From the NCBI GenBank assembly GCA_945890485.1, contig CAMDCN010000018.1, positions 1-64,000 on the forward strand: a DNA stretch of 64,000 bases, read 5' to 3'. The position numbers and the translations under genes are program-made. Every line of letters begins with the position of its first letter. The stretch's first letter is position 1. The notes below the pieces were generated by a model. It was not told the DNA's origin, made no database searches, and worked only from the letters and a program-made list of their open reading frames with translations. Origin of the DNA: Candidatus Sulfopaludibacter sp. SbA3 (GTDB lineage: Bacteria; Acidobacteriota; Terriglobia; Bryobacterales; Bryobacteraceae). Below, in pieces: positions 1-64,000 of the stretch.

Positions 1-52
1 CGGCAATCGTCTCGGCGTGGACGTCGAGGCCCACATAGAGTCTCTTTTTCAT
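1..52 (-). CDS. IS110-family transposase, N-terminal fragment cut by window edge
   Basis: Reading the minus strand from an ATG at 52-50 gives 17 residues beginning MKKRLYVGLDVHAETIA, and the frame runs off the window. This matches the usual N-terminus of IS110-family DEDD recombinases, in which the Asp of GLDVH is the first catalytic acid. A good ribosome-binding site (AAAGGAG in minus-strand sense, about positions 61-67) lies just upstream. The rest of the gene is outside the window, so intactness cannot be judged. The family call rests on this short stretch only. Confidence 0.75.
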   Translation of the reverse strand, partial: MKKRLYVGLDVHAETIA

Positions 53-53
53 A

Positions 54-144
54 GACCAACTCCTTTGACCTTTGCGGCTCTGCGCCGCCTTTCAAGGTTT
101 TCCTGACCGTCAGCGTAACCCGCGTCTCAGGTCAGGGGTTGGTC
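54..144 (-). ncRNA. Structured leader of the IS110-type element (possible bridge RNA or RBS-masking fold)
   Basis: Three helices nest here. Positions 54-61 pair with 137-144 (GACCAAC with GTTGGTC plus one wobble), 74-78 pair with 84-88 (GCGGC/GCCGC), and 102-108 pair with 130-136 (CCTGACC/GGTCAGG). Together they make a three-way junction directly upstream of the transposase. The outer helix lies beside the transposase ribosome-binding site, so it could limit translation. IS110-family elements are known to encode a bridge RNA in the non-coding end next to the recombinase gene; that this is one is inference. The outer boundary of the element is not identified. Confidence 0.4.
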
Positions 145-187
145 GTTTCATATTGACTAAATCGCTTCGCATCGTACCACCCCCTAA

Positions 188-218
188 AGAGCCTCTCCCT
201 CGGGAGGGGCTCTTTTTT
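188..218 (+). terminator. Rho-independent terminator, plus strand
   Basis: A 10-bp stem (GAGCCTCTCC with GGAGGGGCTC, one G-U pair) with a four-base CTCG loop is followed by a run of six T. No plus-strand gene is visible upstream. It may belong to a gene interrupted by the IS element or may shield the neighbouring gene from read-through. The rest of the 219-283 spacer shows nothing recognisable and no strong ribosome-binding site. Confidence 0.7.
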
Positions 219-283
219 GTTACTCCGCCCCTCCCACTTTCGCCCTCCCGCTTCTGGCAAACTAAGAGCTCAGGCTAGTTCTT

Positions 284-3200
284 ATGTTTTCAAGACTTCT
301 GTTCTTACTCAGCATTACTTACTCTGTCCTGGCCGCCGCTCCTCCCGCCGCTTTCTTCGTCGAGCACCGGGACAGCGCCGCCCCCGAAGTCCGCTTTCTT
401 CACCGGTTGCCTTCCGGCCTGCTTGGCCTTGGCGTCAGCCGGACTTACCTCGCCGTCTCCCAGTCCCCAGCCGCTCCCGCGATTGAGATCTCTTACCCCG
501 GCTCCCGCTCCGTAGCCCCCGTGCCAGAACACCGGCTGGCTGCCCGCACGCATCTGCTTCGCGGCGCCGATCCAACGCGCTGGTCCACCGATCTCGCAAA
601 CTTTGAAGCGGTCCGCTATCCCCGCCTCTACCCCGGAATCGACCTGGTCTTCCATGCCCGTTCTGCACAGCTTGAGTACGACTTCGAACTCGCCCCGCAC
701 GCGGACCCCGCTTGTTTGCGTTTGCTCTTCGCCCACGCCTCCCCGCGTCTCACTCCAGCCGGCGAACTGGTGCTGACCTCCCCCGGCGGCGAAGTGGTGC
801 AACGGCCGCCGGTCGCCTATCAAAGCATCGCTGGCCAGCGCACGCCAGTGAACGCGAAGTGGCGGCTCAAAGATCAGACGGCTTCCTTCGAACTCGGCAA
901 GTACGACGCCGCTTATCCGCTTGTGATCGATCCCGTCATCACATACTCCACCTTCCTTGGCGGAGACCGTGCCGACGCTCCGTACCATGCCGTGCTCGAC
1001 TCGGCCAACAACCTGTACGTCGCCGGCGCCACCACTTCGACGAACTTCCAAACCACGGCCGGTGTCGTCCAAGCGACTACCAAAGGCAGCACCGACGGAT
1101 TCATCGCCAAGTTCGCGCCCGATGGCCGGTTACTCTTCTCCACGTTGATCGGCGGCGCCGGGGTCGACAACATCTATGGCGTCGCGGTGAACGCGCAAGG
1201 GGCCATCGGCTTCGGCGGTGTAACCACTTCGCCGGACTTCCCTCTAAAAAATGCGATCCAGACCCAGTTCCGCGGCGGGGCGCCATTTGGCTCTGACGCG
1301 ATGGTCGGCGTGCTCGACCCATCCGGCGCCTCGCTGGTCTACTCCACTTACTGGGGAGGCAGTTTCGAGGACCGCCTGCAGCGCGTCGCTATCGATTCGG
1401 CGGGCAGCGTCTACGCCGTTGGTTACACTTACTCGCGCGACCTGATTACGACCGGCCTTCAGCGGTCCACACGCAATACGAACTTCACGGGCTTCCTCAC
1501 CAAGTTCAGTCCCTCCGGGAACGCTGTGGTTTATTCCACCTACTTTGGCGGCAACACGGCCGAGATCGTTCTCACCGTTCTTGTCGACGCCAATGGCGCG
1601 GCATACCTGGGCGGAGTAACGGCTTCGGACGACCTGCCTGTTTCGCCAAATGCCTTCCAGCGTACGTTTCGCGGCGGCATCGAGTTTCAAGGAGACGGAT
1701 TCCTCGCCAAAGTGAATCCAACGGGTACGGCACTCGAGTTCTGCTCCTACTTCGGGGCCGGCGGCGCGGAATCCATTCGCGCGATTGCTCTCGATCGGGA
1801 GGGTAATATCTATGGCGTCGGCGACACGACCTCCGGCAATCTTCCCGTGACTCCGGGCGCTCTGCAGCCAGAGCGCGGCGGCAATACCGACGGGTTCCTG
1901 ATCAAGGTGAGCCCGACCGCGGATACTCTGCTGACCGCCACCTACCTCGGCGGACCCGGATTTGACACCCTGGATGATGTGCACGTCGGCCCCGACGGCT
2001 CTGTCTTTGCCGCCGGCCGCGCCGATTCGGCGAATCTTACCGCTCGGAATCCTGTGCAGCGCAACTTTGGCGGCGGCCGGGATGGCTACTACGTGCAACT
2101 GAACTCCGCCGGAACGGTCATCCGAAATTCCAGTTATGTTGGCGGCCCAGGTATTGAGGAGATCATCGCTTGCCCGGTGGATTCCACCGGCGCGGTGCAT
2201 CTGGTTGGAGGCACCAGTTCGCCGGAGTATCCGGTGACCGCATCTCCCGCACAGGCCCGCTACGGCGGCGGCCAATTCGATGTCTTCGTTACGAAAGTCA
2301 GCGATCCCGAAGCCGTGGGTCCGCTCCTCATCGGCCCTGCTCGCCTCGTCTTCTCCGCCGCTCCAGCGTCCGCGCCTCTGCGCCAGGCTTTGACGATCCG
2401 CCCAACCCTGGGGCAACCGAATTGGACGATCGCGGTGGCTACTTCGTCTGGTGGAAACTGGCTCTCGGCCACTCCGCTCACGGGTCGCGCCAATGGCGAC
2501 ATCACCATCACCGCCACCCCGGGCGGTCTCGCGGCTGGCGTCTACACCGGATCGCTGACCATCACGAGCGCCGCGCTGGCGGCGTCGACTGTTGTTCCGG
2601 TCACGCTCACCCTCAGTGAGCCACTTCCTGCCATCTCGACCAATGGCGTCGTCAACGCTGCCACGTTTCGGGCGGGCTCGCTTTCGCCTGGTCAAATCAT
2701 CACCCTTTTCGGCGTGAACTTCGGCCCCGCAGCGCTGGTGGGCGGTGTGCTGGGCGCGGACGGGCGCTTCACGACGGAGCTGGCGGGAGTCCGTGTTCTG
2801 TTCGATGGCGTACCGGCTCCGCTGATCTATGTCTCCGCCACGCAAACGAGCGCCGTTGTGCCATATGCCGTGGCGGAGCGAACCACGACGCAATTGACGG
2901 TGGAGTACCGCGGTACGCGCTCGGCGCCGGTCTCCGTGCCGGTGGCGGCCGCGCAGCCGGGGCTCTTCACCGCGAACAGCAGCGGGCAGGGGCCTGGCGC
3001 CATACTCAATCAATCGGGTGCTGTGAACTCCTCTGGCAACCCGGCCCGTCCGGGGGAGATTGTTGTGCTTTACGGCACCGGCGAAGGTCTGACGGATCCG
3101 GCCGCGCCGGATGGGGCCCTGGCCGGCGCCAGCCGCATTGTCGCTCCCGTTACGGTCACGGTTGGCGGAGAGACGGCGGAGGTGCTCTATGCCGGATCCG

Positions 3201-3340
3201 CTCCTGGCTTGGTGGCGGGGGTGATGCAGATCAACGTCCGGCTGCCGGTTGGTTTGGGCGCCGGGCCTCAGCCGGTTGTCGTCACGGTCGGTTCGGCGAG
3301 CAGTCCCGCTGGGGTTACGGTCGCTGTCGGCAACAATTAG
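284..3340 (+). CDS. Secreted SBBP-repeat beta-propeller with Solibacter C-terminal domain
   Basis: 1018 residues. A signal peptide (about 1-18) is followed by the conserved N-terminal domain that normally precedes SBBP repeats (about 20-215). Seven blades follow, each marked by a strand such as STFLGG, STLIGG, STYWGG, STYFGG, CSYFGA, ATYLGG or SSYVGG, spaced about 60-70 residues, which suggests a seven-bladed propeller. A BACON-like Ig-type domain follows at about 680-780, then a TIGR03437 domain from about 785 to the end. No catalytic motif is visible. An extracellular binding or structural role is inferred. The ATG at 284 has only a weak ribosome-binding site but places the signal peptide correctly. 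Confidence 0.85.
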   Translation: MFSRLLFLLSITYSVLAAAPPAAFFVEHRDSAAPEVRFLHRLPSGLLGLGVSRTYLAVSQSPAAPAIEISYPGSRSVAPVPEHRLAARTHLLRGADPTRWSTDLANFEAVRYPRLYPGIDLVFHARSAQLEYDFELAPHADPACLRLLFAHASPRLTPAGELVLTSPGGEVVQRPPVAYQSIAGQRTPVNAKWRLKDQTASFELGKYDAAYPLVIDPVITYSTFLGGDRADAPYHAVLDSANNLYVAGATTSTNFQTTAGVVQATTKGSTDGFIAKFAPDGRLLFSTLIGGAGVDNIYGVAVNAQGAIGFGGVTTSPDFPLKNAIQTQFRGGAPFGSDAMVGVLDPSGASLVYSTYWGGSFEDRLQRVAIDSAGSVYAVGYTYSRDLITTGLQRSTRNTNFTGFLTKFSPSGNAVVYSTYFGGNTAEIVLTVLVDANGAAYLGGVTASDDLPVSPNAFQRTFRGGIEFQGDGFLAKVNPTGTALEFCSYFGAGGAESIRAIALDREGNIYGVGDTTSGNLPVTPGALQPERGGNTDGFLIKVSPTADTLLTATYLGGPGFDTLDDVHVGPDGSVFAAGRADSANLTARNPVQRNFGGGRDGYYVQLNSAGTVIRNSSYVGGPGIEEIIACPVDSTGAVHLVGGTSSPEYPVTASPAQARYGGGQFDVFVTKVSDPEAVGPLLIGPARLVFSAAPASAPLRQALTIRPTLGQPNWTIAVATSSGGNWLSATPLTGRANGDITITATPGGLAAGVYTGSLTITSAALAASTVVPVTLTLSEPLPAISTNGVVNAATFRAGSLSPGQIITLFGVNFGPAALVGGVLGADGRFTTELAGVRVLFDGVPAPLIYVSATQTSAVVPYAVAERTTTQLTVEYRGTRSAPVSVPVAAAQPGLFTANSSGQGPGAILNQSGAVNSSGNPARPGEIVVLYGTGEGLTDPAAPDGALAGASRIVAPVTVTVGGETAEVLYAGSAPGLVAGVMQINVRLPVGLGAGPQPVVVTVGSASSPAGVTVAVGNN

Positions 3341-3409
3341 CTGGCTTGTTGCCGGCGGGAAAGCGGGATACCCTATTCCGATATCACTGGAGCGAAAAGG
3401 AGACGGATT

Positions 3410-4525
3410 ATGAGTGGAATTCGAGTTTTGGTGGGCACGAAGAAGGGTGCTTTCCTTCTTACTTCCAACGCGGAGCGGCGAGAGTGGGCGGTGGATGGCC
3501 CCCACTTTGGCGGCTGGGAGATCTACCATATTGCCGGCTCTCCGGTTGATCCGAACCGGCTCTACGCCTCCCAATCCTCCGGTTGGTTCGGCCAGATTAT
3601 CCAGCGCTCCGACGACGGCGGCCGGACGTGGGAGCCCGTGGGCAACCAGTTTGTGTATCAGGGCGAGACGGGTACCCACCAGTGGTACGACGGCACGCCG
3701 CACCCCTGGGAGTTCAAACGCGTTTGGCATCTGGAGCCCTCGCTCCACGATCCGGATACGGTCTACGCCGGGGTGGAGGACGCCGCGATTTTCCGTTCGA
3801 CCGATGGCGCGCGCACGTGGACCGAGTTGCCTGGTCTCCGTCAGCACAGCACGGGTTCCCGCTGGCAGCCCGGCGCCGGAGGCATGTGTCTGCATACGAT
3901 CCTGCTTGATCCGGTCGACCCGAAGCGAATCTACGTCGCGATCTCCGCGGCCGGTGCGTTCCGAACCGACGATGGCGGTGAGACGTGGCGGCCGATCAAT
4001 CAGGGCCTGCGCTCCGAGTTCCTGCCGGACCAGGAGGCGGAAGTGGGTCACTGTGTGCATCGAATCGCGATGCATCCCAGCCGGCCTAACGTGCTCTTCA
4101 TGCAGAAGCATTGGGACGTGATGCGCAGCGACGATGCGGGTGACTCGTGGCGCGAGGTCAGCGGGAACCTTCCCGTTGATTTCGGTTTTCCGATCGCGGT
4201 TCACGCGCATGAACCGGAGACGATTTATGTTGTGCCGATCAAGAGCGACTCGGAGCACTTTCCGCCGGAAGGGAAGCTGCGTGTTTATCGCAGCCGGACG
4301 GGCGGCACGGAATGGGAAGCGCTGACCAAGGGGTTGCCGCAGTCTGATTGCTACGTCAATATTCTTCGCGATGCGATGGCGGTTGATCGGCTGGACGAGT
4401 GTGGGATCTACTTTGGTACGTCCGGTGGTCAGGTCTATGTCTCCCCGAACGGCGGGGACGACTGGCAGTGCATTGTGCATGATCTTCCACCGGTGCTCTC
4501 GGTTGAGGTGCAGACGCTGCCATGA
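3410..4525 (+). CDS. Asp-box (BNR) beta-propeller protein, sialidase/VPS10-like fold
   Basis: 371 residues without an obvious signal peptide. Six Asp-box motifs recur every 50-60 residues: [53 protein letters not shown] and [11 protein letters not shown]. Such motifs mark sialidase-type and VPS10-type propellers. The arginine triad of a true sialidase is not evident, so the common label exo-alpha-sialidase should not be taken as a function. A strong AAAAGGAGA ribosome-binding site precedes the ATG. The stop overlaps the start of the MoaD-like gene by four bases (ATGA), so the two are very probably translationally coupled. Confidence 0.85.
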
Positions 4526-4818
4526 TCCGGGTGATTCTGCCAGCGCATTTACGGACGCTGGCTCGGGTGGGCGGCGAAGTTTCCTTAGCCGTCCCGGCGC
4601 CGATTACCATCCGTTCGGTGTTGGATGAGCTGGAGGGGCGGTATCCGATGCTGCTGGGCACCATCCGCGATGGTGTGACCGGCGAGCGGCGGCCTTTCCT
4701 GCGGTTCTTTGTGTGTTCGGAGGACTGGTCGCATGGGGCGGAGGACCGGGCGCTGCCGGCGGCGATCTGTGATGGCACGGAGCCGCTGATCGTGCTGGGC
4801 GCGATTGCTGGAGGGTGA
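4522..4818 (+). CDS. MoaD/ThiS-like ubiquitin-fold protein
   Basis: 98 residues ending in AIAGG. Length, beta-grasp-like pattern and the C-terminal Gly-Gly fit the MoaD/ThiS sulfur-carrier family, in which the terminal glycine is adenylated by an E1-like enzyme and then thiocarboxylated. No MoeB/ThiF-type activator, MoaE or ThiG gene is nearby. Its only close partner is the Asp-box propeller, with which it shares an ATGA overlap, so a role other than cofactor synthesis (protein modification or sulfur delivery to the propeller) is possible. That role is inference. Confidence 0.75.
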
Positions 4819-4822
4819 TGGC

Positions 4823-5689
4823 CTACCGCGCGGCGCAGGCGGCGATGATCTCTAACAGTGGTTGCAGGGAACGCTGTTCCAGCAGATAGGGGGTGCCATA
4901 CTCCGGTGTCGGATTGCGACGGAAGTGGACGGTCACTGCGCCGCACGGCGCGCCTAGCCGGTCCACAAACCGCGTGGGGATTGCGAACTGCTCCTGCTTT
5001 TCAAATGGCGGGCTCCGGAACTCTGCGCCGCCGAGCGGCAGGGCAGGGGTGGCCCAATTGTGGTCTCCTTCGAATCGGTAGCCGAAGGCACGGGTTTCCG
5101 CTTTGTCGCCTGCTTGGGTTGGAATGCGGGCGCCTTCGTTGGCAGAAGCTTCTAGGCCAGTGGCCAGCCACCGCCAGTCGCCCTTTAACCAACCGAGGAT
5201 GACCCGGTCGAGCGCATCGCGCGGTTGCATCCCTCGCACGCAGGAGATGGAGAGCAGGGCCGGCCGCTGCTCGGAGACGTAGGAGGTGAGGTCCAGGGCG
5301 ATGGCCCGGATGCTGTCGTTCTGCGCGACATCTTCCAGTTGACTGAGGAGCGGTAGCGCATCCTCCCGCCGGAGCGAGGCATACACGCTGGCGATCCAGA
5401 ACAACCGCCGGTAGTGGGTTCGTTTCGTAATTTGGCGTTGCAGCGTCGTTTCAATCGGGGCGACCGCGCTTTCGCCGAGACGGTGCAATGCCGAAGTCGC
5501 ACTCCGATCTGGTTCCTCCATGCCACATGTGAAAAGACCGGTGTCGAGCAAACTGCGATCGCGATGGAGCAGAAAGTCGAGCAATTCCGCAGCCGTGCGG
5601 TCGTCGGCCCGGCACACTGGTGCGCCGAGGATCACGGCGGCTACGGTCAAGCTCCAGAGACTCAGCAACGGTGCGGGAACGTTCATCAC
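4823..5689 (-). CDS. Secreted protein of unknown function
   Basis: 288 residues starting with GTG at 5689 (ATG at 5686 is an alternative), with a signal peptide at about 1-28 ending before ADDRTA. Residues 30-170 are helical and HEAT-like (ALHRLGESAVAPIE, LRREDALPLLSQLEDVA). The C-terminal half has few helices. I do not recognise the family. It starts 9 bases after the DUF1552 stop and is probably the third gene of that transcript, although no clear ribosome-binding site is present. The 3' end lies 4 bases from the convergent MoaD-like gene. Confidence 0.6.
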   Translation of the reverse strand: MMNVPAPLLSLWSLTVAAVILGAPVCRADDRTAAELLDFLLHRDRSLLDTGLFTCGMEEPDRSATSALHRLGESAVAPIETTLQRQITKRTHYRRLFWIASVYASLRREDALPLLSQLEDVAQNDSIRAIALDLTSYVSEQRPALLSISCVRGMQPRDALDRVILGWLKGDWRWLATGLEASANEGARIPTQAGDKAETRAFGYRFEGDHNWATPALPLGGAEFRSPPFEKQEQFAIPTRFVDRLGAPCGAVTVHFRRNPTPEYGTPYLLEQRSLQPLLEIIAACAAR

Positions 5690-5698
5690 AACGGAAGC

Positions 5699-6973
5699 CT
5701 ACGCCAACCCCGTCAAGTAGTCCAACCGTCCCGTCGCATCGCCGAAGCGGTCCACCGGAACCCCGGCGAGATCCAACAGGGACAAATGCAGATTCGCGAC
5801 GGGGGTGTTCTTCGGATAGGTCAGGTGGCGGCCGCCGCCCAGTTTGCCGCCCGCAACCAGAGTCGGGAGATTGTTGTGGTCATGCGCATTCGGGTCGCCG
5901 ATCGACGCCCCATAGAGCGCGATCGTGCTATCGAGCAGCGTCCCTTCGCCGTCCGGCGTGGCCCGCAACTTGTCGAGGAAATAGGCGAATTGCTCCATAT
6001 GGAACGCGTTGATCTTGGCCACCTTTTCGATCAGTTCCGCGTCGCCGCGGTGGTGGGTGCACGAATGGTGCGCCTCGGGAACGCCAGCCTCCGGGTAGGT
6101 TTGCAGACCTCCCTCGCGGGCCAGCATAAACGTAATCATCCGCGTCGAGCCTGACGCGAAAGCCAGCGCGGAAAGGTCGAACAATAGCCGGGCGTGTTCC
6201 CGGTAACTCGTCGGAATTCCGGCCGGCGCGGCCGTTCCCACGCTCGGTCCGGCCTTCTCCATCCGCGTCTCCACTTCGCGGATCGCCGTCAGATACTCTT
6301 CCAGCTTTCGCTTGTCCGTCGCGCCCAGATCGCGAGACAGGCGTGCCGTCTCGGTCCGGGTTAGATCCAACACGCTCCGCCGCGCCGCCCGCTGCCCCGG
6401 CGTTAAACTCGCGTCGCCGAACAGCCTCTCAAATACGATGCGCGGATTCATCTCCGGCGGCAGCGGCTGCGTTTCGGACTTCCAGGAGATGCTCTGATAG
6501 ACGCAACTGTAGCTGTCGCAGGAACCCACTTGGCGGCTGTCTTCGCAGGTGATCTCCAGCGAAGGAATCCGCGTACTCTTCGCGAAATGCGTTGCCGCGA
6601 TCTGGTCCATGGAGATGCCACAGCGGATGTCGGCCCCCTCGGTCTTTCTGGGATGTACGCCGGTCAGGTAGCTGGACGCGGCACGGGCGTGGTCACCCGA
6701 TCCATCTCCCAGCGCATTGCCCTGATTGGCGGCCAGGCCGCTCAACACTGCGAAATGCGAACGATGCTTTTCGAGCGGGGCCAGGGTCCGGGGAAGGGAA
6801 AAGCCCGTTCCCGTGGTGGCTGGCGTCCAGTGGGGCATGATTTTCCCACTCGGGGCGTAGACGATGATCAGCCGCTTGGGTGTCGCCACCGGCGCCGCCA
6901 TGGCTTCGAGCCAGGGCAACCCGATGGCCGCTCCCACGCCTTGCAGAAGATGCCTTCTTGAAAGTCTCGTCGT
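5699..6973 (-). CDS. DUF1552 family protein with Tat-type signal and damaged start codon
   Basis: The body matches DUF1552 (SGDHARAASSYLTG, CDSYSCVYQSISWKSE, NPRIVFERLFGD). The first ordinary start is a GTG at 6937, but that would remove most of the signal. In-frame sequence upstream reads TRLSRRHLLQGVGAAIGLPW, a twin-arginine leader typical of the family. It is preceded by AAGGAGG (minus sense, 6977-6983), yet the codon where ATG is expected (6973-6971) is ACG. I place the start there on the basis of the leader and ribosome-binding site. The same base also affects the stop of the gene upstream (see findings). DUF1552 proteins are usually encoded beside DUF1592 cytochrome-type proteins; their biochemical role is not established. 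Confidence 0.8.
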   Translation of the reverse strand, partial: TTRLSRRHLLQGVGAAIGLPWLEAMAAPVATPKRLIIVYAPSGKIMPHWTPATTGTGFSLPRTLAPLEKHRSHFAVLSGLAANQGNALGDGSGDHARAASSYLTGVHPRKTEGADIRCGISMDQIAATHFAKSTRIPSLEITCEDSRQVGSCDSYSCVYQSISWKSETQPLPPEMNPRIVFERLFGDASLTPGQRAARRSVLDLTRTETARLSRDLGATDKRKLEEYLTAIREVETRMEKAGPSVGTAAPAGIPTSYREHARLLFDLSALAFASGSTRMITFMLAREGGLQTYPEAGVPEAHHSCTHHRGDAELIEKVAKINAFHMEQFAYFLDKLRATPDGEGTLLDSTIALYGASIGDPNAHDHNNLPTLVAGGKLGGGRHLTYPKNTPVANLHLSLLDLAGVPVDRFGDATGRLDYLTGLA

Positions 6974-9156
6974 GCGCCTCCTTCGCCGCGCCGTTTCCGG
7001 AACGGTTCACTTTCTACAATGCCCAGAATCAACTCCTGCATGCGATAGCCGTTCGCGCGCAGGCGGTCCACGATTTGCCGCACGGCGGCCCGGTCGCGTA
7101 GCTCCACACCGCGGCCCAATGCATAGGTCAACATCTTTTCGGTGAGTGCGCGTGCGAAAACGTCGGGGTCGGACTTCAAGATTTTCTTCATCCCGGCAGG
7201 GGTGGAGAAACGCACCCCGCCGGGCAGTTCACCCGAAGCGTCTTCCTCGCGCCAGCGGCCAATGGCGTCGTAGTTCTCGAGCCCGAATCCCAGCGGGTCC
7301 ATCCGCGCATGGCAGGCAGCACAGGCTGCACTCGACCGGTGCTTTTCAAGCTGCTGGCGCATCGACCCGCCGCTAACCGCTGCTTTCTCCTCCAGCGCCG
7401 GAACATCCGGCGGCGGTGGCGGTGGCGGCTGATTCAGCAGGTTGTCGAGGATCCACTTGCCGCGGATGACCGGACTCGTTCGCGTGGGGTAGGACGATAC
7501 CGTCAGGACGCTGCCGTGCGAAAGAACGCCACCGCGTTGGACGCCGTCGAGGTCTACCCGGCGGAACTCCTCGCCTCTCACCCCGGCGATGCCATAGTGC
7601 TTGGCGAGCGCCTCGTTCAAGTAGGTGAAGGGCGCATCGAGGAAGTCGAGGATCGACCGGTTCTCCCGCAGAATCTCCGTGAAAAAGAGGTTCGTCTCCG
7701 TCCGCATCGCCGCAGCCAGTTCCCCGTTGAATGCCGGGAACAGCTTGGCGTCCGGCTTCAGTACGGAGAGGTTCCTCGTCTGCAGCCACTGCCCGGCGAA
7801 GCTCTCGACGAATGCGGCGGATCGCGGATCCCGCAGCATCCGCAACGCCTGCTCTTTCACCGTAGCTTCGAGTTTTCCTGAATCGGCCAGTTGGGACAGG
7901 GACTCGTCGGGCAGGCTCCCCCAGAGGAAGTAGGAGAGGCGCGACGCCAGTTCATGATTGGAGATGGGGTGTGTCCCCAGGCCGCGGTCGCGTTCGACGC
8001 GGAACAGGAAATGGGGAGAGACCAGGATCGCCATCAGGGAACTGCGCATGGCCTCTTCGAACGAGCCGGTCCGCGTCTGCTCCCGCGCCGCAAGTCCCAG
8101 CAAGCCATCCATCTCTGTGCCAGTAACCGGCCGGCGCCAAGCTTTGCGCGCGAGCGGCGCCAGGATCTGCCTCGCGCACCCGGCACCATGTTGGCCCGGC
8201 GCGTGGCCGCACGAAAAGAACTTCCGGTCTGGTGATTGTCCGGCGGCCAACGGGCCGTAAACCTGCAGGTATTCGAGATAGGGCGGCGTACCTTTGTACG
8301 GAGGATCGGGCAGCACGGTGATGGTCGCCTCCACCCGGTGCCGGCCAGCGGCAACGCGCACGCCGGGGGCTTCGATAGCGCGATCGATCTGGTAGTAGAA
8401 ACGCAATTCGCCCTCTGCCGCGGGCTTCCCATCGACGGTCATCCGCATTCGCACGCGGGTCCCGTCCTTGAGCGCCTGATAGAACGCGGCCCGCAGCGTA
8501 TAAACTCCTGCTACCGGAAAGACGTGGTCCACGGTCATGCGCAGTTGACGGTCTTGCCCGATTCGTTCGGCCAGGTAGCGGTGCATGGTTGCCGGCACCA
8601 CTTCTCCGGGCAAGGGGATGGCGGCCTGGGCCACTCGCTCGGCGGCTTTCAGATACTGATCGGTCTGTCCCGAGTTGACGGAGAGCACGTCGCCGATGTT
8701 GTCAAAGCCATAGCCGTAGGGATCGGCGGGGAAGTCCTCGCCGGGGTTCATGTCGAGGCTCAAGAGATCGCGGACGGAGTTCGTGTATTCGAACCGGTTG
8801 AGCCGCCGGGCGGTGACGCGGCCGGGGTCGGCGGGGCGGCTGCGGTCGATGGCTTCATAGGACGAGTCGACCCAGCGGACGACGGATTGCAACTTCTCTT
8901 CGCCAGGTCTCGGGGCGCCTTTCGGCGGCATTTCTCCGGAGCGGATCTTGTTTGCGATGCGCTCCCATTTGTCCCGTTGGCTTAGCGTCTCGTTGCCGGA
9001 CGCCGCAAGGAGCGAGGGCATTGCCAGGCCGCCAGCCGGTGATTTCGCGCCGTGGCACGAGGCGCAATGGGTCTGCAAGACGGGCTTAACGGAATCGAGA
9101 AACGGATCAGCGCCGAACGCCAACGCGCCAAACAGAAATGCGGCCATGCGCCTCAT
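6868..9156 (-). CDS. Secreted cytochrome-type DUF1587/1592/1595/1588/1585 protein
   Basis: 762 residues. A signal peptide ends near GALAFGA. A haem-type CASCH motif at about residue 35 lies in a planctomycete-type cytochrome c domain. A chain of families that occur together follows: DUF1587 (RRLNRFEYTNSVRDLLSLD), a carbohydrate-binding-like middle region, DUF1592 (LASRLSYFLWGSLPDESL), DUF1595/1588 with a second CAACH motif followed by DPLGFGLENYDA, and DUF1585 near the C-terminus. The last 34 residues (Arg- and Trp-rich, after GEGGA) do not look like the family and overlap the DUF1552 leader. They exist only because the expected TGA at 6972-6970 reads CGA. The original product probably had 728 residues. 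A periplasmic redox or polymer-oxidation role is likely, substrate unknown. Confidence 0.88.
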   Translation of the reverse strand: MRRMAAFLFGALAFGADPFLDSVKPVLQTHCASCHGAKSPAGGLAMPSLLAASGNETLSQRDKWERIANKIRSGEMPPKGAPRPGEEKLQSVVRWVDSSYEAIDRSRPADPGRVTARRLNRFEYTNSVRDLLSLDMNPGEDFPADPYGYGFDNIGDVLSVNSGQTDQYLKAAERVAQAAIPLPGEVVPATMHRYLAERIGQDRQLRMTVDHVFPVAGVYTLRAAFYQALKDGTRVRMRMTVDGKPAAEGELRFYYQIDRAIEAPGVRVAAGRHRVEATITVLPDPPYKGTPPYLEYLQVYGPLAAGQSPDRKFFSCGHAPGQHGAGCARQILAPLARKAWRRPVTGTEMDGLLGLAAREQTRTGSFEEAMRSSLMAILVSPHFLFRVERDRGLGTHPISNHELASRLSYFLWGSLPDESLSQLADSGKLEATVKEQALRMLRDPRSAAFVESFAGQWLQTRNLSVLKPDAKLFPAFNGELAAAMRTETNLFFTEILRENRSILDFLDAPFTYLNEALAKHYGIAGVRGEEFRRVDLDGVQRGGVLSHGSVLTVSSYPTRTSPVIRGKWILDNLLNQPPPPPPPDVPALEEKAAVSGGSMRQQLEKHRSSAACAACHARMDPLGFGLENYDAIGRWREEDASGELPGGVRFSTPAGMKKILKSDPDVFARALTEKMLTYALGRGVELRDRAAVRQIVDRLRANGYRMQELILGIVESEPFRKRRGEGGARRDFQEGIFCKAWERPSGCPGSKPWRRRWRHPSG

Positions 9157-9194
9157 GCGGGAAGTCTATCACCCCGCCGTCCGTCTCCTGCTCT

Positions 9195-9221
9195 TTGATA
9201 CGCGTGACAAATCTTTACAAT
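9195..9221 (+). promoter_or_regulatory. Possible sigma-70 promoter of the VTC-CotH operon
   Basis: TTGATA (9195-9200) and TACAAT (9216-9221) each match the consensus at five of six positions, but the spacer is 15 bases, shorter than the ideal 17. It lies in the 100-base gap between the divergent DUF1592 gene and the VTC gene and points towards the latter. Confidence 0.35.
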
Positions 9222-9256
9222 TTGGTTGCAACTGCGTTTCAGATTGATGGGGTCAA

Positions 9257-10066
9257 ATGGCTAAAGCACAGCTGATCGCCTTGCCCATGAATCTCATCAA
9301 AGTCTCTCGCTACGAGTTTAAATATCTTCTGACCCCGGAGGAGGTTCCGCCCATCCGGCGCTTTCTTTTGCGATATTGCTTGCCGGATACGAATGCCTAC
9401 GGAACAGAGTGGTATGGCATACGGAGTCTCTATTTGGACACGCCGGACTATGCTTTCTATCGAACCTCGGTGGAGAAGGCTGTCGAACGGATCAAGCTGC
9501 GCGTGCGCGGGTACACCACGGGCACGGGGCCTTTGAAGTTGGAGGTGAAGCGCCGCGTGGGAGATGTGGTCACGAAGACGTCGCTAAATACGACTCCGGC
9601 AATCTGGGCGGAACTGACCGGGGCCGGTCCACGTGCAGCGCATAGTGGCGAGGTGCCGCTCTTTCTGCACCGGGTGGAGCAGATGCGGGCTTCGCCGAAG
9701 CTGCTGGTCGCGTACGAACGGCACGCGCTGCACAGCGTGATTGATGACTACGTTCGGGTGACGTTCGACCGCCGGATCCAATGCCAGCAGATGCTCCAGT
9801 GGTCCATGAGCGGCGATCCGCGGGGTTGGCTGGCGGTGGACCAACCGCCCTCCGTGAACGAAGACGAGTCGACCTACGTTCTGGAACTGAAGTTTAAACT
9901 GGCTCCGCCCGCCTGGCTGCACGAGATGGTCACGAGGTTCGGTTTGGTTCGGCGGGGCTTTTCAAAGTACGCTCGCGCGACCACCCTGCTCCAGACGCTT
10001 CGTGATCCGGCCTGGGATTTGCGCTCCTGTAGCGAGGCGCCCTCGCGGGTTTGGAGGGTCGCGTGA
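9257..10066 (+). CDS. VTC-domain polyphosphate polymerase
   Basis: 269 residues. The sequence shows the VTC triphosphate-tunnel pattern: SRYEFKYLL near the start, YLDTPDYAFY, then RIKLRVRGY and LKLEVKRRVGD, which supply the basic strands of the tunnel, and VLELKFK near the C-terminus. Family members make polyphosphate from nucleotide triphosphate, and in bacteria they often sit beside DUF4956 and CotH genes, as here. No SPX domain or membrane segment is present, so the catalytic domain is probably cytoplasmic and works with the membrane protein encoded next. ATG at 9287 is an alternative start. The stop overlaps the next start (GTGA). Confidence 0.88.
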   Translation: MAKAQLIALPMNLIKVSRYEFKYLLTPEEVPPIRRFLLRYCLPDTNAYGTEWYGIRSLYLDTPDYAFYRTSVEKAVERIKLRVRGYTTGTGPLKLEVKRRVGDVVTKTSLNTTPAIWAELTGAGPRAAHSGEVPLFLHRVEQMRASPKLLVAYERHALHSVIDDYVRVTFDRRIQCQQMLQWSMSGDPRGWLAVDQPPSVNEDESTYVLELKFKLAPPAWLHEMVTRFGLVRRGFSKYARATTLLQTLRDPAWDLRSCSEAPSRVWRVA

Positions 10067-10734
10067 TTGGCATCCTCGCCTCGGATCTGGCCACGCTCAA
10101 AGAGGCGGCGGCTGCTCTACTGTCGGCTTTCGTGCTTTGCCATATTCTGGCGCTGGTCTATGTCTGGTCGCACCACGGCCTGTCGTACTCCAATACCTTT
10201 GTTCAATCCCTCGTGATGGGCGGGATCGTCACGACCACGATGATGCTGGCCATCGGAAGCAACATTGTCTGGGGAATCGGAGTCGTGGGAGCGCTTGCAC
10301 TGGTTCGTTTTCGAACCAATGTACGGGATCCGCGAGACATCATTTTCGTCTTCGCTTCTCTGGTCGCTGGTGTTGCGGCTGGCACTCGCGCCTACGGCCT
10401 GGCCTTGTTGGGAACCGGCGCCTTCTGCCTGGTTGCGATGTACTTGGCGCGTATCCCATTCGGGGTGAAGCGCAGCTTCGACGGACTGCTGCGGTTCACT
10501 GCGCCGTGGGACGGCGAGGCCGACCGCACGGTGAGTGAAAGTATGCGCCGGCACTGCCGGAACTTCGTGCTTGCGACGGTACGCGAAGTGGCGCAAGGAG
10601 AGGGAAGCGAACGTGTTTATCACGTCCGATTCCGGCGCGATGCTTCCCGCGAGCAGTTCATGCAGGAACTGTCCCGTGTGGGCGGCATTTCCGGAATCGC
10701 CCTGATGCTCGAAGACACTCGGCTGGAGATTTGA
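10063..10734 (+). CDS. DUF4956 membrane protein
   Basis: About 223 residues from the GTG at 10063, which overlaps the preceding stop and has a GGAGG 5 bases upstream; a TTG at 10051 is less likely. Four hydrophobic segments occupy the first 130 residues, with the family stretch GALALVRFRTNVRDPRD between them, and a soluble alpha/beta tail of about 90 residues follows. DUF4956 proteins are regularly encoded with VTC polymerases and CotH kinases. A role in passing or anchoring the polymer at the inner membrane is inferred; no biochemical function is known to me. Confidence 0.85.
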   Translation: MIGILASDLATLKEAAAALLSAFVLCHILALVYVWSHHGLSYSNTFVQSLVMGGIVTTTMMLAIGSNIVWGIGVVGALALVRFRTNVRDPRDIIFVFASLVAGVAAGTRAYGLALLGTGAFCLVAMYLARIPFGVKRSFDGLLRFTAPWDGEADRTVSESMRRHCRNFVLATVREVAQGEGSERVYHVRFRRDASREQFMQELSRVGGISGIALMLEDTRLEI

Positions 10735-10736
10735 AC

Positions 10737-11837
10737 GTGTTTGATTATCGCAATATCCTGATTACGGCTGTCCTAGGCGGTTCCGCGGCAACTGCCGTCT
10801 GGTTGATTCGCGATCCTGGAATGACGGCGCCGGTTCCGGCCCAGGTAGTGGCCCGTGACTTTAAGCTTGCAGCCGTGGAGACGGGTCGAATCGCCACGGT
10901 GCTGGCGTCGCCGGGGCAGCGCGTCGCCGGGGGCCAACTGATTGCCCAGTTGGATACTTCCGTTCTTGAACGCGAGATTGCCGGCGGCGAAGCCCGGCTG
11001 CGCCAACTTGGTTCCGAGACGGACGCCTCGTCCGTGGTGCTGGAAGTTGAGGGCTACGAGACGGAGCGATCCTTCCAAACGGACGTCGAGAGTGCTACCG
11101 CGGAATTGGGCAACGCCCGCGCTACGTTCTCGGAACAGGTAGCTGAATTGAGGCAGGTCCGCGACGAGCACCAACGTCACTTGCAACACCTGCAGGAAGG
11201 GCTCATCCGGCGGGACCGCGTGGATGAGCTGGGTCTGCGGCTGAAGACACTGGAGAAGACCGTGTCTGAATGGCCGGGTCGCATTGAGGTGCTGGCGGCG
11301 CGCCACCAGGCTGCTGCCGCCCGGCTCTCGGACTGGCGTTCGAAGTACTCGGGCAACTCCGCACTGCATTCGAAGGAGACCCGGGTGCAGCCAGTGCGGC
11401 GCCGGGTGGCCGAGCAGATCGAGGCGCTTCGGGTGTTGCGGGCCCGCCTGGCGAACGCAAAGATTGTGGCGCCGGCGGATGGGGATGTCGTCTCGGTCCT
11501 GGCGCAACCCGGCGACGTCGTGCGTGCGGGCGACCCGTTTGTGATCGTGAACGGGTCCGGCGTGCGACAGGTGGTCGCGTATGTCAGTGAACGGGAGGGC
11601 CGCACATTGCAGGCCGGCCGGAGCGCCAACCTGCATCGCCGGACGCTAACGCGCGAGCGGCTCCCGTCGCGTGTTGTGCGAGTTGCCGATTCGGTCAGCC
11701 AGTTTCCCCCACGTTTCTGGCCGTCGCCCCAGATTGCCATCTATGGACGCGAGGTTGTACTGGAGGCGCCCGCTGGGACCACGCTCGATCCCGGCGAAGC
11801 CGTCGACGTCACGTTTAACGCGGGAGACCAGATATGA
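10737..11837 (+). CDS. HlyD/AcrA-type periplasmic adaptor protein
   Basis: About 366 residues. GTG at 10737 is preferred because GGAG lies 8 bases upstream; TTG at 10731 is the alternative. One N-terminal membrane segment (ILITAVLGGSAATAVWLI) is followed by a lipoyl-like half (GRIATVLASPGQRVAGGQLIA), a long coiled coil (about 85-225) rich in Glu and Arg, and the second lipoyl half (NAKIVAPADGDVVSVLAQPGD). This is the membrane-fusion architecture linking an inner-membrane complex to a TolC channel. No ABC or RND pump is encoded nearby, so the usual partner is missing; DUF4956 may substitute. It overlaps the TolC-like gene by four bases. Confidence 0.85.
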   Translation: MFDYRNILITAVLGGSAATAVWLIRDPGMTAPVPAQVVARDFKLAAVETGRIATVLASPGQRVAGGQLIAQLDTSVLEREIAGGEARLRQLGSETDASSVVLEVEGYETERSFQTDVESATAELGNARATFSEQVAELRQVRDEHQRHLQHLQEGLIRRDRVDELGLRLKTLEKTVSEWPGRIEVLAARHQAAAARLSDWRSKYSGNSALHSKETRVQPVRRRVAEQIEALRVLRARLANAKIVAPADGDVVSVLAQPGDVVRAGDPFVIVNGSGVRQVVAYVSEREGRTLQAGRSANLHRRTLTRERLPSRVVRVADSVSQFPPRFWPSPQIAIYGREVVLEAPAGTTLDPGEAVDVTFNAGDQI

Positions 11838-13048
11838 CTCTGGCGCTTCTCCTCGCGGCGCTGACCCTGGACGAGGCGGTGCTTCGCGCCTTGGGCAGCA
11901 GCCCCGAGATCAAGATCGCCCGGGCCTCTCTAGTCGTTTCGACCGCGGAGACATCGGTGGCCCGGGTGCTGCCCGCTCCGGAGTTTCGCTTCAGCACCGG
12001 GAACTTTGATACCGATCCGGACACCTTTCGGGAGCGGACGACCGCGGCGCTTCGCTACTCTCCGCCCCGGCCACGGGAGATCTCACTGAAACAGGCGATT
12101 GCTCAGACGCGAGTCGAGGCGGCGCGGGCCAATGTGAGGGTGGCGGAGGTTCGGATTGCCGCGGCGGTCCGCTTGGCGTTCCGGCAAGCCGTCATGGCGC
12201 AGAGCCGGGAGTCGGTGGCGGCGCGGGTAGTCGCGCTGGCGAAGAGCAAGCGACGGACCCTGCTGCGTCAGGTTTCGGCTGGGCTGAAGGAGGCCGATGA
12301 AAAGGATCTGGCTGACCTGGAAGTGGAGGAGGCGGAAAATTCGCTGCGGCGGGTCGCTTCGCTGGCTCGCGCCGCCCGCGCGAAGCTGGCGCGGTTGATT
12401 GAACCGGGCGGCACCTTCGACGATGAACTCGCGCTCGATCCCGAACTGCTTGCCGTGCCTGCTGCGCTCATCGACAAGACCGAGTTGACCGGGCTGGCTC
12501 TCCGTGGGCGGGCGGAGATGGAGGTAATCGCGGAAACGTGCAAAGAGCAACAGTTGGAGCAGAAGCTGGCGAAGGATCAGCGCTATCCCTGGATCAGTTT
12601 CGTCGAAGTTTCGCACCGGGTGACGTACCTGCCGGAGCGTGGCCCATGGGGCTGGAAGTTCGGCGTGGACCTTCCGTTCTTTCGGTCGGCTGCTGCCGCG
12701 GAAGGGAAGGTAGCGGCAGCGCGGGAAATGCGATGCCGCGTGCAGCAGAGCGCGATGGCCGCCACGATTCGCAACGAAGTGGAGGAGGCCATCGCGAATT
12801 TGGAGTCGCTGCGGAGCGAATTGGTGGATGTGGATCGCCTGCGCTCGGGGCCTGCGGAACGTGCGTTTCAGCGCGCGCAACTCGCGCTCAAAGCCGGACG
12901 CGCCGACCAGATTGACTTGCTTACTGCTGAGCACCGCTTGCTGACGATTCAAGATCGATGGTTGGAACGGCGGCAGCAGTATGTGGAATTGGAGTCCCAG
13001 TTGGAGGCGGCGTTGGGCGCCTCGCTGCCGGCTGCAAGGACGAATTGA
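11834..13048 (+). CDS. TolC-like outer-membrane efflux protein
   Basis: 404 residues. The first helix pattern (LTLDEAVLRALGSSPEIKIARASL) and two long Ala/Arg/Glu-rich coiled-coil halves (about 75-190 and 275-400) match the outer-membrane factor fold. The signal peptide is short. The start ATGA overlaps the adaptor stop, so channel and adaptor are coupled and probably form one envelope-spanning conduit. The substrate may relate to polyphosphate or the CotH kinase, given the operon; this is inference. Confidence 0.85.
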   Translation: MTLALLLAALTLDEAVLRALGSSPEIKIARASLVVSTAETSVARVLPAPEFRFSTGNFDTDPDTFRERTTAALRYSPPRPREISLKQAIAQTRVEAARANVRVAEVRIAAAVRLAFRQAVMAQSRESVAARVVALAKSKRRTLLRQVSAGLKEADEKDLADLEVEEAENSLRRVASLARAARAKLARLIEPGGTFDDELALDPELLAVPAALIDKTELTGLALRGRAEMEVIAETCKEQQLEQKLAKDQRYPWISFVEVSHRVTYLPERGPWGWKFGVDLPFFRSAAAAEGKVAAAREMRCRVQQSAMAATIRNEVEEAIANLESLRSELVDVDRLRSGPAERAFQRAQLALKAGRADQIDLLTAEHRLLTIQDRWLERRQQYVELESQLEAALGASLPAARTN

Positions 13049-13069
13049 AGGAACCAGGAGAAAGATGAA

Positions 13070-15823
13070 ATGAGGAAGTTGTTTGTGTTCCTGTGTGCGG
13101 CGGCGCTGCACGCTCAGGTGAAGCCACCGGCATCGGCGGTCTTTGACAATGCGGCGGTGCACGAGATCAGGTTGACGTTTAAACAGGCGAACTGGTACGA
13201 GCAACTGACGGCTGACTATGCGGCCGCTCGGGACAACACCCCGTATCGCGAGGCCTCCATTGTTTGGGGGCAATACAGGTTTGACGTGGTCGGTGTTCGC
13301 TTCAAAGGGAACAGCTCCTACAACGGCGCCACGACGAGGAAGAAACCGTTTCGGATCAAGCTGAACGAGTTCGTCAAGGGCCAGAAGATTGAGGGGATGG
13401 CCTCGTTCGGGCTGAGCAACGGATGGAATGATCCCAGCTTTGTGCGCGAGAATGCCTACTACGATATGGCGGCCAAGACCATCCTGCCCGCTCCGCGCTC
13501 GAACTTCGCCGCGCTCTATGTGCATGACGAGTACTGGGGGCTCTATATCCTGGGCGAGATCGTGAACGGCGATTTCCTGGATCACCATTTTTCCAAAGCC
13601 GACCAGGACGGAAATCTTTACAAGGCCAGCGACCCTGGCGCGAACCTGGCATACCTGGGCGAAGATCCAGCTGCCTACCAGCGCTTCTTCAGCAAGGAGT
13701 CGAACGAAGATGCCGACGATTGGACGGATCTGATTGAACTGGCCCGGATCTTCGACCAGACGCCATCGGCGGAGTTGCCGGCCAAGCTCGCCGATCTGGT
13801 TGACGTCGATAGCTTCCTTACCGCACTGGCACTCGACAACTTGACAGTGAACACGGACAGCTACGTCGGCATGGCGCAGAATTACTACCTCTATCGCCGC
13901 GCTTCCGACAACAAGTGGGTTTGGATTCCGTGGGACCCCAGCCTCGCCTTCGGCGCGCTTGGCCAGGGTTCGAGTGCGGATCTGACGCTCGAATGGGTAC
14001 AAGGCACCACCGGCGGAGGCGGCGGATTCCCCGGCGGAGGGATCGGCTCCCAGGGGCGGCCGGTCGCCACCAAGCTTTGGGAGAATCCGCAGTATAAGCA
14101 GCGCTATCGCGAAATCTATCAGCAACTCGTCGACCGGGTTTTTACTCCGGCGACGGTGATCTCCCGCATGAACGCGCTTCGGGACATCATCCGCCCTTTC
14201 GTGGAGCGTGATACGCAGAAGCTCGTGACGATGGCGCAGTTCGATGCAGCGATGAAGGGGCAGACCTCTACCAACCCCAACCCCAACCCGAATCCGCCTG
14301 GCGGTCCCGGCGGCCCTGGCGGCGGATTTGGAGGCGGCGCGCCCGCCTTGGAACCGTTTATCGAGGCGCGTGCGATCTCGGTGAAGGCTCAGTTGGCCGG
14401 TCAACCGACGCCGGTTCTGACAGCAACTCCGAGTACGCTGCTCTTCGCCCAAGTGGCGAGCAACACCTCTGGAGGTTCGGAAGAACTCGCCTTAGCGCTT
14501 CCGGCCGGGTCGACTATCTCGTCCACTTTCGTCGCGACAACGGCGGCGCCTTGGCTGACGCTGACCGGCTCTACGGGTACCTTGCCCGGCAAGCTCGGGG
14601 TTCGCGCAGGTTCTGGAACGCAGGCCGTGGGCACTTCGACGGGGGCTATCAGCATTGCCGCAACGGGCGTTACCAACAGCCCGCTCTCGGTGCCGGTCAC
14701 TCTCATCGTCGCGGCTAGCCCTTCGATTGCCACCTCTCCCGCCGCACTGACATTCAGTGCTCTCGGCGGCGGAGGAGGGCAGCCGGTGCCCGGCGCACCC
14801 AGCGGACTCACGCAAAGCATCCGTGTTGTCAGCACGGCTGGCGCTTCGCCGTTCACAGTTGCTGTTACGGATTCCGCGTGCGGCAATTTCCTTACCATCA
14901 CCCCGAGTTCGGGAACCACCCCGGCTACGGTGACAGCCACGGCGACGCCTTCCGCCACAAACACGTCCTGTACGGCTCGGCTAAGCATTGCCTCCGCGGG
15001 TCTGGCGACCGCTACCCTGCCGGTGAGCCTCTCGGCGCCGACCTTCCCCGGCGGACCTGGCGGACCCGGGGGCGGGTTCGGGCTGCCCACGATCACAGCG
15101 GTTGTCAACAGCGCCAGCTATGGCTCCGGCAGTTTAGCTCCGGGTACGATCGTGACGGTCTTCGGGACGAACCTCGGCGGCCCGACCTTGACCAGCGGTA
15201 CGTTCGCCAACGGCCAACTGTCTACTACCGTCGGCGGCCGGCAGATCACCTTCGACGGTTCGCCGGCGCCGATCCTCTACACTACGGCTGGTCAGGCCGC
15301 AGTGGTTGTGCCATTCGAAGTGGCTGGCAAAAATCAGGTAGCGGTGGCTGCCGGGATCTCGTTCGGCCCAGGCGGAGGGCCGCCTCCAGGTGGGCAGATT
15401 CCGGGCAGCACTCCGGTGCAGATGATGGTTGCCGCCGCTTCGCCGGGCATCTACACCGCGAGTTCCCAGGGCACGGGTCCGGGGGCCATCGTCAACCAGG
15501 ACGGCACGGTGAACAGCCCGAGCGCAGGAGCGCTTCGGGGTTCGACGGTGTCGATCTACCTCACGGGCGCGGGTGCGCTGAGTCCAGCCGGTGTTTCTGG
15601 GGGGCTCGGCACGGCGACGCATAGGATCGCGGCGCCAGTCGCGGTCACCATCGGTGGCCAGACGGTAGCGGTAAGCTACGCTGGCGCGGCGCCGGGTGCT
15701 TTGCAGGGGTTGTATCAGGTGAATGCCGTCGTTCCAGCCAATGTCGAGGCAGGTGCGGTTCCCGTCGTCGTATCGGTCGGGGGCATCGCCTCGCAAGCCG
15801 GAGTGACGATGACGGTTCGGTAA
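13070..15823 (+). CDS. Secreted CotH-family kinase with Ig-like and Solibacter C-terminal domains
   Basis: 917 residues with a signal peptide (1-16). The CotH kinase-like domain covers about 25-440: VRFKGNSSYNG, KKPFRIKLNEF, ENAYYDMAAK, the lysine of GNLYKAS, the acidic ALDNLTVNTDS and WIPWDPSLAFG correspond to the nucleotide- and metal-binding elements of CotH proteins, which phosphorylate secreted proteins. Low-complexity Gly/Pro stretches at about 325-335 and 400-425 interrupt or follow the domain. Two Ig/BACON-like domains (about 445-665) precede a TIGR03437 domain (about 690-917). AGGAGA lies 8 bases before the ATG. It closes the VTC operon. Confidence 0.87.
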   Translation: MRKLFVFLCAAALHAQVKPPASAVFDNAAVHEIRLTFKQANWYEQLTADYAAARDNTPYREASIVWGQYRFDVVGVRFKGNSSYNGATTRKKPFRIKLNEFVKGQKIEGMASFGLSNGWNDPSFVRENAYYDMAAKTILPAPRSNFAALYVHDEYWGLYILGEIVNGDFLDHHFSKADQDGNLYKASDPGANLAYLGEDPAAYQRFFSKESNEDADDWTDLIELARIFDQTPSAELPAKLADLVDVDSFLTALALDNLTVNTDSYVGMAQNYYLYRRASDNKWVWIPWDPSLAFGALGQGSSADLTLEWVQGTTGGGGGFPGGGIGSQGRPVATKLWENPQYKQRYREIYQQLVDRVFTPATVISRMNALRDIIRPFVERDTQKLVTMAQFDAAMKGQTSTNPNPNPNPPGGPGGPGGGFGGGAPALEPFIEARAISVKAQLAGQPTPVLTATPSTLLFAQVASNTSGGSEELALALPAGSTISSTFVATTAAPWLTLTGSTGTLPGKLGVRAGSGTQAVGTSTGAISIAATGVTNSPLSVPVTLIVAASPSIATSPAALTFSALGGGGGQPVPGAPSGLTQSIRVVSTAGASPFTVAVTDSACGNFLTITPSSGTTPATVTATATPSATNTSCTARLSIASAGLATATLPVSLSAPTFPGGPGGPGGGFGLPTITAVVNSASYGSGSLAPGTIVTVFGTNLGGPTLTSGTFANGQLSTTVGGRQITFDGSPAPILYTTAGQAAVVVPFEVAGKNQVAVAAGISFGPGGGPPPGGQIPGSTPVQMMVAAASPGIYTASSQGTGPGAIVNQDGTVNSPSAGALRGSTVSIYLTGAGALSPAGVSGGLGTATHRIAAPVAVTIGGQTVAVSYAGAAPGALQGLYQVNAVVPANVEAGAVPVVVSVGGIASQAGVTMTVR

Positions 15824-15835
15824 CCGCTCATCGAG

Positions 15836-15873
15836 CCCAATCGATCCGAGTGAGTGCACTCGGATCGATTGGG
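15836..15873. terminator. Long perfect hairpin after the CotH gene
   Basis: A 17-bp perfect stem (15836-15852 with 15857-15873) closes a four-base AGTG loop, 12 bases after the CotH stop. No T-run follows on either strand, so it may be a factor-dependent terminator, an mRNA-stabilising hairpin or a palindromic binding site for the next gene. Confidence 0.5.
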
Positions 15874-15896
15874 GACCCATGATAGGGTGAAGACTC

Positions 15897-16478
15897 ATGC
15901 CGAAGCTTCGCACGGCCGGGATCGTGATTGGCCTATTGAGTGTTGTGGGAGTGTTTTGGTACCGGGAGCGGTTGGCCCGCCCGCGCGTCGATCCGCCCTC
16001 CATCCTGCTGCAGGTGCAGCAACTGAACCAACTCGCGACCGTAAAGTACACATTGCAGAAAGTGGTTGGGATTACCGAGCAGAAGCAACCGGTGGGGAGC
16101 GAGGCGATCCTGCTGATCATTCAAGCCAGCGTGCAGGCGGGTATCGATCTGGCCAGCCTACGAGAGGACGACGTGACATTACGGCCCGATGGGACCGTGG
16201 TTTTGCGGCTTCCCCCTGCAAAGATCCTGAACGTCACGATCGACGAGGCGGAGACGAAGGTTTGGGATCGTTCGAAGACATGGTGGACTCCGTGGGTGCC
16301 ATATAGTCTCGACTTGGAGCAGCGAGCGAGGCGTATCGGGTTGGATTCGATCAACAAGGCGGCGGTGGAGATGGGAATCCTTGGTCAGGCGGAGCGCAAC
16401 GCGGAAACCTCGATCCGCGCGCTGCTCGGCTTGGCGGGGCTCAAATCGGTCCTCCTGGTGCCGGCCGGGAGTTCGTAG
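15897..16478 (+). CDS. DUF4230 family membrane-anchored protein
   Basis: 193 residues. One N-terminal hydrophobic segment (IVIGLLSVVGVFWY) is followed by the DUF4230 core, in which LNQLATVKYTLQKVVGI is the typical opening, and then strand-rich sequence (VTLRPDGTVVLRLPPAKIL) and a helical C-terminus. The family function is unknown. Probably anchored in the inner membrane and facing the periplasm. It starts 24 bases after the long hairpin and seems to be its own unit. Confidence 0.75.
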   Translation: MPKLRTAGIVIGLLSVVGVFWYRERLARPRVDPPSILLQVQQLNQLATVKYTLQKVVGITEQKQPVGSEAILLIIQASVQAGIDLASLREDDVTLRPDGTVVLRLPPAKILNVTIDEAETKVWDRSKTWWTPWVPYSLDLEQRARRIGLDSINKAAVEMGILGQAERNAETSIRALLGLAGLKSVLLVPAGSS

Positions 16479-16527
16479 CTCGAGGTGATTGGTTTGGCGG
16501 TGGCTGTTAGAATGGTTCACTGCACCC

Positions 16528-17043
16528 ATGCTCGACCTCAAACAAATGATCCGGGAGATTCCGGACTGGCCCAAGCCGGGCATTCTCTTCTACGACATTA
16601 CGACCCTGATGAAGGATGGCCCTGGATTCGCTCAGGTGATCCACGGCCTGACCTCGGCGGTCCGCGCGGAAGAGGTCGACGTCATCATCGGCATCGAAGC
16701 TCGCGGGTTCTTCTTCGCGCCGACCGTAGCCCATTCCCTTGGCAAGGGTTTCGTCCCGGTGCGTAAGCCGAAGAAGCTGCCTGCCGCGGTCGAAGCGGTC
16801 GAATACGCCTTGGAGTATGGTTCCGACAAGTTGGAGATCCACCAGGACGCCATCCAGCCCGGCCAACGGGTGCTCATTGTCGACGACGTTCTCGCTACAG
16901 GCGGGACCGCGGCGGCGGTAGCGTCTCTGGTCGAACAACTCGGCGGCACCGTGGCTGCGCTGTCGTTCGTCATTGAACTCGATTTCCTTGACGGTCGCCG
17001 GAAGCTCGGGGGACGGCCCATCCATTCCCTGCTGCACTACTAA
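16528..17043 (+). CDS. apt: Adenine phosphoribosyltransferase
   Basis: 171 residues, the usual length. [18 protein letters not shown] is the family signature at the N-terminus, and [16 protein letters not shown] at about 115-130 is the PRPP-binding loop. The enzyme converts adenine and PRPP to AMP. The in-frame TTG at 16489 would add 13 non-family residues, so ATG 16528 is used. A TAGAAT hexamer (16508-16513) just upstream may be a -10 element, giving a very short leader, which would fit the missing ribosome-binding site. The gene begins the run containing ispE and prs, the latter making its PRPP substrate. Confidence 0.93.
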
Positions 17044-17049
17044 GTCGTC

Positions 17050-18021
17050 GTGGCCGAAACTCGCACCGCCCGCGTCCCCTGTTACGCCAAAATCAACCGG
17101 GAACTGACCGTTCTCAATCGAGGCGAGGACGGGTTCCATGAACTGCGCACTGTTTTTGAAACGGTCTCGTTGCACGATAGCTTGGAACTGTTCTTTACGC
17201 CAGGCAAAGCCGTCGAGCTGACTCTAGAAGCCGAAGTCGATATCCCGGATAATCTGGTCTTGCGGGCGGCGCGGGCTGTGTTTGCCGCGACCGGGGCCAA
17301 GGGCCATCTCCATTGCAAGCTCACCAAACGGATCCCGATGGGCGGGGGCTTGGGTGGCGGTTCTACTGACGCTGCCGCGGTGCTGCTTGCGCTGCCGGTG
17401 CTCACCGGTAAACCATTGGCGCCGGGGCAAGCGCAGGAGATCGCGGCGGCGCTCGGCAGCGATGTGCCGTTTTTCCTTTACGGCGGTCGTGCTCTGGGAC
17501 TTGGGCGGGGCACGGAACTGTATCCCCTTCCCGAAAATCCGACGGAGAACCTCCTGATCGTCGCTCCGCACCTCCACGTTTCGACGCCCGAGGCCTACCG
17601 AGCCTTCGATCGCGCCGGTAACGGAAAATTGACAGAGGCAGAGCTAGCCCGGTACATTGGTAGATTCCAGGCGCGTGTCTGGGAGCACGGGGAATCCCTG
17701 TCTCCCGGTGCCGCTCGGAGCAGCAGCGAGAACGATTTCGAACGGGTAGTTTTCCCCAATCACCCTCAGCTCGAGTCCACCCTCAAACAACTGAAGAAAC
17801 TGGGAGCAGCCCCCGCCCGCATGAGCGGTAGTGGTGCGGCTCTCTTCGGAATCTTTCGCACCCCGGAGCAGGTAAAGACCGCGGCGGGCCTTTTTGGCTC
17901 ATCGCGTGTCTACGCGGCAAAGACCTTGTCGCGCCGAAGGTACCAAGCCTCCTGGTGGCAAGCCCTAAAAGAACATACGGACGCGAAACAATGGCCGCCC
18001 CGAAGCCGGTACGCGCGATGA
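17050..18021 (+). CDS. ispE: 4-diphosphocytidyl-2-C-methyl-D-erythritol kinase
   Basis: 323 residues from GTG. A GHMP-kinase fold is shown by [20 protein letters not shown] at the N-terminus, the ATP loop [15 protein letters not shown] at about 95-110, and the C-terminal motif [14 protein letters not shown]. It phosphorylates CDP-methylerythritol in the non-mevalonate isoprenoid pathway. The C-terminus after KTLSRRRYQ is longer than usual and overlaps the prs start by four bases (ATGA). Confidence 0.93.
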
Positions 18022-18962
18022 GATTCGACAGACTCAAGATATTCACCGGCAACGCTCACCCCGCCCTCGCGGCGGAGATTTGCGAATGCCTCGGCACTGA
18101 ACTCGGTGTCGCCCCGGTGCGCGCCTTCGCCGACGGTGAGATCTACCTGCAGATTAAGGAAAACGTTCGCGGCGCCGATGTCTTCGTCGTCCAGCCGACC
18201 TGCAACCCGGTCGACCGGTACCTGATGGAGTTGCTGCTGATGATCGACGCGCTGAAGCGCGCCTCAGCGGACCGGATCACGGCCGTGTTGCCCTATTACG
18301 GCTACGCCCGGCAGGATCGCAAGGATAAGCCCCGGGTGCCGATTTCCGCCAAGCTGGTGGCCAGCTTAATTGAGCGGGCCGGCGCTGACCGCGTACTGGC
18401 TCTCGATCTACACGCTGCCCCGATCCAAGGTTTTTTTGATATTCCGGTGGACCACCTGTTCGCGGCGCCGGTGATGATTGAGTATTACCGGGAAGTGAAT
18501 GTTCCCGATTTGATGGTCGTTTCGCCGGATGCCGGTGGTGTGGAGCGCGCCCGCGCTTTCGCCAAGCGGCTCAACGCTCCGTTGGCGATCATCGATAAGC
18601 GCCGGGAAGAGGTGAACGTTGCTGAGATCATGCATGTGATCGGCGACGTCCGCGGCAAAACCTGCCTGCTGGTTGACGATATCATCGACACCGCTGGTAC
18701 CCTTGTAAAGGGTGCCGAAGCTCTTTTGAGCAGTGGCGCTAAAAGTGTACGGGCCTGTGCCACGCACGCCGTTTTGTCCGGTCCCGCCGTGGATCGGATT
18801 CGCAATTCCAATCTGGAAGAGGTGGTGTTTTCGAACTCCATTCCTCTGAAAGAAGAAGCCCAGGCTTCGGGCCGGATCAAGCAACTTTCCGTTGCTCCCC
18901 TGTTGGCCCAAGCCATTCAGTCAATTCATGAAGAGACCAGTGTTAGCGGTCTTTTCGTCTAG
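18018..18962 (+). CDS. prs: Ribose-phosphate pyrophosphokinase
   Basis: 314 residues from the ATG at 18018; upstream in-frame starts at 17955 and 17991 would overlap ispE more and exceed the usual length. [18 protein letters not shown] opens the protein, [20 protein letters not shown] is the ATP loop, [20 protein letters not shown] the metal/ATP site, and [20 protein letters not shown] the PRPP loop. It makes PRPP from ribose 5-phosphate and ATP and so feeds apt in the same run. Confidence 0.95.
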
Positions 18963-18989
18963 TTGTAAGTTGAGTTTTCAGGAGCCTGT

Positions 18990-19655
18990 ATGAGAAAGGA
19001 CATCACGATCGCCGCCGAGGGCCGCGTTTCACGCGGTAAAAACGAAGCTCGGCGGCTGCGCGTCTCCGGACGCGCACCCGCGATCATCTACGGCACCGGC
19101 AGAGACCCTGTCGCTGTTGCCATTAGTCCGAAGGAAGTGAACAAGATTCTCCTCTCTTCCACCGGTCACAACTCCATCTTCGACGTCGCCGTCGATGGTG
19201 GCGCGCCCGAACCCGTCATGATCGTCGACTGGTCGTACGAGCCTGTTAAGGGCAACCTGCTGCACATCGACATGCAGCGGATCGACCTCACCAAGCGCAT
19301 CAAGGTGAAGATCCCTGTTCACGTCCACGGCGAACCGAAGGGTGTGAAGCAGCAGGGCGGTCTCCTCGACGTGGTTACCCGCGAAGTGGAAGTCGAGTGT
19401 CTCCCGGACGACATCCCGGCCGACTTCAGCCTGGAAATCGCGACGCTCGAAATCAACCAGGCGATCCGCGCCTCGGACTTGCCGATGACCAACTCGATGA
19501 AGCTGATTATGGTTCCCGAGACCGTGATCGTGCACATCGTGGCTCCGAAGATCGATCCCGACGCAGCAGCTGCCGCCGCCGAGCCGGAAGTGATCAAGAA
19601 GGGCAAGAAGGACGCCGCGGCCCCGGCCGCTGACGCCAAGGCCAAGAAGAAGTAG
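18990..19655 (+). CDS. rplY: 50S ribosomal protein L25 (CTC form)
   Basis: 221 residues, the long CTC type with an N-terminal L25 domain binding 5S rRNA (RGKNEARRLRVSGRAPAIIY) and a C-terminal beta domain (about 95-185), followed by an Ala/Lys-rich tail. The order prs-rplY-pth is widespread. A good AGGAG precedes the ATG, and the next gene follows after 6 bases. Confidence 0.93.
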   Translation: MRKDITIAAEGRVSRGKNEARRLRVSGRAPAIIYGTGRDPVAVAISPKEVNKILLSSTGHNSIFDVAVDGGAPEPVMIVDWSYEPVKGNLLHIDMQRIDLTKRIKVKIPVHVHGEPKGVKQQGGLLDVVTREVEVECLPDDIPADFSLEIATLEINQAIRASDLPMTNSMKLIMVPETVIVHIVAPKIDPDAAAAAAEPEVIKKGKKDAAAPAADAKAKKK

Positions 19656-19661
19656 TTTTCC

Positions 19662-20249
19662 ATGTTGATCGTTGGCTTAGGCAATCCCGGGGCCGAGTAC
19701 GATAACACATACCATAACCTGGGGTTCCTGGCCATCGATCGCATCGCTGCCTCCCATGGCATCCGGGTCACCCGGGCCGAGGGCAAAGCGATAACGGGAG
19801 TCGGGCGGATCGCTGGCGCTGACGTAGTGCTGGCCAAGCCGCAGACTTACATGAATTTGAGTGGCGGCTCCGTAAAGGAGTTGCTGGCAAAGTACACGCT
19901 TCCAGTCGACCGGTTACTGTTGATCTACGACGAACTGGCGCTTGATTGGGGCTCGATGCGGATTAGGCCGAAAGGCTCCGCCGGCGGACACAACGGTGTC
20001 AGTTCGGTTATCCGTAGCGTGGGAACAGAAGAAATTGCACGGATTCGACTGGGCATCCGCCCGGAACAGCCCGTGAAGGATATGAAGTCGTATGTGCTGG
20101 CCAAGATCCGGCGGGCACAGTTAACCATGTTGGACCCATTGCTCGACGATGTTGTCGCTGCAGTGGAATCCATCATCACCGAGGGCGTCGAAAAGGCCAT
20201 GGCGCGATTCAATGCGCGTCGCGCTCCCGGTGCCAAAGAGGAACCATGA
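19662..20249 (+). CDS. pth: Peptidyl-tRNA hydrolase
   Basis: 195 residues. VGLGNPGAEYDNTYHNLGF holds the first conserved Asn and the catalytic His (of YHN), PQTYMNLSGG the second Asn, and DELALDWGSMRIRPKGSAGG the catalytic Asp and substrate loop. It releases peptides from peptidyl-tRNA that has dropped off the ribosome. Its stop overlaps the rpsF start (ATGA). Confidence 0.95.
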   Translation: MLIVGLGNPGAEYDNTYHNLGFLAIDRIAASHGIRVTRAEGKAITGVGRIAGADVVLAKPQTYMNLSGGSVKELLAKYTLPVDRLLLIYDELALDWGSMRIRPKGSAGGHNGVSSVIRSVGTEEIARIRLGIRPEQPVKDMKSYVLAKIRRAQLTMLDPLLDDVVAAVESIITEGVEKAMARFNARRAPGAKEEP

Positions 20250-20743
20250 GGACTTACGAAGAACTCTTTATTGTCAACACCAGCGCCACTGAAGAAGAGC
20301 AGGACGCGATCATCGAGATGCTCCGCACTGTCATCACGACAGGCGGCGGCACGCTCGATAAGGTGGAAAAGTGGGGTGTGCGCAAACTCGCCTACCGGGT
20401 TGACCGGCAGCTCGAGGGCATCTACATTCTGCTCGAATTCTCAACCAACACAGCGGAAACTGCGAAAGAAGTCGAGCGCCGTCTGCGCGTTGCCGACCTG
20501 GTGATCAAATTCATCACGGTCCGGATGGACGAACGGATGCGCCGCGTCGAGAAGCGGAAGAAGCGTCGCGAGAAGCGTGCTGCCCGGAAGCCGCAAATCA
20601 CGGCCCCGTTGGCGCCGATTGTGCCGGGCGCGCGTCCCGACATGCCCGCCGCTCCCGAATCCCCGATGCCCGCCGCGCCGCTTCCGCTTGAGGATGCGCC
20701 GGTAACTGCTGAGGCCGCTCCCGAGCCGGCCGCTGAGAACTAA
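20246..20743 (+). CDS. rpsF: 30S ribosomal protein S6
   Basis: 165 residues. The S6 fold occupies 1-100 (MRTYEELFIVNTSATEEE, WGVRKLAYRVDRQLEGIYI, VIKFITVRMDERM). A basic stretch (RRVEKRKKRREKRAARK) and a Pro/Ala-rich acidic tail of about 45 residues extend it well beyond the typical 95-135 residues. Clustered with rpsR and rplI, as in most bacteria. Confidence 0.95.
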   Translation: MRTYEELFIVNTSATEEEQDAIIEMLRTVITTGGGTLDKVEKWGVRKLAYRVDRQLEGIYILLEFSTNTAETAKEVERRLRVADLVIKFITVRMDERMRRVEKRKKRREKRAARKPQITAPLAPIVPGARPDMPAAPESPMPAAPLPLEDAPVTAEAAPEPAAEN

Positions 20744-20762
20744 CGAGTAGGAGACTAAGACA

Positions 20763-21068
20763 ATGGCAGAAACCAAGAGCGGAGGCCGCCCGATTGCGGC
20801 CAGCCAGCGTCCGACCGGTGGCGATAAAGCCCTGGCCGGGAATAAGAAACAGTTCTTCCGCCGGAAGAAGGTATGCCGGTTCTGCGTCGAGAAGATCGAC
20901 CACATCGACTACAAAGACGTAAAGTTGCTCTCGGCCTTCATCTCCGAGCGCGGCAAGATCACCCCGCGGCGGATCTCCGGCGTGTGTTGCGTGCATCAGC
21001 GCTTGCTCGCCATGGCGATCAAGCAGAGCCGGAACATCGCCCTGCTGCCGTTCACCACATCGCTATAA
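20763..21068 (+). CDS. rpsR: 30S ribosomal protein S18
   Basis: 101 residues. [19 protein letters not shown] and the [20 protein letters not shown] motif identify S18. Four cysteines (CxxC and CC followed by H) indicate the zinc-binding form. It carries an N-terminal extension of about 25 residues. S18 pairs with S6 on the 30S platform. Confidence 0.96.
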
Positions 21069-21086
21069 CCCCGAGGAGAATCCCCA

Positions 21087-21533
21087 ATGGAAGTCATTTT
21101 ACGAGAGGATATCGACAAGCTCGGCACGCGCGGTCAGTTAGTGAACGTCGCCCCGGGCTTCGCCCGCAATTTTCTGCTGCCCAAGCGCCTCGCGGTGCCG
21201 GCTACGGAATCCAATAAGAAGATCGTGGAACAGGAGCGCCAGGCAGGGCTGCGGCGGGAAGCCGTGGAAGCCGCCGACGCTCAGGAACTGGCCAAGCTGC
21301 TCGAGCCGACCGTGATCGAGATCAGCATGAAGGCTGGCGAGAACGACCACCTGTTCGGTTCGGTGACCCTCAAGGACATCGCCGATCAGTTGGAAGCCAA
21401 GAACTTCCACATCGATCGCAAGAAGATCGTCCTGGCCGAACCCATCAAAACGCTCGGCGAGTTCTCGATTCCGGTGAAGCTGCACAAGCAGGTCACCACC
21501 AACATCAAAGTGATCGTGAAGCGCGAAGAGTAG
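21087..21533 (+). CDS. rplI: 50S ribosomal protein L9
   Basis: 148 residues. The N-terminal domain (MEVILREDIDKLGTRGQLVN, APGFARNFLLPKRLA) is joined by the long exposed helix (about 42-75) to the C-terminal domain ending in VKREE. GAGGAG lies before the ATG. Last gene of the housekeeping run; a terminator follows. Confidence 0.96.
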   Translation: MEVILREDIDKLGTRGQLVNVAPGFARNFLLPKRLAVPATESNKKIVEQERQAGLRREAVEAADAQELAKLLEPTVIEISMKAGENDHLFGSVTLKDIADQLEAKNFHIDRKKIVLAEPIKTLGEFSIPVKLHKQVTTNIKVIVKREE

Positions 21534-21554
21534 TTTCAATCGCAACAATTGATG

Positions 21555-21590
21555 GATGGCCCGGCGTCACACGCTTGACTCCGGGCCATC
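21555..21590 (+). terminator. Terminator after rplI
   Basis: GATGGCCCGG (21555-21564) pairs perfectly with CCGGGCCATC (21581-21590) across a 16-base loop. The tail after the stem (TTCATT) is only weakly T-rich. It separates the ribosomal run from the SDR gene. Confidence 0.6.
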
Positions 21591-21610
21591 TTCATTAGGA
21601 GCATAGCCAA

Positions 21611-22354
21611 ATGGGCTTTTTCGATTTAACCGGCCACACGGCGATTGTCACCGGCGCGGCTTCCGGCATTGGAGCCGCCATCGCGCGGCGCTTGGCAAAG
21701 GCGGGGGCCACCGTGGCCATCGCGGATATCAATGGCGCGGCAGCGGCTGAAGTGGCCGCGACCATCCCCGGCGCATTAGCCGTGGCCATGGACGTGACGA
21801 ACACGGAGTCCGTGCAGGCGGCCGTCGATAGCGTGATTGCGCAGACGGGCCGAGTGCACATTCTCGTCAATAACGCCGGCATCGGCGGTAAGGCTGCTCC
21901 GCTGTGGGAGCAGAACATCGACGATTGGCACCGCTGCATCGCCATCAACATGGACGGTGTCTGGAACGGCTGCAAGGCGGTGCTGCCGCACATGCGCGAA
22001 AACAAGTACGGCCGCATTGTGAATATCGCCTCCATCGCCGGTAAGGAAGGCAACCCGAACATGTCCGCCTATTCGGCCACGAAGGCGGCCGTCATCGGCT
22101 TCACCAAATCGGTCGCCAAGGAAGTGGCGACGGAAGGAATCTGCATCAACGCGGTGAGCCCGGCGGTTGTCCGCACTCCGATTCTTGAACAACTAACGCC
22201 GCAGCAGGTGGCCTACATGACCGAGAAGATCCCCATGCGGCGCACGGGCGAACCCGAAGAGATCGCCGCCGTGGTGCACTTCCTGTCGAGTCCCGACTGC
22301 AGCTTCGTAACAGCCCAAACTTATGACGCCTCGGGCGGGCGCGCGACTTACTAA
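21611..22354 (+). CDS. SDR-family oxidoreductase
   Basis: 247 residues. Classical short-chain dehydrogenase: NAD(P) motif TGAASGIGAAIA at about 15-26, NNAG at about 88, catalytic Ser in NIASIAG and YSATK for the Tyr and Lys. The C-terminal SGGRATY replaces the usual DGG. The acidic residue after the second strand (ADIN) points to NAD(H) preference. The substrate is not clear; sugar or hydroxy-acid dehydrogenases of this type are common in acidobacteria. Confidence 0.88.
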   Translation: MGFFDLTGHTAIVTGAASGIGAAIARRLAKAGATVAIADINGAAAAEVAATIPGALAVAMDVTNTESVQAAVDSVIAQTGRVHILVNNAGIGGKAAPLWEQNIDDWHRCIAINMDGVWNGCKAVLPHMRENKYGRIVNIASIAGKEGNPNMSAYSATKAAVIGFTKSVAKEVATEGICINAVSPAVVRTPILEQLTPQQVAYMTEKIPMRRTGEPEEIAAVVHFLSSPDCSFVTAQTYDASGGRATY

Positions 22355-22370
22355 GTGAGTAACTAATACC

Positions 22371-23765
22371 ATGCTTCTTCTGCCGTCTCAATATGCTGAT
22401 GCGCCGTTGCGCGACCTCCTGCACGAAGCCGGCCGGGGACGCATTGGCGTCGACCAGGCCTTCGTCAAAGCGATTCTCGACCGGGGGCCGGAGGCAGCCG
22501 CTGAGGTGGCTGCTTACGGGCTGGATCAGCCGGAAGAAGACCGCGTCGACCTGACCGTCGACCTGTTTCACATCCTCCGCGCGCTCCGCCACCCGGCCGC
22601 TATCCCTTTCCTGATCGACCTGTTGCATCAGGACGATGGCGAGGCTCCGGACCACATCTATGAGGCGCTCGGCGAGTTGGGCGAAGCCGCCGTCGAACCG
22701 CTTCTCGAGTTGCGCGAGAAGGCCGATGGCGAAAGCCAGGGGAACATGGAATTCCTCCTGGCCGGATTGGGCGTACAGGACGATCGGATCAAGCAGATTC
22801 TGCTTGACCGCCTGGAGACGGATCCGGCCGACGCGGCGATCAACCTGAGCCTCTACGGCGACAAGGAACTGATTCCGGCTATCGCGGCGCGCCTCGAACG
22901 GATGGGCGAAGAGGAGCAGGACGAGAAGCGCGAACTCGAGTACTCGATGCGCAATCTCGAAGCTCCGGTGGTGGACGATGGGCATCCGCCGTATGACGTC
23001 TTTGAAAATTTCGAGGAAGTTGCCCCGCCCGTTTGGGACGTCCTTGATGCCGATGAGATTTTGGAATTTCTCCAACACCCGGACCCGAACGTTCGCAAAG
23101 AGGCGGCCGAGGCGTTGGTCGACGAAGAGCCGGACGAAACCCTGCTCGACGCTTTGCTCGGGGTAGCGGAAAACGACGCCGACGCCGTTGTCCGCGGCGC
23201 GGCATGGCAGAGCTTGTCCGAATATTGGGAAGAGCCGGGCGTAGCAGCCAAGCTGCGCGAGAAGATGGCGGATGCTGGCGCGCCCTTGCGGGAACGGGCC
23301 GGCGCGGCGATCGCCGTGGCGACCAACGAGCTGAACCCGGCCGTGGAAGCAGCCCTCCGCGAACTCTACGAGAATGAAGAGACCCGTCCCCAAGCGATGC
23401 GCGGGATGTGGCGTACGTTCGATAAGACCTTCGCTCCGATCTTCTCGAAGCACTTGCAGGATCCGATCCGCGCGGTGCAAAACGAAGCCATTACGGGCGT
23501 CGGGTACCTCGGGATGGTCTACGAGTCCAAGCAACTCGAAGATATGTTCGACGACCCGGATTTGCGGGAACGCGCGTTGTTCGCCTACTCTCTCTGCTGC
23601 GCCGGGGATACAACAAGGTCGAACGCGAAGAAGCTATACCGGAAGATTGCGGATCTCGCCGGCGGCCTGGACGATGAGGAGAAGGACGTGGTGGAAACTG
23701 CGATCGATACCCGGTTGGCTCTCCATGGGCTCGGTCCGGTTTTTGCAGAGCCGCACGAGCACTAG
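22371..23765 (+). CDS. HEAT-repeat protein
   Basis: 464 residues of alpha-solenoid, with helix pairs such as HPAAIPFLIDLLHQDDGEAP, PNVRKEAAEALVDEE and VVRGAAWQSLSEYWEEPGVA throughout, and a strongly acidic composition. No signal peptide or membrane segment, so cytoplasmic. A protein-binding scaffold is likely; the partner is unknown. It follows the SDR by 16 bases. Confidence 0.75.
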   Translation: MLLLPSQYADAPLRDLLHEAGRGRIGVDQAFVKAILDRGPEAAAEVAAYGLDQPEEDRVDLTVDLFHILRALRHPAAIPFLIDLLHQDDGEAPDHIYEALGELGEAAVEPLLELREKADGESQGNMEFLLAGLGVQDDRIKQILLDRLETDPADAAINLSLYGDKELIPAIAARLERMGEEEQDEKRELEYSMRNLEAPVVDDGHPPYDVFENFEEVAPPVWDVLDADEILEFLQHPDPNVRKEAAEALVDEEPDETLLDALLGVAENDADAVVRGAAWQSLSEYWEEPGVAAKLREKMADAGAPLRERAGAAIAVATNELNPAVEAALRELYENEETRPQAMRGMWRTFDKTFAPIFSKHLQDPIRAVQNEAITGVGYLGMVYESKQLEDMFDDPDLRERALFAYSLCCAGDTTRSNAKKLYRKIADLAGGLDDEEKDVVETAIDTRLALHGLGPVFAEPHEH

Positions 23766-23821
23766 CCTCGTAGGCCACGTGAGGAAACGTTTATACTGAT
23801 GGCAGCGTCTGTTGACTACGC

Positions 23822-25027
23822 ATGCCAGCCAGTCCTTCCATTCGCGTGGCCTATTTCACCGACTCGTTCGATGAGGTGAACGGACTTGCGCGTACCAGCA
23901 GGGAGCTTTCCTCATTTACTCGCCGCAACGGCCTGCCGATGTTGCTTGTGCGGCCCGGGGAATCGACGGCCAGTTGGTCGGACGGGAACCAAATGCATGT
24001 GCAGTTGCACCGCGCGGCCACTTCGATTCCGGTGGATAGCGAGTTGTCGTTCGACCCGTTGTTGCCGCGGCACCTGTTGCGGCTGCGGACCGCCGTGCGG
24101 AAATTTCGTCCGGACGTGATCCATGTCACCGGGCCCGGAGATATAGGGCTGATGGGCGCTTATTTCTCGTTCTATTACGGGATCCCGCTAGTGGCGTCCT
24201 GGCACAACAATTTGCACGAACTGGCCGCCAAACGGCTGCATCTGCTGCTTGACCATCCGCTGTTCTCTCTCGTGCCGCGGGCGTACGCGGACTTCGTGAC
24301 CGCGCTGACGGAGCGGGGGGCGCTTGAAAGCGTGACCTTGTTCTACAAACTGGCAAGGCGCCTGTTTGCGCCCAACCCGGATCTGGTCCGGTTTCTGGAG
24401 CAGCAGACCGGCAAGCCGGTGCATCTCATGCCGCGCGCGGTGGATACGACCCTTTTTCACCCGGGCCGGCGGCTGCGGCAGGATGGTGATTTCACCTTGG
24501 GGTTTGCCGGCCGCCTGCAACCGGAAAAGAACGTCCGGTTGCTCGCGCAGGTGCAGAAGGCACTGCCGGGTGGTAATCATCGGTTCCTGATCATTGGCGA
24601 GGGGTTCGAACAGACCTGGCTGAAGCGCCGCCTCCGCCGGACCGAATTCCGGCAGTTCCTCGATGGAGTTGAACTTGCTGACGCTTATGCCAGCATGGAC
24701 CTGTTTCTGAATCCATCGCTGACCGATACCTACGGCACGAGCGTCCACGAGGCGTTGGCGAGCGGAGTACCCGCGATCGTCATGAACCAGGGCGGACCGC
24801 AATATCTCATTGAAACTGGAGCTAACGGCTATGTGTGCCAGAGCGAGGCTCATTTTGTTCGGCGGGTTGCCGAATTGATCGCCAACCCCGTTGAATTACA
24901 GCGGATGCGCCTCGAAGCGCGTGAATCGGCCTGCCGCGTGAGCTGGGATCGTGTGTTTGACGATGTGTACCATGTTTACGAAGCCGCTTGCGGCCATCAC
25001 CCGACGAATCTTCGAGTAGCCAGTTGA
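23822..25027 (+). CDS. Glycosyltransferase family 4 protein
   Basis: 401 residues, GT-B fold. The opening (VAYFTDSFDEVNGLARTSRE) resembles the alpha-mannosyltransferase/diacylglycerol glucosyltransferase branch. The C-terminal half has GFAGRLQPEKNVRLLAQV, the donor site NPSLTDTYGTSVHEALASGV with the second Glu kept and the first replaced by Asp, and GGPQYLIETGANGY. It probably builds a glycolipid or surface glycan at the inner membrane. The stop overlaps a TTG start of the permease gene. Confidence 0.85.
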   Translation: MPASPSIRVAYFTDSFDEVNGLARTSRELSSFTRRNGLPMLLVRPGESTASWSDGNQMHVQLHRAATSIPVDSELSFDPLLPRHLLRLRTAVRKFRPDVIHVTGPGDIGLMGAYFSFYYGIPLVASWHNNLHELAAKRLHLLLDHPLFSLVPRAYADFVTALTERGALESVTLFYKLARRLFAPNPDLVRFLEQQTGKPVHLMPRAVDTTLFHPGRRLRQDGDFTLGFAGRLQPEKNVRLLAQVQKALPGGNHRFLIIGEGFEQTWLKRRLRRTEFRQFLDGVELADAYASMDLFLNPSLTDTYGTSVHEALASGVPAIVMNQGGPQYLIETGANGYVCQSEAHFVRRVAELIANPVELQRMRLEARESACRVSWDRVFDDVYHVYEAACGHHPTNLRVAS

Positions 25028-26388
25028 GCCAACCAACCTCTTCACTTCTTCGCCAGCTTGGGCTGGTTAGCGCGACCGCGCTGGTAATTTCCAATATGGT
25101 GGGAACCGGGATCTTTACAACCACCGGTTTTCTCGCCGGAGATCTGGGCGACCCCAGTATCGTGCTTGGCATCTGGGTTGTCGGGGCGATCGTCGCCTTG
25201 GCTGGCGCTTTCTGCTATTCCGAGCTGGGCATCAACTTCCCGAGTTCCGGCGGCGAGTATGTTTACCTCACCCAGGCCTACGGCCCGACGTGGGGGTTCA
25301 TGGAAGGTTGGATCTCTTTCACGGCGGGATTTTCAGCGCCGATTGCCTTGGCGGCGCTCGCCTTTTCGGACTATCTGGGCTACTTTTTTCCGGCGGTGAA
25401 GCAGGCAAGCTCGACTGCGGTAGGGCCCTTTACCGTAGGAGGAGCGCAGGTGGTGGCCACGGTGCTGATCCTGAGCTTTGCGGTGTTGAACCTGTTTGGC
25501 ATCAAGCTGGCGGCCAGTGTGCAGAACGTCCTGACGGCCGTGAAGCTGAGCGTGATCGTTGGGTTCCTTTTCTTCGCCTTCGCGACGGGTAAAGGAGACT
25601 GGGGTCATTTCAACGAGGTGGCCGTCCGCACTTCAACCTCGCCGCTTTGGGAGCAGTTCGCCACCAGTCTGATCTTCATCTATGTGGCTTACTCCGGCTG
25701 GAACGCGGCGACGTATGTGGCCGAGGAGTTGCGTTCGCCGGAGCGGACTTTGCCCTTGGCGCTGACGTTGGGCACGGCGTTGGTGGCAGCATTGTTTGTG
25801 GGCTTGAATATCGCCTATATTTACGCGCAGCCGCTGGAGCAGATGAAAGGCGTGGTTGCCGTCGGTTCGCTTTCGGCCTCGAACCTGTTCGGGCCGGAGG
25901 TGGCGAGTCTGTTCAGCGGCCTGATGGCGGTTTCGTTGCTGGCGACCGTGAACGCGATGGTGACGATTGGTCCGCGCGTCTACTACGCGATGGCGCAGAA
26001 CAAGGCATTCTTCCCCGCGGCCGCGCGGGTTCATGAGAAGTGGCGGACGCCTTATGTCGCCATCGCCATGCAGGGTGTCTGCGCGGTGGCGATGTGCTTT
26101 TTATCGTTCCGAGACCTGATGTTCTACGTCGGTTTTCTGCTGAACGCGTTCTCCGTGCTTGCGGTGGCGTCGCTGTTTGTATTCCGGAAGCGGGCGGGAT
26201 GGCAGCGGCTGGGCGTTGTGAATTTTGCGTGGCCGCTGATTCCCGCCTTCTACGTTCTGGTGGGCGCGTGGGTGGCCGGATCCGGGTTTCTGATGCGTCC
26301 TTCGGTGTCGTTCGCGGCCTTGGGAACGGTGGTTGTAGGGGCTTTAGCTTACAAGATTTTCCTTGCGCCAAAGAGCGTCGCAGCCTAG
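25024..26388 (+). CDS. APC-superfamily amino-acid permease
   Basis: About 454 residues from TTG 25024 (TTGA overlap); TTG 24988 is possible. Twelve hydrophobic segments are visible. The first, SATALVISNMVGTGIFTTTG, holds the APC helix-break motif that binds the amino-acid backbone, and SFTAGFSAPIALAALAFSDY is a later family segment. Inner-membrane uptake or exchange of amino acids is likely; the exact substrate is unknown. Confidence 0.87.
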   Translation: MSQPTSSLLRQLGLVSATALVISNMVGTGIFTTTGFLAGDLGDPSIVLGIWVVGAIVALAGAFCYSELGINFPSSGGEYVYLTQAYGPTWGFMEGWISFTAGFSAPIALAALAFSDYLGYFFPAVKQASSTAVGPFTVGGAQVVATVLILSFAVLNLFGIKLAASVQNVLTAVKLSVIVGFLFFAFATGKGDWGHFNEVAVRTSTSPLWEQFATSLIFIYVAYSGWNAATYVAEELRSPERTLPLALTLGTALVAALFVGLNIAYIYAQPLEQMKGVVAVGSLSASNLFGPEVASLFSGLMAVSLLATVNAMVTIGPRVYYAMAQNKAFFPAAARVHEKWRTPYVAIAMQGVCAVAMCFLSFRDLMFYVGFLLNAFSVLAVASLFVFRKRAGWQRLGVVNFAWPLIPAFYVLVGAWVAGSGFLMRPSVSFAALGTVVVGALAYKIFLAPKSVAA

Positions 26389-26397
26389 CATCGAGGC

Positions 26398-26847
26398 ATG
26401 CGCATCCTTTTGGGTTTGTTCGTTTCGGCCGGATTGTTGCTGGCCGAGACGAATCTTTCGGGGACGTGGAAACTGAACCACGAAAAGAGCGATTTCGGCC
26501 GGGCGCCTCGTCCCGGGACGGTCGTGACGAAGATCCGGCAGCAGGGCGGGGAACTGGCGGCGCAATCGACTTCGGACGGGCGGGTGAATGAGTACCGGTG
26601 GACGCTCGACGGCAAGGAGTCGGTGAACCGGATTGCGGGGAACGAGGTGAAAGCGGTGGCAGGGTGGAGGGGGCCAATTCTGCAGGTACGATCAAAAACG
26701 ACGGTGCAGGGGACGGCGCTTGCCATGACCGATCAGTACAGTTTGTCGGCGGATGGCCGGGAAATGACGATTTTCCGAACGATCAACGGGCCGCAGGGCG
26801 AGATCGAGCAGCGCTATGTCTACGACAAAGACCCTAGCGATAAGTAA
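26398..26847 (+). CDS. Small secreted protein, probable beta-barrel fold
   Basis: 149 residues with a signal peptide (MRILLGLFVSAGLLLA). The mature part begins NLSGTWKLNHEKSDFG, an opening seen in many acidobacterial secreted proteins of lipocalin-like shape, and continues as alternating beta strands (VNEYRWTLDGKESV, YSLSADGREMTIFRTI). No known catalytic motif. It lies 9 bases after the permease gene. Function unknown. Confidence 0.65.
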   Translation: MRILLGLFVSAGLLLAETNLSGTWKLNHEKSDFGRAPRPGTVVTKIRQQGGELAAQSTSDGRVNEYRWTLDGKESVNRIAGNEVKAVAGWRGPILQVRSKTTVQGTALAMTDQYSLSADGREMTIFRTINGPQGEIEQRYVYDKDPSDK

Positions 26848-26935
26848 GGCTTTTCCCCCTGCCTGATTAACCGTTTCTGCGGATTTCCGCCTCACCGCTC
26901 GCATGTTGTACTGGGGGTGCTAGCTGTGTCTCCTT

Positions 26936-28225
26936 ATGAAGCGGAATCTTGTCCCCCTGCTCGGTATCGCGTTCGTGGTTGCCATTGCGGCGACCGGAAT
27001 CTTTTACGGTCTGTTTGTCGGGCGGATGCGCGACGAAGAGGCCAATGCGGCCAGGCAGACGATTGTCGTTGCGTCCCGGGCGATTGACCGGGGGCGTCAA
27101 TTGGACGCCGCGGACCTCAAGCTCTCGAGTTGGGCGGGGGCGTTGCCGCCGGGAGCATATCGTCGCGTGGAAGACGCGGTGGGCAAGACAGTCTACCAAG
27201 CCACGATTGAAAACGAACCCATCACCGAAGAGCGGACGGGGTCTGATCAAGGTACGGGCACCAAGGGCGGCATTGCCAAGGGGATGCGTGCCATCTCGGT
27301 GCGAGTTTCGGAATCGAACGGGTTGATGCCGTTTCTTCGCGCGGGGCATCGGGTGGACTTGCAGGTGGTGAATCTGCGGGGAAGTGATCCGGCCGTGCGC
27401 TCCCTTTTGCAGAACGCGGAAGTGTTGAGCGTGCAAGCCAATGAGAGCAATGGGCAGGCGATGGTACCGGTGGTGAATCTTTTGGTTGCGCCAAAGGATG
27501 CAGACCGGGTGGCGCTTGCGGATTCAGCGGCGAAGATTCGTTTGCTTTTGCGAAACCAGATGGATGAGGAGCAGATGGCTCGGCCCCCGATTGAGTTTCG
27601 GCAGGTTTTCCTCGAGCGCGGTCAGAACCCCGTTCCGTCAGCGGTTACGACTCCGGCCGTGGCGACCGCCGGGGCCCGAGTGGACTTGGAAGTGAAGCTG
27701 GTGAATGGCCGGTCGAGTTTCTTTGAGGACAACCAGAGCCGGCTGACGGCTCTGCCGCAGAACGCGGCCGTACGGATTGCTGCGCTGCAGCGGGGAGTAG
27801 CAAGCGATAGTGTGATCCGGCCGCAGGAGTTGCTTTCGAGCGAGAAGCTAACCGCATTTGACCAGAGCGGCGTAACGTTGCGGGCAGGAGCGACCTGGAA
27901 AGCGGCAAACGGTAATAATTGCGGCCTGCGAATTCAGTTTGTGCCCCGGCTGAGTGGGAATGGCGCGATTCGCTTGCGGGTAGAGCCCGAGGTTACGACG
28001 ACCTTGGGGCAAGGGTCGACGACTCGGCGCGTGGTTGCTGACGTTGACCTGATTGATGGGCAAACGATAGCGCTTTCTGGATTTGGCCAGGGACCGGATG
28101 CGGCCGACCTGCTGGAGAAGTTATTTGGCGGCAAGATCAGCGGCGCCGCCAGCCGGGATCTTGTCGTCTTGATCACTCCGCGAGTGATGGCGCCTGTAGT
28201 ACGAGCCGGCCTGAACGGCCAATAG
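26936..28225 (+). CDS. Tad pilus CpaB (RcpC) fused to a secretin C-terminal domain
   Basis: 429 residues. An N-terminal anchor (LLGIAFVVAIAATGIFYGLF) is followed by the CpaB arrangement: SAF-like domain (TIVVASRAIDRGRQLDAADL) and RcpC domain (AISVRVSESNGLMPFLRAGH, then VDLQVVNLR) up to about 225. From about 250 the sequence turns secretin-like: RLRVEPEVTTTLG, VDLIDGQTIALSGFG and finally LVVLITPRVM, the hallmark end of secretin domains. CpaB (about 260-300 residues) and the CpaC/RcpA secretin are normally separate proteins. Here the secretin N-domains are absent. It is the first gene of a cpaB-tadB-tadC run. Confidence 0.75.
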   Translation: MKRNLVPLLGIAFVVAIAATGIFYGLFVGRMRDEEANAARQTIVVASRAIDRGRQLDAADLKLSSWAGALPPGAYRRVEDAVGKTVYQATIENEPITEERTGSDQGTGTKGGIAKGMRAISVRVSESNGLMPFLRAGHRVDLQVVNLRGSDPAVRSLLQNAEVLSVQANESNGQAMVPVVNLLVAPKDADRVALADSAAKIRLLLRNQMDEEQMARPPIEFRQVFLERGQNPVPSAVTTPAVATAGARVDLEVKLVNGRSSFFEDNQSRLTALPQNAAVRIAALQRGVASDSVIRPQELLSSEKLTAFDQSGVTLRAGATWKAANGNNCGLRIQFVPRLSGNGAIRLRVEPEVTTTLGQGSTTRRVVADVDLIDGQTIALSGFGQGPDAADLLEKLFGGKISGAASRDLVVLITPRVMAPVVRAGLNGQ

Positions 28226-28232
28226 GATCGGC

Positions 28233-29195
28233 ATGGCTCTTGCGCTGATTATCATCGTCTTTTTCGGGACGTTTCTACTAGCGGCGGTAGCCGTCGTGGT
28301 CGCTTCGTTCGTGCAGGACCGGTTCAGCGCCGCACCTGCTGTGATCGACGGGGACGTTGAAGAATCCGGTGCGGAGCTGCCGGGACTGCTGCGGGAAGAG
28401 TCGCTGAGCTCCATCACGATTTGGCAAGCCCTGCTGCGGCGTCTGGACCTGATTGATAGCTTGAAACAACGAATGGACGAAGCTGACCTGCAATGGTCGG
28501 TGGGACGAGTGACGCTATCGATGCTTTTGTTGGGCGGCTCGTTCTTTGCTCTTGTGCAGGACAGTTCGCTTCTGCCACCAGGTTCCGGTATCGCCGCCTT
28601 TGTGCTGGGAGCTTGGTTGCCGTATTGGTTCATCGAGACGAAGCGGCAACAACGAATCCAGAAGTTCGAAGCTCAGTTTCCGGATGCACTTGAGAGTCTC
28701 GCCCGAATGATGCGCGCAGGACATCCTCTGTCGAGCGCCTTCGAGGTATTGGGTTCGGAAGTCCCGGCGCCGCTTGGAACCGAGTTTCGACGCATGGCTG
28801 AGGAGCGCCGGCTAGGCGCGCCGCTGGATCAGGTGATGGAGAACTTTATCTCCCGGGTAAAGGTGGACGAAGTTCGGTTGTTCGTTGCCGCGACCTTGTT
28901 GCAGGCGCGGGCCGGCGGGCGACTAACCGAAGTTCTGGAGCGGCTTGCTGAGACCTTGCGGGAGAATGCCGCGTTGCGAGGCGAAGTCCGAGCCTTGTCG
29001 GCCCAGGGAAAAATGACCGGTACTGTATTGACGCTTCTCCCCTTGGGTATTGCGATCATGCTTTACCTGACGGCTACCGAGTTTATCTCCGTGTTGATCT
29101 ATCATCCGCACGGCAAGTATCTGATTTGGGCCGGTATCGCGTGTGTCGTCACGGGGCATTTGGTGATTCAGCGGCTTGTCAAGGTGAAGGTCTGA
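28233..29195 (+). CDS. tadB: Type II secretion F-family protein, TadB-like
   Basis: 320 residues. N-terminal membrane segments, then the T2SSF domain (FPDALESLARMMRAGHPLSS, VLERLAETLRENAALRGEVR), then two C-terminal membrane segments. This is the TadB layout. It forms the inner-membrane platform of the Tad pilus with TadC. Its neighbours, a CpaB fusion 7 bases before and tadC 2 bases after, support this. Confidence 0.85.
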   Translation: MALALIIIVFFGTFLLAAVAVVVASFVQDRFSAAPAVIDGDVEESGAELPGLLREESLSSITIWQALLRRLDLIDSLKQRMDEADLQWSVGRVTLSMLLLGGSFFALVQDSSLLPPGSGIAAFVLGAWLPYWFIETKRQQRIQKFEAQFPDALESLARMMRAGHPLSSAFEVLGSEVPAPLGTEFRRMAEERRLGAPLDQVMENFISRVKVDEVRLFVAATLLQARAGGRLTEVLERLAETLRENAALRGEVRALSAQGKMTGTVLTLLPLGIAIMLYLTATEFISVLIYHPHGKYLIWAGIACVVTGHLVIQRLVKVKV

Positions 29196-29197
29196 CG

Positions 29198-30091
29198 ATG
29201 AGTCCTGATCTGGCGTTGGCGGGCGGCTTCTTTTTGCTGATTATGGCTCTCGTGGCGGGCGGGGGCTACTGGTATCTGCAACGGAAAGAGGACAGCGGGA
29301 ACTCTGCTGACCCGCAAGAGTTGCTCACAGGGACTCTGCAAGCGTTCGGTTCGGCGGTGCCGACGCGTGATTCGCAGACGGACCGGTATCGCAAGCTGTT
29401 GAGCTATGCCGGGCATCGGCGTCCGGAGGCCCTCACGATCTTTTTCGGGGCGAAGGCGGCCGCCACGTTGATATTGGGAATCCTGGCCGCGATTGGTTCG
29501 CTCCTATTTGGGGAGAGCAGCTTTGGATGGTTGACGGCTCTGATTGCGGGCGGCGGTATGGGATACCTGATGACGGATCGGGTACTGATCTGGATGGTGA
29601 ACCGGAGGGCGGAGCGGCTGAAGCGCAGCCTGCCGTTGGCTTTGGAGTTGCTTGTGCTCGGCTTGGAAGGTGGCCAATCACTCGACGGCGCGATGCTGGA
29701 TACGGCCCGGGAACTACGGGTGTCGCATCCGGATCTGGCTAGTGAATTGGCGACTGTGCCAACCGGGATACTTTCCACCCGTAGCCGTCAGGACCAACTC
29801 CGGCAGTTAATGGAACGGAACCGGGAGCCGGAAATCCGCCGGTTTGCCCAAGTGCTGATTGATAGCGACCGCTTTGGCACGAGCTTGGCTGGGGCGTTGC
29901 GCAATCAGACCCGCTATTTGCGTACGAGCTTACGCCAGAGCGCGCAGGAGCAGGCGCGCAAGGTAAGCGTCAAGCTTGTCTTCCCGGTGTTCTTCTTGAT
30001 CTTTCCGGCCGTGCTTCTGGTTACCTTGGGGCCGGCGGTGCTGCAGTTGATGGGCGCGCTCGACTCCGGGTTCGGCGGCGTGATCAAGTAA
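29198..30091 (+). CDS. tadC: Type II secretion F-family protein, TadC-like
   Basis: 297 residues from ATG 29198; the frame is open further upstream inside tadB, but the ATG just after its stop gives the proper N-terminal membrane segment (LALAGGFFLLIMALVAGGGY). The T2SSF domain includes LPLALELLVLGLEGGQSLDG and SLRQSAQEQARKVSVKLVFP, with a C-terminal membrane segment. Second platform protein of the Tad apparatus. Its last 8 bases overlap the convergent lhgO gene. No TadA/CpaF ATPase, CpaE, prepilin or TadE gene lies in the window. Confidence 0.85.
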   Translation: MSPDLALAGGFFLLIMALVAGGGYWYLQRKEDSGNSADPQELLTGTLQAFGSAVPTRDSQTDRYRKLLSYAGHRRPEALTIFFGAKAAATLILGILAAIGSLLFGESSFGWLTALIAGGGMGYLMTDRVLIWMVNRRAERLKRSLPLALELLVLGLEGGQSLDGAMLDTARELRVSHPDLASELATVPTGILSTRSRQDQLRQLMERNREPEIRRFAQVLIDSDRFGTSLAGALRNQTRYLRTSLRQSAQEQARKVSVKLVFPVFFLIFPAVLLVTLGPAVLQLMGALDSGFGGVIK

Positions 30092-31268
30092 GCCGTTGAC
30101 TGATGCGGTCGACGATTTCGTCACCGATGGCCAGTGAAGCCGTCGCCGCAGGGCTTGGTGCGTTGAGCAGGTGCAGCGCTTTTTCGCGTTCAACAATCAG
30201 GAAGTCCTGAACCAGGTCGCCGTTGGGGAGCATGGCCTGTGCGCGAACGCCGGCGCCGCCGCGTTCGATGTCAGCGGGTTCGATCTCCGGAACCAGGCGT
30301 TGCAGGGACGCGCAAAAAAGCTTGAGGCTGAGGGATCGGCGGATCTCGTAGCTAGCCATTGAGGGGTAACGGACGAGGAACCGCCAGAGCCCAGGGAAGC
30401 TGAGAGAGTCCCAAAGGTCGGGGATGGAGATATCGTTCCAGCGGTAGCCTTCGCGGGCAAACGCCAAAACAGCATTGGGGCCAGCCTCCACGCCGCCATG
30501 GATGAGACGGGTGAAATGGACGCCGAGGAAGGGGAAGGCCGGGTCGGGGACGGGATAGATGAGATGGCGGACCAGGTGCTGGCGGGCGGGCTTGATCATG
30601 TAATACTCGCCGCGAAAGGGAATGATTCGGGCTTCGCGGCGTTCGCCGGCCAAGGCCGAGACACGGTCACAGTGTAGGCCGGCGCAGTTGATGAGGAAAT
30701 CGGCTTCGTGTTCGCCATTGAGGCGCCAGCCGGGTTCGATCTTCGTTATCGGGCTATTGGTGCGGACTTCGGCGCCCTTGCTCGTCAGCAGGCGCACCAT
30801 CGTATCGCAGACATGCTGGTAATCGACGATGCCTTCTTCGGGAACACGGAGGGCGAGCAGTCCCGCGGCGTGGGGCTCGATTTCGTGGATCTCTGCGGGC
30901 TGCAGGAGGCGGAGCCCCGCCAGACCATTTTGCTGGCCGCGGCTATGGAGGTCGTGAAGCCGGGGGAGTTCGGCGGCGTCAGTAGCGACGACCAGTTTGC
31001 CGCAGATTTCATGACGGATGCCATGTTCCTGGCAGAAGGCGACCATTTGGCGGACGCCGTTGACGGCGAGCCGCGCCTTGGCGGAGCCGGGTTTGTAGTA
31101 GAGGCCAGCGTGGAGGACGCCGGAATTGTTGCCGGTTTGGTGGCGGCCGACGGTGGGTTCCTTTTCAAAGACGGTGATCCGGAGCTGAGGCAGGCGCTGT
31201 TGTAGGCGGAGGGCGGTAGCGAGGCCGACGATGCCGCCGCCGATGATGGCGACGCGGGTGGGAGGCAT
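30084..31268 (-). CDS. lhgO: L-2-hydroxyglutarate oxidase
   Basis: 394 residues. FAD-binding DAO-type fold with VAIIGGGIVGLATALRLQ at the N-terminus, followed by the family-specific GRHQTGNNSGVLHAGLYYKP. GVHFTRLIHGGVEAGPNAVL and NGDLVQDFLIVE agree with LhgO rather than glycerol-3-phosphate dehydrogenases. It oxidises L-2-hydroxyglutarate to 2-oxoglutarate, passing electrons to the quinone pool in characterised homologues. It stands alone. Confidence 0.9.
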   Translation of the reverse strand: MPPTRVAIIGGGIVGLATALRLQQRLPQLRITVFEKEPTVGRHQTGNNSGVLHAGLYYKPGSAKARLAVNGVRQMVAFCQEHGIRHEICGKLVVATDAAELPRLHDLHSRGQQNGLAGLRLLQPAEIHEIEPHAAGLLALRVPEEGIVDYQHVCDTMVRLLTSKGAEVRTNSPITKIEPGWRLNGEHEADFLINCAGLHCDRVSALAGERREARIIPFRGEYYMIKPARQHLVRHLIYPVPDPAFPFLGVHFTRLIHGGVEAGPNAVLAFAREGYRWNDISIPDLWDSLSFPGLWRFLVRYPSMASYEIRRSLSLKLFCASLQRLVPEIEPADIERGGAGVRAQAMLPNGDLVQDFLIVEREKALHLLNAPSPAATASLAIGDEIVDRISQRLT

Positions 31269-31352
31269 TAGGGATTAGGGTATCGCGAATGGTTGAGCGA
31301 CTTGCAGAAAGGCAAAACGGCAGGACCCACGGCAACGCCGCGGCGCCTCACA

Positions 31353-31471
31353 GGGCGGGCGCCACGACGCCGGTGGCGAACCTGGAATTCATTGACGCGC
31401 CTCGGCCGGAGGTCGCATTTGGCCCGGGTTCGCTGTCGCGGCACTTACCCTGTCACCAACTGCGCCCGCCC
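31353..31471. other. Long-range inverted repeat in the gap before lhgO
   Basis: GGGCGGGCGC (31353-31362) pairs perfectly with GCGCCCGCCC (31462-31471), enclosing about 100 GC-rich bases with smaller hairpins (GCCAC/GTGGC near 31361-31378, CCTC/GAGG near 31400-31412). A further hairpin CTCCC/GGGAG lies at 31491-31503. This fills most of the 31269-31512 gap. A 110-codon plus-strand frame crosses it but has no family resemblance. It could be a structured RNA or a relic of a mobile element; no known RNA class is recognised. Confidence 0.35.
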
Positions 31472-31512
31472 CAGGAAGCGTCTCCCGAGGGGAGCCAGAC
31501 CCTTTGGAGTCG

Positions 31513-33939
31513 CTACTGGATGGCTAGGCTAACCGTGCGTGGACTGCGGATGCCGCCAACCTCCAGCACAACGGGTACCAGACCCGGCGCGAGGTCGCCC
31601 GGGACTCGGACGTTTAATTGAGTCAAGCCGCTAACGACACCCGGCGTGCTGCCGGCAAAAAGCAACTCCGCCTCGCGGTCGGCGATGAACACCTTCACGG
31701 CCTGAGCCGGGCGCGGCGGGTTGCCGCCCGTCACTTCGCCATCCGCTTGCGCGGGGGTCGTGCGGCCGGTACCCGTTGCATAAAGCACCACGATTGCTCC
31801 GCGGTCGGCCGGATTGGACGCCGTGTTGATACTGCCGTTTTCGTTCAAGAACGCTCCACCCCCTTGGCCGGAGGAGTTGTAAGTGAAGAACGCTGGCCCG
31901 GCAGGTTGTACAGGCATGTTTAACGAGTTCGTCGGCCGGCCGCCCACCTCGATCCGCACCGTCACCGTCGTGTCCGGGATGCCGTACGGCACCACGCAAT
32001 TGATCTGATTCGCGGATACGTAGGCCAGTGGCGCGGGAATACCGTTGAAAAGGACTCGCGTATCGTTCAACTGCGTGGCCACCCGGCCCTGTGCTGTGAG
32101 TGCCAAGCCAGCCGGCGTGGGCGGTCCAATCGCCAAGCCATATAGTGTCACGATCTGACCAGGAACAACGGCCGTCCCGATCTGACTGGCGGCGTTGACC
32201 GTTCCAGTTTGCGTGATGAGATTCGGGATGCTGAAGCGGGCGGAGATGAAAAGGTCTTGGTCGATCTGGACCCTGGTCAAGAGTTCAGAGCCGGAGGCGG
32301 CATCGCCCCAACCGGTAAACTCGAAGCCGGCTCGGGGGGCGGCTACCACGGTCAGTGTCGAGCCAGCCGGGACGAAGCCGTCCGCAGGCAAGGGCGGGTC
32401 GACGGAGATGCTGCCGCCGGCGGAAGGAGAGGTCACCAGCGTAACGCGGTGTTCGGCGCTGAAGTCTGCCGTGAGAGTCGCCGCGGAGTCGGTGGCTGTG
32501 TAGTTCTGCGATGCTTCGGGGCCGATTGACCATCCCGCGAAGCTATAGCGTGAGTTGGTGGTGGGCGCGGATTGGGCTGGCGTTGCAACGCGAAGGGTAT
32601 GCGGCGTGCCGGGCGCCCAAGTGAATCGCCGGGGGGTAGTGTAGGTAGTTCCGTCAACGACGACGCGCAGACCGGGCGGGTTGGACGTTACCGTGGTCAC
32701 GACACCGCTCGTGAAAGTGGCAGTGTAGCGGAGGTCGCCATCGGTGACCGGGATGCGAATGGGGTTGGCGCTGCCGTGTGCGGTGAAGAAGCCGAATCCC
32801 GACCAATTGGTGAAGGTGAATCCGTCAGCAGGGATCGCTCGCAGTTGGGCGATGGAGCCCAACGGGACGAGATCGTCCTCCGGAGCAGGTGTGAACTCGA
32901 TGCCGCCCGCCGGAGCCGGGTTGGTCGTGACCGGGAACGGAACCATGCGGCGATAGTGGACGGTGTAGAGAGTCGTGGCGGTGGACGCCGTGATGGTTTG
33001 GGAAGGCAGACCAAAATTCGACCAGCGGCCGAACAGCATGCGTACCGAATCCTTGGTCTGCTCGACGGCCTGGAGATTGTGGGTGGAGCCGGGGGACCAG
33101 TCAAAGGTCGCGGGGGTGGTGACGGTGGCGCCGTCGACAATGACAGTAAGGCCAGGGGGATTGGAGGTGACCGTGGTGCGGCGAGAGGCTGAACCGTAGA
33201 TGCGGGTGATGGCGTCGATATCCGATGGGGAGAGCGAATCACGTTGGCCGATGGCGATGCCTCGCGGGTTGGTCTGCATGGCGTTCTGCAACGGGAAGGC
33301 GAAGCCCGATTCCGAGTAATGCATGATCGAATCGTACGGGTAAGGGCCAATGTCGTCGCCGTCACTCAGGGAGGTGATGTACTGGCTCCAACTGGCGCGG
33401 TCGATGGACGGGTACTCGACATCAACGAACAGGTCGCGGTCCTGGCGGGACTGTGTGTGCCAGAGGCCGAGGGCGTGGCCGATTTCGTGGATCACGGAGC
33501 CGAGTCCGCAGCTGTCAGGAAGGTTGATGAACTGGCGGCCACCGAGGCGGCCGACGTTGGAAGAGCAGGCGAATCCATTACGGCGGCGAAACTGGATGTA
33601 GTCGCCTTCGTTGGTGCGCGGGATCAGCCGAACGGGCGTGTTGGTGTTCCACGCGCGGATGGCCGCCTCGACGCGGGCGGCGACTTCTGGGATGTCCTCA
33701 TCGATGAGGTAGGGAACGACGGCATTGGGCCAACGGTAGCGTTGGCCGAGGATGAGGCTGGCGGCGCGCTGGTTTTTTCCTTCAACTTCGGAGACTTGAC
33801 CGAGGACAATGTCGCCGACAAGCGCTTCGCCGTCGACGACCTGATAACGGACCATGCGGCCGTTGATTTCCGACTCGCGCCAAACCGGCGCCTGGGCAGA
33901 AAGCGGGAGGGCGAAGAGGAGGAGAGCGAGTAGTTTCAT
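31513..33939 (-). CDS. Secreted astacin-like metalloprotease with Solibacter C-terminal domain
   Basis: 808 residues with a signal peptide (1-16). The catalytic domain (about 60-255) has the zinc motif HEIGHALGLWHTQSRQDRD and the Met-turn YDSIMHYS of the astacin family (M12A); the propeptide is short. Repeat domains follow: two copies beginning VTSNPPGL.VxVDG (about 258 and 415), each a PEGA-like strand set, and InlB-type repeats (PAGGIEFTPAP, SAGGSISVDPP ending in FTGWG). A TIGR03437 domain occupies about 575-808. Secreted protein or peptide degradation is likely. The stop is followed by the inverted-repeat gap. Confidence 0.88.
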   Translation of the reverse strand: MKLLALLLFALPLSAQAPVWRESEINGRMVRYQVVDGEALVGDIVLGQVSEVEGKNQRAASLILGQRYRWPNAVVPYLIDEDIPEVAARVEAAIRAWNTNTPVRLIPRTNEGDYIQFRRRNGFACSSNVGRLGGRQFINLPDSCGLGSVIHEIGHALGLWHTQSRQDRDLFVDVEYPSIDRASWSQYITSLSDGDDIGPYPYDSIMHYSESGFAFPLQNAMQTNPRGIAIGQRDSLSPSDIDAITRIYGSASRRTTVTSNPPGLTVIVDGATVTTPATFDWSPGSTHNLQAVEQTKDSVRMLFGRWSNFGLPSQTITASTATTLYTVHYRRMVPFPVTTNPAPAGGIEFTPAPEDDLVPLGSIAQLRAIPADGFTFTNWSGFGFFTAHGSANPIRIPVTDGDLRYTATFTSGVVTTVTSNPPGLRVVVDGTTYTTPRRFTWAPGTPHTLRVATPAQSAPTTNSRYSFAGWSIGPEASQNYTATDSAATLTADFSAEHRVTLVTSPSAGGSISVDPPLPADGFVPAGSTLTVVAAPRAGFEFTGWGDAASGSELLTRVQIDQDLFISARFSIPNLITQTGTVNAASQIGTAVVPGQIVTLYGLAIGPPTPAGLALTAQGRVATQLNDTRVLFNGIPAPLAYVSANQINCVVPYGIPDTTVTVRIEVGGRPTNSLNMPVQPAGPAFFTYNSSGQGGGAFLNENGSINTASNPADRGAIVVLYATGTGRTTPAQADGEVTGGNPPRPAQAVKVFIADREAELLFAGSTPGVVSGLTQLNVRVPGDLAPGLVPVVLEVGGIRSPRTVSLAIQ

Positions 33940-34454
33940 GGGGAGGAGAAGAGCGAGATGCCCGCCACGCCGGCTGCACCGGCCTTCTCACAGTGTGGCG
34001 CGTTTTCGAGCGTGATGCCGCCCAGGGCGATGAGAGGAATGTTAACAACCGCGCAGGCTTGGCTTAGCATTTCGAGACCGAGGCCGGGGTGGTAGCCGGG
34101 TTTCGAGAAGGGTTGAAAGATGGGGCTGAAAAAGACATAGTCGGCGCCTTCTGTTTCGGCCTGGCGGAGTTCGTCGAGCGTGTGGCAGGAGACGCCGATC
34201 AGGAAGCCCGGCGGAGTCAGCCGCCGGAACAGGCTTGGAGCGGGGCTGTGGGCTGGGAGGTGGACGCCGTGGGCGCGGGCGGCCAGGGCGACGTCAACAC
34301 GGGAGTTCACGAGGATTTTTTTGTGTGGCGCGAGGAGGAGGACCTGACGGGTGAGCGAGTAGAGATGGCGTGGGGAAAGGTGTTTGGCCCGGAGTTGAAA
34401 CCAATCCGCCATAGGGTGGGGCCGGGCGTGTTCGGCGATCTGACAGAAGATCAT
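33936..34454 (-). CDS. ThiE/TenI-like thiamine phosphate synthase family protein
   Basis: 172 residues from the ATG at 34454; extending to 34505 would overlap the ABC gene. A TIM-barrel pattern is seen: FQLRAKHLSP near the start, ILVNSRVDVALAARAHGVHL, IGVSCHTLDELRQAE, GADYVFFSPIFQPFSKPGYH and IPLIALGGIT. These fit ThiE/TenI. It is shorter than typical ThiE (about 210) and could be TenI-like. The stop overlaps the start of the astacin gene. No other thiamine gene is near; its partner is the decayed ABC pair upstream. Confidence 0.78.
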   Translation of the reverse strand: MIFCQIAEHARPHPMADWFQLRAKHLSPRHLYSLTRQVLLLAPHKKILVNSRVDVALAARAHGVHLPAHSPAPSLFRRLTPPGFLIGVSCHTLDELRQAETEGADYVFFSPIFQPFSKPGYHPGLGLEMLSQACAVVNIPLIALGGITLENAPHCEKAGAAGVAGISLFSSP

Positions 34455-34462
34455 CTGCTTGT

Positions 34463-35497
34463 TTAAAGAATGCTGAGGGCCGCAGGCGGGATTTCGACGA
34501 ACCATTCGCGGGTAGTGCGAAAAGGCTCAAAGACAGAGCGGGGCGTCTCCACGGTGAGCCCTTCCGCGAAGTAGAGCACGACGGACTGGGTTCGTTCCGC
34601 AATGGATTCGAGGGAGACCGGTAGTTGGTTGCCGGACAGGGATCCGGACCGGGGGAGGGCGCGAAGCGCTGAGGGCAGAAGGCAAAGAGTGACGCGGTCG
34701 CCAATCAGGTGGCCCGGATAGTAGGGGCCGGTAAGTTCGGCATCTAGGCAGCGAAGGCGGGATGTCTGGCGACCGGGGTCGAGGCCAAGGATCTCGGCGG
34801 GCAGGAGAAAGTGGCGGCCAAGGAGGCGGACAGCGTCGGCGGAAGTGGGGTAGTCGAGGACTTGGCGGGTAGGCCCGGCCTGGAGCAGGCGGCCTTGATC
34901 GAGGAGTAGGAGGGAGTGGGCAATTTCGACGGAACCTTCGAGATCGGCAGTGGCGAGGAGAATCGGGAGCCCATCGAGAGAGCGAAGAATGCTATATAGC
35001 TCTTGGCGATGGGCGGGGGCGAGGCCGCGGGCGGGATCGTCGAGCAGGAGGAGGCGCGGAGGGCGAACCAGAGTGCGGGCTAAAGCGGCGCGGATCGGTT
35101 CGTTGCCCTTGAGGGCGGCGGGGAGACGATTGGCGACGCCGGTCAGTTCGAACTGTTCGATAGTCTCTTTTGTGCGGCGAGCCCGTTCACGGGCCGGAAG
35201 GGCGCTGGCGGCGAAGGCGAGATTTTCGTTGACCGTAAGGTGGGGGAAAAGCGGGGCAAGGAGGCCGCAGCGGCGCAGTCGGGGGGCAAGATTCACGCGG
35301 GTCTCGCCGTCGAAGAGGATGGAGTCGTCGAGCATGACGCGGCCGGCGTTGGGGGTGGCCAGCCCGGTGAGCATTTGGAGGGTGAGCGATTTCCCTGAGC
35401 CGTCGGGTCCATAGAGGACAGTGATTCCTGGCTGGCACTCGAAGGTGATATCGAGGGAAAAGCCGGGCAGTGAATGTTTGAGACGTGCCTGCAGCAT
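34463..35497 (-). CDS. ModC-like ABC ATPase with degenerate catalytic motifs
   Basis: 344 residues with the ModC layout: ATPase (1-230) and a C-terminal MOP/TOBE-like region. Walker A is intact (GPDGSGKS). The Q-loop reads LLAPLFPHLTV with no Gln, the signature is LKGNEPIRAALART in place of LSGGQ, Walker B reads LLLLDDPARGL with Asp for the catalytic Glu, and the H-loop is LATADLEGS with no His. So ATP could bind but hydrolysis is doubtful. It follows the truncated permease gene by 2 bases. It may be a decaying gene or a repurposed nucleotide-binding protein. Confidence 0.75.
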   Translation of the reverse strand: MLQARLKHSLPGFSLDITFECQPGITVLYGPDGSGKSLTLQMLTGLATPNAGRVMLDDSILFDGETRVNLAPRLRRCGLLAPLFPHLTVNENLAFAASALPARERARRTKETIEQFELTGVANRLPAALKGNEPIRAALARTLVRPPRLLLLDDPARGLAPAHRQELYSILRSLDGLPILLATADLEGSVEIAHSLLLLDQGRLLQAGPTRQVLDYPTSADAVRLLGRHFLLPAEILGLDPGRQTSRLRCLDAELTGPYYPGHLIGDRVTLCLLPSALRALPRSGSLSGNQLPVSLESIAERTQSVVLYFAEGLTVETPRSVFEPFRTTREWFVEIPPAALSIL

Positions 35498-35499
35498 GG

Positions 35500-35931
35500 T
35501 CAGATTCTAGGGGGCGACAATAAGCCGGCGAGGGTGAGCAGACCTAACACACCGGCGGTAGCGATCAGGATGGCACGACCGGCGAGAGGGACGGCCACTT
35601 GAGCGAAGACGCGCCATTCCGAGGCGCCCAGCGTGCGCGCGGCGTTCTCGTGAAGAGGATCGAGGGAAAGAAAAGCGTGGCGCGCGAGGAGGATAAAGAG
35701 CGGGGCGGCCTGGAGAAAGACGCCGAGGAAGGGCGGGTTGGTAATGCCGAGGGGAATCAGGAGAGGAAGCAGCAGCACAGCTCCGACGAAGCGGTAGGCG
35801 GGAGCCCGGCGCCGGGCCAGGAACCAGGCGAGCGGGAGGCCGGAGAGTAGCGCAAGGACGGTGGCCAGAGCGGCGTCGCGGAGGCTGAGCCAGAGCGGGG
35901 ACCAATCTTGCAGCATAGTAGTGGGGGCCAA
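35500..35931 (-). CDS. Truncated ModB-type ABC permease
   Basis: 143 residues against about 220-230 for ModB. Conserved parts are the N-terminal helices ([20 protein letters not shown]), the ModB region [12 protein letters not shown] and the coupling helix [20 protein letters not shown]. The protein then ends after one further helix, so the last helices and the LGEFGA-type motif are absent. No ModA-type binding protein is seen. With the degenerate ATPase beside it, molybdate transport is unlikely. Confidence 0.7.
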
Positions 35932-35964
35932 ACAAATTATAGCGGTTTTGTTTTAATTGGGAGT

Positions 35965-36663
35965 ATGCAAATTGCGGGCAAGCGAGCGGTAGTGACGGGC
36001 GGGGCGTCCGGTTTGGGCGCGGCCACGGCGGCGCTGTTGCGGGAAGCGGGAGCGGAAGTGCGGGTGTTGGATAGAGCTTTTGGGCAGGATGTTTTGCGGG
36101 ATGCGGACGTGGCCGAGGCGATCGCGGGCGGCGTCGACATTGTGGTGAACTGCGCCGGGGTGGCGACGGCGCAGCGGACTGTGGGTAAAGATGGGCCGTT
36201 GGCGCTCGAAGATTTCGAACGGGTGGTCCGGGTGAATTTGCTGGGGACCTTCAATGTCATCCGCTTGGCCGCGTCGGCCATGATGGCGAACGCGCCGGGG
36301 GAGGATGGGGAGCGGGGCGTGATTGTAAACACGGCGTCGATTGCGGCGTTCGACGGGCAGATTGGGCAGGCGGCGTATGCGGCTTCGAAGGCGGCGGTAG
36401 CGGGGATGACGCTGCCGTTGGCGCGGGAGTTTGCGCGGATGGGGATTCGTGTCGTTTCGATTGCACCGGGATTAATGGATACGCCGATGATGGATGCCTT
36501 GCCGGCGGCGGTGCGGGAGGTAGCCGGGAAGACCGTGCCGTTTCCGAACCGTTTGGGCGCGCCGGAGGAGTTTGCGGCGCTGGTTCGCCATGTGGTGGAA
36601 AACGTCTATTTGAATGGAGAAACGATCCGATTAGACGGTGGAATTCGATTAAATCCGAAATGA
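35965..36663 (+). CDS. SDR-family dehydrogenase, 3-hydroxyacyl-CoA dehydrogenase type
   Basis: 232 residues from ATG 35965, which has GGGAG just upstream and gives the correct start [51 protein letters not shown] (Ser, then Tyr and Lys of YAASK) and [20 protein letters not shown] resemble type-2 3-hydroxyacyl-CoA dehydrogenases. Probably NAD-dependent and cytoplasmic. Divergent from the ABC pair. Confidence 0.87.
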
Positions 36664-36737
36664 TCGTTGCAACTGTGTTATCCTTTCAGGTGACATCAAA
36701 CGATTAAGGGAAGACTAAGGAGTATCCACTTTACGGC

Positions 36738-37007
36738 ATGGCACTGGCGGCGGAATCGAAACAAGAAGTAATCGCGAAGTACAAGATCCACAAGGATGAT
36801 TGCGGTTCGCCAGAGGTCCAGGTTGCGATCCTGAGCCAGCGCATTACGCAGTTGCAGGATCATTTCAAGGCTAACAAAAAAGACCATAGCTCACGCCGTG
36901 GACTTTTGATGATGGTAGCCCGGCGGCGTCGTCTGCTGGATTATCTGAAGGGCATTAGCCCTCAGCGTTACAAGACGCTGATCACCGGCCTCGGCATCCG
37001 TCGTTAG
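36738..37007 (+). CDS. rpsO: 30S ribosomal protein S15
   Basis: 89 residues, the normal length. [37 protein letters not shown] and GLGIRR at the end are diagnostic. It binds the central domain of 16S rRNA. Followed by pnp, as in many bacteria. Confidence 0.97.
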
Positions 37008-37021
37008 GGGAAAGCTTACGT

Positions 37022-37105
37022 ACGTCCGCTCCGGTGGCGGATGAGACTGCGCGCGCAATCGCTCCTCGCGTCTCCTTGATTTCGAGTCAATTCGGTTCAA
37101 GGAAT
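37022..37105 (+). promoter_or_regulatory. Structured leader between rpsO and pnp
   Basis: Three hairpins are possible: TCCGC/GCGGA at about 37028-37044, GAGAC..GCG with CGC..GTCTC at about 37046-37076, and CTTGA/TCAAG at about 37076-37102, ending just before the pnp ATG. In enterobacteria an RNase III-cut hairpin at this place lets PNPase control its own synthesis. A similar role here is inference from position. Confidence 0.35.
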
Positions 37106-37109
37106 AGCA

Positions 37110-39218
37110 ATGCTTTATAAAGTAGATATTGACCTGTTTGGTGTGCCGGTCTCGATTGAGACCGGGCACATGGCCAAGCAGGCAAACGGATCCGTGATTG
37201 TTCGCTCGGGTGATTCGGTGGTGTTGGTCACCGCCTGTACGGCTCCTAAGCCGAAGCCGAACGCTGACTTTTTCCCCCTCACGGTAGATTACCGTGAATA
37301 CACGTATTCCACGGGGCGTTTCCCTGGTGGATTCATCAAGCGCGAAGGGCGCCCGTCGGAAAAAGAGATTCTGACGAGCCGCATGATTGATCGTCCGATC
37401 CGTCCGCTGTTCCCGGAAGGGTACTCGCACGAGACGCAGGTAATCGGCATGTTGTTGTCGGCTGATCCGGAACGCGACCCTGGCACTTTGGCGATTGCCG
37501 GTGCGGGCGCGGCCCTGGCGATCAGCGATATTCCGTTTCATCACGTCCTGAGCGCGGTTCGCGTGGGCAAGGTGGATGGCAAGCTGGTAGCGAATCCTTC
37601 GTATGCGCAGGCCGCCGCCTCCTCGATGAGCATCATCGTGGCCGGTACCGACAATGGGATCGTGATGGTGGAAGCGGGCGCGGAGCATGTTTCCGAAGCC
37701 GAGATCCTGGAAGCCATCGAATTTGGGCACGAGTGCTGCAAAAAGCTGAACGCGGGCATCCGCGAGCTGATGACGCTGGCCGGGAAGGCCAAGCGCGAAT
37801 ACACGCCGAAGGCGATCAATGAAGAGATGTTCGCTGAGATCGACGTGTTTATTCGCGCCGAACTCAGCGATGCACTGAACACCAAGAAGTACGGCAAGCT
37901 CGACAGCTACTCGCGGATCGACGCCGCGAAGGCGAAAGTGATCGAGAAGTACCCGGTGGAGCAGCAGGCGGAAGCCAAAGAGCTGTTCAGCATGCTGAAA
38001 GAGCGGATCTTCCGCGACGAGATGCTGAAAGATCGCCGCCGTCCGGACGGCCGCGCTTTCGACGAAGTCCGCCACATCGAGTGCGAAGTGGGTATCCTGC
38101 CCCGGACCCACGGTTCGGCGTTGTTCACCCGCGGCGAGACGCAGGCTTTGGTAACGACCACCCTCGGCACCAAAGACGACGAGCAGCGGATTGAGTTGCT
38201 CGATCCGACGGTGCTTTCGAAGCGCTTCATGTTGCACTACAACTTTCCGCCGTTCTCGGTGGGCGAAGTGGGCTTCATGCGGGGCGCGGGACGCCGCGAG
38301 ATCGGCCACGGCGCCTTGGCCGAACGGTCGATGGCGGCAGTCGTTCCTTCCGAAAAGAAGTTCCCGTACACGATCCGTGTAGTGAGCGACATTCTCGAAT
38401 CGAATGGTTCGAGCTCGATGGCTTCGGTTTGCGGCGCGTCGCTGTCCATGATGGACGCGGGTGTGCCGGTGTCGAAGGCAGTGGCCGGTATCGCGATGGG
38501 TTTGGTGAAGGAAGGCGACCAGTACGCCATTCTGACTGACATCGCGGGCGCCGAAGACCACTACGGCGACATGGACTTCAAAGTGTCTGGTTCCGCGGAC
38601 GGCATCACCGGCCTGCAGATGGACATTAAGGTTCCGAACGTCACCACCGAACTGATGAAAGAGGCGATGGAACAGGCGCGGAAAGCGCGTTTGCACATCC
38701 TTGGCATCATGGTGCAGTGCATTGATAAGCCGCGTGGCGAACTGTCGCTGCATGCACCGCGCATCCACACCATGACGATCCCGACCGACAAGATTCGGGA
38801 GCTGATTGGCCCGGGTGGCAAGATGATCCGGAGCATCACCGAAGAGACGGGTTGCAAGATCGACATCAACGACGACGGTACGGTGAACATTTATGCCACC
38901 GACGGCGTTGCCGCGCAGAAGGCGATCCAGCGGGTTACGGACATTTGCGCCGTGGCTGAGCCGGGCAAGACGTACCTCGGTAAAGTGGTGCGGATTGTGG
39001 ACTTCGGCGCGTTTGTCGAAATCTTCCCTGGCACGGACGGCTTGCTGCACATCAGCGAGATCGCCGAAAGCCGCGTGAAGGAAGTGCGGGACGAGTTGAA
39101 CGAAGGCGACCAGATCATGGTTAAGGTTCTGGCGCTCGAAGGCAACAAGATCAAGCTAAGCCGGAAAGCGGTGCTGAAAGAGCAGCGCGAAAAATTGAAG
39201 GCGGAAGCGGGTCAGTAG
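37110..39218 (+). CDS. pnp: Polyribonucleotide nucleotidyltransferase
   Basis: 702 residues with the full PNPase order: RNase PH-like domain 1 (about 10-145), helical domain, RNase PH-like domain 2 (about 310-540) with GHGALAERSM and the acidic DIAGAEDHYGDMDFK, KH domain (about 555-610, IRELIGPGGKMIRSI with the GPGG loop) and S1 domain (about 620-690, VVRIVDFGAFVEIFPGTDGL). It degrades RNA phosphorolytically in the cytoplasm. Confidence 0.97.
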   Translation: MLYKVDIDLFGVPVSIETGHMAKQANGSVIVRSGDSVVLVTACTAPKPKPNADFFPLTVDYREYTYSTGRFPGGFIKREGRPSEKEILTSRMIDRPIRPLFPEGYSHETQVIGMLLSADPERDPGTLAIAGAGAALAISDIPFHHVLSAVRVGKVDGKLVANPSYAQAAASSMSIIVAGTDNGIVMVEAGAEHVSEAEILEAIEFGHECCKKLNAGIRELMTLAGKAKREYTPKAINEEMFAEIDVFIRAELSDALNTKKYGKLDSYSRIDAAKAKVIEKYPVEQQAEAKELFSMLKERIFRDEMLKDRRRPDGRAFDEVRHIECEVGILPRTHGSALFTRGETQALVTTTLGTKDDEQRIELLDPTVLSKRFMLHYNFPPFSVGEVGFMRGAGRREIGHGALAERSMAAVVPSEKKFPYTIRVVSDILESNGSSSMASVCGASLSMMDAGVPVSKAVAGIAMGLVKEGDQYAILTDIAGAEDHYGDMDFKVSGSADGITGLQMDIKVPNVTTELMKEAMEQARKARLHILGIMVQCIDKPRGELSLHAPRIHTMTIPTDKIRELIGPGGKMIRSITEETGCKIDINDDGTVNIYATDGVAAQKAIQRVTDICAVAEPGKTYLGKVVRIVDFGAFVEIFPGTDGLLHISEIAESRVKEVRDELNEGDQIMVKVLALEGNKIKLSRKAVLKEQREKLKAEAGQ

Positions 39219-39235
39219 TTCTCGATTCGAGGAAT

Positions 39236-39277
39236 AAAAAACGGCCGTCCGGGGGATACCCTGGGCGGCCGTTTTCG
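39236..39277 (+). terminator. Terminator after pnp
   Basis: AAAACGGCCGTCC pairs with GGGCGGCCGTTTT across a short loop containing GGGATACCCT, which can itself fold. A strong stem with a T-run, 18 bases after the pnp stop. Confidence 0.88.
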
Positions 39278-39316
39278 CTGTCACGTTCTGTTGGCGGATC
39301 GCATCTAAATGGGTAG

Positions 39317-39493
39317 ATGAGTGAAATCTTTATTCCCTTAGCGATGATCGCGGGCTACATCGTGCTGATGCGCTTTGTGTTGCCCAAGATGGGCGTCCCC
39401 ACTTGAATGAGCGGATGCGACGTCGAGTCTCGACGTCCCGACCCGTCACTTCGTGAACGTAAGCAGCCAACGCGAGTCACTCCCGACAAATAG
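39317..39493 (+). CDS. Candidate small membrane selenoprotein (TGA at 39404-39406 read as Sec)
   Basis: From ATG 39317 a 29-residue frame reads MSEIFIPLAMIAGYIVLMRF then VLPKMGVPT and meets TGA. It is a single membrane helix with a basic end. After the TGA the frame stays open for 28 codons to TAG 39491-39493, beginning MSGCDVESRRPDPSLRERK, so Sec would form a U-x3-C pair. A hairpin starts 12 bases after the TGA. The pnp terminator lies upstream, so it needs its own promoter; the ribosome-binding site is weak. If TGA is a stop, the product is 29 residues (39317-39406). The tail overlaps the convergent gene by 48 bases. Sec readthrough is inference. Confidence 0.5.
39419..39437 (+). promoter_or_regulatory. 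SECIS-like hairpin downstream of in-frame TGA
   Basis: GACGTCG (39419-39425) pairs with CGACGTC (39431-39437), leaving loop AGTCT; two further pairs are possible inside. The loop carries GU and begins 19 bases after the TGA. Bacterial SECIS elements are short hairpins at this distance with a G or GU in the apical loop, and the E. coli fdhF loop is AGGUCU. No T-run follows on either strand, so it is a poor terminator. Confidence 0.45.
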
Positions 39494-40507
39494 GCGGGCG
39501 CGTTGACTGGAGCGCTTATCGGTCTCTCCGGAGCCGAGGCCGAGGGCCATTGGGTACCAACCCACGTTCGAGAGAATTTGCTGTGGCGGCGACCACCCCT
39601 GGGGATCGGCGAGGTCGCTTGCGTAGCTGATATAAATCCCCTCCGGTGGCCAGCGGGGTTCGCAGCAAGAGCGGCTCATGAGCATTACGTACTTGTTGAG
39701 GTACGTGTTGTAGTGAATTGACGGGCCCCAGAAAGCGTCAGTGTTCGGGCTGATCCAACTGACGGCCGCGGGAATGGCGGCTTCGGACAAGCCCCCGAGG
39801 CCGGGCTCGTTCCACTCTCCGCCGTAGCGCTTCCAAACACTACCCGTGGGGAAGTAGCGGTCGTCGTAGGCGAGACGGGCGGCGGCGATGCCTTGCGCAC
39901 TCAGGGGCCCGGCATAGTTGGAATAGTAAAAGTAGAAGTACTTGCCTTCTTCGTCGAGAAGGACGCTGAAATCGCCGTTTCCTCCGGCAAAGTAGCCATT
40001 CTCCGCTGAGCAGTCCGCAGTCTCACCGGCAGTGAGGATGATGCCGAGGTCGAAGAAGCTGATGCCATTGTCGTAAGAGACGAGCATGCCGATCTCCGGA
40101 GCGCTGAGGTATTTGCCTTCACAGCCGACGCCAACCTCGTGGTGATACCAGGCGAAAAGTGTGCCGTCGGGCTCGAGGTGCGTCGCCTCGATCCACATCG
40201 GGGCGTGGAAGTAAGTATCGAGTTTGACGGCGCGGACGCGGCGCAGGTTGGTGACGTCGGTACCTTCGCTGCGGATGGGCATGCCGTCCGAGTTAAAGAC
40301 GATCATCTCGCCATTGCGCCAGTGGACCGGGCTATTGGAGTCGGAGATGCCCGGGAACCATTGGAGTTCCTCTTCGGTGACAGTGACGTGTTGGGCGAAA
40401 GTGGGAAGGGCGAGTACGGAAAGGCAGACAAGGGCTCGTATACTATTCGGAATGCAATTGAGTGCTTTGGATTGGCTCGTGGTCGCGCTGTATTTCGCGT
40501 TGAACAT
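39446..40507 (-). CDS. Secreted protein resembling five-bladed propeller glycosidases
   Basis: 353 residues. A signal peptide at about 23-39 (IRALVCLSVLALPTFAQ) is preceded by an unusually long n-region; the only ordinary start is ATG 40507. Strand-rich sequence with WIEATHLEPDGTLFAWYHHE, PEIGMLVSYDNGISFFDLG and WGPSIHYNTYLNKYVMLMS resembles GH43/GH117-type propellers, where such motifs describe a substrate-facing sheet. A catalytic triad cannot be assigned with certainty. Its 5' end overlaps the divergent symporter gene by 56 bases, so the true start may be an unconventional codon near 40450. Confidence 0.65.
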   Translation of the reverse strand: MFNAKYSATTSQSKALNCIPNSIRALVCLSVLALPTFAQHVTVTEEELQWFPGISDSNSPVHWRNGEMIVFNSDGMPIRSEGTDVTNLRRVRAVKLDTYFHAPMWIEATHLEPDGTLFAWYHHEVGVGCEGKYLSAPEIGMLVSYDNGISFFDLGIILTAGETADCSAENGYFAGGNGDFSVLLDEEGKYFYFYYSNYAGPLSAQGIAAARLAYDDRYFPTGSVWKRYGGEWNEPGLGGLSEAAIPAAVSWISPNTDAFWGPSIHYNTYLNKYVMLMSRSCCEPRWPPEGIYISYASDLADPQGWSPPQQILSNVGWYPMALGLGSGETDKRSSQRARLFVGSDSRWLLTFTK

Positions 40508-42233
40508 TGGGATCGGTTTCTACTACAAGGCCAGGGCAGGGAAGAGCGTTGAAGAGTTCTTCCTGTCAGGAAGGGACGTGCCTTGGTGGTTGGCGGGTAC
40601 ATCGATGGTCGCGACGACGTTCGCCGCCGACACACCGTTGGCTGTTACTGGGATGGTAGCGCGATATGGCGTGGCTGGGAACTGGCTATGGTGGAACTTT
40701 GTCGCCAGCGGAATGTTGACCGTCTTCTTCTACGCGCGGCTTTGGCGGCGGAGCGGGGTTACTACCGATATCGAGTTCTCCGAAATTCGCTATGCCGGTA
40801 AGCCGGCCGCCTTTCTGCGAGGGTTCCGGGCGATCTACTTCGGGCTGCCGATCAATTGCATCGTGCTGGGATGGGTGAACCTGGCGATGGTCAAGATTCT
40901 GATGATGATCTTGGATGTCGATAAGGCGGCGGCTCTGGGGATCGTGATTGGTTTGATTGCCGTCACTTCGTTTATCTCGACGCTAAGTGGGCTGTGGGGC
41001 GTATTGGTGACGGACGTGGTGCAGTTCTTCATCAAAATGGCGATGGTGATCATTCTGGCCTACTGTGCGGTGGAAGCGGTGGGCGGGATGGACCAGATGC
41101 TGCTGAAGCTACAGGAATTGGATCGGGCGAAAGGCATCGAACCGGGGGGCAAGGGCGGGGTGCTGAGCTTCGTGCCGGATCTCGATTCGCCTTGGATGCC
41201 GATGATGACGTTTCTTGTCTACATATCGCTGAACTGGTGGGCGGTGTGGTACCCCGGCGCGGAGCCCGGCGGTGGCGGGTACGTGGCGCAGCGGATGATG
41301 TGCGCGAAAGATGAACGGCATTCGCTGTTGGCAACGCTATGGTTCAACATCGCCCACTACGCGTTGCGGCCATGGCCGTGGATCCTGGTGGGGTTGGCTT
41401 CGATCATCCTGTATCCGGACTTGGCGGACAAAGAGTCCGGATACGTGAAGGTGATGATTGATCATCTGCCGCCATCGCTGCGGGGGTTGATGGTGGCCGG
41501 ATTCGCGGCGGCCTACATGTCCACCATCGCGACGCAATTGAATTGGGGAGCGAGCTACATCGTCAACGACTTCTACCGGCGCTTCTATCGGCCGGAGGCG
41601 ACCGAACGGCAGTTGGTGCAGGTGTCGCAGATTGTGACGGTGCTGCTGACGGTCGTTTCGGCGGTGGTGACGTTCTATATGGAATCGATTTCGGGCGCTT
41701 GGAAACTGCTGATCGTAACCGGCGCGGGAACTGGCGGCGTGTTGCTGCTGCGGTGGTACTGGTGGCGGATTAACGCTTGGAGCGAGGTGGTGGCGATGGG
41801 GGCGGCGTTTGCCGTCTCCGTGGCGCTGCAGTTGATTTGGGGGCTGGATTCCGATAACCCGGAGCAGTTTGCCTATCTGATGATGATCACGGTCGGCATC
41901 ACGACAGCGGCCTGGCTGGCGGCGACATTTCTCACGGCGCCGGAGAGCAATGAGACCCTCGTGGCCTTCTACCGGCGGACGCGGCCCTCCCGGAACGGTT
42001 GGGGACCGATCGCAAAACTGGCGCCCGACGTGAAGCCGGCCGGAGATGGGCTGCACAACCTGCTCTGTTGGCTCTGCGGCTGCGTGATGATTTATGGTGC
42101 GCTGTTCGGCATCGGAAAAATCGTGCTGCAGGAAACCGCTATGGGCCTGGGGATGCTGGGGGTGGCGGCGGTGGCTGGCGGTGTGATCTATTGGAACCTT
42201 TCAAAGCGCGGCTGGGCAAGCATTGTGGACTGA
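40452..42233 (+). CDS. Sodium:solute symporter (SSS family)
   Basis: 593 residues from ATG 40452; the frame is open further upstream but only this start gives MQLSALDWLVVALYFALNIG as first helix. About 13-14 membrane segments, with GRDVPWWLAGTSMVATTFAA (the family motif near helix 2) and GLMVAGFAAAYMSTIATQLN around the sodium site. It probably imports a sugar or organic acid; the adjacent sulfatase and propeller hydrolase suggest a carbohydrate derived from sulfated or complex glycans. Divergent from the propeller gene. Confidence 0.88.
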   Translation: MQLSALDWLVVALYFALNIGIGFYYKARAGKSVEEFFLSGRDVPWWLAGTSMVATTFAADTPLAVTGMVARYGVAGNWLWWNFVASGMLTVFFYARLWRRSGVTTDIEFSEIRYAGKPAAFLRGFRAIYFGLPINCIVLGWVNLAMVKILMMILDVDKAAALGIVIGLIAVTSFISTLSGLWGVLVTDVVQFFIKMAMVIILAYCAVEAVGGMDQMLLKLQELDRAKGIEPGGKGGVLSFVPDLDSPWMPMMTFLVYISLNWWAVWYPGAEPGGGGYVAQRMMCAKDERHSLLATLWFNIAHYALRPWPWILVGLASIILYPDLADKESGYVKVMIDHLPPSLRGLMVAGFAAAYMSTIATQLNWGASYIVNDFYRRFYRPEATERQLVQVSQIVTVLLTVVSAVVTFYMESISGAWKLLIVTGAGTGGVLLLRWYWWRINAWSEVVAMGAAFAVSVALQLIWGLDSDNPEQFAYLMMITVGITTAAWLAATFLTAPESNETLVAFYRRTRPSRNGWGPIAKLAPDVKPAGDGLHNLLCWLCGCVMIYGALFGIGKIVLQETAMGLGMLGVAAVAGGVIYWNLSKRGWASIVD

Positions 42234-42239
42234 GGAATT

Positions 42240-43709
42240 ATGATTACGCGACGGACACTTCTGGCTGGGTTGGCGGCACGACGGAAGCCGAACTTTCTCT
42301 TCGTGATTGCAGACGACCATGCGGCCTACGTCATGGGCTGCGACGGCAATCGGCGGGCGAGCACACCGAACTTGGACCGGCTGGCGAGCGAAGGCGTGCG
42401 GTTCGCCCAGCACTATTGCAATCAGCCGGTGTGTACGCCATCGCGACAGAGCCTGTTGACGGGGCTGATGCCTTCGGCGGCCGGGGTGACGGTGCTGCAG
42501 ACGTCCCTAGACCCGGAGCGGCCGACGCTCGCCAAGCAGTGCCGCCAGGCAGGCTACAAGACCGCCGTTTTTGGCAAGATGCATCTCAATCGCGCCTCCG
42601 CGCCAGGCTTATACGGCTTCGAGACGATGATGACGGAGCGCGACATCAACCAGGCGTGGAGCGGAAGCCCGGTGCTGAAGCCGGTTCCGAGCGGCGTGGC
42701 AACGAAGCCACCGTGGAAACCGTTCCGGGACCCGGCACGAATCTGGCTGAACGGTGAGAAGCTGCCGTATCCCCGCTACTACGATGAGATGCGCGGAACG
42801 TTCACCGCCCGGCAGGCGACAAAATGGATGGAGGAGCACCGGGAAGAGCCGTTCGCGCTCTGGGTCAGCTTCCCCGATCCGCATTCGCCGTTCGATTTTC
42901 CCATCGACATGGCGGCGCGATTCCCGGCGTCGTCGTTCGATGTCCCGCGGGTGGGGCCGGAGGATGCGTGGCAGATTCCGTTGATCTTCCGCGACTTGAG
43001 TCCCGAGGAGAAGCAGGGCATCCAAGCGGCCTACTATACGTCGGTCGCCATGCTCGATCGGAACGTGGGTGAGGTGCTCGATACGCTGCGGCGGTTGAAC
43101 CTGGAGGACGATACGTTTGTCGTGTACCTGGCCGACCACGGCTATTGCATCGGCCAACACGGTCGCTTTGAAAAGCACTGCGGCTATGAACCGGCGCTGC
43201 GCGTTCCGCTGATCATCCGCTATCCCGGCCGGGCACGGAAAGGCGCCGTAGTGCAGGCGCTGACGGAGCATGTCGATGTGACCGCGACAATAACGGACAT
43301 GCTCGGCATCGGGGCACTGCCGGGGCAGCACGGGAAGAGCTTGCGGCCGTACCTCGAAGGGAAGAAAACCGCCGGGCGGGAGCATATCATCAGCCAGTAC
43401 CTCGAGAACGAGGAGGCGTTCGTCAGCAGCGCCGATTGGAAGTTCATTCATTGCTCGGGCAAGCGAAAGCGGGGAGATGGCTATGAGACGGAGCGGCCGA
43501 CGCCGGGGCGCTACGTTCGGCTTTATGACCGGATGCGGGATCCCGGCGAGTTTACCGACGTGGCGGCGAAACATCCGGAGGTGGTGAAGCGGCTGCAAGG
43601 TTTGGTGTTGGAACGATACCGGGCAACGCATCCGGACGCGGCCGCCGAGCCGAAAAATCTACCCGCCGAAGAGGCGATCGATTTCTACGTTCGTCCGCGG
43701 GATGCATAA
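42240..43709 (+). CDS. Type I sulfatase
   Basis: 489 residues. The metal site opens with FVIADDHAAYVMGCDGNRRA. The formylglycine motif is CTPSR in QPVCTPSRQSLLTGLMPSAA, with Cys to be converted by a formylglycine-generating enzyme. FGKMHL and YLADHGYCIGQHGRFEKH supply further active-site Lys, His and Asp. The N-terminus MITRRTLLAGLAARR resembles a short twin-arginine leader, but the hydrophobic part is weak. It hydrolyses sulfate esters, probably outside the cytoplasm. It follows the symporter by 6 bases, so the two are probably co-transcribed. Confidence 0.9.
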   Translation: MITRRTLLAGLAARRKPNFLFVIADDHAAYVMGCDGNRRASTPNLDRLASEGVRFAQHYCNQPVCTPSRQSLLTGLMPSAAGVTVLQTSLDPERPTLAKQCRQAGYKTAVFGKMHLNRASAPGLYGFETMMTERDINQAWSGSPVLKPVPSGVATKPPWKPFRDPARIWLNGEKLPYPRYYDEMRGTFTARQATKWMEEHREEPFALWVSFPDPHSPFDFPIDMAARFPASSFDVPRVGPEDAWQIPLIFRDLSPEEKQGIQAAYYTSVAMLDRNVGEVLDTLRRLNLEDDTFVVYLADHGYCIGQHGRFEKHCGYEPALRVPLIIRYPGRARKGAVVQALTEHVDVTATITDMLGIGALPGQHGKSLRPYLEGKKTAGREHIISQYLENEEAFVSSADWKFIHCSGKRKRGDGYETERPTPGRYVRLYDRMRDPGEFTDVAAKHPEVVKRLQGLVLERYRATHPDAAAEPKNLPAEEAIDFYVRPRDA

Positions 43710-43743
43710 TTCGGACAATGAAGTAGACATTTAATGGAGCCGG

Positions 43744-44622
43744 GTGTATTCTGTGGTTGCCATGAAGAAACTTACGAAGATTCTCCTTGCAGTAGACTTC
43801 GCGCCACAGTCAGTTCGGATGGCGCATCAGGCTCGCGCCTTGGCCGAGGCAAGCGGCGCCGAGGTTCTGGCCGTGCATGCGGTGCGACCCTTCGAGATGA
43901 TGACCGAAGGCATGGACGTGCCGGGAGCCGTGGTGTTGGAGTGGTACGAAGCCCAGAAGCCTCTCCTGGAGCGGCAGTTGACCGCGTTCTGCCAGGAGCA
44001 TCTGGGCAGTTGCCGGTTCCGGACGTTTCTCGTGGAAGGCGAACCGGCGTCGGAGATTGTGAAGTTGGCCGGGACGGAGTCCGTTGATCTAGTGCTGCTG
44101 GCGACACACGGTTTTGGGGCTTTCCGGCGGTTTATTTTGGGTTCGATTACGGCCAAGGTGCTCCATGACTCGCCGACACCGGTGTTGACCGGCGCTCACT
44201 TGCAGGAGCCCCGCCTGGGGAGTGGCACGTTTCGTAAGATCGTCGTTGGGGTCGACTTGGGACCACGGACAGCGGAAGTGTTGGCTGCCGCAAAAGAGGT
44301 GGGCGCGGAGGAGACGATTGTCGTCCACGCAATGCCGACCGTGGGCGATGGCGTGCAGCGGGCGTTTGATCCTTCCTGGGAGTTTGCGCTGAAGGCGGCG
44401 GTGGAGACGACGTTGAACGAGGCGATCGAGCAGGCCGGTATCACGGCGACGACGATCACCGAGGCTGAGTCGCCGGCGAGGTTGATTCACCGTGTGGCAG
44501 AGGAGCAAGGCGCCGACCTGGTGGTGATCGGCCGCCACTCCGACGACACGATTCTCGGCCGGTTGACGGCGCAGGCGTACGCGATTGTGCGCGAGTCGCC
44601 TTGCCCCGTGCTGAGCGTCTAA
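43744..44622 (+). CDS. Two-domain universal stress protein (UspA family)
   Basis: 292 residues. Domain 1 (KILLAVDFAPQSVRMAHQAR to PTPVL) and domain 2 (KIVVGVDLGPRTAEVL to CPVLSV) are both Usp folds. The ATP-loop region in domain 1 reads ATHGFGAFRRFILGSITAKV, close to the G-2x-G-9x-G(S/T) signature. In domain 2 the equivalent is GRHSDDTILGRLTAQA and appears altered. GTG 43744 has GGAG 4 bases upstream; ATG 43762 is an alternative that starts nearer the fold. Cytoplasmic stress function by family. Confidence 0.88.
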   Translation: MYSVVAMKKLTKILLAVDFAPQSVRMAHQARALAEASGAEVLAVHAVRPFEMMTEGMDVPGAVVLEWYEAQKPLLERQLTAFCQEHLGSCRFRTFLVEGEPASEIVKLAGTESVDLVLLATHGFGAFRRFILGSITAKVLHDSPTPVLTGAHLQEPRLGSGTFRKIVVGVDLGPRTAEVLAAAKEVGAEETIVVHAMPTVGDGVQRAFDPSWEFALKAAVETTLNEAIEQAGITATTITEAESPARLIHRVAEEQGADLVVIGRHSDDTILGRLTAQAYAIVRESPCPVLSV

Positions 44623-45275
44623 TCAAGCCGACGGATTCTGATGTTATGGAACTGCGCGATTGAGTCGGCGTGGTTCTGCAGAGAGATCGGGCTGGGTGGG
44701 CCGGACACGGGCGCGGAAAGCACCTGTTGGCCGTTCACCCAGTGCTCGAGTCGGCCGCGGTGCACGCGGAGGAGCAGGGTGTTCCATTCTCCCGGCGGTA
44801 GGGCGGGAGATGCGGTGGGGGCGAGCTTGTTATAGAGCGCGCCGGTGTGGCGATTCCGGCCGCGGGCGCCGTCGGGGTGACGCTGGTCGTCGAGGAGTTG
44901 AAACTCCAGGCCACGGAGGTAGTTTTGGCCTCGGCCGCCTGGTGGGAGTTCGGCCCGGGAGGCGCGGCGTCCCTGGAGGTAGCCGGGCTTTTCGTGGATG
45001 AGGAAGATCTCCTCGGTGATGTGGTGCTTCACGCCGCTGTTGCCGCCGGGGTCGATGCGCCAGTCGAGCGTGAGTTCGAAATTGTCGAAGGTGTCCTTGG
45101 TCGTGAGGTCTTCGAGGATGCGGGGATCGCGCACGGTGGTGAAGGTCTGATTCTCAAAGGTCCAACTGCGGTCGGCGAGGGGGCGGAAATGGGCCGGGGA
45201 GTCGAGATGCAGCCAGCCGTCTTGCCCGGCGGCCGGCAGTGCCAGAATGAGGAATATGAGGACGTGGCGGGACAT
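44619..45275 (-). CDS. Secreted DUF1080 (3-keto-disaccharide hydrolase) protein
   Basis: 218 residues from ATG 45275, which gives the signal peptide MSRHVLIFLILALPAAGQ; longer frames would add 59 non-family residues. DUF1080 is shown by NFELTLDWRIDPGGNSGVKH, a second GLEFQLLDDQRHPD and PPGEWNTLLLRVHRGRLEHW with NHADSIAQFHNIRIRRLD at the end. The fold is a concanavalin-like sandwich; some members hydrolyse 3-keto-glycosides. It overlaps the convergent UspA gene by 4 bases and the divergent cyclase start by about 20. Confidence 0.85.
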   Translation of the reverse strand: MSRHVLIFLILALPAAGQDGWLHLDSPAHFRPLADRSWTFENQTFTTVRDPRILEDLTTKDTFDNFELTLDWRIDPGGNSGVKHHITEEIFLIHEKPGYLQGRRASRAELPPGGRGQNYLRGLEFQLLDDQRHPDGARGRNRHTGALYNKLAPTASPALPPGEWNTLLLRVHRGRLEHWVNGQQVLSAPVSGPPSPISLQNHADSIAQFHNIRIRRLD

Positions 45276-45891
45276 TTCGATACCGAGTTTTGATGGGATG
45301 GTCGCGTGGCCGGGAGATGGCGGCGTGTTCATTGCGTTGATCTCCAGTATGGCGGAAGGCGCGGAGTGCAATGTGACCCGGTTGAGTATGAGTGCGCATA
45401 CCGGCACGCATATGGACGCCCCACGGCACTTTATCGCGGACGGGGTGACCATGGAGGAATGGCCGCCGGAAGCGACGATAGGGCCCTGCCGTGTGATTGC
45501 GATTGCCGATCCCGTAGCGGTGACGGCCGAGGAGTTGGCTCCGCATCAGCCGAGGGCGGGGGAGCGAATTCTTTTCAAAACGGAGAATTCTCGGAAGCGA
45601 TCGCTGCACGAACCGGGATTCGTTGAGGAGTTCGTCTATGTGGCGGAAGACGCCGCGAAACTACTGGTGGAATGCGGCGTTCGCTCGGTTGGGGTGGACT
45701 ATCTCTCAGTGGGCGGCTTTTCTAAGGACGGAGTAGAGACGCACGTGGCGTTGTTGGGCGCCGGCATCTGGGTGGTGGAGGGGCTGGACCTTTCGGCGAT
45801 CAGCCCCGGTGAGTATGAATGGAACTGCTTGCCGCTGAAGCTGGTTGGCGCGGATGGTGCGCCTTGCCGGGCGTTATTGCGGGAGCTCTAG
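45256..45891 (+). CDS. Cyclase/kynurenine formamidase-family metal hydrolase
   Basis: 211 residues from ATG 45256 (45247 possible). The metal motif HTGTHMDAPRHF is the signature of the cyclase family, with further conserved FKTENS, VGVDYLSVG and the C-terminal GYEWNC-like region (GEYEWNCLPLK). Members hydrolyse amides or esters such as N-formylkynurenine. No kynurenine gene is near, so the substrate is open. GAGGA lies close before the start. The 5' end overlaps the divergent DUF1080 gene. Confidence 0.85.
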   Translation: MRTWRDISIPSFDGMVAWPGDGGVFIALISSMAEGAECNVTRLSMSAHTGTHMDAPRHFIADGVTMEEWPPEATIGPCRVIAIADPVAVTAEELAPHQPRAGERILFKTENSRKRSLHEPGFVEEFVYVAEDAAKLLVECGVRSVGVDYLSVGGFSKDGVETHVALLGAGIWVVEGLDLSAISPGEYEWNCLPLKLVGADGAPCRALLREL

Positions 45892-45896
45892 CGCCA

Positions 45897-46289
45897 TTAC
45901 CGCTCCAGATTGAAGAAGTCCCAGAAGAAGATTACGGCGGCATGGGTCGCCGGAACGCCTTCCACTTTGCCGACGAGTGAGCCGTTCTTGCGGACATCGC
46001 CACCAGACTCGATTTTTCCGGACAGCGATCCGTTGACTCGAACATCGCCGCCTGACTCCACCTTGCCAACGAGCGAGCCGTTCTTACGGATCGAACCATC
46101 CGATTCAATCTTGCCGACGAGCGAGCCGCCAACGCGGATGTTGCCACTGGATTCAATCTGACCGACGATCGACCCGTGGAGGCGGACGTCGCCGCTAGAC
46201 GAGATGCTGCCAATGTGCGAACCGCCTTTGCGGATGTCGCCCGCGAAGGCGGCAACGGCGAGGCAGAGAAAGAGAAAAAGCTTAGTCAT
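45897..46289 (-). CDS. Secreted protein of five to six 16-residue beta-solenoid repeats
   Basis: 130 residues with a signal peptide (MTKLFLFLCLAVAAFAG). The core repeats every 16 residues (48 bases): GSIVGQIESSGNIRVG, GSLVGKIESDGSIRKN, GSLVGKVESGGDVRVN, GSLSGKIESGGDVRKN, with partial units at each end. The tail AAVIFFWDFFNLE is hydrophobic. The period and the polar/hydrophobic alternation suggest a small right-handed beta-helix, similar in spirit to bactofilin but exported. Function unknown. Last gene of the polA run. Confidence 0.75.
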   Translation of the reverse strand: MTKLFLFLCLAVAAFAGDIRKGGSHIGSISSSGDVRLHGSIVGQIESSGNIRVGGSLVGKIESDGSIRKNGSLVGKVESGGDVRVNGSLSGKIESGGDVRKNGSLVGKVEGVPATHAAVIFFWDFFNLER

Positions 46290-46300
46290 AGGGGTCCCTT

Positions 46301-46738
46301 CTACGGTACTCGGTAAATGGTCTCGAAACGGATCATCGAAGCGCCAATTCCCGCTCCGGCACCCGCTCCGGCCGCCAACGCTATGCCCAGTGCCTGATTG
46401 CCGTTGCCCGTTTCATTGTTCAGCCGCGTGCGAAGCGTTCCGCCAAGAACAGCCGCGGCGCCCACGCCAATGGCAGTGCCGATCGCCGCGTTGCGAGCGC
46501 GGCCTGCCGAGCGGCTGACGCGCACAACCTCCGCCTGCGGCACGGTCACCGGTTGGCCTGCGGAGGTGATTACGATCTCCTTGGCATCGGCGCGCACAAA
46601 CTCTCCCTGGAGGCTCTTCTTATCGCGTTTCACTACTTGAACTTTGGTTTCCGCCGGCAGGGTCTCCACTTGGTTCCAAGATCCTTCCGCGGCGAGGAGG
46701 AGGAGGCAAAACAGAGTCGTCATAGCCAGAACGCGCAA
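46301..46738 (-). CDS. Small exported protein with glycine-rich helix
   Basis: 145 residues with an N-terminal hydrophobic signal (MTTLFCLLLLAA; ATG at 46723 is an alternative start). A short beta region (VQVVKRDKKSLQGEFVRADA) is followed by NAAIGTAIGVGAAAVLGGTL and ALGIALAAGAGAGAGIGASM, which look like glycine-zipper membrane segments. Not recognised further. 3 bases after the DUF4287 gene. Confidence 0.65.
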   Translation of the reverse strand: MRVLAMTTLFCLLLLAAEGSWNQVETLPAETKVQVVKRDKKSLQGEFVRADAKEIVITSAGQPVTVPQAEVVRVSRSAGRARNAAIGTAIGVGAAAVLGGTLRTRLNNETGNGNQALGIALAAGAGAGAGIGASMIRFETIYRVP

Positions 46739-46741
46739 AAA

Positions 46742-47296
46742 TCAACCGGCGGAGTCGTAGGCGCGGCGGGTCCACTGCAATAATTCTTCGTCGATCTGGT
46801 CCGCGCTTGTTAGCTTGACCCGGTAAGGGCACATGCCGCCCGGCGGCAGCGCCTCCAGGCGAGGACCGGCTTCAAGCGCGGGCATGTTCAGGCCGACTTC
46901 CACGCGGGTGTTCGTCGTCGGTCCGATCAGGGCGAATTGTTTCTTGCGCCGCAGGCTGACGTTCGCCTTTTTCGGAGCAATCTCAAAAGGCCCGAAACTC
47001 GCAATCGCCGCCATAAACTTTTCGTGGATTGGCCGGAGCGCCGCCTTTGGTCCTGTGTAGATCGAGTCGAGCGAGTCGTTGCTCTTCGGCTCCTCGGCTG
47101 CTTGGCGGAGGACCGTGACGAGTGTATTGGCGTCCCCGTGGCCGAGGCCAAGGTTGGCCTTGCAGTAGTCGCGGAGTTCCCCGTGCTTGCTTACGCCGGA
47201 GGCGGCCAGCAGGGCAGAAAGTTCAGCTAAAGTCTTACCAGTCTTCTTCTGGATATTTGTCAGTTGGGTTTGCAGCGCTTTGTCGAGATCGGGCAT
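46742..47296 (-). CDS. DUF4287/DUF5655 protein
   Basis: 184 residues from ATG 47296. The N-terminal part (TQLTNIQKKTGKTLAELSAL, HGELRDYCKANLGLGHGDAN) is a DUF4287 helical domain. The C-terminal part (ALRPIHEKFMAAIASFGPFE, RRKKQFALIGPTTNTRVEVG) is DUF5655. This pairing is common in soil bacteria; the function is unknown. Cytoplasmic, no signal. It follows the VWFA gene by 7 bases. Confidence 0.8.
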   Translation of the reverse strand: MPDLDKALQTQLTNIQKKTGKTLAELSALLAASGVSKHGELRDYCKANLGLGHGDANTLVTVLRQAAEEPKSNDSLDSIYTGPKAALRPIHEKFMAAIASFGPFEIAPKKANVSLRRKKQFALIGPTTNTRVEVGLNMPALEAGPRLEALPPGGMCPYRVKLTSADQIDEELLQWTRRAYDSAG

Positions 47297-47303
47297 GGAA
47301 GGC

Positions 47304-48356
47304 TCACGGAGCGGCGTTCGCCCAGTAACCCGGACGGGTGCGGATCCGGAGTTTGACACCGGGCTGCACCTGCACCGAAAGTCTATGGAAACCGGGTTTC
47401 GGCTCTTTCGGCATGAAGCTTATCACGTATTGGGAATGGATCTCTTCGCCCAGTTTCTGAATGGCTTTTTCGAGGCCATTCAAGCGCGTGAATGAATACT
47501 CAGCCCCACCAGTGGCCTCGGCCAGCTTTTCGGTGGTCTTGTCTTTGCCCAGCCGGGCGAGTTCGCCGACACCGCCGAGGATGTCGGTGGATTGCGCGGA
47601 GGTATGGGCAGGAATGGACTGTCCGACGGGATCTGAAATCGGCTTCCCCGTGGGCAGGGGCAGGGGACGGGTTTGCCGCGGCTGTTGCACGTCTTCGGGC
47701 TTCGAGAAGAAGCCGGAGCGGAAAGCGGAATAAGTCGCCGCGTAGATGGTGACGCCGGCAGTTTGCGCGGTGCGGATAACGTCATCGAGTTTGGCTGCAC
47801 TGCCTCGGTCGCGAGTTTCGGAGATCAGCAGGAGCACGCGGCGCGAGTTGGGCCGGGCGTCAAGCAGCTTAATGGCCTCGGCGGCGCCATCGAGCAGGTG
47901 GCCTTCTTTCGGCGCACGGGGCTCCAGCCGGGCGAACGCGCCGGAGAGAGCCTCGACGTTGCGGGTGCAGGGTTGCCGGACGACCACCGAGTCGGAGAAG
48001 GAGAGCAGGCCGGCGCAGCCGCGTTCGCCGGCGACAAGCGGTTGGATCATCGCGCCGATCTGCCGGACCTTAACGAGGGCCGCGGCTGAAAGGCCGGACG
48101 TCTGGACGGCGACCATGAGTGAGACCGGGGCCACACCTGTGCCGAATGTATCCAGGCTGAATGGCTGCGCTACCCCGTTATCAAAGACCTTGAAGTTGGC
48201 TTCGGTCAGGCCATCAACGGGGCGGCCCTTGCCGTCCTGCACCGTGACTGGCATGACGACGAGGCGCACCTGCGCCTGAAATCCCGCTTCCTGTGCGAAC
48301 AGGCTGCAGGCGAGTAGAAGGGCGAAAAGAGTGCGCATCGCCCGTTCTGTATGCAT
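47304..48356 (-). CDS. Secreted VWFA-related acidobacterial-domain protein (TIGR03436)
   Basis: 350 residues; ATG 48338 (MRTLFALLLACSLFAQ) is an alternative start. After the signal peptide comes the typical VVMPVTVQDGKGRPVDGLTE leading to NFKVFDNG, then a von Willebrand A-like domain (about 85-290) and the C-terminal SQYVISFMPKEPKPGFHRLS with the ending TRPGYWAN. The MIDAS DxSxS site is not intact (VAVQTSG), so metal-mediated ligand binding is doubtful. The family is abundant in acidobacteria; role unknown. Confidence 0.85.
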   Translation of the reverse strand: MHTERAMRTLFALLLACSLFAQEAGFQAQVRLVVMPVTVQDGKGRPVDGLTEANFKVFDNGVAQPFSLDTFGTGVAPVSLMVAVQTSGLSAAALVKVRQIGAMIQPLVAGERGCAGLLSFSDSVVVRQPCTRNVEALSGAFARLEPRAPKEGHLLDGAAEAIKLLDARPNSRRVLLLISETRDRGSAAKLDDVIRTAQTAGVTIYAATYSAFRSGFFSKPEDVQQPRQTRPLPLPTGKPISDPVGQSIPAHTSAQSTDILGGVGELARLGKDKTTEKLAEATGGAEYSFTRLNGLEKAIQKLGEEIHSQYVISFMPKEPKPGFHRLSVQVQPGVKLRIRTRPGYWANAAP

Positions 48357-48359
48357 GTT

Positions 48360-49328
48360 CTAGACCGGATCTCCGTCGTTGTGCGGCGCGAGCTGGTCGA
48401 GAATGGCGGTCTTCTCCGGTTTCTTATACCGCTCGATCTTCGAACCGATCGGTCCCTTGGCCGTGCGCGAGAGCAGCGTGGAGATCTCTTCGCGGTTCAT
48501 CTTCTCAAACGTCTTCACCGTGAGCACGTTCTCTTCAAGCTGCTGCACGGTCTCAACGCCGGAGACGAGCGTATCGACGTCATGGCTCAGCGTGTAGCGC
48601 AGGCACTCGGGAATGGTGGCGATGTTCGCTTTCGTGATCTCGCCGATCGCGTTCGATTTCATGGCGAGCAAGCCCAGACCTTTGGCGCGCACCTTGGGCA
48701 GGACGTTCTGAATGAAACTCAGGTAGTGCGGGTCGATGAGGTTGACCGGATGCTGCACGGTCTCCCAGCCGTCGAAACCTTTAAGCAGCGCCTGATGCAC
48801 TTCGGGGTCGTGATGGCCGGTGAAGCCGATATGGCAAACCATGCCCTTCTTCTTGGCCTCGACAAACGCTTCGAGCGAACCGCCCGGTCCGAAGATCTTT
48901 TCGACTTCGTCCATCCGGGCGACTTCATGGCAGCACCAGAGGTCGAGATAGTCCGTGTTCATGCGCTTGAGCGTCATTTCCAACTGGCCCATGGCGGATT
49001 TCTTATCGCGCAGCTCCGCTTTCGACATCAACAGGATCTTCTTGCGCAGGCCGCCCGTGAGCGCCTTGCCGTAGACCTCATCCGACTTGCCGTTGTGATA
49101 CTTGGCTGCCGAATCGAACATCACGACGCCGATGTCGATGGCGCGGCGGATGATCTTAATGCCTTCCTCTTCGCCCTTCACGGCCATGTGATAGCCGCCG
49201 AGCGTAAACTTGGAAACCTTCAGGCCGGACTTGCCGAGCGTGGCCATCGGCATGGGGGCATCCGCGAGGGCAGTGACAGACGTGCCGAGCGCGGCGGCGG
49301 TAGTGTGGAGAAAATCGCGACGGTCCAT
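48360..49328 (-). CDS. Aldo/keto reductase with Tat-type leader
   Basis: 322 residues. The leader MDRRDFLHTTAAALGTSVTA is twin-arginine type. The AKR barrel starts at MATLGKSGLKVSKFTLGG. The catalytic tetrad is present: Asp in MFDSAAKY, Tyr in KYHNGKSDE, Lys in LMSKAEL and His in LDLWCCHEV. AAGGAG lies 6 bases before the ATG. It is probably a periplasmic oxidoreductase, substrate unknown. 10 bases after the cyclophilin gene. Confidence 0.88.
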   Translation of the reverse strand: MDRRDFLHTTAAALGTSVTALADAPMPMATLGKSGLKVSKFTLGGYHMAVKGEEEGIKIIRRAIDIGVVMFDSAAKYHNGKSDEVYGKALTGGLRKKILLMSKAELRDKKSAMGQLEMTLKRMNTDYLDLWCCHEVARMDEVEKIFGPGGSLEAFVEAKKKGMVCHIGFTGHHDPEVHQALLKGFDGWETVQHPVNLIDPHYLSFIQNVLPKVRAKGLGLLAMKSNAIGEITKANIATIPECLRYTLSHDVDTLVSGVETVQQLEENVLTVKTFEKMNREEISTLLSRTAKGPIGSKIERYKKPEKTAILDQLAPHNDGDPV

Positions 49329-49338
49329 GGGGGGCTCC

Positions 49339-49959
49339 TTAAGGGACGATGGTGACTCGTTTGATTGTATCGAGGCGCGGCCAGGTGCGTTCGAAGTAGG
49401 CGTTGCCTTCCTGTTGCGCTAACTGGGGATCCGGGCCCGGGCCGCGCGGCGCGATGTCGCCGTAGACGAAGGCCAACTGATCGAGAACCTCGAGACCTTC
49501 GGTAACTTTGCCAAAGGGGGCGAAGCCCTGGCTATCGAGCGACGTGTTGTCGCGTAGGTTGAAAAAGAGTTGCGTCGAGCGGGTGTTGGGGCCGCGCGTG
49601 GCAAACGTAATGGTCCCGCGGACGTTACGCTCCTTCACCGGATCGTCGACGATTTCGCGGGCTGCCCAGAGGCGATTGACCTTGGGATCCTTGTGGATAC
49701 CCCATTGAGCAACGAAGCCGCGGACGACGCGGAAGAACTTCTGCTCGTCGTAGAACTTCTCCTGGACGAGCTCGTAGAACCGGTCGGCGCCGAGCGGGGC
49801 AGCGGCGCGGTTCACGGTCACGACGATATCGCCTTTCGTAGTCTCGAACTTGGCCTTAAACTCTTCCGGCGCTCGAACAGGTTCTTTCGGCTTCTCGGCG
49901 ACCTTGGCCGGGCCGCAGGCGGCGAGGAGGACAACGGCGATGAGCCAACTATTTCGCAT
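49339..49959 (-). CDS. Cyclophilin-type peptidyl-prolyl isomerase lipoprotein
   Basis: 206 residues. The lipobox LLAAC with Cys15 makes it a lipoprotein. The cyclophilin domain (about 35-206) has FYDEQKFFRVVRGFVAQWGI, with the catalytic Arg in FRVV, and TITFATRGPNTRSTQLFFNL, SQGFAPFGKVTEGLEVLDQL. It probably helps fold envelope proteins in the periplasm. It overlaps the polA stop by 11 bases. Confidence 0.9.
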   Translation of the reverse strand: MRNSWLIAVVLLAACGPAKVAEKPKEPVRAPEEFKAKFETTKGDIVVTVNRAAAPLGADRFYELVQEKFYDEQKFFRVVRGFVAQWGIHKDPKVNRLWAAREIVDDPVKERNVRGTITFATRGPNTRSTQLFFNLRDNTSLDSQGFAPFGKVTEGLEVLDQLAFVYGDIAPRGPGPDPQLAQQEGNAYFERTWPRLDTIKRVTIVP

Positions 49960-52435
49960 CGCGCCAATTGTCCCCTACTCCGGTGTCGACGACAAGCGGA
50001 ACGGCGAACTGGCGGACGGATTCCATCTCGTGCTTGACCAGCGTAGTGAGCCTTTCGACCTCCGCGGTGGGCGCCTCGAACACGAGTTCGTCGTGGACCT
50101 GCAGGATCATACGGGACTCGAGTTTCTGATCGGCGAGCAGTTTTTGGATGCGGATCATCGCCAGTTTGATCAGGTCCGCGGCGGAGCCTTGCAGGGGCGT
50201 GTTGACGGCCGTGCGCTCGGCGAAGGAGCGGGCGTTCGGATTGCGGCTGTCCATATCCGGAATCGGCCGGCGGCGGCCGAACAGCGTTTCGGCATATCCC
50301 TTGGCCCGGACCTCGGCGATGGTCGATTCAATGAAATTCTTGACGCCAGAGTAGCGGGCGAAATAGGCCTTGATGTACTTGTCGGCCTCATTCTTCGGAA
50401 TCCCGAGGGCGGTGGCCAGACCGAATGCCGTTTGCCCATAAACGATGCCGAAGTTGACGGCCTTGGCGCCGCGCCGCATTTCCGGTGTGACGAACGCCGC
50501 GTTTACGCCGAAGACTTCGGCGGCGGTGCGGGTATGAATGTCTTCGCCATGCTGAAAGGCATCGACGAGAACGGGGTCGCCGGACATATGCGCAAGCAGC
50601 CGGAGTTCGATCTGCGAGTAGTCGGCAACGACCAGCTTCCAACCCGGCGGCGGGATGAACGCTGCGCGGATCTCGCGGCCCAGTTCGGTGCGGACGGGGA
50701 TGTTTTGCAGGTTAGGGTTCGAACTCGACAGGCGGCCTGTGGCGGCGCCCGTCTGCTGAAACGTCGTGTGGACTCGTCCGGTTTCCGGGCGGATCAGGGC
50801 GGGGAGGGCGTCGACATAGGTGCCCTTCAGTTTCACGAGGCCGCGGTATTCGAGCACCTGGGCGGCGATGGGATGGGCAAGGCCTTCGAGAACGTCGGCC
50901 GCGGTGGAGATCTGCTTTTTGCCGCCTTTGGTGGGGGCGGGGAGGTTGAGATCTTCGAACAGAATCTTGCCCAGTTGCTGGGGCGAATTGATGTTGAACT
51001 CCCGGCCTGCGAGGCCGTGGATCTCTTTTGTCAGGGCCTGGATGGCGATGTCCATCTTCGCCGACATCACGGCGAGTTGTTTCGGTTCAATGAGCACCCC
51101 GACGCGTTCCATGGCGGCAAGCACGGGGACCAGAGGGAGGTCGATGGACTCGTAAATTTCACGGGCGTCGATCTTGTCGAGTTCGGGGCCGAGCTTTTCG
51201 GCGAGACGGAAGGTGAGGTCTGCGCGCTGGTCGGCGCGAGCGCCGGGCTTCTGATGCAGATGGACTTCGCAGAGTGCGTCGAAGGCCGCGTTGCCGGAAT
51301 CGGCCGTGAGGAGAAAGGCTTCGAGGAGAAGATCGCGGGTGAGGTTGCGGGCGCCGGCGTCGGCTGCATAAAGGGCCTTCAAGTCGTGGGCGACCTTGGG
51401 GGTGTCCGATTGGAGAAAGGCGAGTGAGACGCAGGTGCGGGCTTGCCCGGGGGCGCGGGCAACGCCGAGCTGGCCGTCGAACAGAGCGACGGCGACCGGA
51501 CCGGGGCCAGCCCAGGCGGGAAGCTCCTCGGCGGTGATGGCGGCGTAGTCCTCAGCGATCTTTTCGGGTTCAGGAGCCAGGTCGCGCAGGAAGGAGAAGA
51601 ACTCCATTTCTCGATAGAAGGCTTCGAGGGCGGGGCGGTCGGGATCGGCGAGAGCAAGCGAATCCAGCGTGAGGTCGAGCGGGACCTCGCAGTGGATGGT
51701 GGCGAGGCGCTTCGACAGCTCGACCTGCTCACGATGGGTGGTGAGAGCTTCACGGTACGTCTTCTTGGTGAGATTGGGGCCTTCGGCGAGGAGATTGTCG
51801 AGGGTGCCGTACTGCTCGAGCAAGGCGACGGCGCCCTTATCTCCGATCCCGGGGGCGCCGGGAATATTGTCGACGGCGTCGCCTTTCAAGGCGAGCAGGT
51901 CGGCGACTTGCTCCGGCCAGACGCCCATAAACTCTTTCACTTTGTCCCGGTCGTAGAGTGTGTCGTCCTTGGCCGGGTTGAGCATGGAGACGCCCGGGCC
52001 GACAAGTTGGAGCATGTCCTTATCGGAAGAGACAATAACGACTTCGAGGCCGGCGGCCTGGGCGCGTTTGGCCAGAGTGCCGATGACGTCGTCCGCTTCA
52101 AAACTGTCAAACTCAAGCACCGGGATGCGAAGCGATTCGAGAAGCCGTTTGACGAGCGGGACCTGCGTGATGAGGTCGGGGGGCGTTTCGGTCCGGTTCG
52201 CTTTGTACGCGGCGAACTCGGTTTCGCGGAATGTGGGGCCTAGCGATTCGTAGACGGCGGCCAGATACTCCGGCTGATACTTCTCACGCAGCTTCTTCAG
52301 CATGTTGTGGAAGATAAAGACCGCTTCAGTGGGGACGCCGGCGGAGGTGCGCATCGGCGGGGCGTTCATCCGCATACGGGCGTAGTAGGCGCGGAAGATG
52401 TAGCCGAAAGAGTCGATGAGGAAGAGGCGCGGCAT
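49949..52435 (-). CDS. polA: DNA polymerase I
   Basis: 828 residues. The 5' nuclease (1-290) has FLIDSFGYIFRAYYA, the acidic FDSFEADDVIGT and SSDKDMLQL, with GDAVDNIPGAPGIGDKGA. The middle (about 300-480) lacks the DxE and other exonuclease residues, so 3'-5' proofreading is absent, as in Taq-type enzymes. The polymerase domain has motif A DYSQIELRLLAHMSGD, motif B RRGAKAVNFGIVYGQTAFG and motif C QVHDELVFE. It fills gaps and removes primers. First gene of a seven-gene minus-strand run. Confidence 0.95.
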   Translation of the reverse strand: MPRLFLIDSFGYIFRAYYARMRMNAPPMRTSAGVPTEAVFIFHNMLKKLREKYQPEYLAAVYESLGPTFRETEFAAYKANRTETPPDLITQVPLVKRLLESLRIPVLEFDSFEADDVIGTLAKRAQAAGLEVVIVSSDKDMLQLVGPGVSMLNPAKDDTLYDRDKVKEFMGVWPEQVADLLALKGDAVDNIPGAPGIGDKGAVALLEQYGTLDNLLAEGPNLTKKTYREALTTHREQVELSKRLATIHCEVPLDLTLDSLALADPDRPALEAFYREMEFFSFLRDLAPEPEKIAEDYAAITAEELPAWAGPGPVAVALFDGQLGVARAPGQARTCVSLAFLQSDTPKVAHDLKALYAADAGARNLTRDLLLEAFLLTADSGNAAFDALCEVHLHQKPGARADQRADLTFRLAEKLGPELDKIDAREIYESIDLPLVPVLAAMERVGVLIEPKQLAVMSAKMDIAIQALTKEIHGLAGREFNINSPQQLGKILFEDLNLPAPTKGGKKQISTAADVLEGLAHPIAAQVLEYRGLVKLKGTYVDALPALIRPETGRVHTTFQQTGAATGRLSSSNPNLQNIPVRTELGREIRAAFIPPPGWKLVVADYSQIELRLLAHMSGDPVLVDAFQHGEDIHTRTAAEVFGVNAAFVTPEMRRGAKAVNFGIVYGQTAFGLATALGIPKNEADKYIKAYFARYSGVKNFIESTIAEVRAKGYAETLFGRRRPIPDMDSRNPNARSFAERTAVNTPLQGSAADLIKLAMIRIQKLLADQKLESRMILQVHDELVFEAPTAEVERLTTLVKHEMESVRQFAVPLVVDTGVGDNWRDAK

Positions 52436-52535
52436 CGCCTCCAGAATACTCCAATGTGTCCGGATCGCCTCACGTGTTGCCGGAAAGACACACTTTTTGG
52501 CGCTTAACTATTTTACTTTCAATTGATTACCATTT

Positions 52536-53441
52536 TTGGTATTCTTCGTCTTGCGCTTCGAAACGACGGTGGCACAGCCGGTATCGGCACAGGGAGTGGG
52601 GCTCCACAGTGGGGTTCCCGTCACAATTACCATCCAACCGGCAGCGGTGGGAGCTGGTATCGTCTTCCGACGAACCGACCTTTCGAATTTTGAACTGCCC
52701 GCGAGTTGGCGGCATGTCGCGCGGGTCTCGTACGCCACCAGCCTGATGCGTCAGGGCGTTCTCATCTCGACGACCGAGCACTTGCTGAGCGTTTTGTATT
52801 CGATGGGCGTCGATAATGCCTACATCGACATCGACAATTTGGAAGTGCCGATCCTCGATGGATCGGGCTTACCGTTCGTGAAGTTGCTTGAGCAGGCGGG
52901 CATTCAGACGTATAAGAAGCGCCGGAAGTACCTGCGGATTGTGAAACCGGTGACGGTGGAGCAGGGCAACAAGCGGATTTCGATTCTTCCAGCGGATTCG
53001 TTCCTGCTCTCCTGCGACATCTATTTTGATCACCCTCTGGTGGGCCGGCAGTCGATGGAGATGGAACTGACGCCGGAGCGGTATGCGACCGAGATTGCGG
53101 CGGCGCGGACGTTCGGATTCGAGTACGAACTCGACCAGATGCGGAATATGGGTCTGATCCGCGGGGCCGATTTGACGAACGCCGTATGCTTTGATCGAGA
53201 AAAAGTATTGAATCCGGGTGGGTTACGCTTTCCGGACGAGCCGTGCCGCCACAAAGTGTTGGACTTGATTGGGGATCTGGCGTTAATCGGGCGGCCTCTC
53301 CTTGGGCATGTCATCGCGGAACGGGCGGGACACGCGATGCACGCCGCGCTGGTCGCACGCATCATGCAGGACAACTCGTTGTACGAAACCATCACGTTTG
53401 ATCAGTTGGCGTCCCGGGCGACGCATGCGTTGGTTGGCTAG
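52536..53441 (+). CDS. lpxC: UDP-3-O-acyl-N-acetylglucosamine deacetylase
   Basis: 301 residues from TTG 52536; TTG 52551 (LRFETTVAQPV) fits the family start equally well. VSAQGVGLHSGVPVTITIQP opens the enzyme. The zinc site is His in TTEHLLS and His/Asp in CRHKVLDLIGD; the general base/acid His is in ERAGHAMH. It commits the cell to lipid A synthesis. It is followed after 3 bases by the phosphatidyltransferase gene. Confidence 0.94.
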   Translation: MVFFVLRFETTVAQPVSAQGVGLHSGVPVTITIQPAAVGAGIVFRRTDLSNFELPASWRHVARVSYATSLMRQGVLISTTEHLLSVLYSMGVDNAYIDIDNLEVPILDGSGLPFVKLLEQAGIQTYKKRRKYLRIVKPVTVEQGNKRISILPADSFLLSCDIYFDHPLVGRQSMEMELTPERYATEIAAARTFGFEYELDQMRNMGLIRGADLTNAVCFDREKVLNPGGLRFPDEPCRHKVLDLIGDLALIGRPLLGHVIAERAGHAMHAALVARIMQDNSLYETITFDQLASRATHALVG

Positions 53442-53444
53442 GCA

Positions 53445-53954
53445 GTGTTTCGGCACATCCCCAACATTTTGACGGTCTTACGACTGATCGGAACTGCGCC
53501 GGTCGTCTGGTTGATCCTCGAGCACGAGTTCCGTTGGGCTTTGCTGGTGTCGTTTCTCATTGCCGTGACGGACAGCATTGATGGATGGATGGCGCGGAAG
53601 TGGAAGCTGGAATCGCGGTTTGGAGCCATCATGGACCCGATTGCGGACAAGTTATTGGTCGGCAGTGGCTTTGTGGCGCTATGGTACGTCGGAGCGATGC
53701 CGCTTTGGCTGGTGATGATGGCGTTGGGCCGGGATTTGGGAATCGTGTTGGCCGCGGCGGTACTGAATTGGTGGAAGGGGGTGCGTGAATTTCCGCCTTC
53801 GCGCTTAGGAAAGGCAAATACGTTTATTTTGATGTGTACCGTAGCTGCGGTATTCCTGGATTTTTACCCCAACGTTTTCTTTGGGATGAGCGCGTTTATC
53901 ATCGTAGTCAGCGGGGCGCGTTATGCCTATCTTGGAATTGCGGCTGCAAAATGA
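53445..53954 (+). CDS. CDP-alcohol phosphatidyltransferase, PgsA-like
   Basis: 169 residues from GTG. The CDP-OH-P motif D-x2-D-G-x2-A-R-x8-G-x3-D-x3-D is complete in TDSIDGWMARKWKLESRFGA continuing to IMDPIADK. Four to five membrane helices. The start HIPNILTVLRLIGTAPVVWL matches glycerophosphate phosphatidyltransferases (phosphatidylglycerophosphate synthesis), though other alcohol acceptors are possible. Confidence 0.88.
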   Translation: MFRHIPNILTVLRLIGTAPVVWLILEHEFRWALLVSFLIAVTDSIDGWMARKWKLESRFGAIMDPIADKLLVGSGFVALWYVGAMPLWLVMMALGRDLGIVLAAAVLNWWKGVREFPPSRLGKANTFILMCTVAAVFLDFYPNVFFGMSAFIIVVSGARYAYLGIAAAK

Positions 53955-54006
53955 ATTGACGAGTGCCCCCCCTGGAGCTAGGCTATAATCAGGTAGGTCT
54001 CCCGCT

Positions 54007-54564
54007 ATGCGCTACACGCCTTCGAAGCAGTACTTGTGGGCCGGATTGGTTGCTGCCGGTCTGGCGGTGATTTCCACGGTTTTCGCAACGGAGTGGACGA
54101 TTGCGCTGGTGGCCTCCATTCTCTTTCTCATCAGTGCGATAGCCGTATTGTTGCTGGCTTTTCGGCCCGCGATTGAGATTCAGGACCAATTGCTCCTGGT
54201 GGGCGAACGGGAAATTCCTTGGACAGATGTAGCGCGCGTCGATCGGACGGGCTGGATTTCTCCCTTGATCGTCAATCTAACGCTGGTGAGCGATGAAAAG
54301 ATTCTGATCGTCTTTCCAGGCGATTTGGATGCTTCGAACTCCCTCCTCCGTCACTTGCGGCGGAATTCGCGCGAAGCCCTGATTGATGGAATTCCTCACC
54401 GGCAGTTTTGGGGTGAGGCCCTACCCTCCGCGGATGTGCCCAAGGAATTGACGGCTCCGAAGGTTCAGCTTTTGCGTAGTGAGGATGAGGCCGAAGTCGA
54501 ACGCCTCTATCACCTGCTCAAAACCGTGGGCCATCTCGATACACGCCAGCAGGACGAGAAGTAA
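54007..54564 (+). CDS. Membrane protein with PH-like domain, unknown
   Basis: 185 residues. Two membrane segments (LWAGLVAAGLAVISTVFA and IALVASILFLISAIAVLLLA) are followed by a soluble part (IQDQLLLVGEREIPWTDVAR, NLTLVSDEKILIVFPGDLDA), strand-rich like bacterial PH domains. Not recognised further. It lies between lipid genes and a YdcF-like gene, with the next start 4 bases away. Confidence 0.6.
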   Translation: MRYTPSKQYLWAGLVAAGLAVISTVFATEWTIALVASILFLISAIAVLLLAFRPAIEIQDQLLLVGEREIPWTDVARVDRTGWISPLIVNLTLVSDEKILIVFPGDLDASNSLLRHLRRNSREALIDGIPHRQFWGEALPSADVPKELTAPKVQLLRSEDEAEVERLYHLLKTVGHLDTRQQDEK

Positions 54565-54567
54565 GCT

Positions 54568-55158
54568 TTGCTGCGCGGAGCGCGGCGGTGGTTGGGGTTT
54601 GCCGCGATTGCGGCGGGGTTGGTAGTTTTTCATGGTCAGTGGCTGCCTCAGCTAGCCTGGTTCCTGGTGAGCGCGGAAGCCCCACGAAAGGCCGACGCCA
54701 TTTTTGTGCTGGGTGGCGATCAGTTAGGCGAGCGAATTGTCCACGCGGCTGAGCTGGCGCGGCAGGGCTATGCGCCAAGGGTCTATGTGAGCGGCCCGGC
54801 GGGAATATTCGACCACTTCGAAAGCGATCTGTCGATTGAATTCGCCAAGCGGCGAGGATACGGCGACGTCACTTTCGTCGCTCTCGAAAATGATTGTAAA
54901 TCGACGCGGGACGAAGCGGAGCGATACATGCCGGAGTTCCGGCGGATGGGCTTCAAGCACGTTCTGGTGGTGACGAGTAACTTCCATACACGGCGGGCGG
55001 GCCGGATCCTGCGGGCGGCGGGTCCCGAGCCGGAGATTCACATGATCGCCGCGGCGGCACGGGAGTTCCATCCGGAAGATTGGTGGCATCGCCGGCAGGA
55101 CCAGAAGAATCTTTTTATGGAATGGTCGAAAACCTTTGCCAATTGGATAGGGCTGTAG
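54568..55158 (+). CDS. YdcF/ElyC-like DUF218 protein
   Basis: 196 residues from TTG. One N-terminal membrane segment (GFAAIAAGLVVFHG), then the DUF218 fold: ADAIFVLGGDQLGERIVHAA, ENDCKSTRDEAERYMPEF and HVLVVTSNFHTRRAGRILRA are the conserved blocks. ElyC-type proteins affect peptidoglycan and envelope polysaccharide assembly. The envelope context agrees; the substrate is unknown. Confidence 0.83.
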   Translation: MLRGARRWLGFAAIAAGLVVFHGQWLPQLAWFLVSAEAPRKADAIFVLGGDQLGERIVHAAELARQGYAPRVYVSGPAGIFDHFESDLSIEFAKRRGYGDVTFVALENDCKSTRDEAERYMPEFRRMGFKHVLVVTSNFHTRRAGRILRAAGPEPEIHMIAAAAREFHPEDWWHRRQDQKNLFMEWSKTFANWIGL

Positions 55159-55162
55159 GGTA

Positions 55163-56905
55163 GTGCGGCAGGCGATCCGATTCCTCTGGCCCTACTTGGA
55201 TCGGCACCGGCGTCAGTTGCTCCTCGGGCTGGGGGCCTTGGTGCTGAACGCGCTCTTTGGCGCGACCCTGCCGCTGATGATCCGCCGGGGTATTGATTCG
55301 ATTACAGCGGGTGAGCCGTGGAGCGTGACGGTATGGTCGGCGGCCGCGCTGCTCGGCCTCGCGCTCACCAAAGGCTTCTTTCAGTACTGGAAACGTTGGA
55401 TTCTGATTGGGGTTTCCCGCGATCTCGAGTACGATCTGCGGAATGATGTTCTGGCGCATCTGGTGGTGGTCAGCCGGAGTTTCTATGCCCGTTTCCCAAC
55501 TGGGGACATCATGGCCCGGTCGACCAACGATCTGAACGCCGTCCGGATGATGGCTGGTCCGGGGCTGATGTACTGCGGCGAGACGCTGCTGATCTTTGTC
55601 TTGGCCTTCTCCGTTATGGTGACGGTGGACCCGGTGTTAACCTTAGCCGCCTTGGCTCCGGCACCCGTAATCAGCTTTTTGGTCGTGTTTTATGGCCAAC
55701 GGATCCATACCCGTTTTGAAGAGATCCAGACGGTGTTTTCGACCATCTCCAGCCGCGTGCAGGAGTCGATTGCCGGCATGCGCCTGCTCCGCGCCTACGG
55801 GCAGGGCGAGGCGGAGCGGGTTCGTTTCGAAGAATTGAACCAGGACTACATTCGGCGCAATCTCGATCTCGTTCGCACGACGGGCGTATTTGAGCCGCTC
55901 CTCCACGCTCTGAGCGGCATCGCCTTCCTCATCGTGCTGTGGGTGGGTGGAATGCGGGTGCTCGAAGGCCGGATCTCTCTAGGCAGCTTCGTGATGTTCC
56001 AGACGTACGTCGGCATGTTGATTTGGCCGATGATCGCCATGGGATGGGTGATCAATCTGATGCAGCGGGGTACGGCCTCGCTCGAACGGATTCGCGAGAT
56101 GTTGGATATGGCGCCGTCGATTGCGGCGCCGGAGCGGCCGCGGCCGGTGCCGGACGCCCTGGCTGGTGAGATCGAATTCGATGGTGTGGCGTTGATTTAT
56201 CCGGCGGGGACTGCTCTGCAGGGAGTCAGCTTCCGGGTGGCGGCGGGCGAGACCGTGGCGCTCGTGGGCCATACAGGATCGGGCAAAACGTCGCTCACGC
56301 AAATGGTGCCCAGGTTGCTCGATCCGACGGCGGGTGCGGTGCGGGTTGACGGCGTGGATGTGCGCGAGTTCGACCCGGCGGAGTTGCGGCGGCAGATCAG
56401 TATTGTGCCGCAGGAAACGTTTTTGTTTTCGATGACGCTGCGGGAGAATATCGCCCTGGGACGGCCGGCGGCGAGCGCGGAGGAGTTCGCGCGGGCCGTG
56501 GAGGTTGCGGGGTTGACGGGGGACGTGGCAGGCTTCCCAGCGGGTCTCGAAACAATGATCGGCGAGCGAGGGATTACCTTGTCCGGCGGGCAACGGCAGC
56601 GGGCAGCGATTGCGCGCGCGGTCTTGCGGAATCCGCGGATTCTGATTCTGGATGATTCGCTGTCGAGTGTTGATACGGTGACGGAAGCCCGGATCCTGGC
56701 GGAACTCGGTGCGGTGATGAAAGGGCGGACGACTCTGCTCATTTCGCACCGGGTTTCAACCATCCGGTATGCCGATCGAATTGTCGTCCTGGAGCATGGC
56801 CGCATCGTCGAAATGGGGACGGCGGAGGAGCTGTTGGCGCGGAAAGGCTACTACGCGGATTTGGTTCGCAAACAGCAACTGGAAGAAGAGATTGAGGCCC
56901 TCTAA
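55163..56905 (+). CDS. MsbA-type ABC exporter (fused permease-ATPase)
   Basis: 580 residues from GTG. Six membrane helices (about 15-310) with the family loops DLEYDLRNDVLAHLVVVSRS and TGDIMARSTNDLNAVRMMAG. The ATPase (about 330-580) has Walker A GHTGSGKT, Q-loop VPQETFLFSMTLREN, signature LSGGQRQRAAIARA, Walker B ILILDDSLSSVDT with Asp where Glu is usual, and the H-loop LISHRVST. Asp at the catalytic carboxylate is common in one branch of such exporters, often heterodimeric. Lipid export is suggested by nearby lpxC; a drug exporter is the alternative. Confidence 0.88.
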   Translation: MRQAIRFLWPYLDRHRRQLLLGLGALVLNALFGATLPLMIRRGIDSITAGEPWSVTVWSAAALLGLALTKGFFQYWKRWILIGVSRDLEYDLRNDVLAHLVVVSRSFYARFPTGDIMARSTNDLNAVRMMAGPGLMYCGETLLIFVLAFSVMVTVDPVLTLAALAPAPVISFLVVFYGQRIHTRFEEIQTVFSTISSRVQESIAGMRLLRAYGQGEAERVRFEELNQDYIRRNLDLVRTTGVFEPLLHALSGIAFLIVLWVGGMRVLEGRISLGSFVMFQTYVGMLIWPMIAMGWVINLMQRGTASLERIREMLDMAPSIAAPERPRPVPDALAGEIEFDGVALIYPAGTALQGVSFRVAAGETVALVGHTGSGKTSLTQMVPRLLDPTAGAVRVDGVDVREFDPAELRRQISIVPQETFLFSMTLRENIALGRPAASAEEFARAVEVAGLTGDVAGFPAGLETMIGERGITLSGGQRQRAAIARAVLRNPRILILDDSLSSVDTVTEARILAELGAVMKGRTTLLISHRVSTIRYADRIVVLEHGRIVEMGTAEELLARKGYYADLVRKQQLEEEIEAL

Positions 56906-57023
56906 CCGCAGGGCTCTCAGCCGTGCTATTTTGAAAGCCTGTAGCATCTGTCGTTGTGTCCGGTTCATTCCCTTCGTTCGATCCTGCCCAACCAGCCGCT
57001 CTGCATTTCTGAAGGAAAGTAAA

Positions 57024-57353
57024 ATGACGAATATTTTTGTTGGAAACCTGAGTTTTCATACGACCGAGCAGACTCTCCGCGCGTTGTTCGAGCAGTACGG
57101 CGCAGTGGATCGCGTTAGTCTTGTAACCGACCGCGAAACCGGGAAAGCCCGTGGGTTTGGCTTTGTCGAAATGGCCCAGAAGTCAGAAGCCGAGAACGCC
57201 ATCAACGCGTTGAACGGCCGGGAACTGGACGGACGCGCCATCAACGTGAATGAAGCCCGCCCGAAGGAAGATCGTGGCGGCGGCGGTGGCGGTGGTTACC
57301 GCGGCCGGAGCGGCGGCGGTGGCGGCGGTGGCCGTCAAGGGAACCGCTGGTAG
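57024..57353 (+). CDS. Glycine-rich RRM RNA-binding protein
   Basis: 109 residues from ATG 57024 with GAAGGAAAG upstream. A single RNA recognition motif has RNP2 IFVGNL and RNP1 KARGFGFVEM, followed by a Gly-rich tail (EDRGGGGGGGYRGRSGGGG) ending in GNRW. Such small proteins, known from cyanobacteria and other bacteria, bind RNA and often respond to cold. A 118-base leader separates it from the ABC gene and a terminator follows, so it is probably monocistronic. Confidence 0.92.
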   Translation: MTNIFVGNLSFHTTEQTLRALFEQYGAVDRVSLVTDRETGKARGFGFVEMAQKSEAENAINALNGRELDGRAINVNEARPKEDRGGGGGGGYRGRSGGGGGGGRQGNRW

Positions 57354-57378
57354 TCCTGTATTCTTTTGTAAAAAATGG

Positions 57379-57402
57379 GCCGCAGCGGGCTACCGCTGCG
57401 GC
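57379..57402 (+). terminator. Terminator after the RRM gene
   Basis: GCCGCAGCGG pairs perfectly with CCGCTGCGGC across a GCTA loop. The stem is preceded by an A-run and followed by TTCGTTGTG, a modest U-tract. Confidence 0.75.
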
Positions 57403-57540
57403 TTCGTTGTGTAGATTTAGGTACAATAGGCTCTTTGTGTGTTCAGGTCAGGTCTCTCTCATATTGTCTTTGCCAGTGAAACCAGTTGGCCTTCAGGCGC
57501 GTCCCCCAAGAGTCGCAGAGTGGAAAGGATCTATCGCTTC

Positions 57541-60459
57541 ATGATTTATTCCGGGCTATTACGCCTGTTCATCTTTGCGTTCTCAATTAGCGTCGCCGGG
57601 ACGTCTCTACTTCTGAGCCAGCAGCCGCCGCAGCCCCCTGCGCCTAAGCCAACCGCTCCGAAGCCAGCGAACCCGTTCGAAACCGTGCCAACCGCGCCGA
57701 CAGAGGCGCCCAAACCCGCACCGGCCAAGCCTGGTCTGACCGTTCCCGCGGCGAAACCGGGCGACGTTGACGATGTGATCGAGTTGATCGAGTTCCGCGG
57801 CGCGCGCCGCGTCCCGCAAGACACGCTGCGGGCCATGATTTTTTCAAAGAAGGGCGACAAGATCGACGAAGACGCCCTCCATCGCGACTTCATGTCGCTT
57901 TGGAACACTGGACGGTTCGACGATATCGTACTTGAGCGTGAGCCCGGGCGCACCGGGTACATCATCCGGTATGTTGTCGTCGAGCGTCGCATCGTTCGTT
58001 CCATTCGTTATGAGGGCGCGAAGTCGCTGACTGTTTCGGAAATTCTCGACCGCTTCAAAGAGCGCCGTGTGGGCCTATCGGTGGAATCGCAATACGACCC
58101 GAATAAAGTCCAACGCGCCGCCGTCGTGCTCAAAGAGTACCTCGCCGAGCGCGGACGCCAGTACGCCACGGTCGAACCGGACCTTCGGCAAATCCCCCCG
58201 TCTTCGATGGAAGTCGTCTTCAAAGTGGACGAAGGTCCCAAAGTGAAGGTCGGCGCGATCAACCTCGAAGGCAATAAAGTATTCTCTGATCGCGCGGTCC
58301 GCCGGGCGATGCGGAGCCTGCGGCCGGTGGGCATCCCGCGGTCCATCCTGTTTGAAAACCTCTTTGCGAAGACCTTCGACTCGACGAAGCTCGAACAAGA
58401 CAAGCAGATGATCGTGAACTTCTATCAGGAGAAGGGCTACTTCACCACCCGTACCGGCGAGCATACCGTCAAGATCCGCGACGTGGGCGGCAAAGGCTTC
58501 AGCATTCCGCTGTTCTATCCGAACAAGCCGGGCAAGCGTGCCGATGTAACCGTCCCGATCGAAGAGAGCCGCCTCTACAAGCTGAACAAGCTGAACGCGG
58601 TCGGCATGAAGTTGTTCCGGACGCCGGAAGCGATTCTGCCGCAGGTCTTCGGCATGAAAGAGGGCGACATCTTCTCAATCGCCAAGCTCCGCAAGGGCAT
58701 GGAGCAGATCCGGAAGCTCTACGGCGAATTCGGCTACATCGATATGGTGCCGGAGCCGGATATCCAGCCGCAACTCGGTACGGATAAGATCGACCTGACC
58801 ATCAACGTCGACGAGGGCAAGCAGTTCTTCGTTCGCCGTATCGATTTCTCGGGCAACGTCACCACGCGCGACAAAGTGATTCGCCGCGAGCTCATGGTGG
58901 ATGAAGGCGACCAGTATTCGACCCGGTTGTGGGAGCTCTCGCTGCTCCGCTTGAACCAGTTGGGCTACTTTGAAGCCTTGAAAGAGGCCGAAGCGGCCGA
59001 GATCAAGCGTGACACCCGGACCAACACCGTTGACATCACGTTAAAGGTGAAAGAGCGCGGTAAGAACTCGGTTCAGCTCTCGGGCGGCGTCTCGGGCATC
59101 TCCGGTTCGTTCGTATCGTTCGGCTACTCGACCAACAACTTCTTGGGTCTGGGCGAAACGCTCGGCATCAGCAGCCAGTTGGGCGACCGTATCCGAGACG
59201 TGACGTTCTCCTTTACTGAACCGTATCTGTTCGACAAGCCGATCCAGGCTGGTTTCACGGTCTACATGCAGCGGTTCAACTACGATCAGGGCCGCGAAGT
59301 TTCGCTGCTCTCCGGCCGCAACCTGATTCCTTACTATCAGGCGCTCGGAACGCAGAACCTGTTGAACTACGTCACCAACGGCATGGGCTTCACGGCCTTC
59401 GCTTCGACGCAGTTGAAGCGCTCGTTCGCCCGCGTCAGCATGACTTACGGCTACGACGTTTCGACCGTGAAGACGTTGTCGGACGCTTCGAGCAACTACT
59501 TCAACTTCCTCTCCTTCCAACGGACGGACGGGCCGAACCAGTTGGACGGTATCCGGACCAGCAAAGTGGTCCCCTCCTATAGCTACAACACGGTTGACCA
59601 CCCGATCACCCCGACTCGCGGTCGCAGCCTGTTCATCTCGACAACCTTTGCGGGCACCTTTATGGGTGGCAACGTGAACATGGTGGAGCCGACCATCAGC
59701 TCGACCTACTTCCGCAGTGGTTTCAAGAAAGGCCATGTCATCGGTATGCGCGGCCTAGGCCGTTTGATCTCCGGCTATGGCGGCAAAGTCGCCCCGCCGT
59801 TTAACCGCATCTTCATGGGTGGCGAAAACGACATCCGTGGTTTCGACATCTGGGGCATTTCGCCAATTTCGTTCATTCCGAGCGAAGCGAGCGTCGCGGT
59901 GTTGAACGATGACGGCTCAGCCCGTCTGCAGAAAGTGCTGCAGGATGGTGTCGAAACGTTCGTGCCCGTGGCGCAACGCATTCCCGTATATCAGTTAACG
60001 ACGACCGGTGGCGACACCCAGTTGATCGGCAACTTCGAGTACCGGATTCCGATCTTTGGACCGGTGGTTCTGGCGGCGTTCTTTGACGCCGGCATTAACC
60101 GGATCTCGCTAAAGAATCAGCTTCGGCTGAATCCGCGCCGCGTTGAGGAGCTGAACAGCCTCTTCCCACAAGCGGGCTTCAATCAACAGATCCCAGTGAA
60201 TACCGAAACCGAGAAGATGCGTATGTCGACCGGTCTCGAAATGCAGATCATGATGCCGGTAGTGAACGCGCCGTTCCGCTTCTACTGGGCCTATAACCCA
60301 ACCATCGTGCAAACGTTCCTGCAGCCCCCGGTTGTTCTCGACCGCTCGCAATTCCCCAATCAGCAGACCTTCGTCAATTCCGTGGCGCAGTGGGGCCAGG
60401 CGACACCGTTCTTTGAGCGGCGGCGGGTGTTCCGGTTCACGATCAGCCGAACCTTCTAG
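57541..60459 (+). CDS. bamA: Outer-membrane assembly factor BamA
   Basis: 972 residues from ATG 57541; the frame is open back to GTG 57439 but the ATG starts the signal peptide directly. A Pro-rich linker (QQPPQPPAPKPTAPKP) is followed by POTRA domains (about 75-510; IELIEFRGARRVPQDTLRAM, VGAINLEGNKVFSDRAVRRA, FFVRRIDFSGNVTTRDKVIR). The barrel runs from about 515 (GGVSGISGSFVSFGYSTNNF) with the loop motif DIRGFDIWG and the C-terminal Phe needed for OMP recognition. It inserts beta-barrel proteins into the outer membrane. The ompH-like gene follows. Confidence 0.95.
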   Translation: MIYSGLLRLFIFAFSISVAGTSLLLSQQPPQPPAPKPTAPKPANPFETVPTAPTEAPKPAPAKPGLTVPAAKPGDVDDVIELIEFRGARRVPQDTLRAMIFSKKGDKIDEDALHRDFMSLWNTGRFDDIVLEREPGRTGYIIRYVVVERRIVRSIRYEGAKSLTVSEILDRFKERRVGLSVESQYDPNKVQRAAVVLKEYLAERGRQYATVEPDLRQIPPSSMEVVFKVDEGPKVKVGAINLEGNKVFSDRAVRRAMRSLRPVGIPRSILFENLFAKTFDSTKLEQDKQMIVNFYQEKGYFTTRTGEHTVKIRDVGGKGFSIPLFYPNKPGKRADVTVPIEESRLYKLNKLNAVGMKLFRTPEAILPQVFGMKEGDIFSIAKLRKGMEQIRKLYGEFGYIDMVPEPDIQPQLGTDKIDLTINVDEGKQFFVRRIDFSGNVTTRDKVIRRELMVDEGDQYSTRLWELSLLRLNQLGYFEALKEAEAAEIKRDTRTNTVDITLKVKERGKNSVQLSGGVSGISGSFVSFGYSTNNFLGLGETLGISSQLGDRIRDVTFSFTEPYLFDKPIQAGFTVYMQRFNYDQGREVSLLSGRNLIPYYQALGTQNLLNYVTNGMGFTAFASTQLKRSFARVSMTYGYDVSTVKTLSDASSNYFNFLSFQRTDGPNQLDGIRTSKVVPSYSYNTVDHPITPTRGRSLFISTTFAGTFMGGNVNMVEPTISSTYFRSGFKKGHVIGMRGLGRLISGYGGKVAPPFNRIFMGGENDIRGFDIWGISPISFIPSEASVAVLNDDGSARLQKVLQDGVETFVPVAQRIPVYQLTTTGGDTQLIGNFEYRIPIFGPVVLAAFFDAGINRISLKNQLRLNPRRVEELNSLFPQAGFNQQIPVNTETEKMRMSTGLEMQIMMPVVNAPFRFYWAYNPTIVQTFLQPPVVLDRSQFPNQQTFVNSVAQWGQATPFFERRRVFRFTISRTF

Positions 60460-60495
60460 TACAATCAAGTTAAGTTAGTTAGGAGTTTTCCCACT

Positions 60496-61086
60496 GTGAA
60501 TCGCCAGATCTTGTGGCTGCCCGCCGTTCTCATCGGCGCCGGTATCAGCCTTTTCGCCCAAGCCGCCCCTTCCAAGGTCGGCATCATCCACATCCAGAAC
60601 GCCATCATCGGCACCAAGGACGGTCAAGCGGCTGCCAAGACGCTTGAAGAGAAGTTCCTGCCGCGGCGGAAGGAAGTGGAAAAGAAGCAGGCCGATATCG
60701 CGGCGTTGCAGAACCAGCTCCGCGCTTCGTCGAATACGGCTAGCGAGGATGTGAAGAACAAGTTGATGCGCGATATCGACGCCAAGCAGAAGTCGTTGCA
60801 GCGCGATGCCGAGGATTTCCAGGCCGAAGTGGACGCGGAACAGCAGAAGGTGCTCGGCGACTTGGGCGGCAAGATCATGGCCGTCATCGACAAGTACGCG
60901 ACCGACAATGGCTTTGCGATTATCATTGACGTGAGCTCGCAGCAGAGCCCCGTGCTCTATGCCGCCACCTCGATCGATATCACCCGGGAAGTCGTTGGCT
61001 TGTACGACAAGAACGCTCCTGGCGCGGCTCCGGCTGCTCCGGCGGCGCCCGCTCCGGCGAAGAAGGCTACGCCCGGCGCGAAGTAA
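60496..61086 (+). CDS. OmpH/Skp-family periplasmic chaperone
   Basis: 196 residues from GTG with AGGAG upstream. Signal peptide (LPAVLIGAGISLFAQA), then KVGIIHIQNAIIGTKDGQAA, a coiled-coil arm (about 55-120) and a C-terminal strand region (GFAIIIDVSSQQSPVLYA), as in Skp. An Ala/Pro/Lys tail ends it. It would carry unfolded outer-membrane proteins to BamA, encoded just upstream. The stop shares one base with the next ATG. Confidence 0.9.
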   Translation: MNRQILWLPAVLIGAGISLFAQAAPSKVGIIHIQNAIIGTKDGQAAAKTLEEKFLPRRKEVEKKQADIAALQNQLRASSNTASEDVKNKLMRDIDAKQKSLQRDAEDFQAEVDAEQQKVLGDLGGKIMAVIDKYATDNGFAIIIDVSSQQSPVLYAATSIDITREVVGLYDKNAPGAAPAAPAAPAPAKKATPGAK

Positions 61087-62762
61087 TGCGGCTGGCTGCT
61101 CTGGTTGTCGCCTTGGCTTGGCCGTTGGCGGCTCAGGAACTGGAGAAACTGTTTGAACAGGAATGGGAGAGGTCCTTACGGATCTCTCCCATTTTTGCGT
61201 CTACGATGGGCGACCGGCGCTACGCGCAGAAGTGGCCGGACCTCTCCCCCACCGCCCTCGAGCGCGACTACAACGATACGAAAGCCGCACTGGCGCGGTT
61301 GCGTGCCTTGCCGCCGACTCCAGCGCAAGCGGTGAACCGAGCGATCTTTGAGCGAATGCTATCCGAGCAGGCGGAAGAGTACGAACTCGGTTGGCGCTGC
61401 GTGCCGGTGAATATGCGTGACGGCATCCAGAACACGGCTGATGTCGCCAATCTCCTGAACTTGCGGGAAGGGCGCGACGCCCGCGATTGGCTGGCGCGCT
61501 TGCGGGCCTTTCCGGTCTACATGGACCAGACCATCGCCCTGATGCGCGAGGGCGTGCGGCGGAAGCTGGTGCAGCCTAAGATCGTGATGCAGCGGGTGCC
61601 CGGGCAGATTGAGCGGCAGTTGGCCTCCAATCCGTTTTTGCCGCCTTTCGCGACTCATCCTCCGGAATTACGAAACGAAGCCAAGCTGGTCATTGAGACC
61701 GCAGTGCTTCCTGCACTTCGCAAATTCAAGCAGTTCCTCGAAGCAGAGTACTTGCCGGCCTGCTACGACGGGGTAGGGATCTGGCAGGCTCCGGAGGGAG
61801 CGAAACTCTATTCCTATTTTGCGCGGAACTTCACGACCACGGCCTTGACGCCGGACGAGATCCACGCGATCGGCCTTCGTGAGGTGGCCCGCATTCGAGA
61901 CGAAATGTATTCCGTCCAGCGTAAGGTGGGCTTTGCCGGGACGCTGCCGGAGTTCTTCCAGTATCTGAGAACGGAGCCGCGGTTCTACTATGCCTCCAGC
62001 GCCGAGCTGCTCGACGGCTATCGTGCCATGGCCAAGCGGATCGACCCCACGCTCGTGAAACTGTTCCGGAAGTTACCGCGGACGCCCTATGGCGTTGATC
62101 CGATTCCCGCTGAGATTGCGCCGGACACGACGGCGGCCTACTATCAGCCGCCGGCAGGCGACGGTTCGCGTGCTGGCATGTATCACGTGAATCTCTATAA
62201 GCCGGAGATGCGGCCCAAGTGGGAGATGATGGCGCTGAGCTTGCACGAATCCGTGCCGGGCCATCACACCCAGATCGCTTACGCCCAGGAGATGGGTGAA
62301 GTGCCGAAGTTCCGGCGTTTTCAGGCGAGTTTCACCGCCTATGTCGAGGGCTGGGCGCTCTATGCCGAAAGCTTGGGCGACGAATTGGGCCTCTATGACG
62401 ACCCATATTCCAAGTTCGGCCAGTTGACGTATGAGATGTGGCGGGCGGTGCGTCTCGTTGTCGATACCGGCATTCACCATAAGCGCTGGAGCCGTCAGCA
62501 GGCGATCGACTACTTTCTGGCCAATGCGCCGAAGACCGAGCTTGACGTGACCAACGAAATTGATCGGTATATCGGCTGGCCGGGCCAGGCCCTGGGCTAC
62601 AAGATCGGCGAACTCAAAATCAAAGAGCTGCGGCGGCGAACGCAGGAAAAACTTGGGCCGAAATTTGATGTGCGTGAGTTCCACGACGTCGTGCTATCGA
62701 CCGGCGCCGTGCCGCTGGATGTGCTGGAAAAGCGAGTAATGGACTGGGTGAATGGGAATTAA
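61086..62762 (+). CDS. Secreted DUF885 metallopeptidase-like protein
   Basis: 558 residues with a short signal peptide (MRLAALVVALAWPLAAQ). DUF885 is shown by the zinc-type motif HESVPGHHTQIAYAQEMGEV, the downstream Glu region AYVEGWALYAESLGDELGLY and PGQALGYKIGELKIKELRRR. The fold resembles carboxypeptidase/oligopeptidase enzymes. Probably periplasmic peptide degradation. It starts on the last base of the ompH stop (TAATG). Confidence 0.9.
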   Translation: MRLAALVVALAWPLAAQELEKLFEQEWERSLRISPIFASTMGDRRYAQKWPDLSPTALERDYNDTKAALARLRALPPTPAQAVNRAIFERMLSEQAEEYELGWRCVPVNMRDGIQNTADVANLLNLREGRDARDWLARLRAFPVYMDQTIALMREGVRRKLVQPKIVMQRVPGQIERQLASNPFLPPFATHPPELRNEAKLVIETAVLPALRKFKQFLEAEYLPACYDGVGIWQAPEGAKLYSYFARNFTTTALTPDEIHAIGLREVARIRDEMYSVQRKVGFAGTLPEFFQYLRTEPRFYYASSAELLDGYRAMAKRIDPTLVKLFRKLPRTPYGVDPIPAEIAPDTTAAYYQPPAGDGSRAGMYHVNLYKPEMRPKWEMMALSLHESVPGHHTQIAYAQEMGEVPKFRRFQASFTAYVEGWALYAESLGDELGLYDDPYSKFGQLTYEMWRAVRLVVDTGIHHKRWSRQQAIDYFLANAPKTELDVTNEIDRYIGWPGQALGYKIGELKIKELRRRTQEKLGPKFDVREFHDVVLSTGAVPLDVLEKRVMDWVNGN

Positions 62763-62982
62763 ACGAGCGCTGGCGCACGTGATGATCGGGATTGGCGTCG
62801 GCCTCTTGGGCTATGTGGGCTACTGGATCGTAGGCTTGCTACAAGCAGCCAAAGCTGCCGCGGATGCAGGGCAACGGGCCTCCGCCGGCCCGATGCTCGT
62901 CTGGGTGATGGCGATCGTTCCGGCCGCGATGGTGCTGATTATCGTGGGTATTGTGATGCGGACTAAAAGCCGCTCGGCTTAA
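62752..62982 (+). CDS. Small two-helix membrane protein, unknown
   Basis: 76 residues. Two membrane segments (VMIGIGVGLLGYVGYWIVGL and MLVWVMAIVPAAMVLIIVGI) are joined by an Ala-rich polar loop. Overlaps the DUF885 gene by 11 bases and the convergent epimerase gene by 20. Composition and tight placement support a real gene. Function unknown. Confidence 0.6.
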   Translation: MGIKRALAHVMIGIGVGLLGYVGYWIVGLLQAAKAAADAGQRASAGPMLVWVMAIVPAAMVLIIVGIVMRTKSRSA

Positions 62983-63985
62983 CCCAGAAGCTCTCTTTCC
63001 ACACGCCGCCGCCGGGAATCGACTGGAGTTCCGGGTACTTGCCGGCATGCGCGAGATTGGCTCCGTTCGTGATGCCGGTCATCGGCTCGAAGCAGATGAA
63101 GTTGCGGCCTGGGGGCGCATAGACGACAGCCACTGGATATTTGGGGCCATAGACCACCTCAATCTTCTGCTGCTTGCCCTTTACCGAAAACGTGGCGTTG
63201 GCGGCTAGGCCCGTGAAGACGTCGTCGAGCTGTTTGCCGCGCAGGGTGACCGGTGAGGTGTAGGGGTTCGGAGTGCGCTCGCCCGTGGGGGTCAGCTTTT
63301 CGTTGAGCTTGACGTGTTCGCGCGCTGGCAACGTCACCTGCCAATCGTCGCGGGGCGCGTCAGTGAGCTGGTAATAGGGATGGTAGCCGATGACGAGTGG
63401 CATCGCGTCGAAGGCGAGGTTGGTTACCTCCGTGTGGACTTCGAGGTTGCCGTTCTGCAGGCGATAGGTGATGTCGATCGTATGCGCGAAGGGCCACTGG
63501 GCCATATAGGCCGGGATGCGGAAAAACTCGAGGCGGAAGGTCAGCCACGCCTGATCGGGGCCGTCGTAGATGCCGATCATCTTCCATTCCGGCGCATAGT
63601 TCAGCAGGCCGTGGATGGGCTGCTTGTTGCCGTCGAAACGGTAGTTGCCGATGCCGGCGTCGAGCGCGTAGTGCTTGCCATTGGCGTAGAAGCCTTCATG
63701 GTCAAGTCGGTTGGCCCATGGGGCCAGAAACGGCGTGCCGAGCAGAGTGGGCTTGGCCTTCAACTGGCTGAGCTTCTCGTAAGGAGAGAAGAGGATCTCC
63801 TGGCCCTTCACCTTCATGCTGTACGCGTTGGCGCCGAGAGTGGGGGCGATCCGGACTGCGACGTCCGCCGTCGTGTCCCGTAGGGTGTAGATGCCGATGC
63901 CGTCATCGACAGCGGACTTCGCTTCGTAGCGGGCAGCCGTAAGTTCAGAAGTCATGAGAAGAGCGAGGAAAAGAGAGGAGCGCAA
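62963..63985 (-). CDS. Secreted aldose 1-epimerase family protein
   Basis: 340 residues with a signal peptide (SSLFLALLMTSELTAA). Galactose-mutarotase fold: FLAPWANRLDHEGFYANGKH, PIHGLLNYAPEW with the first catalytic His, VIGYHPYYQLTD with the second, and QLDDVFTGL. The C-terminal NFICFEPMTGITNGANLAH supplies the Glu base. It converts alpha and beta anomers of sugars, here outside the cytoplasm. Confidence 0.9.
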   Translation of the reverse strand: MRSSLFLALLMTSELTAARYEAKSAVDDGIGIYTLRDTTADVAVRIAPTLGANAYSMKVKGQEILFSPYEKLSQLKAKPTLLGTPFLAPWANRLDHEGFYANGKHYALDAGIGNYRFDGNKQPIHGLLNYAPEWKMIGIYDGPDQAWLTFRLEFFRIPAYMAQWPFAHTIDITYRLQNGNLEVHTEVTNLAFDAMPLVIGYHPYYQLTDAPRDDWQVTLPAREHVKLNEKLTPTGERTPNPYTSPVTLRGKQLDDVFTGLAANATFSVKGKQQKIEVVYGPKYPVAVVYAPPGRNFICFEPMTGITNGANLAHAGKYPELQSIPGGGVWKESFWVKPSGF

Positions 63986-64000
63986 GTTAGTCGTACCGTT

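Follow-up and report, generated by a model that had tools for sequence, protein, structure and literature searches.

A probable membrane-anchored selenoprotein from an acidobacterium and its apparently undescribed, almost Sec-only family

A short gene of Candidatus Sulfopaludibacter sp. SbA3 (Acidobacteriota), interrupted by an in-frame TGA, very probably encodes a genuine selenoprotein with a membrane-anchored product, and it represents an apparently previously undescribed family of selenoproteins. Comparison with homologues supports what looks like a selenoprotein signature, made up of a UGA of the selenocysteine (Sec) type, a hairpin, the Sec machinery and a characteristic phylogenetic pattern. 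The gene lies in a 64,000-nucleotide stretch of contig CAMDCN010000018.1, the whole of which is called the window here. A first-pass annotation had proposed a tiny membrane selenoprotein at this place; the spread of the family over many phyla and its sulfur- and redox-related neighbourhood were not foreseen in it.

The interrupted gene and its homologues

The gene is on the plus strand, as are all its elements described here. Its first 29 codons (39317..39403; open reading frame list and family alignment) specify one hydrophobic helix followed by LPKMGVPT and run up to the TGA (39404..39406), which we read as selenocysteine from the codon counts given below. The frame then stays open for a 28-codon tail beginning MSGCDVESRRPDP, which ends in a TAG stop (tail with stop 39407..39493; TAG 39491-39493; same sources), so that the read-through product has 58 residues. 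A spacer of 12 nt (39407-39418), whose last codon is the TGC (39416-39418) of a cysteine four residues past the TGA, separates the TGA from a hairpin of bacterial SECIS (bSECIS) type, GACGTCGA-GTC-TCGACGTC (39419..39437), with arms at 39419-39426 and 39430-39437. The stem is 8 bp long with GUC at the tip, or 7 bp when the innermost A-U is opened, and the loop starts 19-20 nt past the TGA, according to the closing point. Checked against the coordinates, the earlier description of the locus held throughout: the 29-codon frame ending in GVPT, the TGA and the 12-base spacer, a perfect hairpin of 7-9 bp with GU in its apical loop 19 bases from the TGA, the 28 open codons and the cysteine four residues on are all present. 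A terminator had been regarded as the weaker reading of the hairpin, and we reject it in view of the missing T-run and the position of the hairpin within conserved coding sequence.

The neighbours of the gene are a 702-codon frame upstream (37110..39218, plus strand), pnp (PNPase)-like by eye, and a convergent 353-codon frame (39446..40507, minus strand), whose end overlaps the tail codons; homologues of both are likewise placed in 8/8 same-genus loci. A GC-rich inverted repeat followed by TTTT (39242-39275), a terminator by eye, is located between the pnp-like gene and the selenoprotein frame. It is overlapped by an Rfam sX6 match (22.6 of 40 bits, below cut-off) that covers the pnp end and the intergenic stretch and that we take as chance. 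A Usp-like frame, also recognized by eye, is found about 4 kb downstream (43744-44622), and this may be a coincidence.

Homologues were collected in three ways. When the read-through product was compared by tblastn with 200 genomes of the window's order, matches were found in 98 at E <=0.1, and those listed at E <=0.001 all contain a TGA, except two with no stop (genomes G003 and G016); matches with E >0.0168 were left out, as were those with E 0.0066-0.0168 that had TAG, no stop or larger frames (G162, G146:C128, G024:C22, G020). A profile search of 396 genomes of the phylum gave matches in 100 genomes at E 0.01, some of them to the helix or the tail only, which were dropped; about 16 of the matches left out lacked the TGA and matched the helix alone or the tail alone. 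The resulting phylum set (Acidobacteriota) comprises 170 loci in 165 genomes. A scan of GTDB genomes with a DNA pattern allowing TGA, TGC or TGT at the site (the named-genome scan) added at least 116 stretches, of which 114 among those listed encode the family, while L274 and L283 have no helix and were dropped as chance matches. The 284 listed loci are the sum of the 170 and the 114, and 13 of the 114, identical over 60 nt to loci of the phylum set, are counted in both. Ten dropped matches were inspected, and eight of these are chance or pieces of other proteins. In locus L348 (G548) the reading GVPTC...C is not preceded by a helix, and we regard it as chance; L347 (G491:C7:19117-19203), with a weakly related helix and, in a selB-bearing genome, TGG in place of the Sec codon, may be a diverged, decayed or chance copy, a weak relative at best.

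The family consensus is MPEWL..(helix)..GYxxLMRWVLPxxGVPT-U-M-S-x-x-C-D-V-x-S-R-R-P, as seen in the oriented translations, and in the alignments sequence conservation spans the TGA in frame. In 137 of the 170 phylum loci the Sec codon is codon 30, with start codons chosen by a rule that prefers 29 codons ahead of the TGA. Across the listed loci the codon after LPxxGxxT is TGA in 281 of 284, Cys in 3, and neither TAA nor TAG in any (phylum set: TGA 168, TGC 1, TGT 1; named-genome scan: TGA 113, Cys 1, in L282), while the true ends of the frames in the 170 phylum loci are mixed, with 75 TGA, 50 TAG and 43 TAA, two frames leaving the contig. Homologues with other stops, or with nothing conserved after the TGA, had been named beforehand as evidence against a selenoprotein; what is observed is a conserved downstream sequence and a site free of TAA and TAG. 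The homologues with Cys at the TGA that had been called for do exist, and the three listed above show how rare they are.

The proposed Cys partner near Sec stands, and its proposed spacing does not: the first Cys past the Sec codon is at +5 (U-x4-C) in 138 of the 170 phylum loci, at +4 (U-x3-C, as in the window) in only 7 and at +6 in 5. As 20 of the 170 have no Cys within 7 residues, it is Sec, and not the Cys pair, that is the constant of the family. A subgroup with tails such as UAVPxP, UAAPxP and UGVPNP (L151, L161-L163, L168, L169, L173-L179) likewise keeps Sec without a nearby Cys, and the U-x4-C pair is thus not essential.

The taxonomic spread is wide. The 80 named among the at least 116 stretches include members of Desulfobacterales, Geobacter and relatives, Syntrophobacteraceae, KSB1, Planctomycetota, Spirochaetes, Eisenbacteria, Armatimonadota, Verrucomicrobiota, a Cyanobacteria-labelled MAG and Kuenenia. 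The profile was also run on 198 genomes from the phylum assigned to Geobacter sp. OR-1; it found the family in 74, and each match listed has a TGA inside. The TGA form is present in 79 of the 200 genomes in the window's order and in 85 of the 396 in its phylum. Some genomes (G136, G138, G171, G197, G228) possess two copies with differing tails.

Machinery, hairpin and coding signal

A genome without Sec machinery would have spoken against the proposal. The source genome (7.1 Mb, 97% complete) has all four components over their cut-offs: selB (378.8 bits, cut-off 242.25), selA (455.9, cut-off 267.9), selD (354.9, cut-off 125) and tRNA-Sec (70.6 bits, gathering score 47). In 14 control genomes the models exceeded their cut-offs 2 times for selB, 5 for tRNA-Sec, 1 for selA and 2 for selD, the tRNA-Sec model, with 5/14, thus being the least specific of the four. 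A single in-frame TGA lies within the family match of the source genome's selD (G000:C9:111412-112320), whose product is itself probably Sec-containing.

The full set of selA, selB, tRNA-Sec and selD is established for the source genome, and relatives were checked for selB only. Of the 396 genomes in the phylum sample, 254 have selB over cut-off, among them 81 of the 85 with the TGA form (Fisher p=1e-13), the exceptions being G317, G326, G440 and G570; a further 173 genomes have selB and no detected family member. In the order sample, where about 165 of the 200 genomes have selB over cut-off, a full-scoring selB is found in 73 of the 79 TGA-form genomes (p=0.004). Among the other six TGA-form genomes of this sample, G184 and G191 (79% and 84% complete) give no match to selB at E 1e-40, and the matches in G069, G100, G126 and G199 stay below full score. 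Both Cys-form phylum genomes (G003, G016; 99% complete) also lack any selB match at E 1e-40; in the genome of the third Cys form, L282, a piece of selB scores over cut-off at a contig edge. Of 15 genomes picked from the named-genome scan, 14 have selB over cut-off, and in the sole exception, that of L251, the match is partial. Cultured hosts with selB include Geobacter sp. OR-1, Pelotalea chapellei DSM 13688, Geomobilimonas luticola JCM 17780 and Thermodesulfatator autotrophicus S606, and these make the selenoprotein family testable now.

Taken as a single sequence, the hairpin of the window folds unremarkably (z -1.21; 24 of 200 shuffles equally stable), and its significance therefore rests on comparison. 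We applied our own implementation of the bSECIS criteria found in the available part of the 2026 inventory (PMC13188914), asking for a hairpin 16-37 nt past the UGA with G in the first two loop positions. Of the 167 TGA members tested, 135 pass and 32 fail. The pass rate is 18% in both controls, 309 of 1700 for TGAs drawn at random from these loci and 154 of 835 for tails with shuffled codons. Of two Cys forms tested, L205 fails and L190 still passes. Covariation was analysed in 205 non-redundant sequences, drawn from the 247 in one register among 281. The eight named pairs are formed in 61.8% of cells, versus 30.2-44.6% when the register is slid by 1-3 nt, individual pairs being formed in 82 to 143 of the 205 homologues, the outermost least often. 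Synonymous third bases follow their RNA pairing partners. One example is position 22 (the T of TGA being 0): when it is C, the paired Arg codon is CGG in 36 sequences, CGC in 8, CGT in 4 and CGA in 0, and when it is T, CGA in 36, CGG in 31, CGC in 5 and CGT in 1 (Fisher p=2e-9 for T/C against third base A/G, a value inflated by relatedness). Another example is position 25, where A is paired with the Ser codon TCT in 26 sequences and with nothing else, and G with TCC in 22, TCG in 10, TCT in 4 and TCA in 1 (p=1e-10 for A/G against third base T/C, likewise inflated by relatedness).

Selection on the coding sequence was estimated from 8 same-genus loci. The ratio pN/pS is 0.17 before the TGA, 0.19 over tail codons 1-11 and 0.89 over codons 12-28, where no purifying selection is seen within the genus; for the whole tail it is 0.58 in frame versus 0.91 and 1.50 in the other two frames. 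This test lends weak support, because the convergent gene overlaps codons 12-28 and the hairpin puts a constraint of its own on codons 1-11.

Two readings dispense with selenocysteine. Were the TGA a real stop, the product would be a 29-residue membrane peptide, and the hairpin and the downstream similarity would belong to a regulatory RNA or to chance, and both the unremarkable single-sequence fold and the relaxed far tail would fit. We consider this very improbable: a mere stop leaves unexplained why the site is TGA in 281 listed loci and TAA or TAG in none while true ends are mixed, why an in-frame C-x-x-x-x-R-R motif follows it, why Cys codons occur in genomes lacking selB and why the TGA form is associated with selB. 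A pair of small frames joined by termination and re-initiation at TGA-ATG gains some appeal from the ATG directly after the TGA in 191 of the 281 listed TGA loci, that of the window included, but 86 of the 281 have no ATG, GTG or TTG there and the two halves form one frame in all three Cys forms, which makes this reading hardly credible. On the selenoprotein reading, the comparison suggests that SelB and the bSECIS hairpin downstream of the UGA direct its decoding as Sec.

Membrane topology, gene neighbourhood and possible function

The earlier suggestion of a single-helix membrane anchor is borne out, at the level of prediction, across the family. In 96% of 282 members the best 19-residue hydropathy is above 1.6, and charges are unevenly distributed, the first six residues carrying on average 0.21 K/R and 0.90 D/E per member, and the 13 residues before Sec 1.66 K/R. 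The positive-inside rule relates such charges to the topology of membrane proteins, and by this rule the K/R bias before Sec predicts an N-out, C-in orientation. The product would thus be a single-pass inner-membrane protein of about 50-60 residues with one hydrophobic helix, a short acidic N-terminus outside and, in the cytoplasm, a K/R-flanked helix end and an unstructured, Sec-bearing tail. AlphaFold2, run on a single sequence, places a helix at residues 5-25 and leaves the tail unstructured (mean pLDDT 64, pTM 0.35). Among 11 members scanned (max E 10), no Pfam-A or NCBIfam model scored over its cut-off; the best sub-cut-off values were E 0.015 for Pfam (DUF5337 with 15.6 of 27 bits, Arabinose_trans with 14.6 of 25 bits) and E 0.073 for NCBIfam.

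Neighbours within 3.5 kb of the 284 listed loci were counted by single-sequence phmmer (E 1e-5), with representatives confirmed by Pfam. Seven families recur: DUF302 (32 loci), RND transporter (29), thioredoxin (28), ArsR (27), Usp (25), rhodanese (24) and an FmdB-type zinc ribbon (20). A cluster HMM had given Usp in 45 loci, a number inflated by out-of-frame ORFs over RND genes. At least one of the seven is present in 123 loci and none in 161, and the window's own locus has none adjacent, which makes the functional reading a weak one in the case of the window itself. Directly adjacent to the gene are thioredoxin in 16, DUF302 in 22 and rhodanese in 15 of the 284 listed loci. Among the loci listed outside the window's phylum, thioredoxin (16) and ArsR (11) are the most widely spread, DUF302 (3) and Usp (2) being largely confined to the phylum. 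For DUF302, the one neighbour family covered by a whole-genome chance control, 19 of 55 copies in 63 genomes are located within 952 bp of the selenoprotein gene, with about 0.09 expected by chance within 3.5 kb. In an unbiased tally of the ORFs adjoining the gene (n=149), thioredoxin (7) and rhodanese (5) come first, and most of the 128 families occur once or a few times.

Several gene orders recur (SecP being the selenoprotein gene). One is SecP-thioredoxin-FmdB (L126, L140, L144, L148, L150), and another ArsR-SecP-FmdB-DUF302 (L173, L178, L179). ArsR and three rhodanese-type ORFs precede SecP in L146 and L164 (L250 being on the same contig as L164), and of those of L164 one combines MBL and rhodanese and one rhodanese and a YgaP-like membrane domain. 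A TauE-like ORF precedes SecP in L155 (a 60-residue piece, 23 of 32.6 bits), and in L197 SecP is preceded by a CoA-disulfide-reductase-like rhodanese fusion and followed by DUF302. About six order loci (e.g., L019, L022) have Tll0287-like haem-domain and cytochrome-peroxidase-like ORFs downstream on the opposite strand.

The mechanism that we consider most likely, and put forward tentatively, is that of a membrane-tethered selenol attacking an oxidised sulfur or sulfane-sulfur substrate at the cytoplasmic face of the inner membrane, candidate substrates being a persulfide, a polysulfide or perhaps a peroxide. The nearby Cys, where present, would resolve the selenenyl sulfide, and thioredoxin would then reduce the selenoprotein. 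The cross-phylum, almost Sec-only family may possibly, then, provide a thioredoxin-reducible selenol at the cytoplasmic membrane face, acting as a relay for sulfane sulfur or for other reactive species of sulfur and oxygen.

Other roles for the same selenoprotein can be read from the neighbourhood. The protein might serve metal or metalloid efflux, as a small accessory subunit or a metal-handling selenol of RND systems under ArsR control, given the RND and ArsR genes in 29 and 27 listed loci and the orders ArsR-SecP...TolC-MFP-RND in L201 and SecP-TolC-MFP-RND in L093 and L111. Such a role seems unlikely, RND being adjacent on the same strand in only 2 listed loci and thioredoxin, DUF302 and rhodanese being the more frequent direct neighbours. 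We are similarly doubtful of a sensor of selenium or redox status, a tiny membrane peptide whose Sec state would signal to a partner without enzymatic turnover. The very small size, the absence of a globular domain in the AlphaFold2 model and the ECF sigma-factor-like ORFs near 16 and Usp genes near 25 of the 284 listed loci are consistent with it, but the near-invariant Sec, accompanied at U+4 to U+6 by a Cys in 150 of 170 loci, and the recurrent thioredoxin genes fit turnover chemistry better.

Comparison with known selenoproteins and sulfur defences

GrdA is a soluble glycine-reductase subunit, and no sequence relation to it is seen in the family described here, which in addition has three Cys forms among the listed loci. 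What they share is the near-exclusive use of Sec, as far as GrdA is covered in the available part of an earlier screen, where selenoproteins without Cys homologues are called scarce (PMC1914089). The present family, if real, belongs to this rare kind, Cys seldom replacing Sec while the Sec machinery is present. An almost Sec-only family of this type would offer a handle on what Sec is needed for, in this case at the surface of a membrane and in the vicinity of genes for thioredoxin, DUF302 and rhodanese.

In the available part of the 2026 inventory of prokaryotic selenoproteins, Table 1 comprises 119 families (PMC13188914), and no entry in that table is recognisable as the GVPTU membrane family. 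Like the bacterial selenoproteins catalogued there, this family has an in-frame UGA, a hairpin at the prescribed distance, the Sec machinery and often a Cys near Sec; unlike them, it consists of single-helix membrane proteins of 50-60 residues with GVPTU, with Cys homologues nearly absent. The Tso operon, whose selenoproteins, in the same part of the inventory, include TsoA and TsoB, the latter with a UxxxxU motif, resembles several loci in placing a selenoprotein near rhodanese, thioredoxin-like and ArsR-type genes (PMC13188914), while the Tso operon models matched none of the 11 family members scanned. Known defences against persulfides, in the available part of their description, involve SqrR/BigR-type ArsR sensors, rhodaneses, persulfide dioxygenases and thioredoxin (PMC9774590). 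Several loci are similar to SqrR/BigR/CstB-type operons in that ArsR, MBL-rhodanese, YgaP-like rhodanese and TauE-like or thioredoxin genes adjoin the selenoprotein; they differ in that no selenoprotein is named in that part (PMC9774590) and in that most family loci are without such a context. In L164, where Pfam recognizes both ArsR and rhodanese genes, the ArsR reaches 55 of 155 bits with the BigR model and 43 of 115 with that of TsoR, and the MBL-rhodanese 58 of 625 bits with that of Blh; with the ArsR below the BigR cut-off, we do not claim membership in a SqrR/BigR system. DUF302 has been noted inside sox clusters, in the available part of another report (PMC5037610).

Text searches of the open literature turned up no account of the family, most subscription journals, all preprints and GenBank annotation being outside the search. 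It could well be missed, being short, halved by the TGA and nearly devoid of Cys homologues, and both gene finders and searches for Cys/Sec pairs would pass over such genes. If real, it adds a widespread family to the 2026 catalogue of 119 and changes the selenoproteome counts of whole phyla.

A parallel in layout comes from eukaryotes. SELENOK and SELENOS are small single-pass membrane selenoproteins of the endoplasmic reticulum, with Sec in a flexible cytosolic tail and another SECIS system. The likeness is one of layout only, a small single-pass protein with Sec in its tail, and we do not claim homology. If the relay proposed above is true, this family would be a bacterial counterpart, in layout, of SELENOK and SELENOS, and it would possibly be among the commonest selenoproteins of its hosts.
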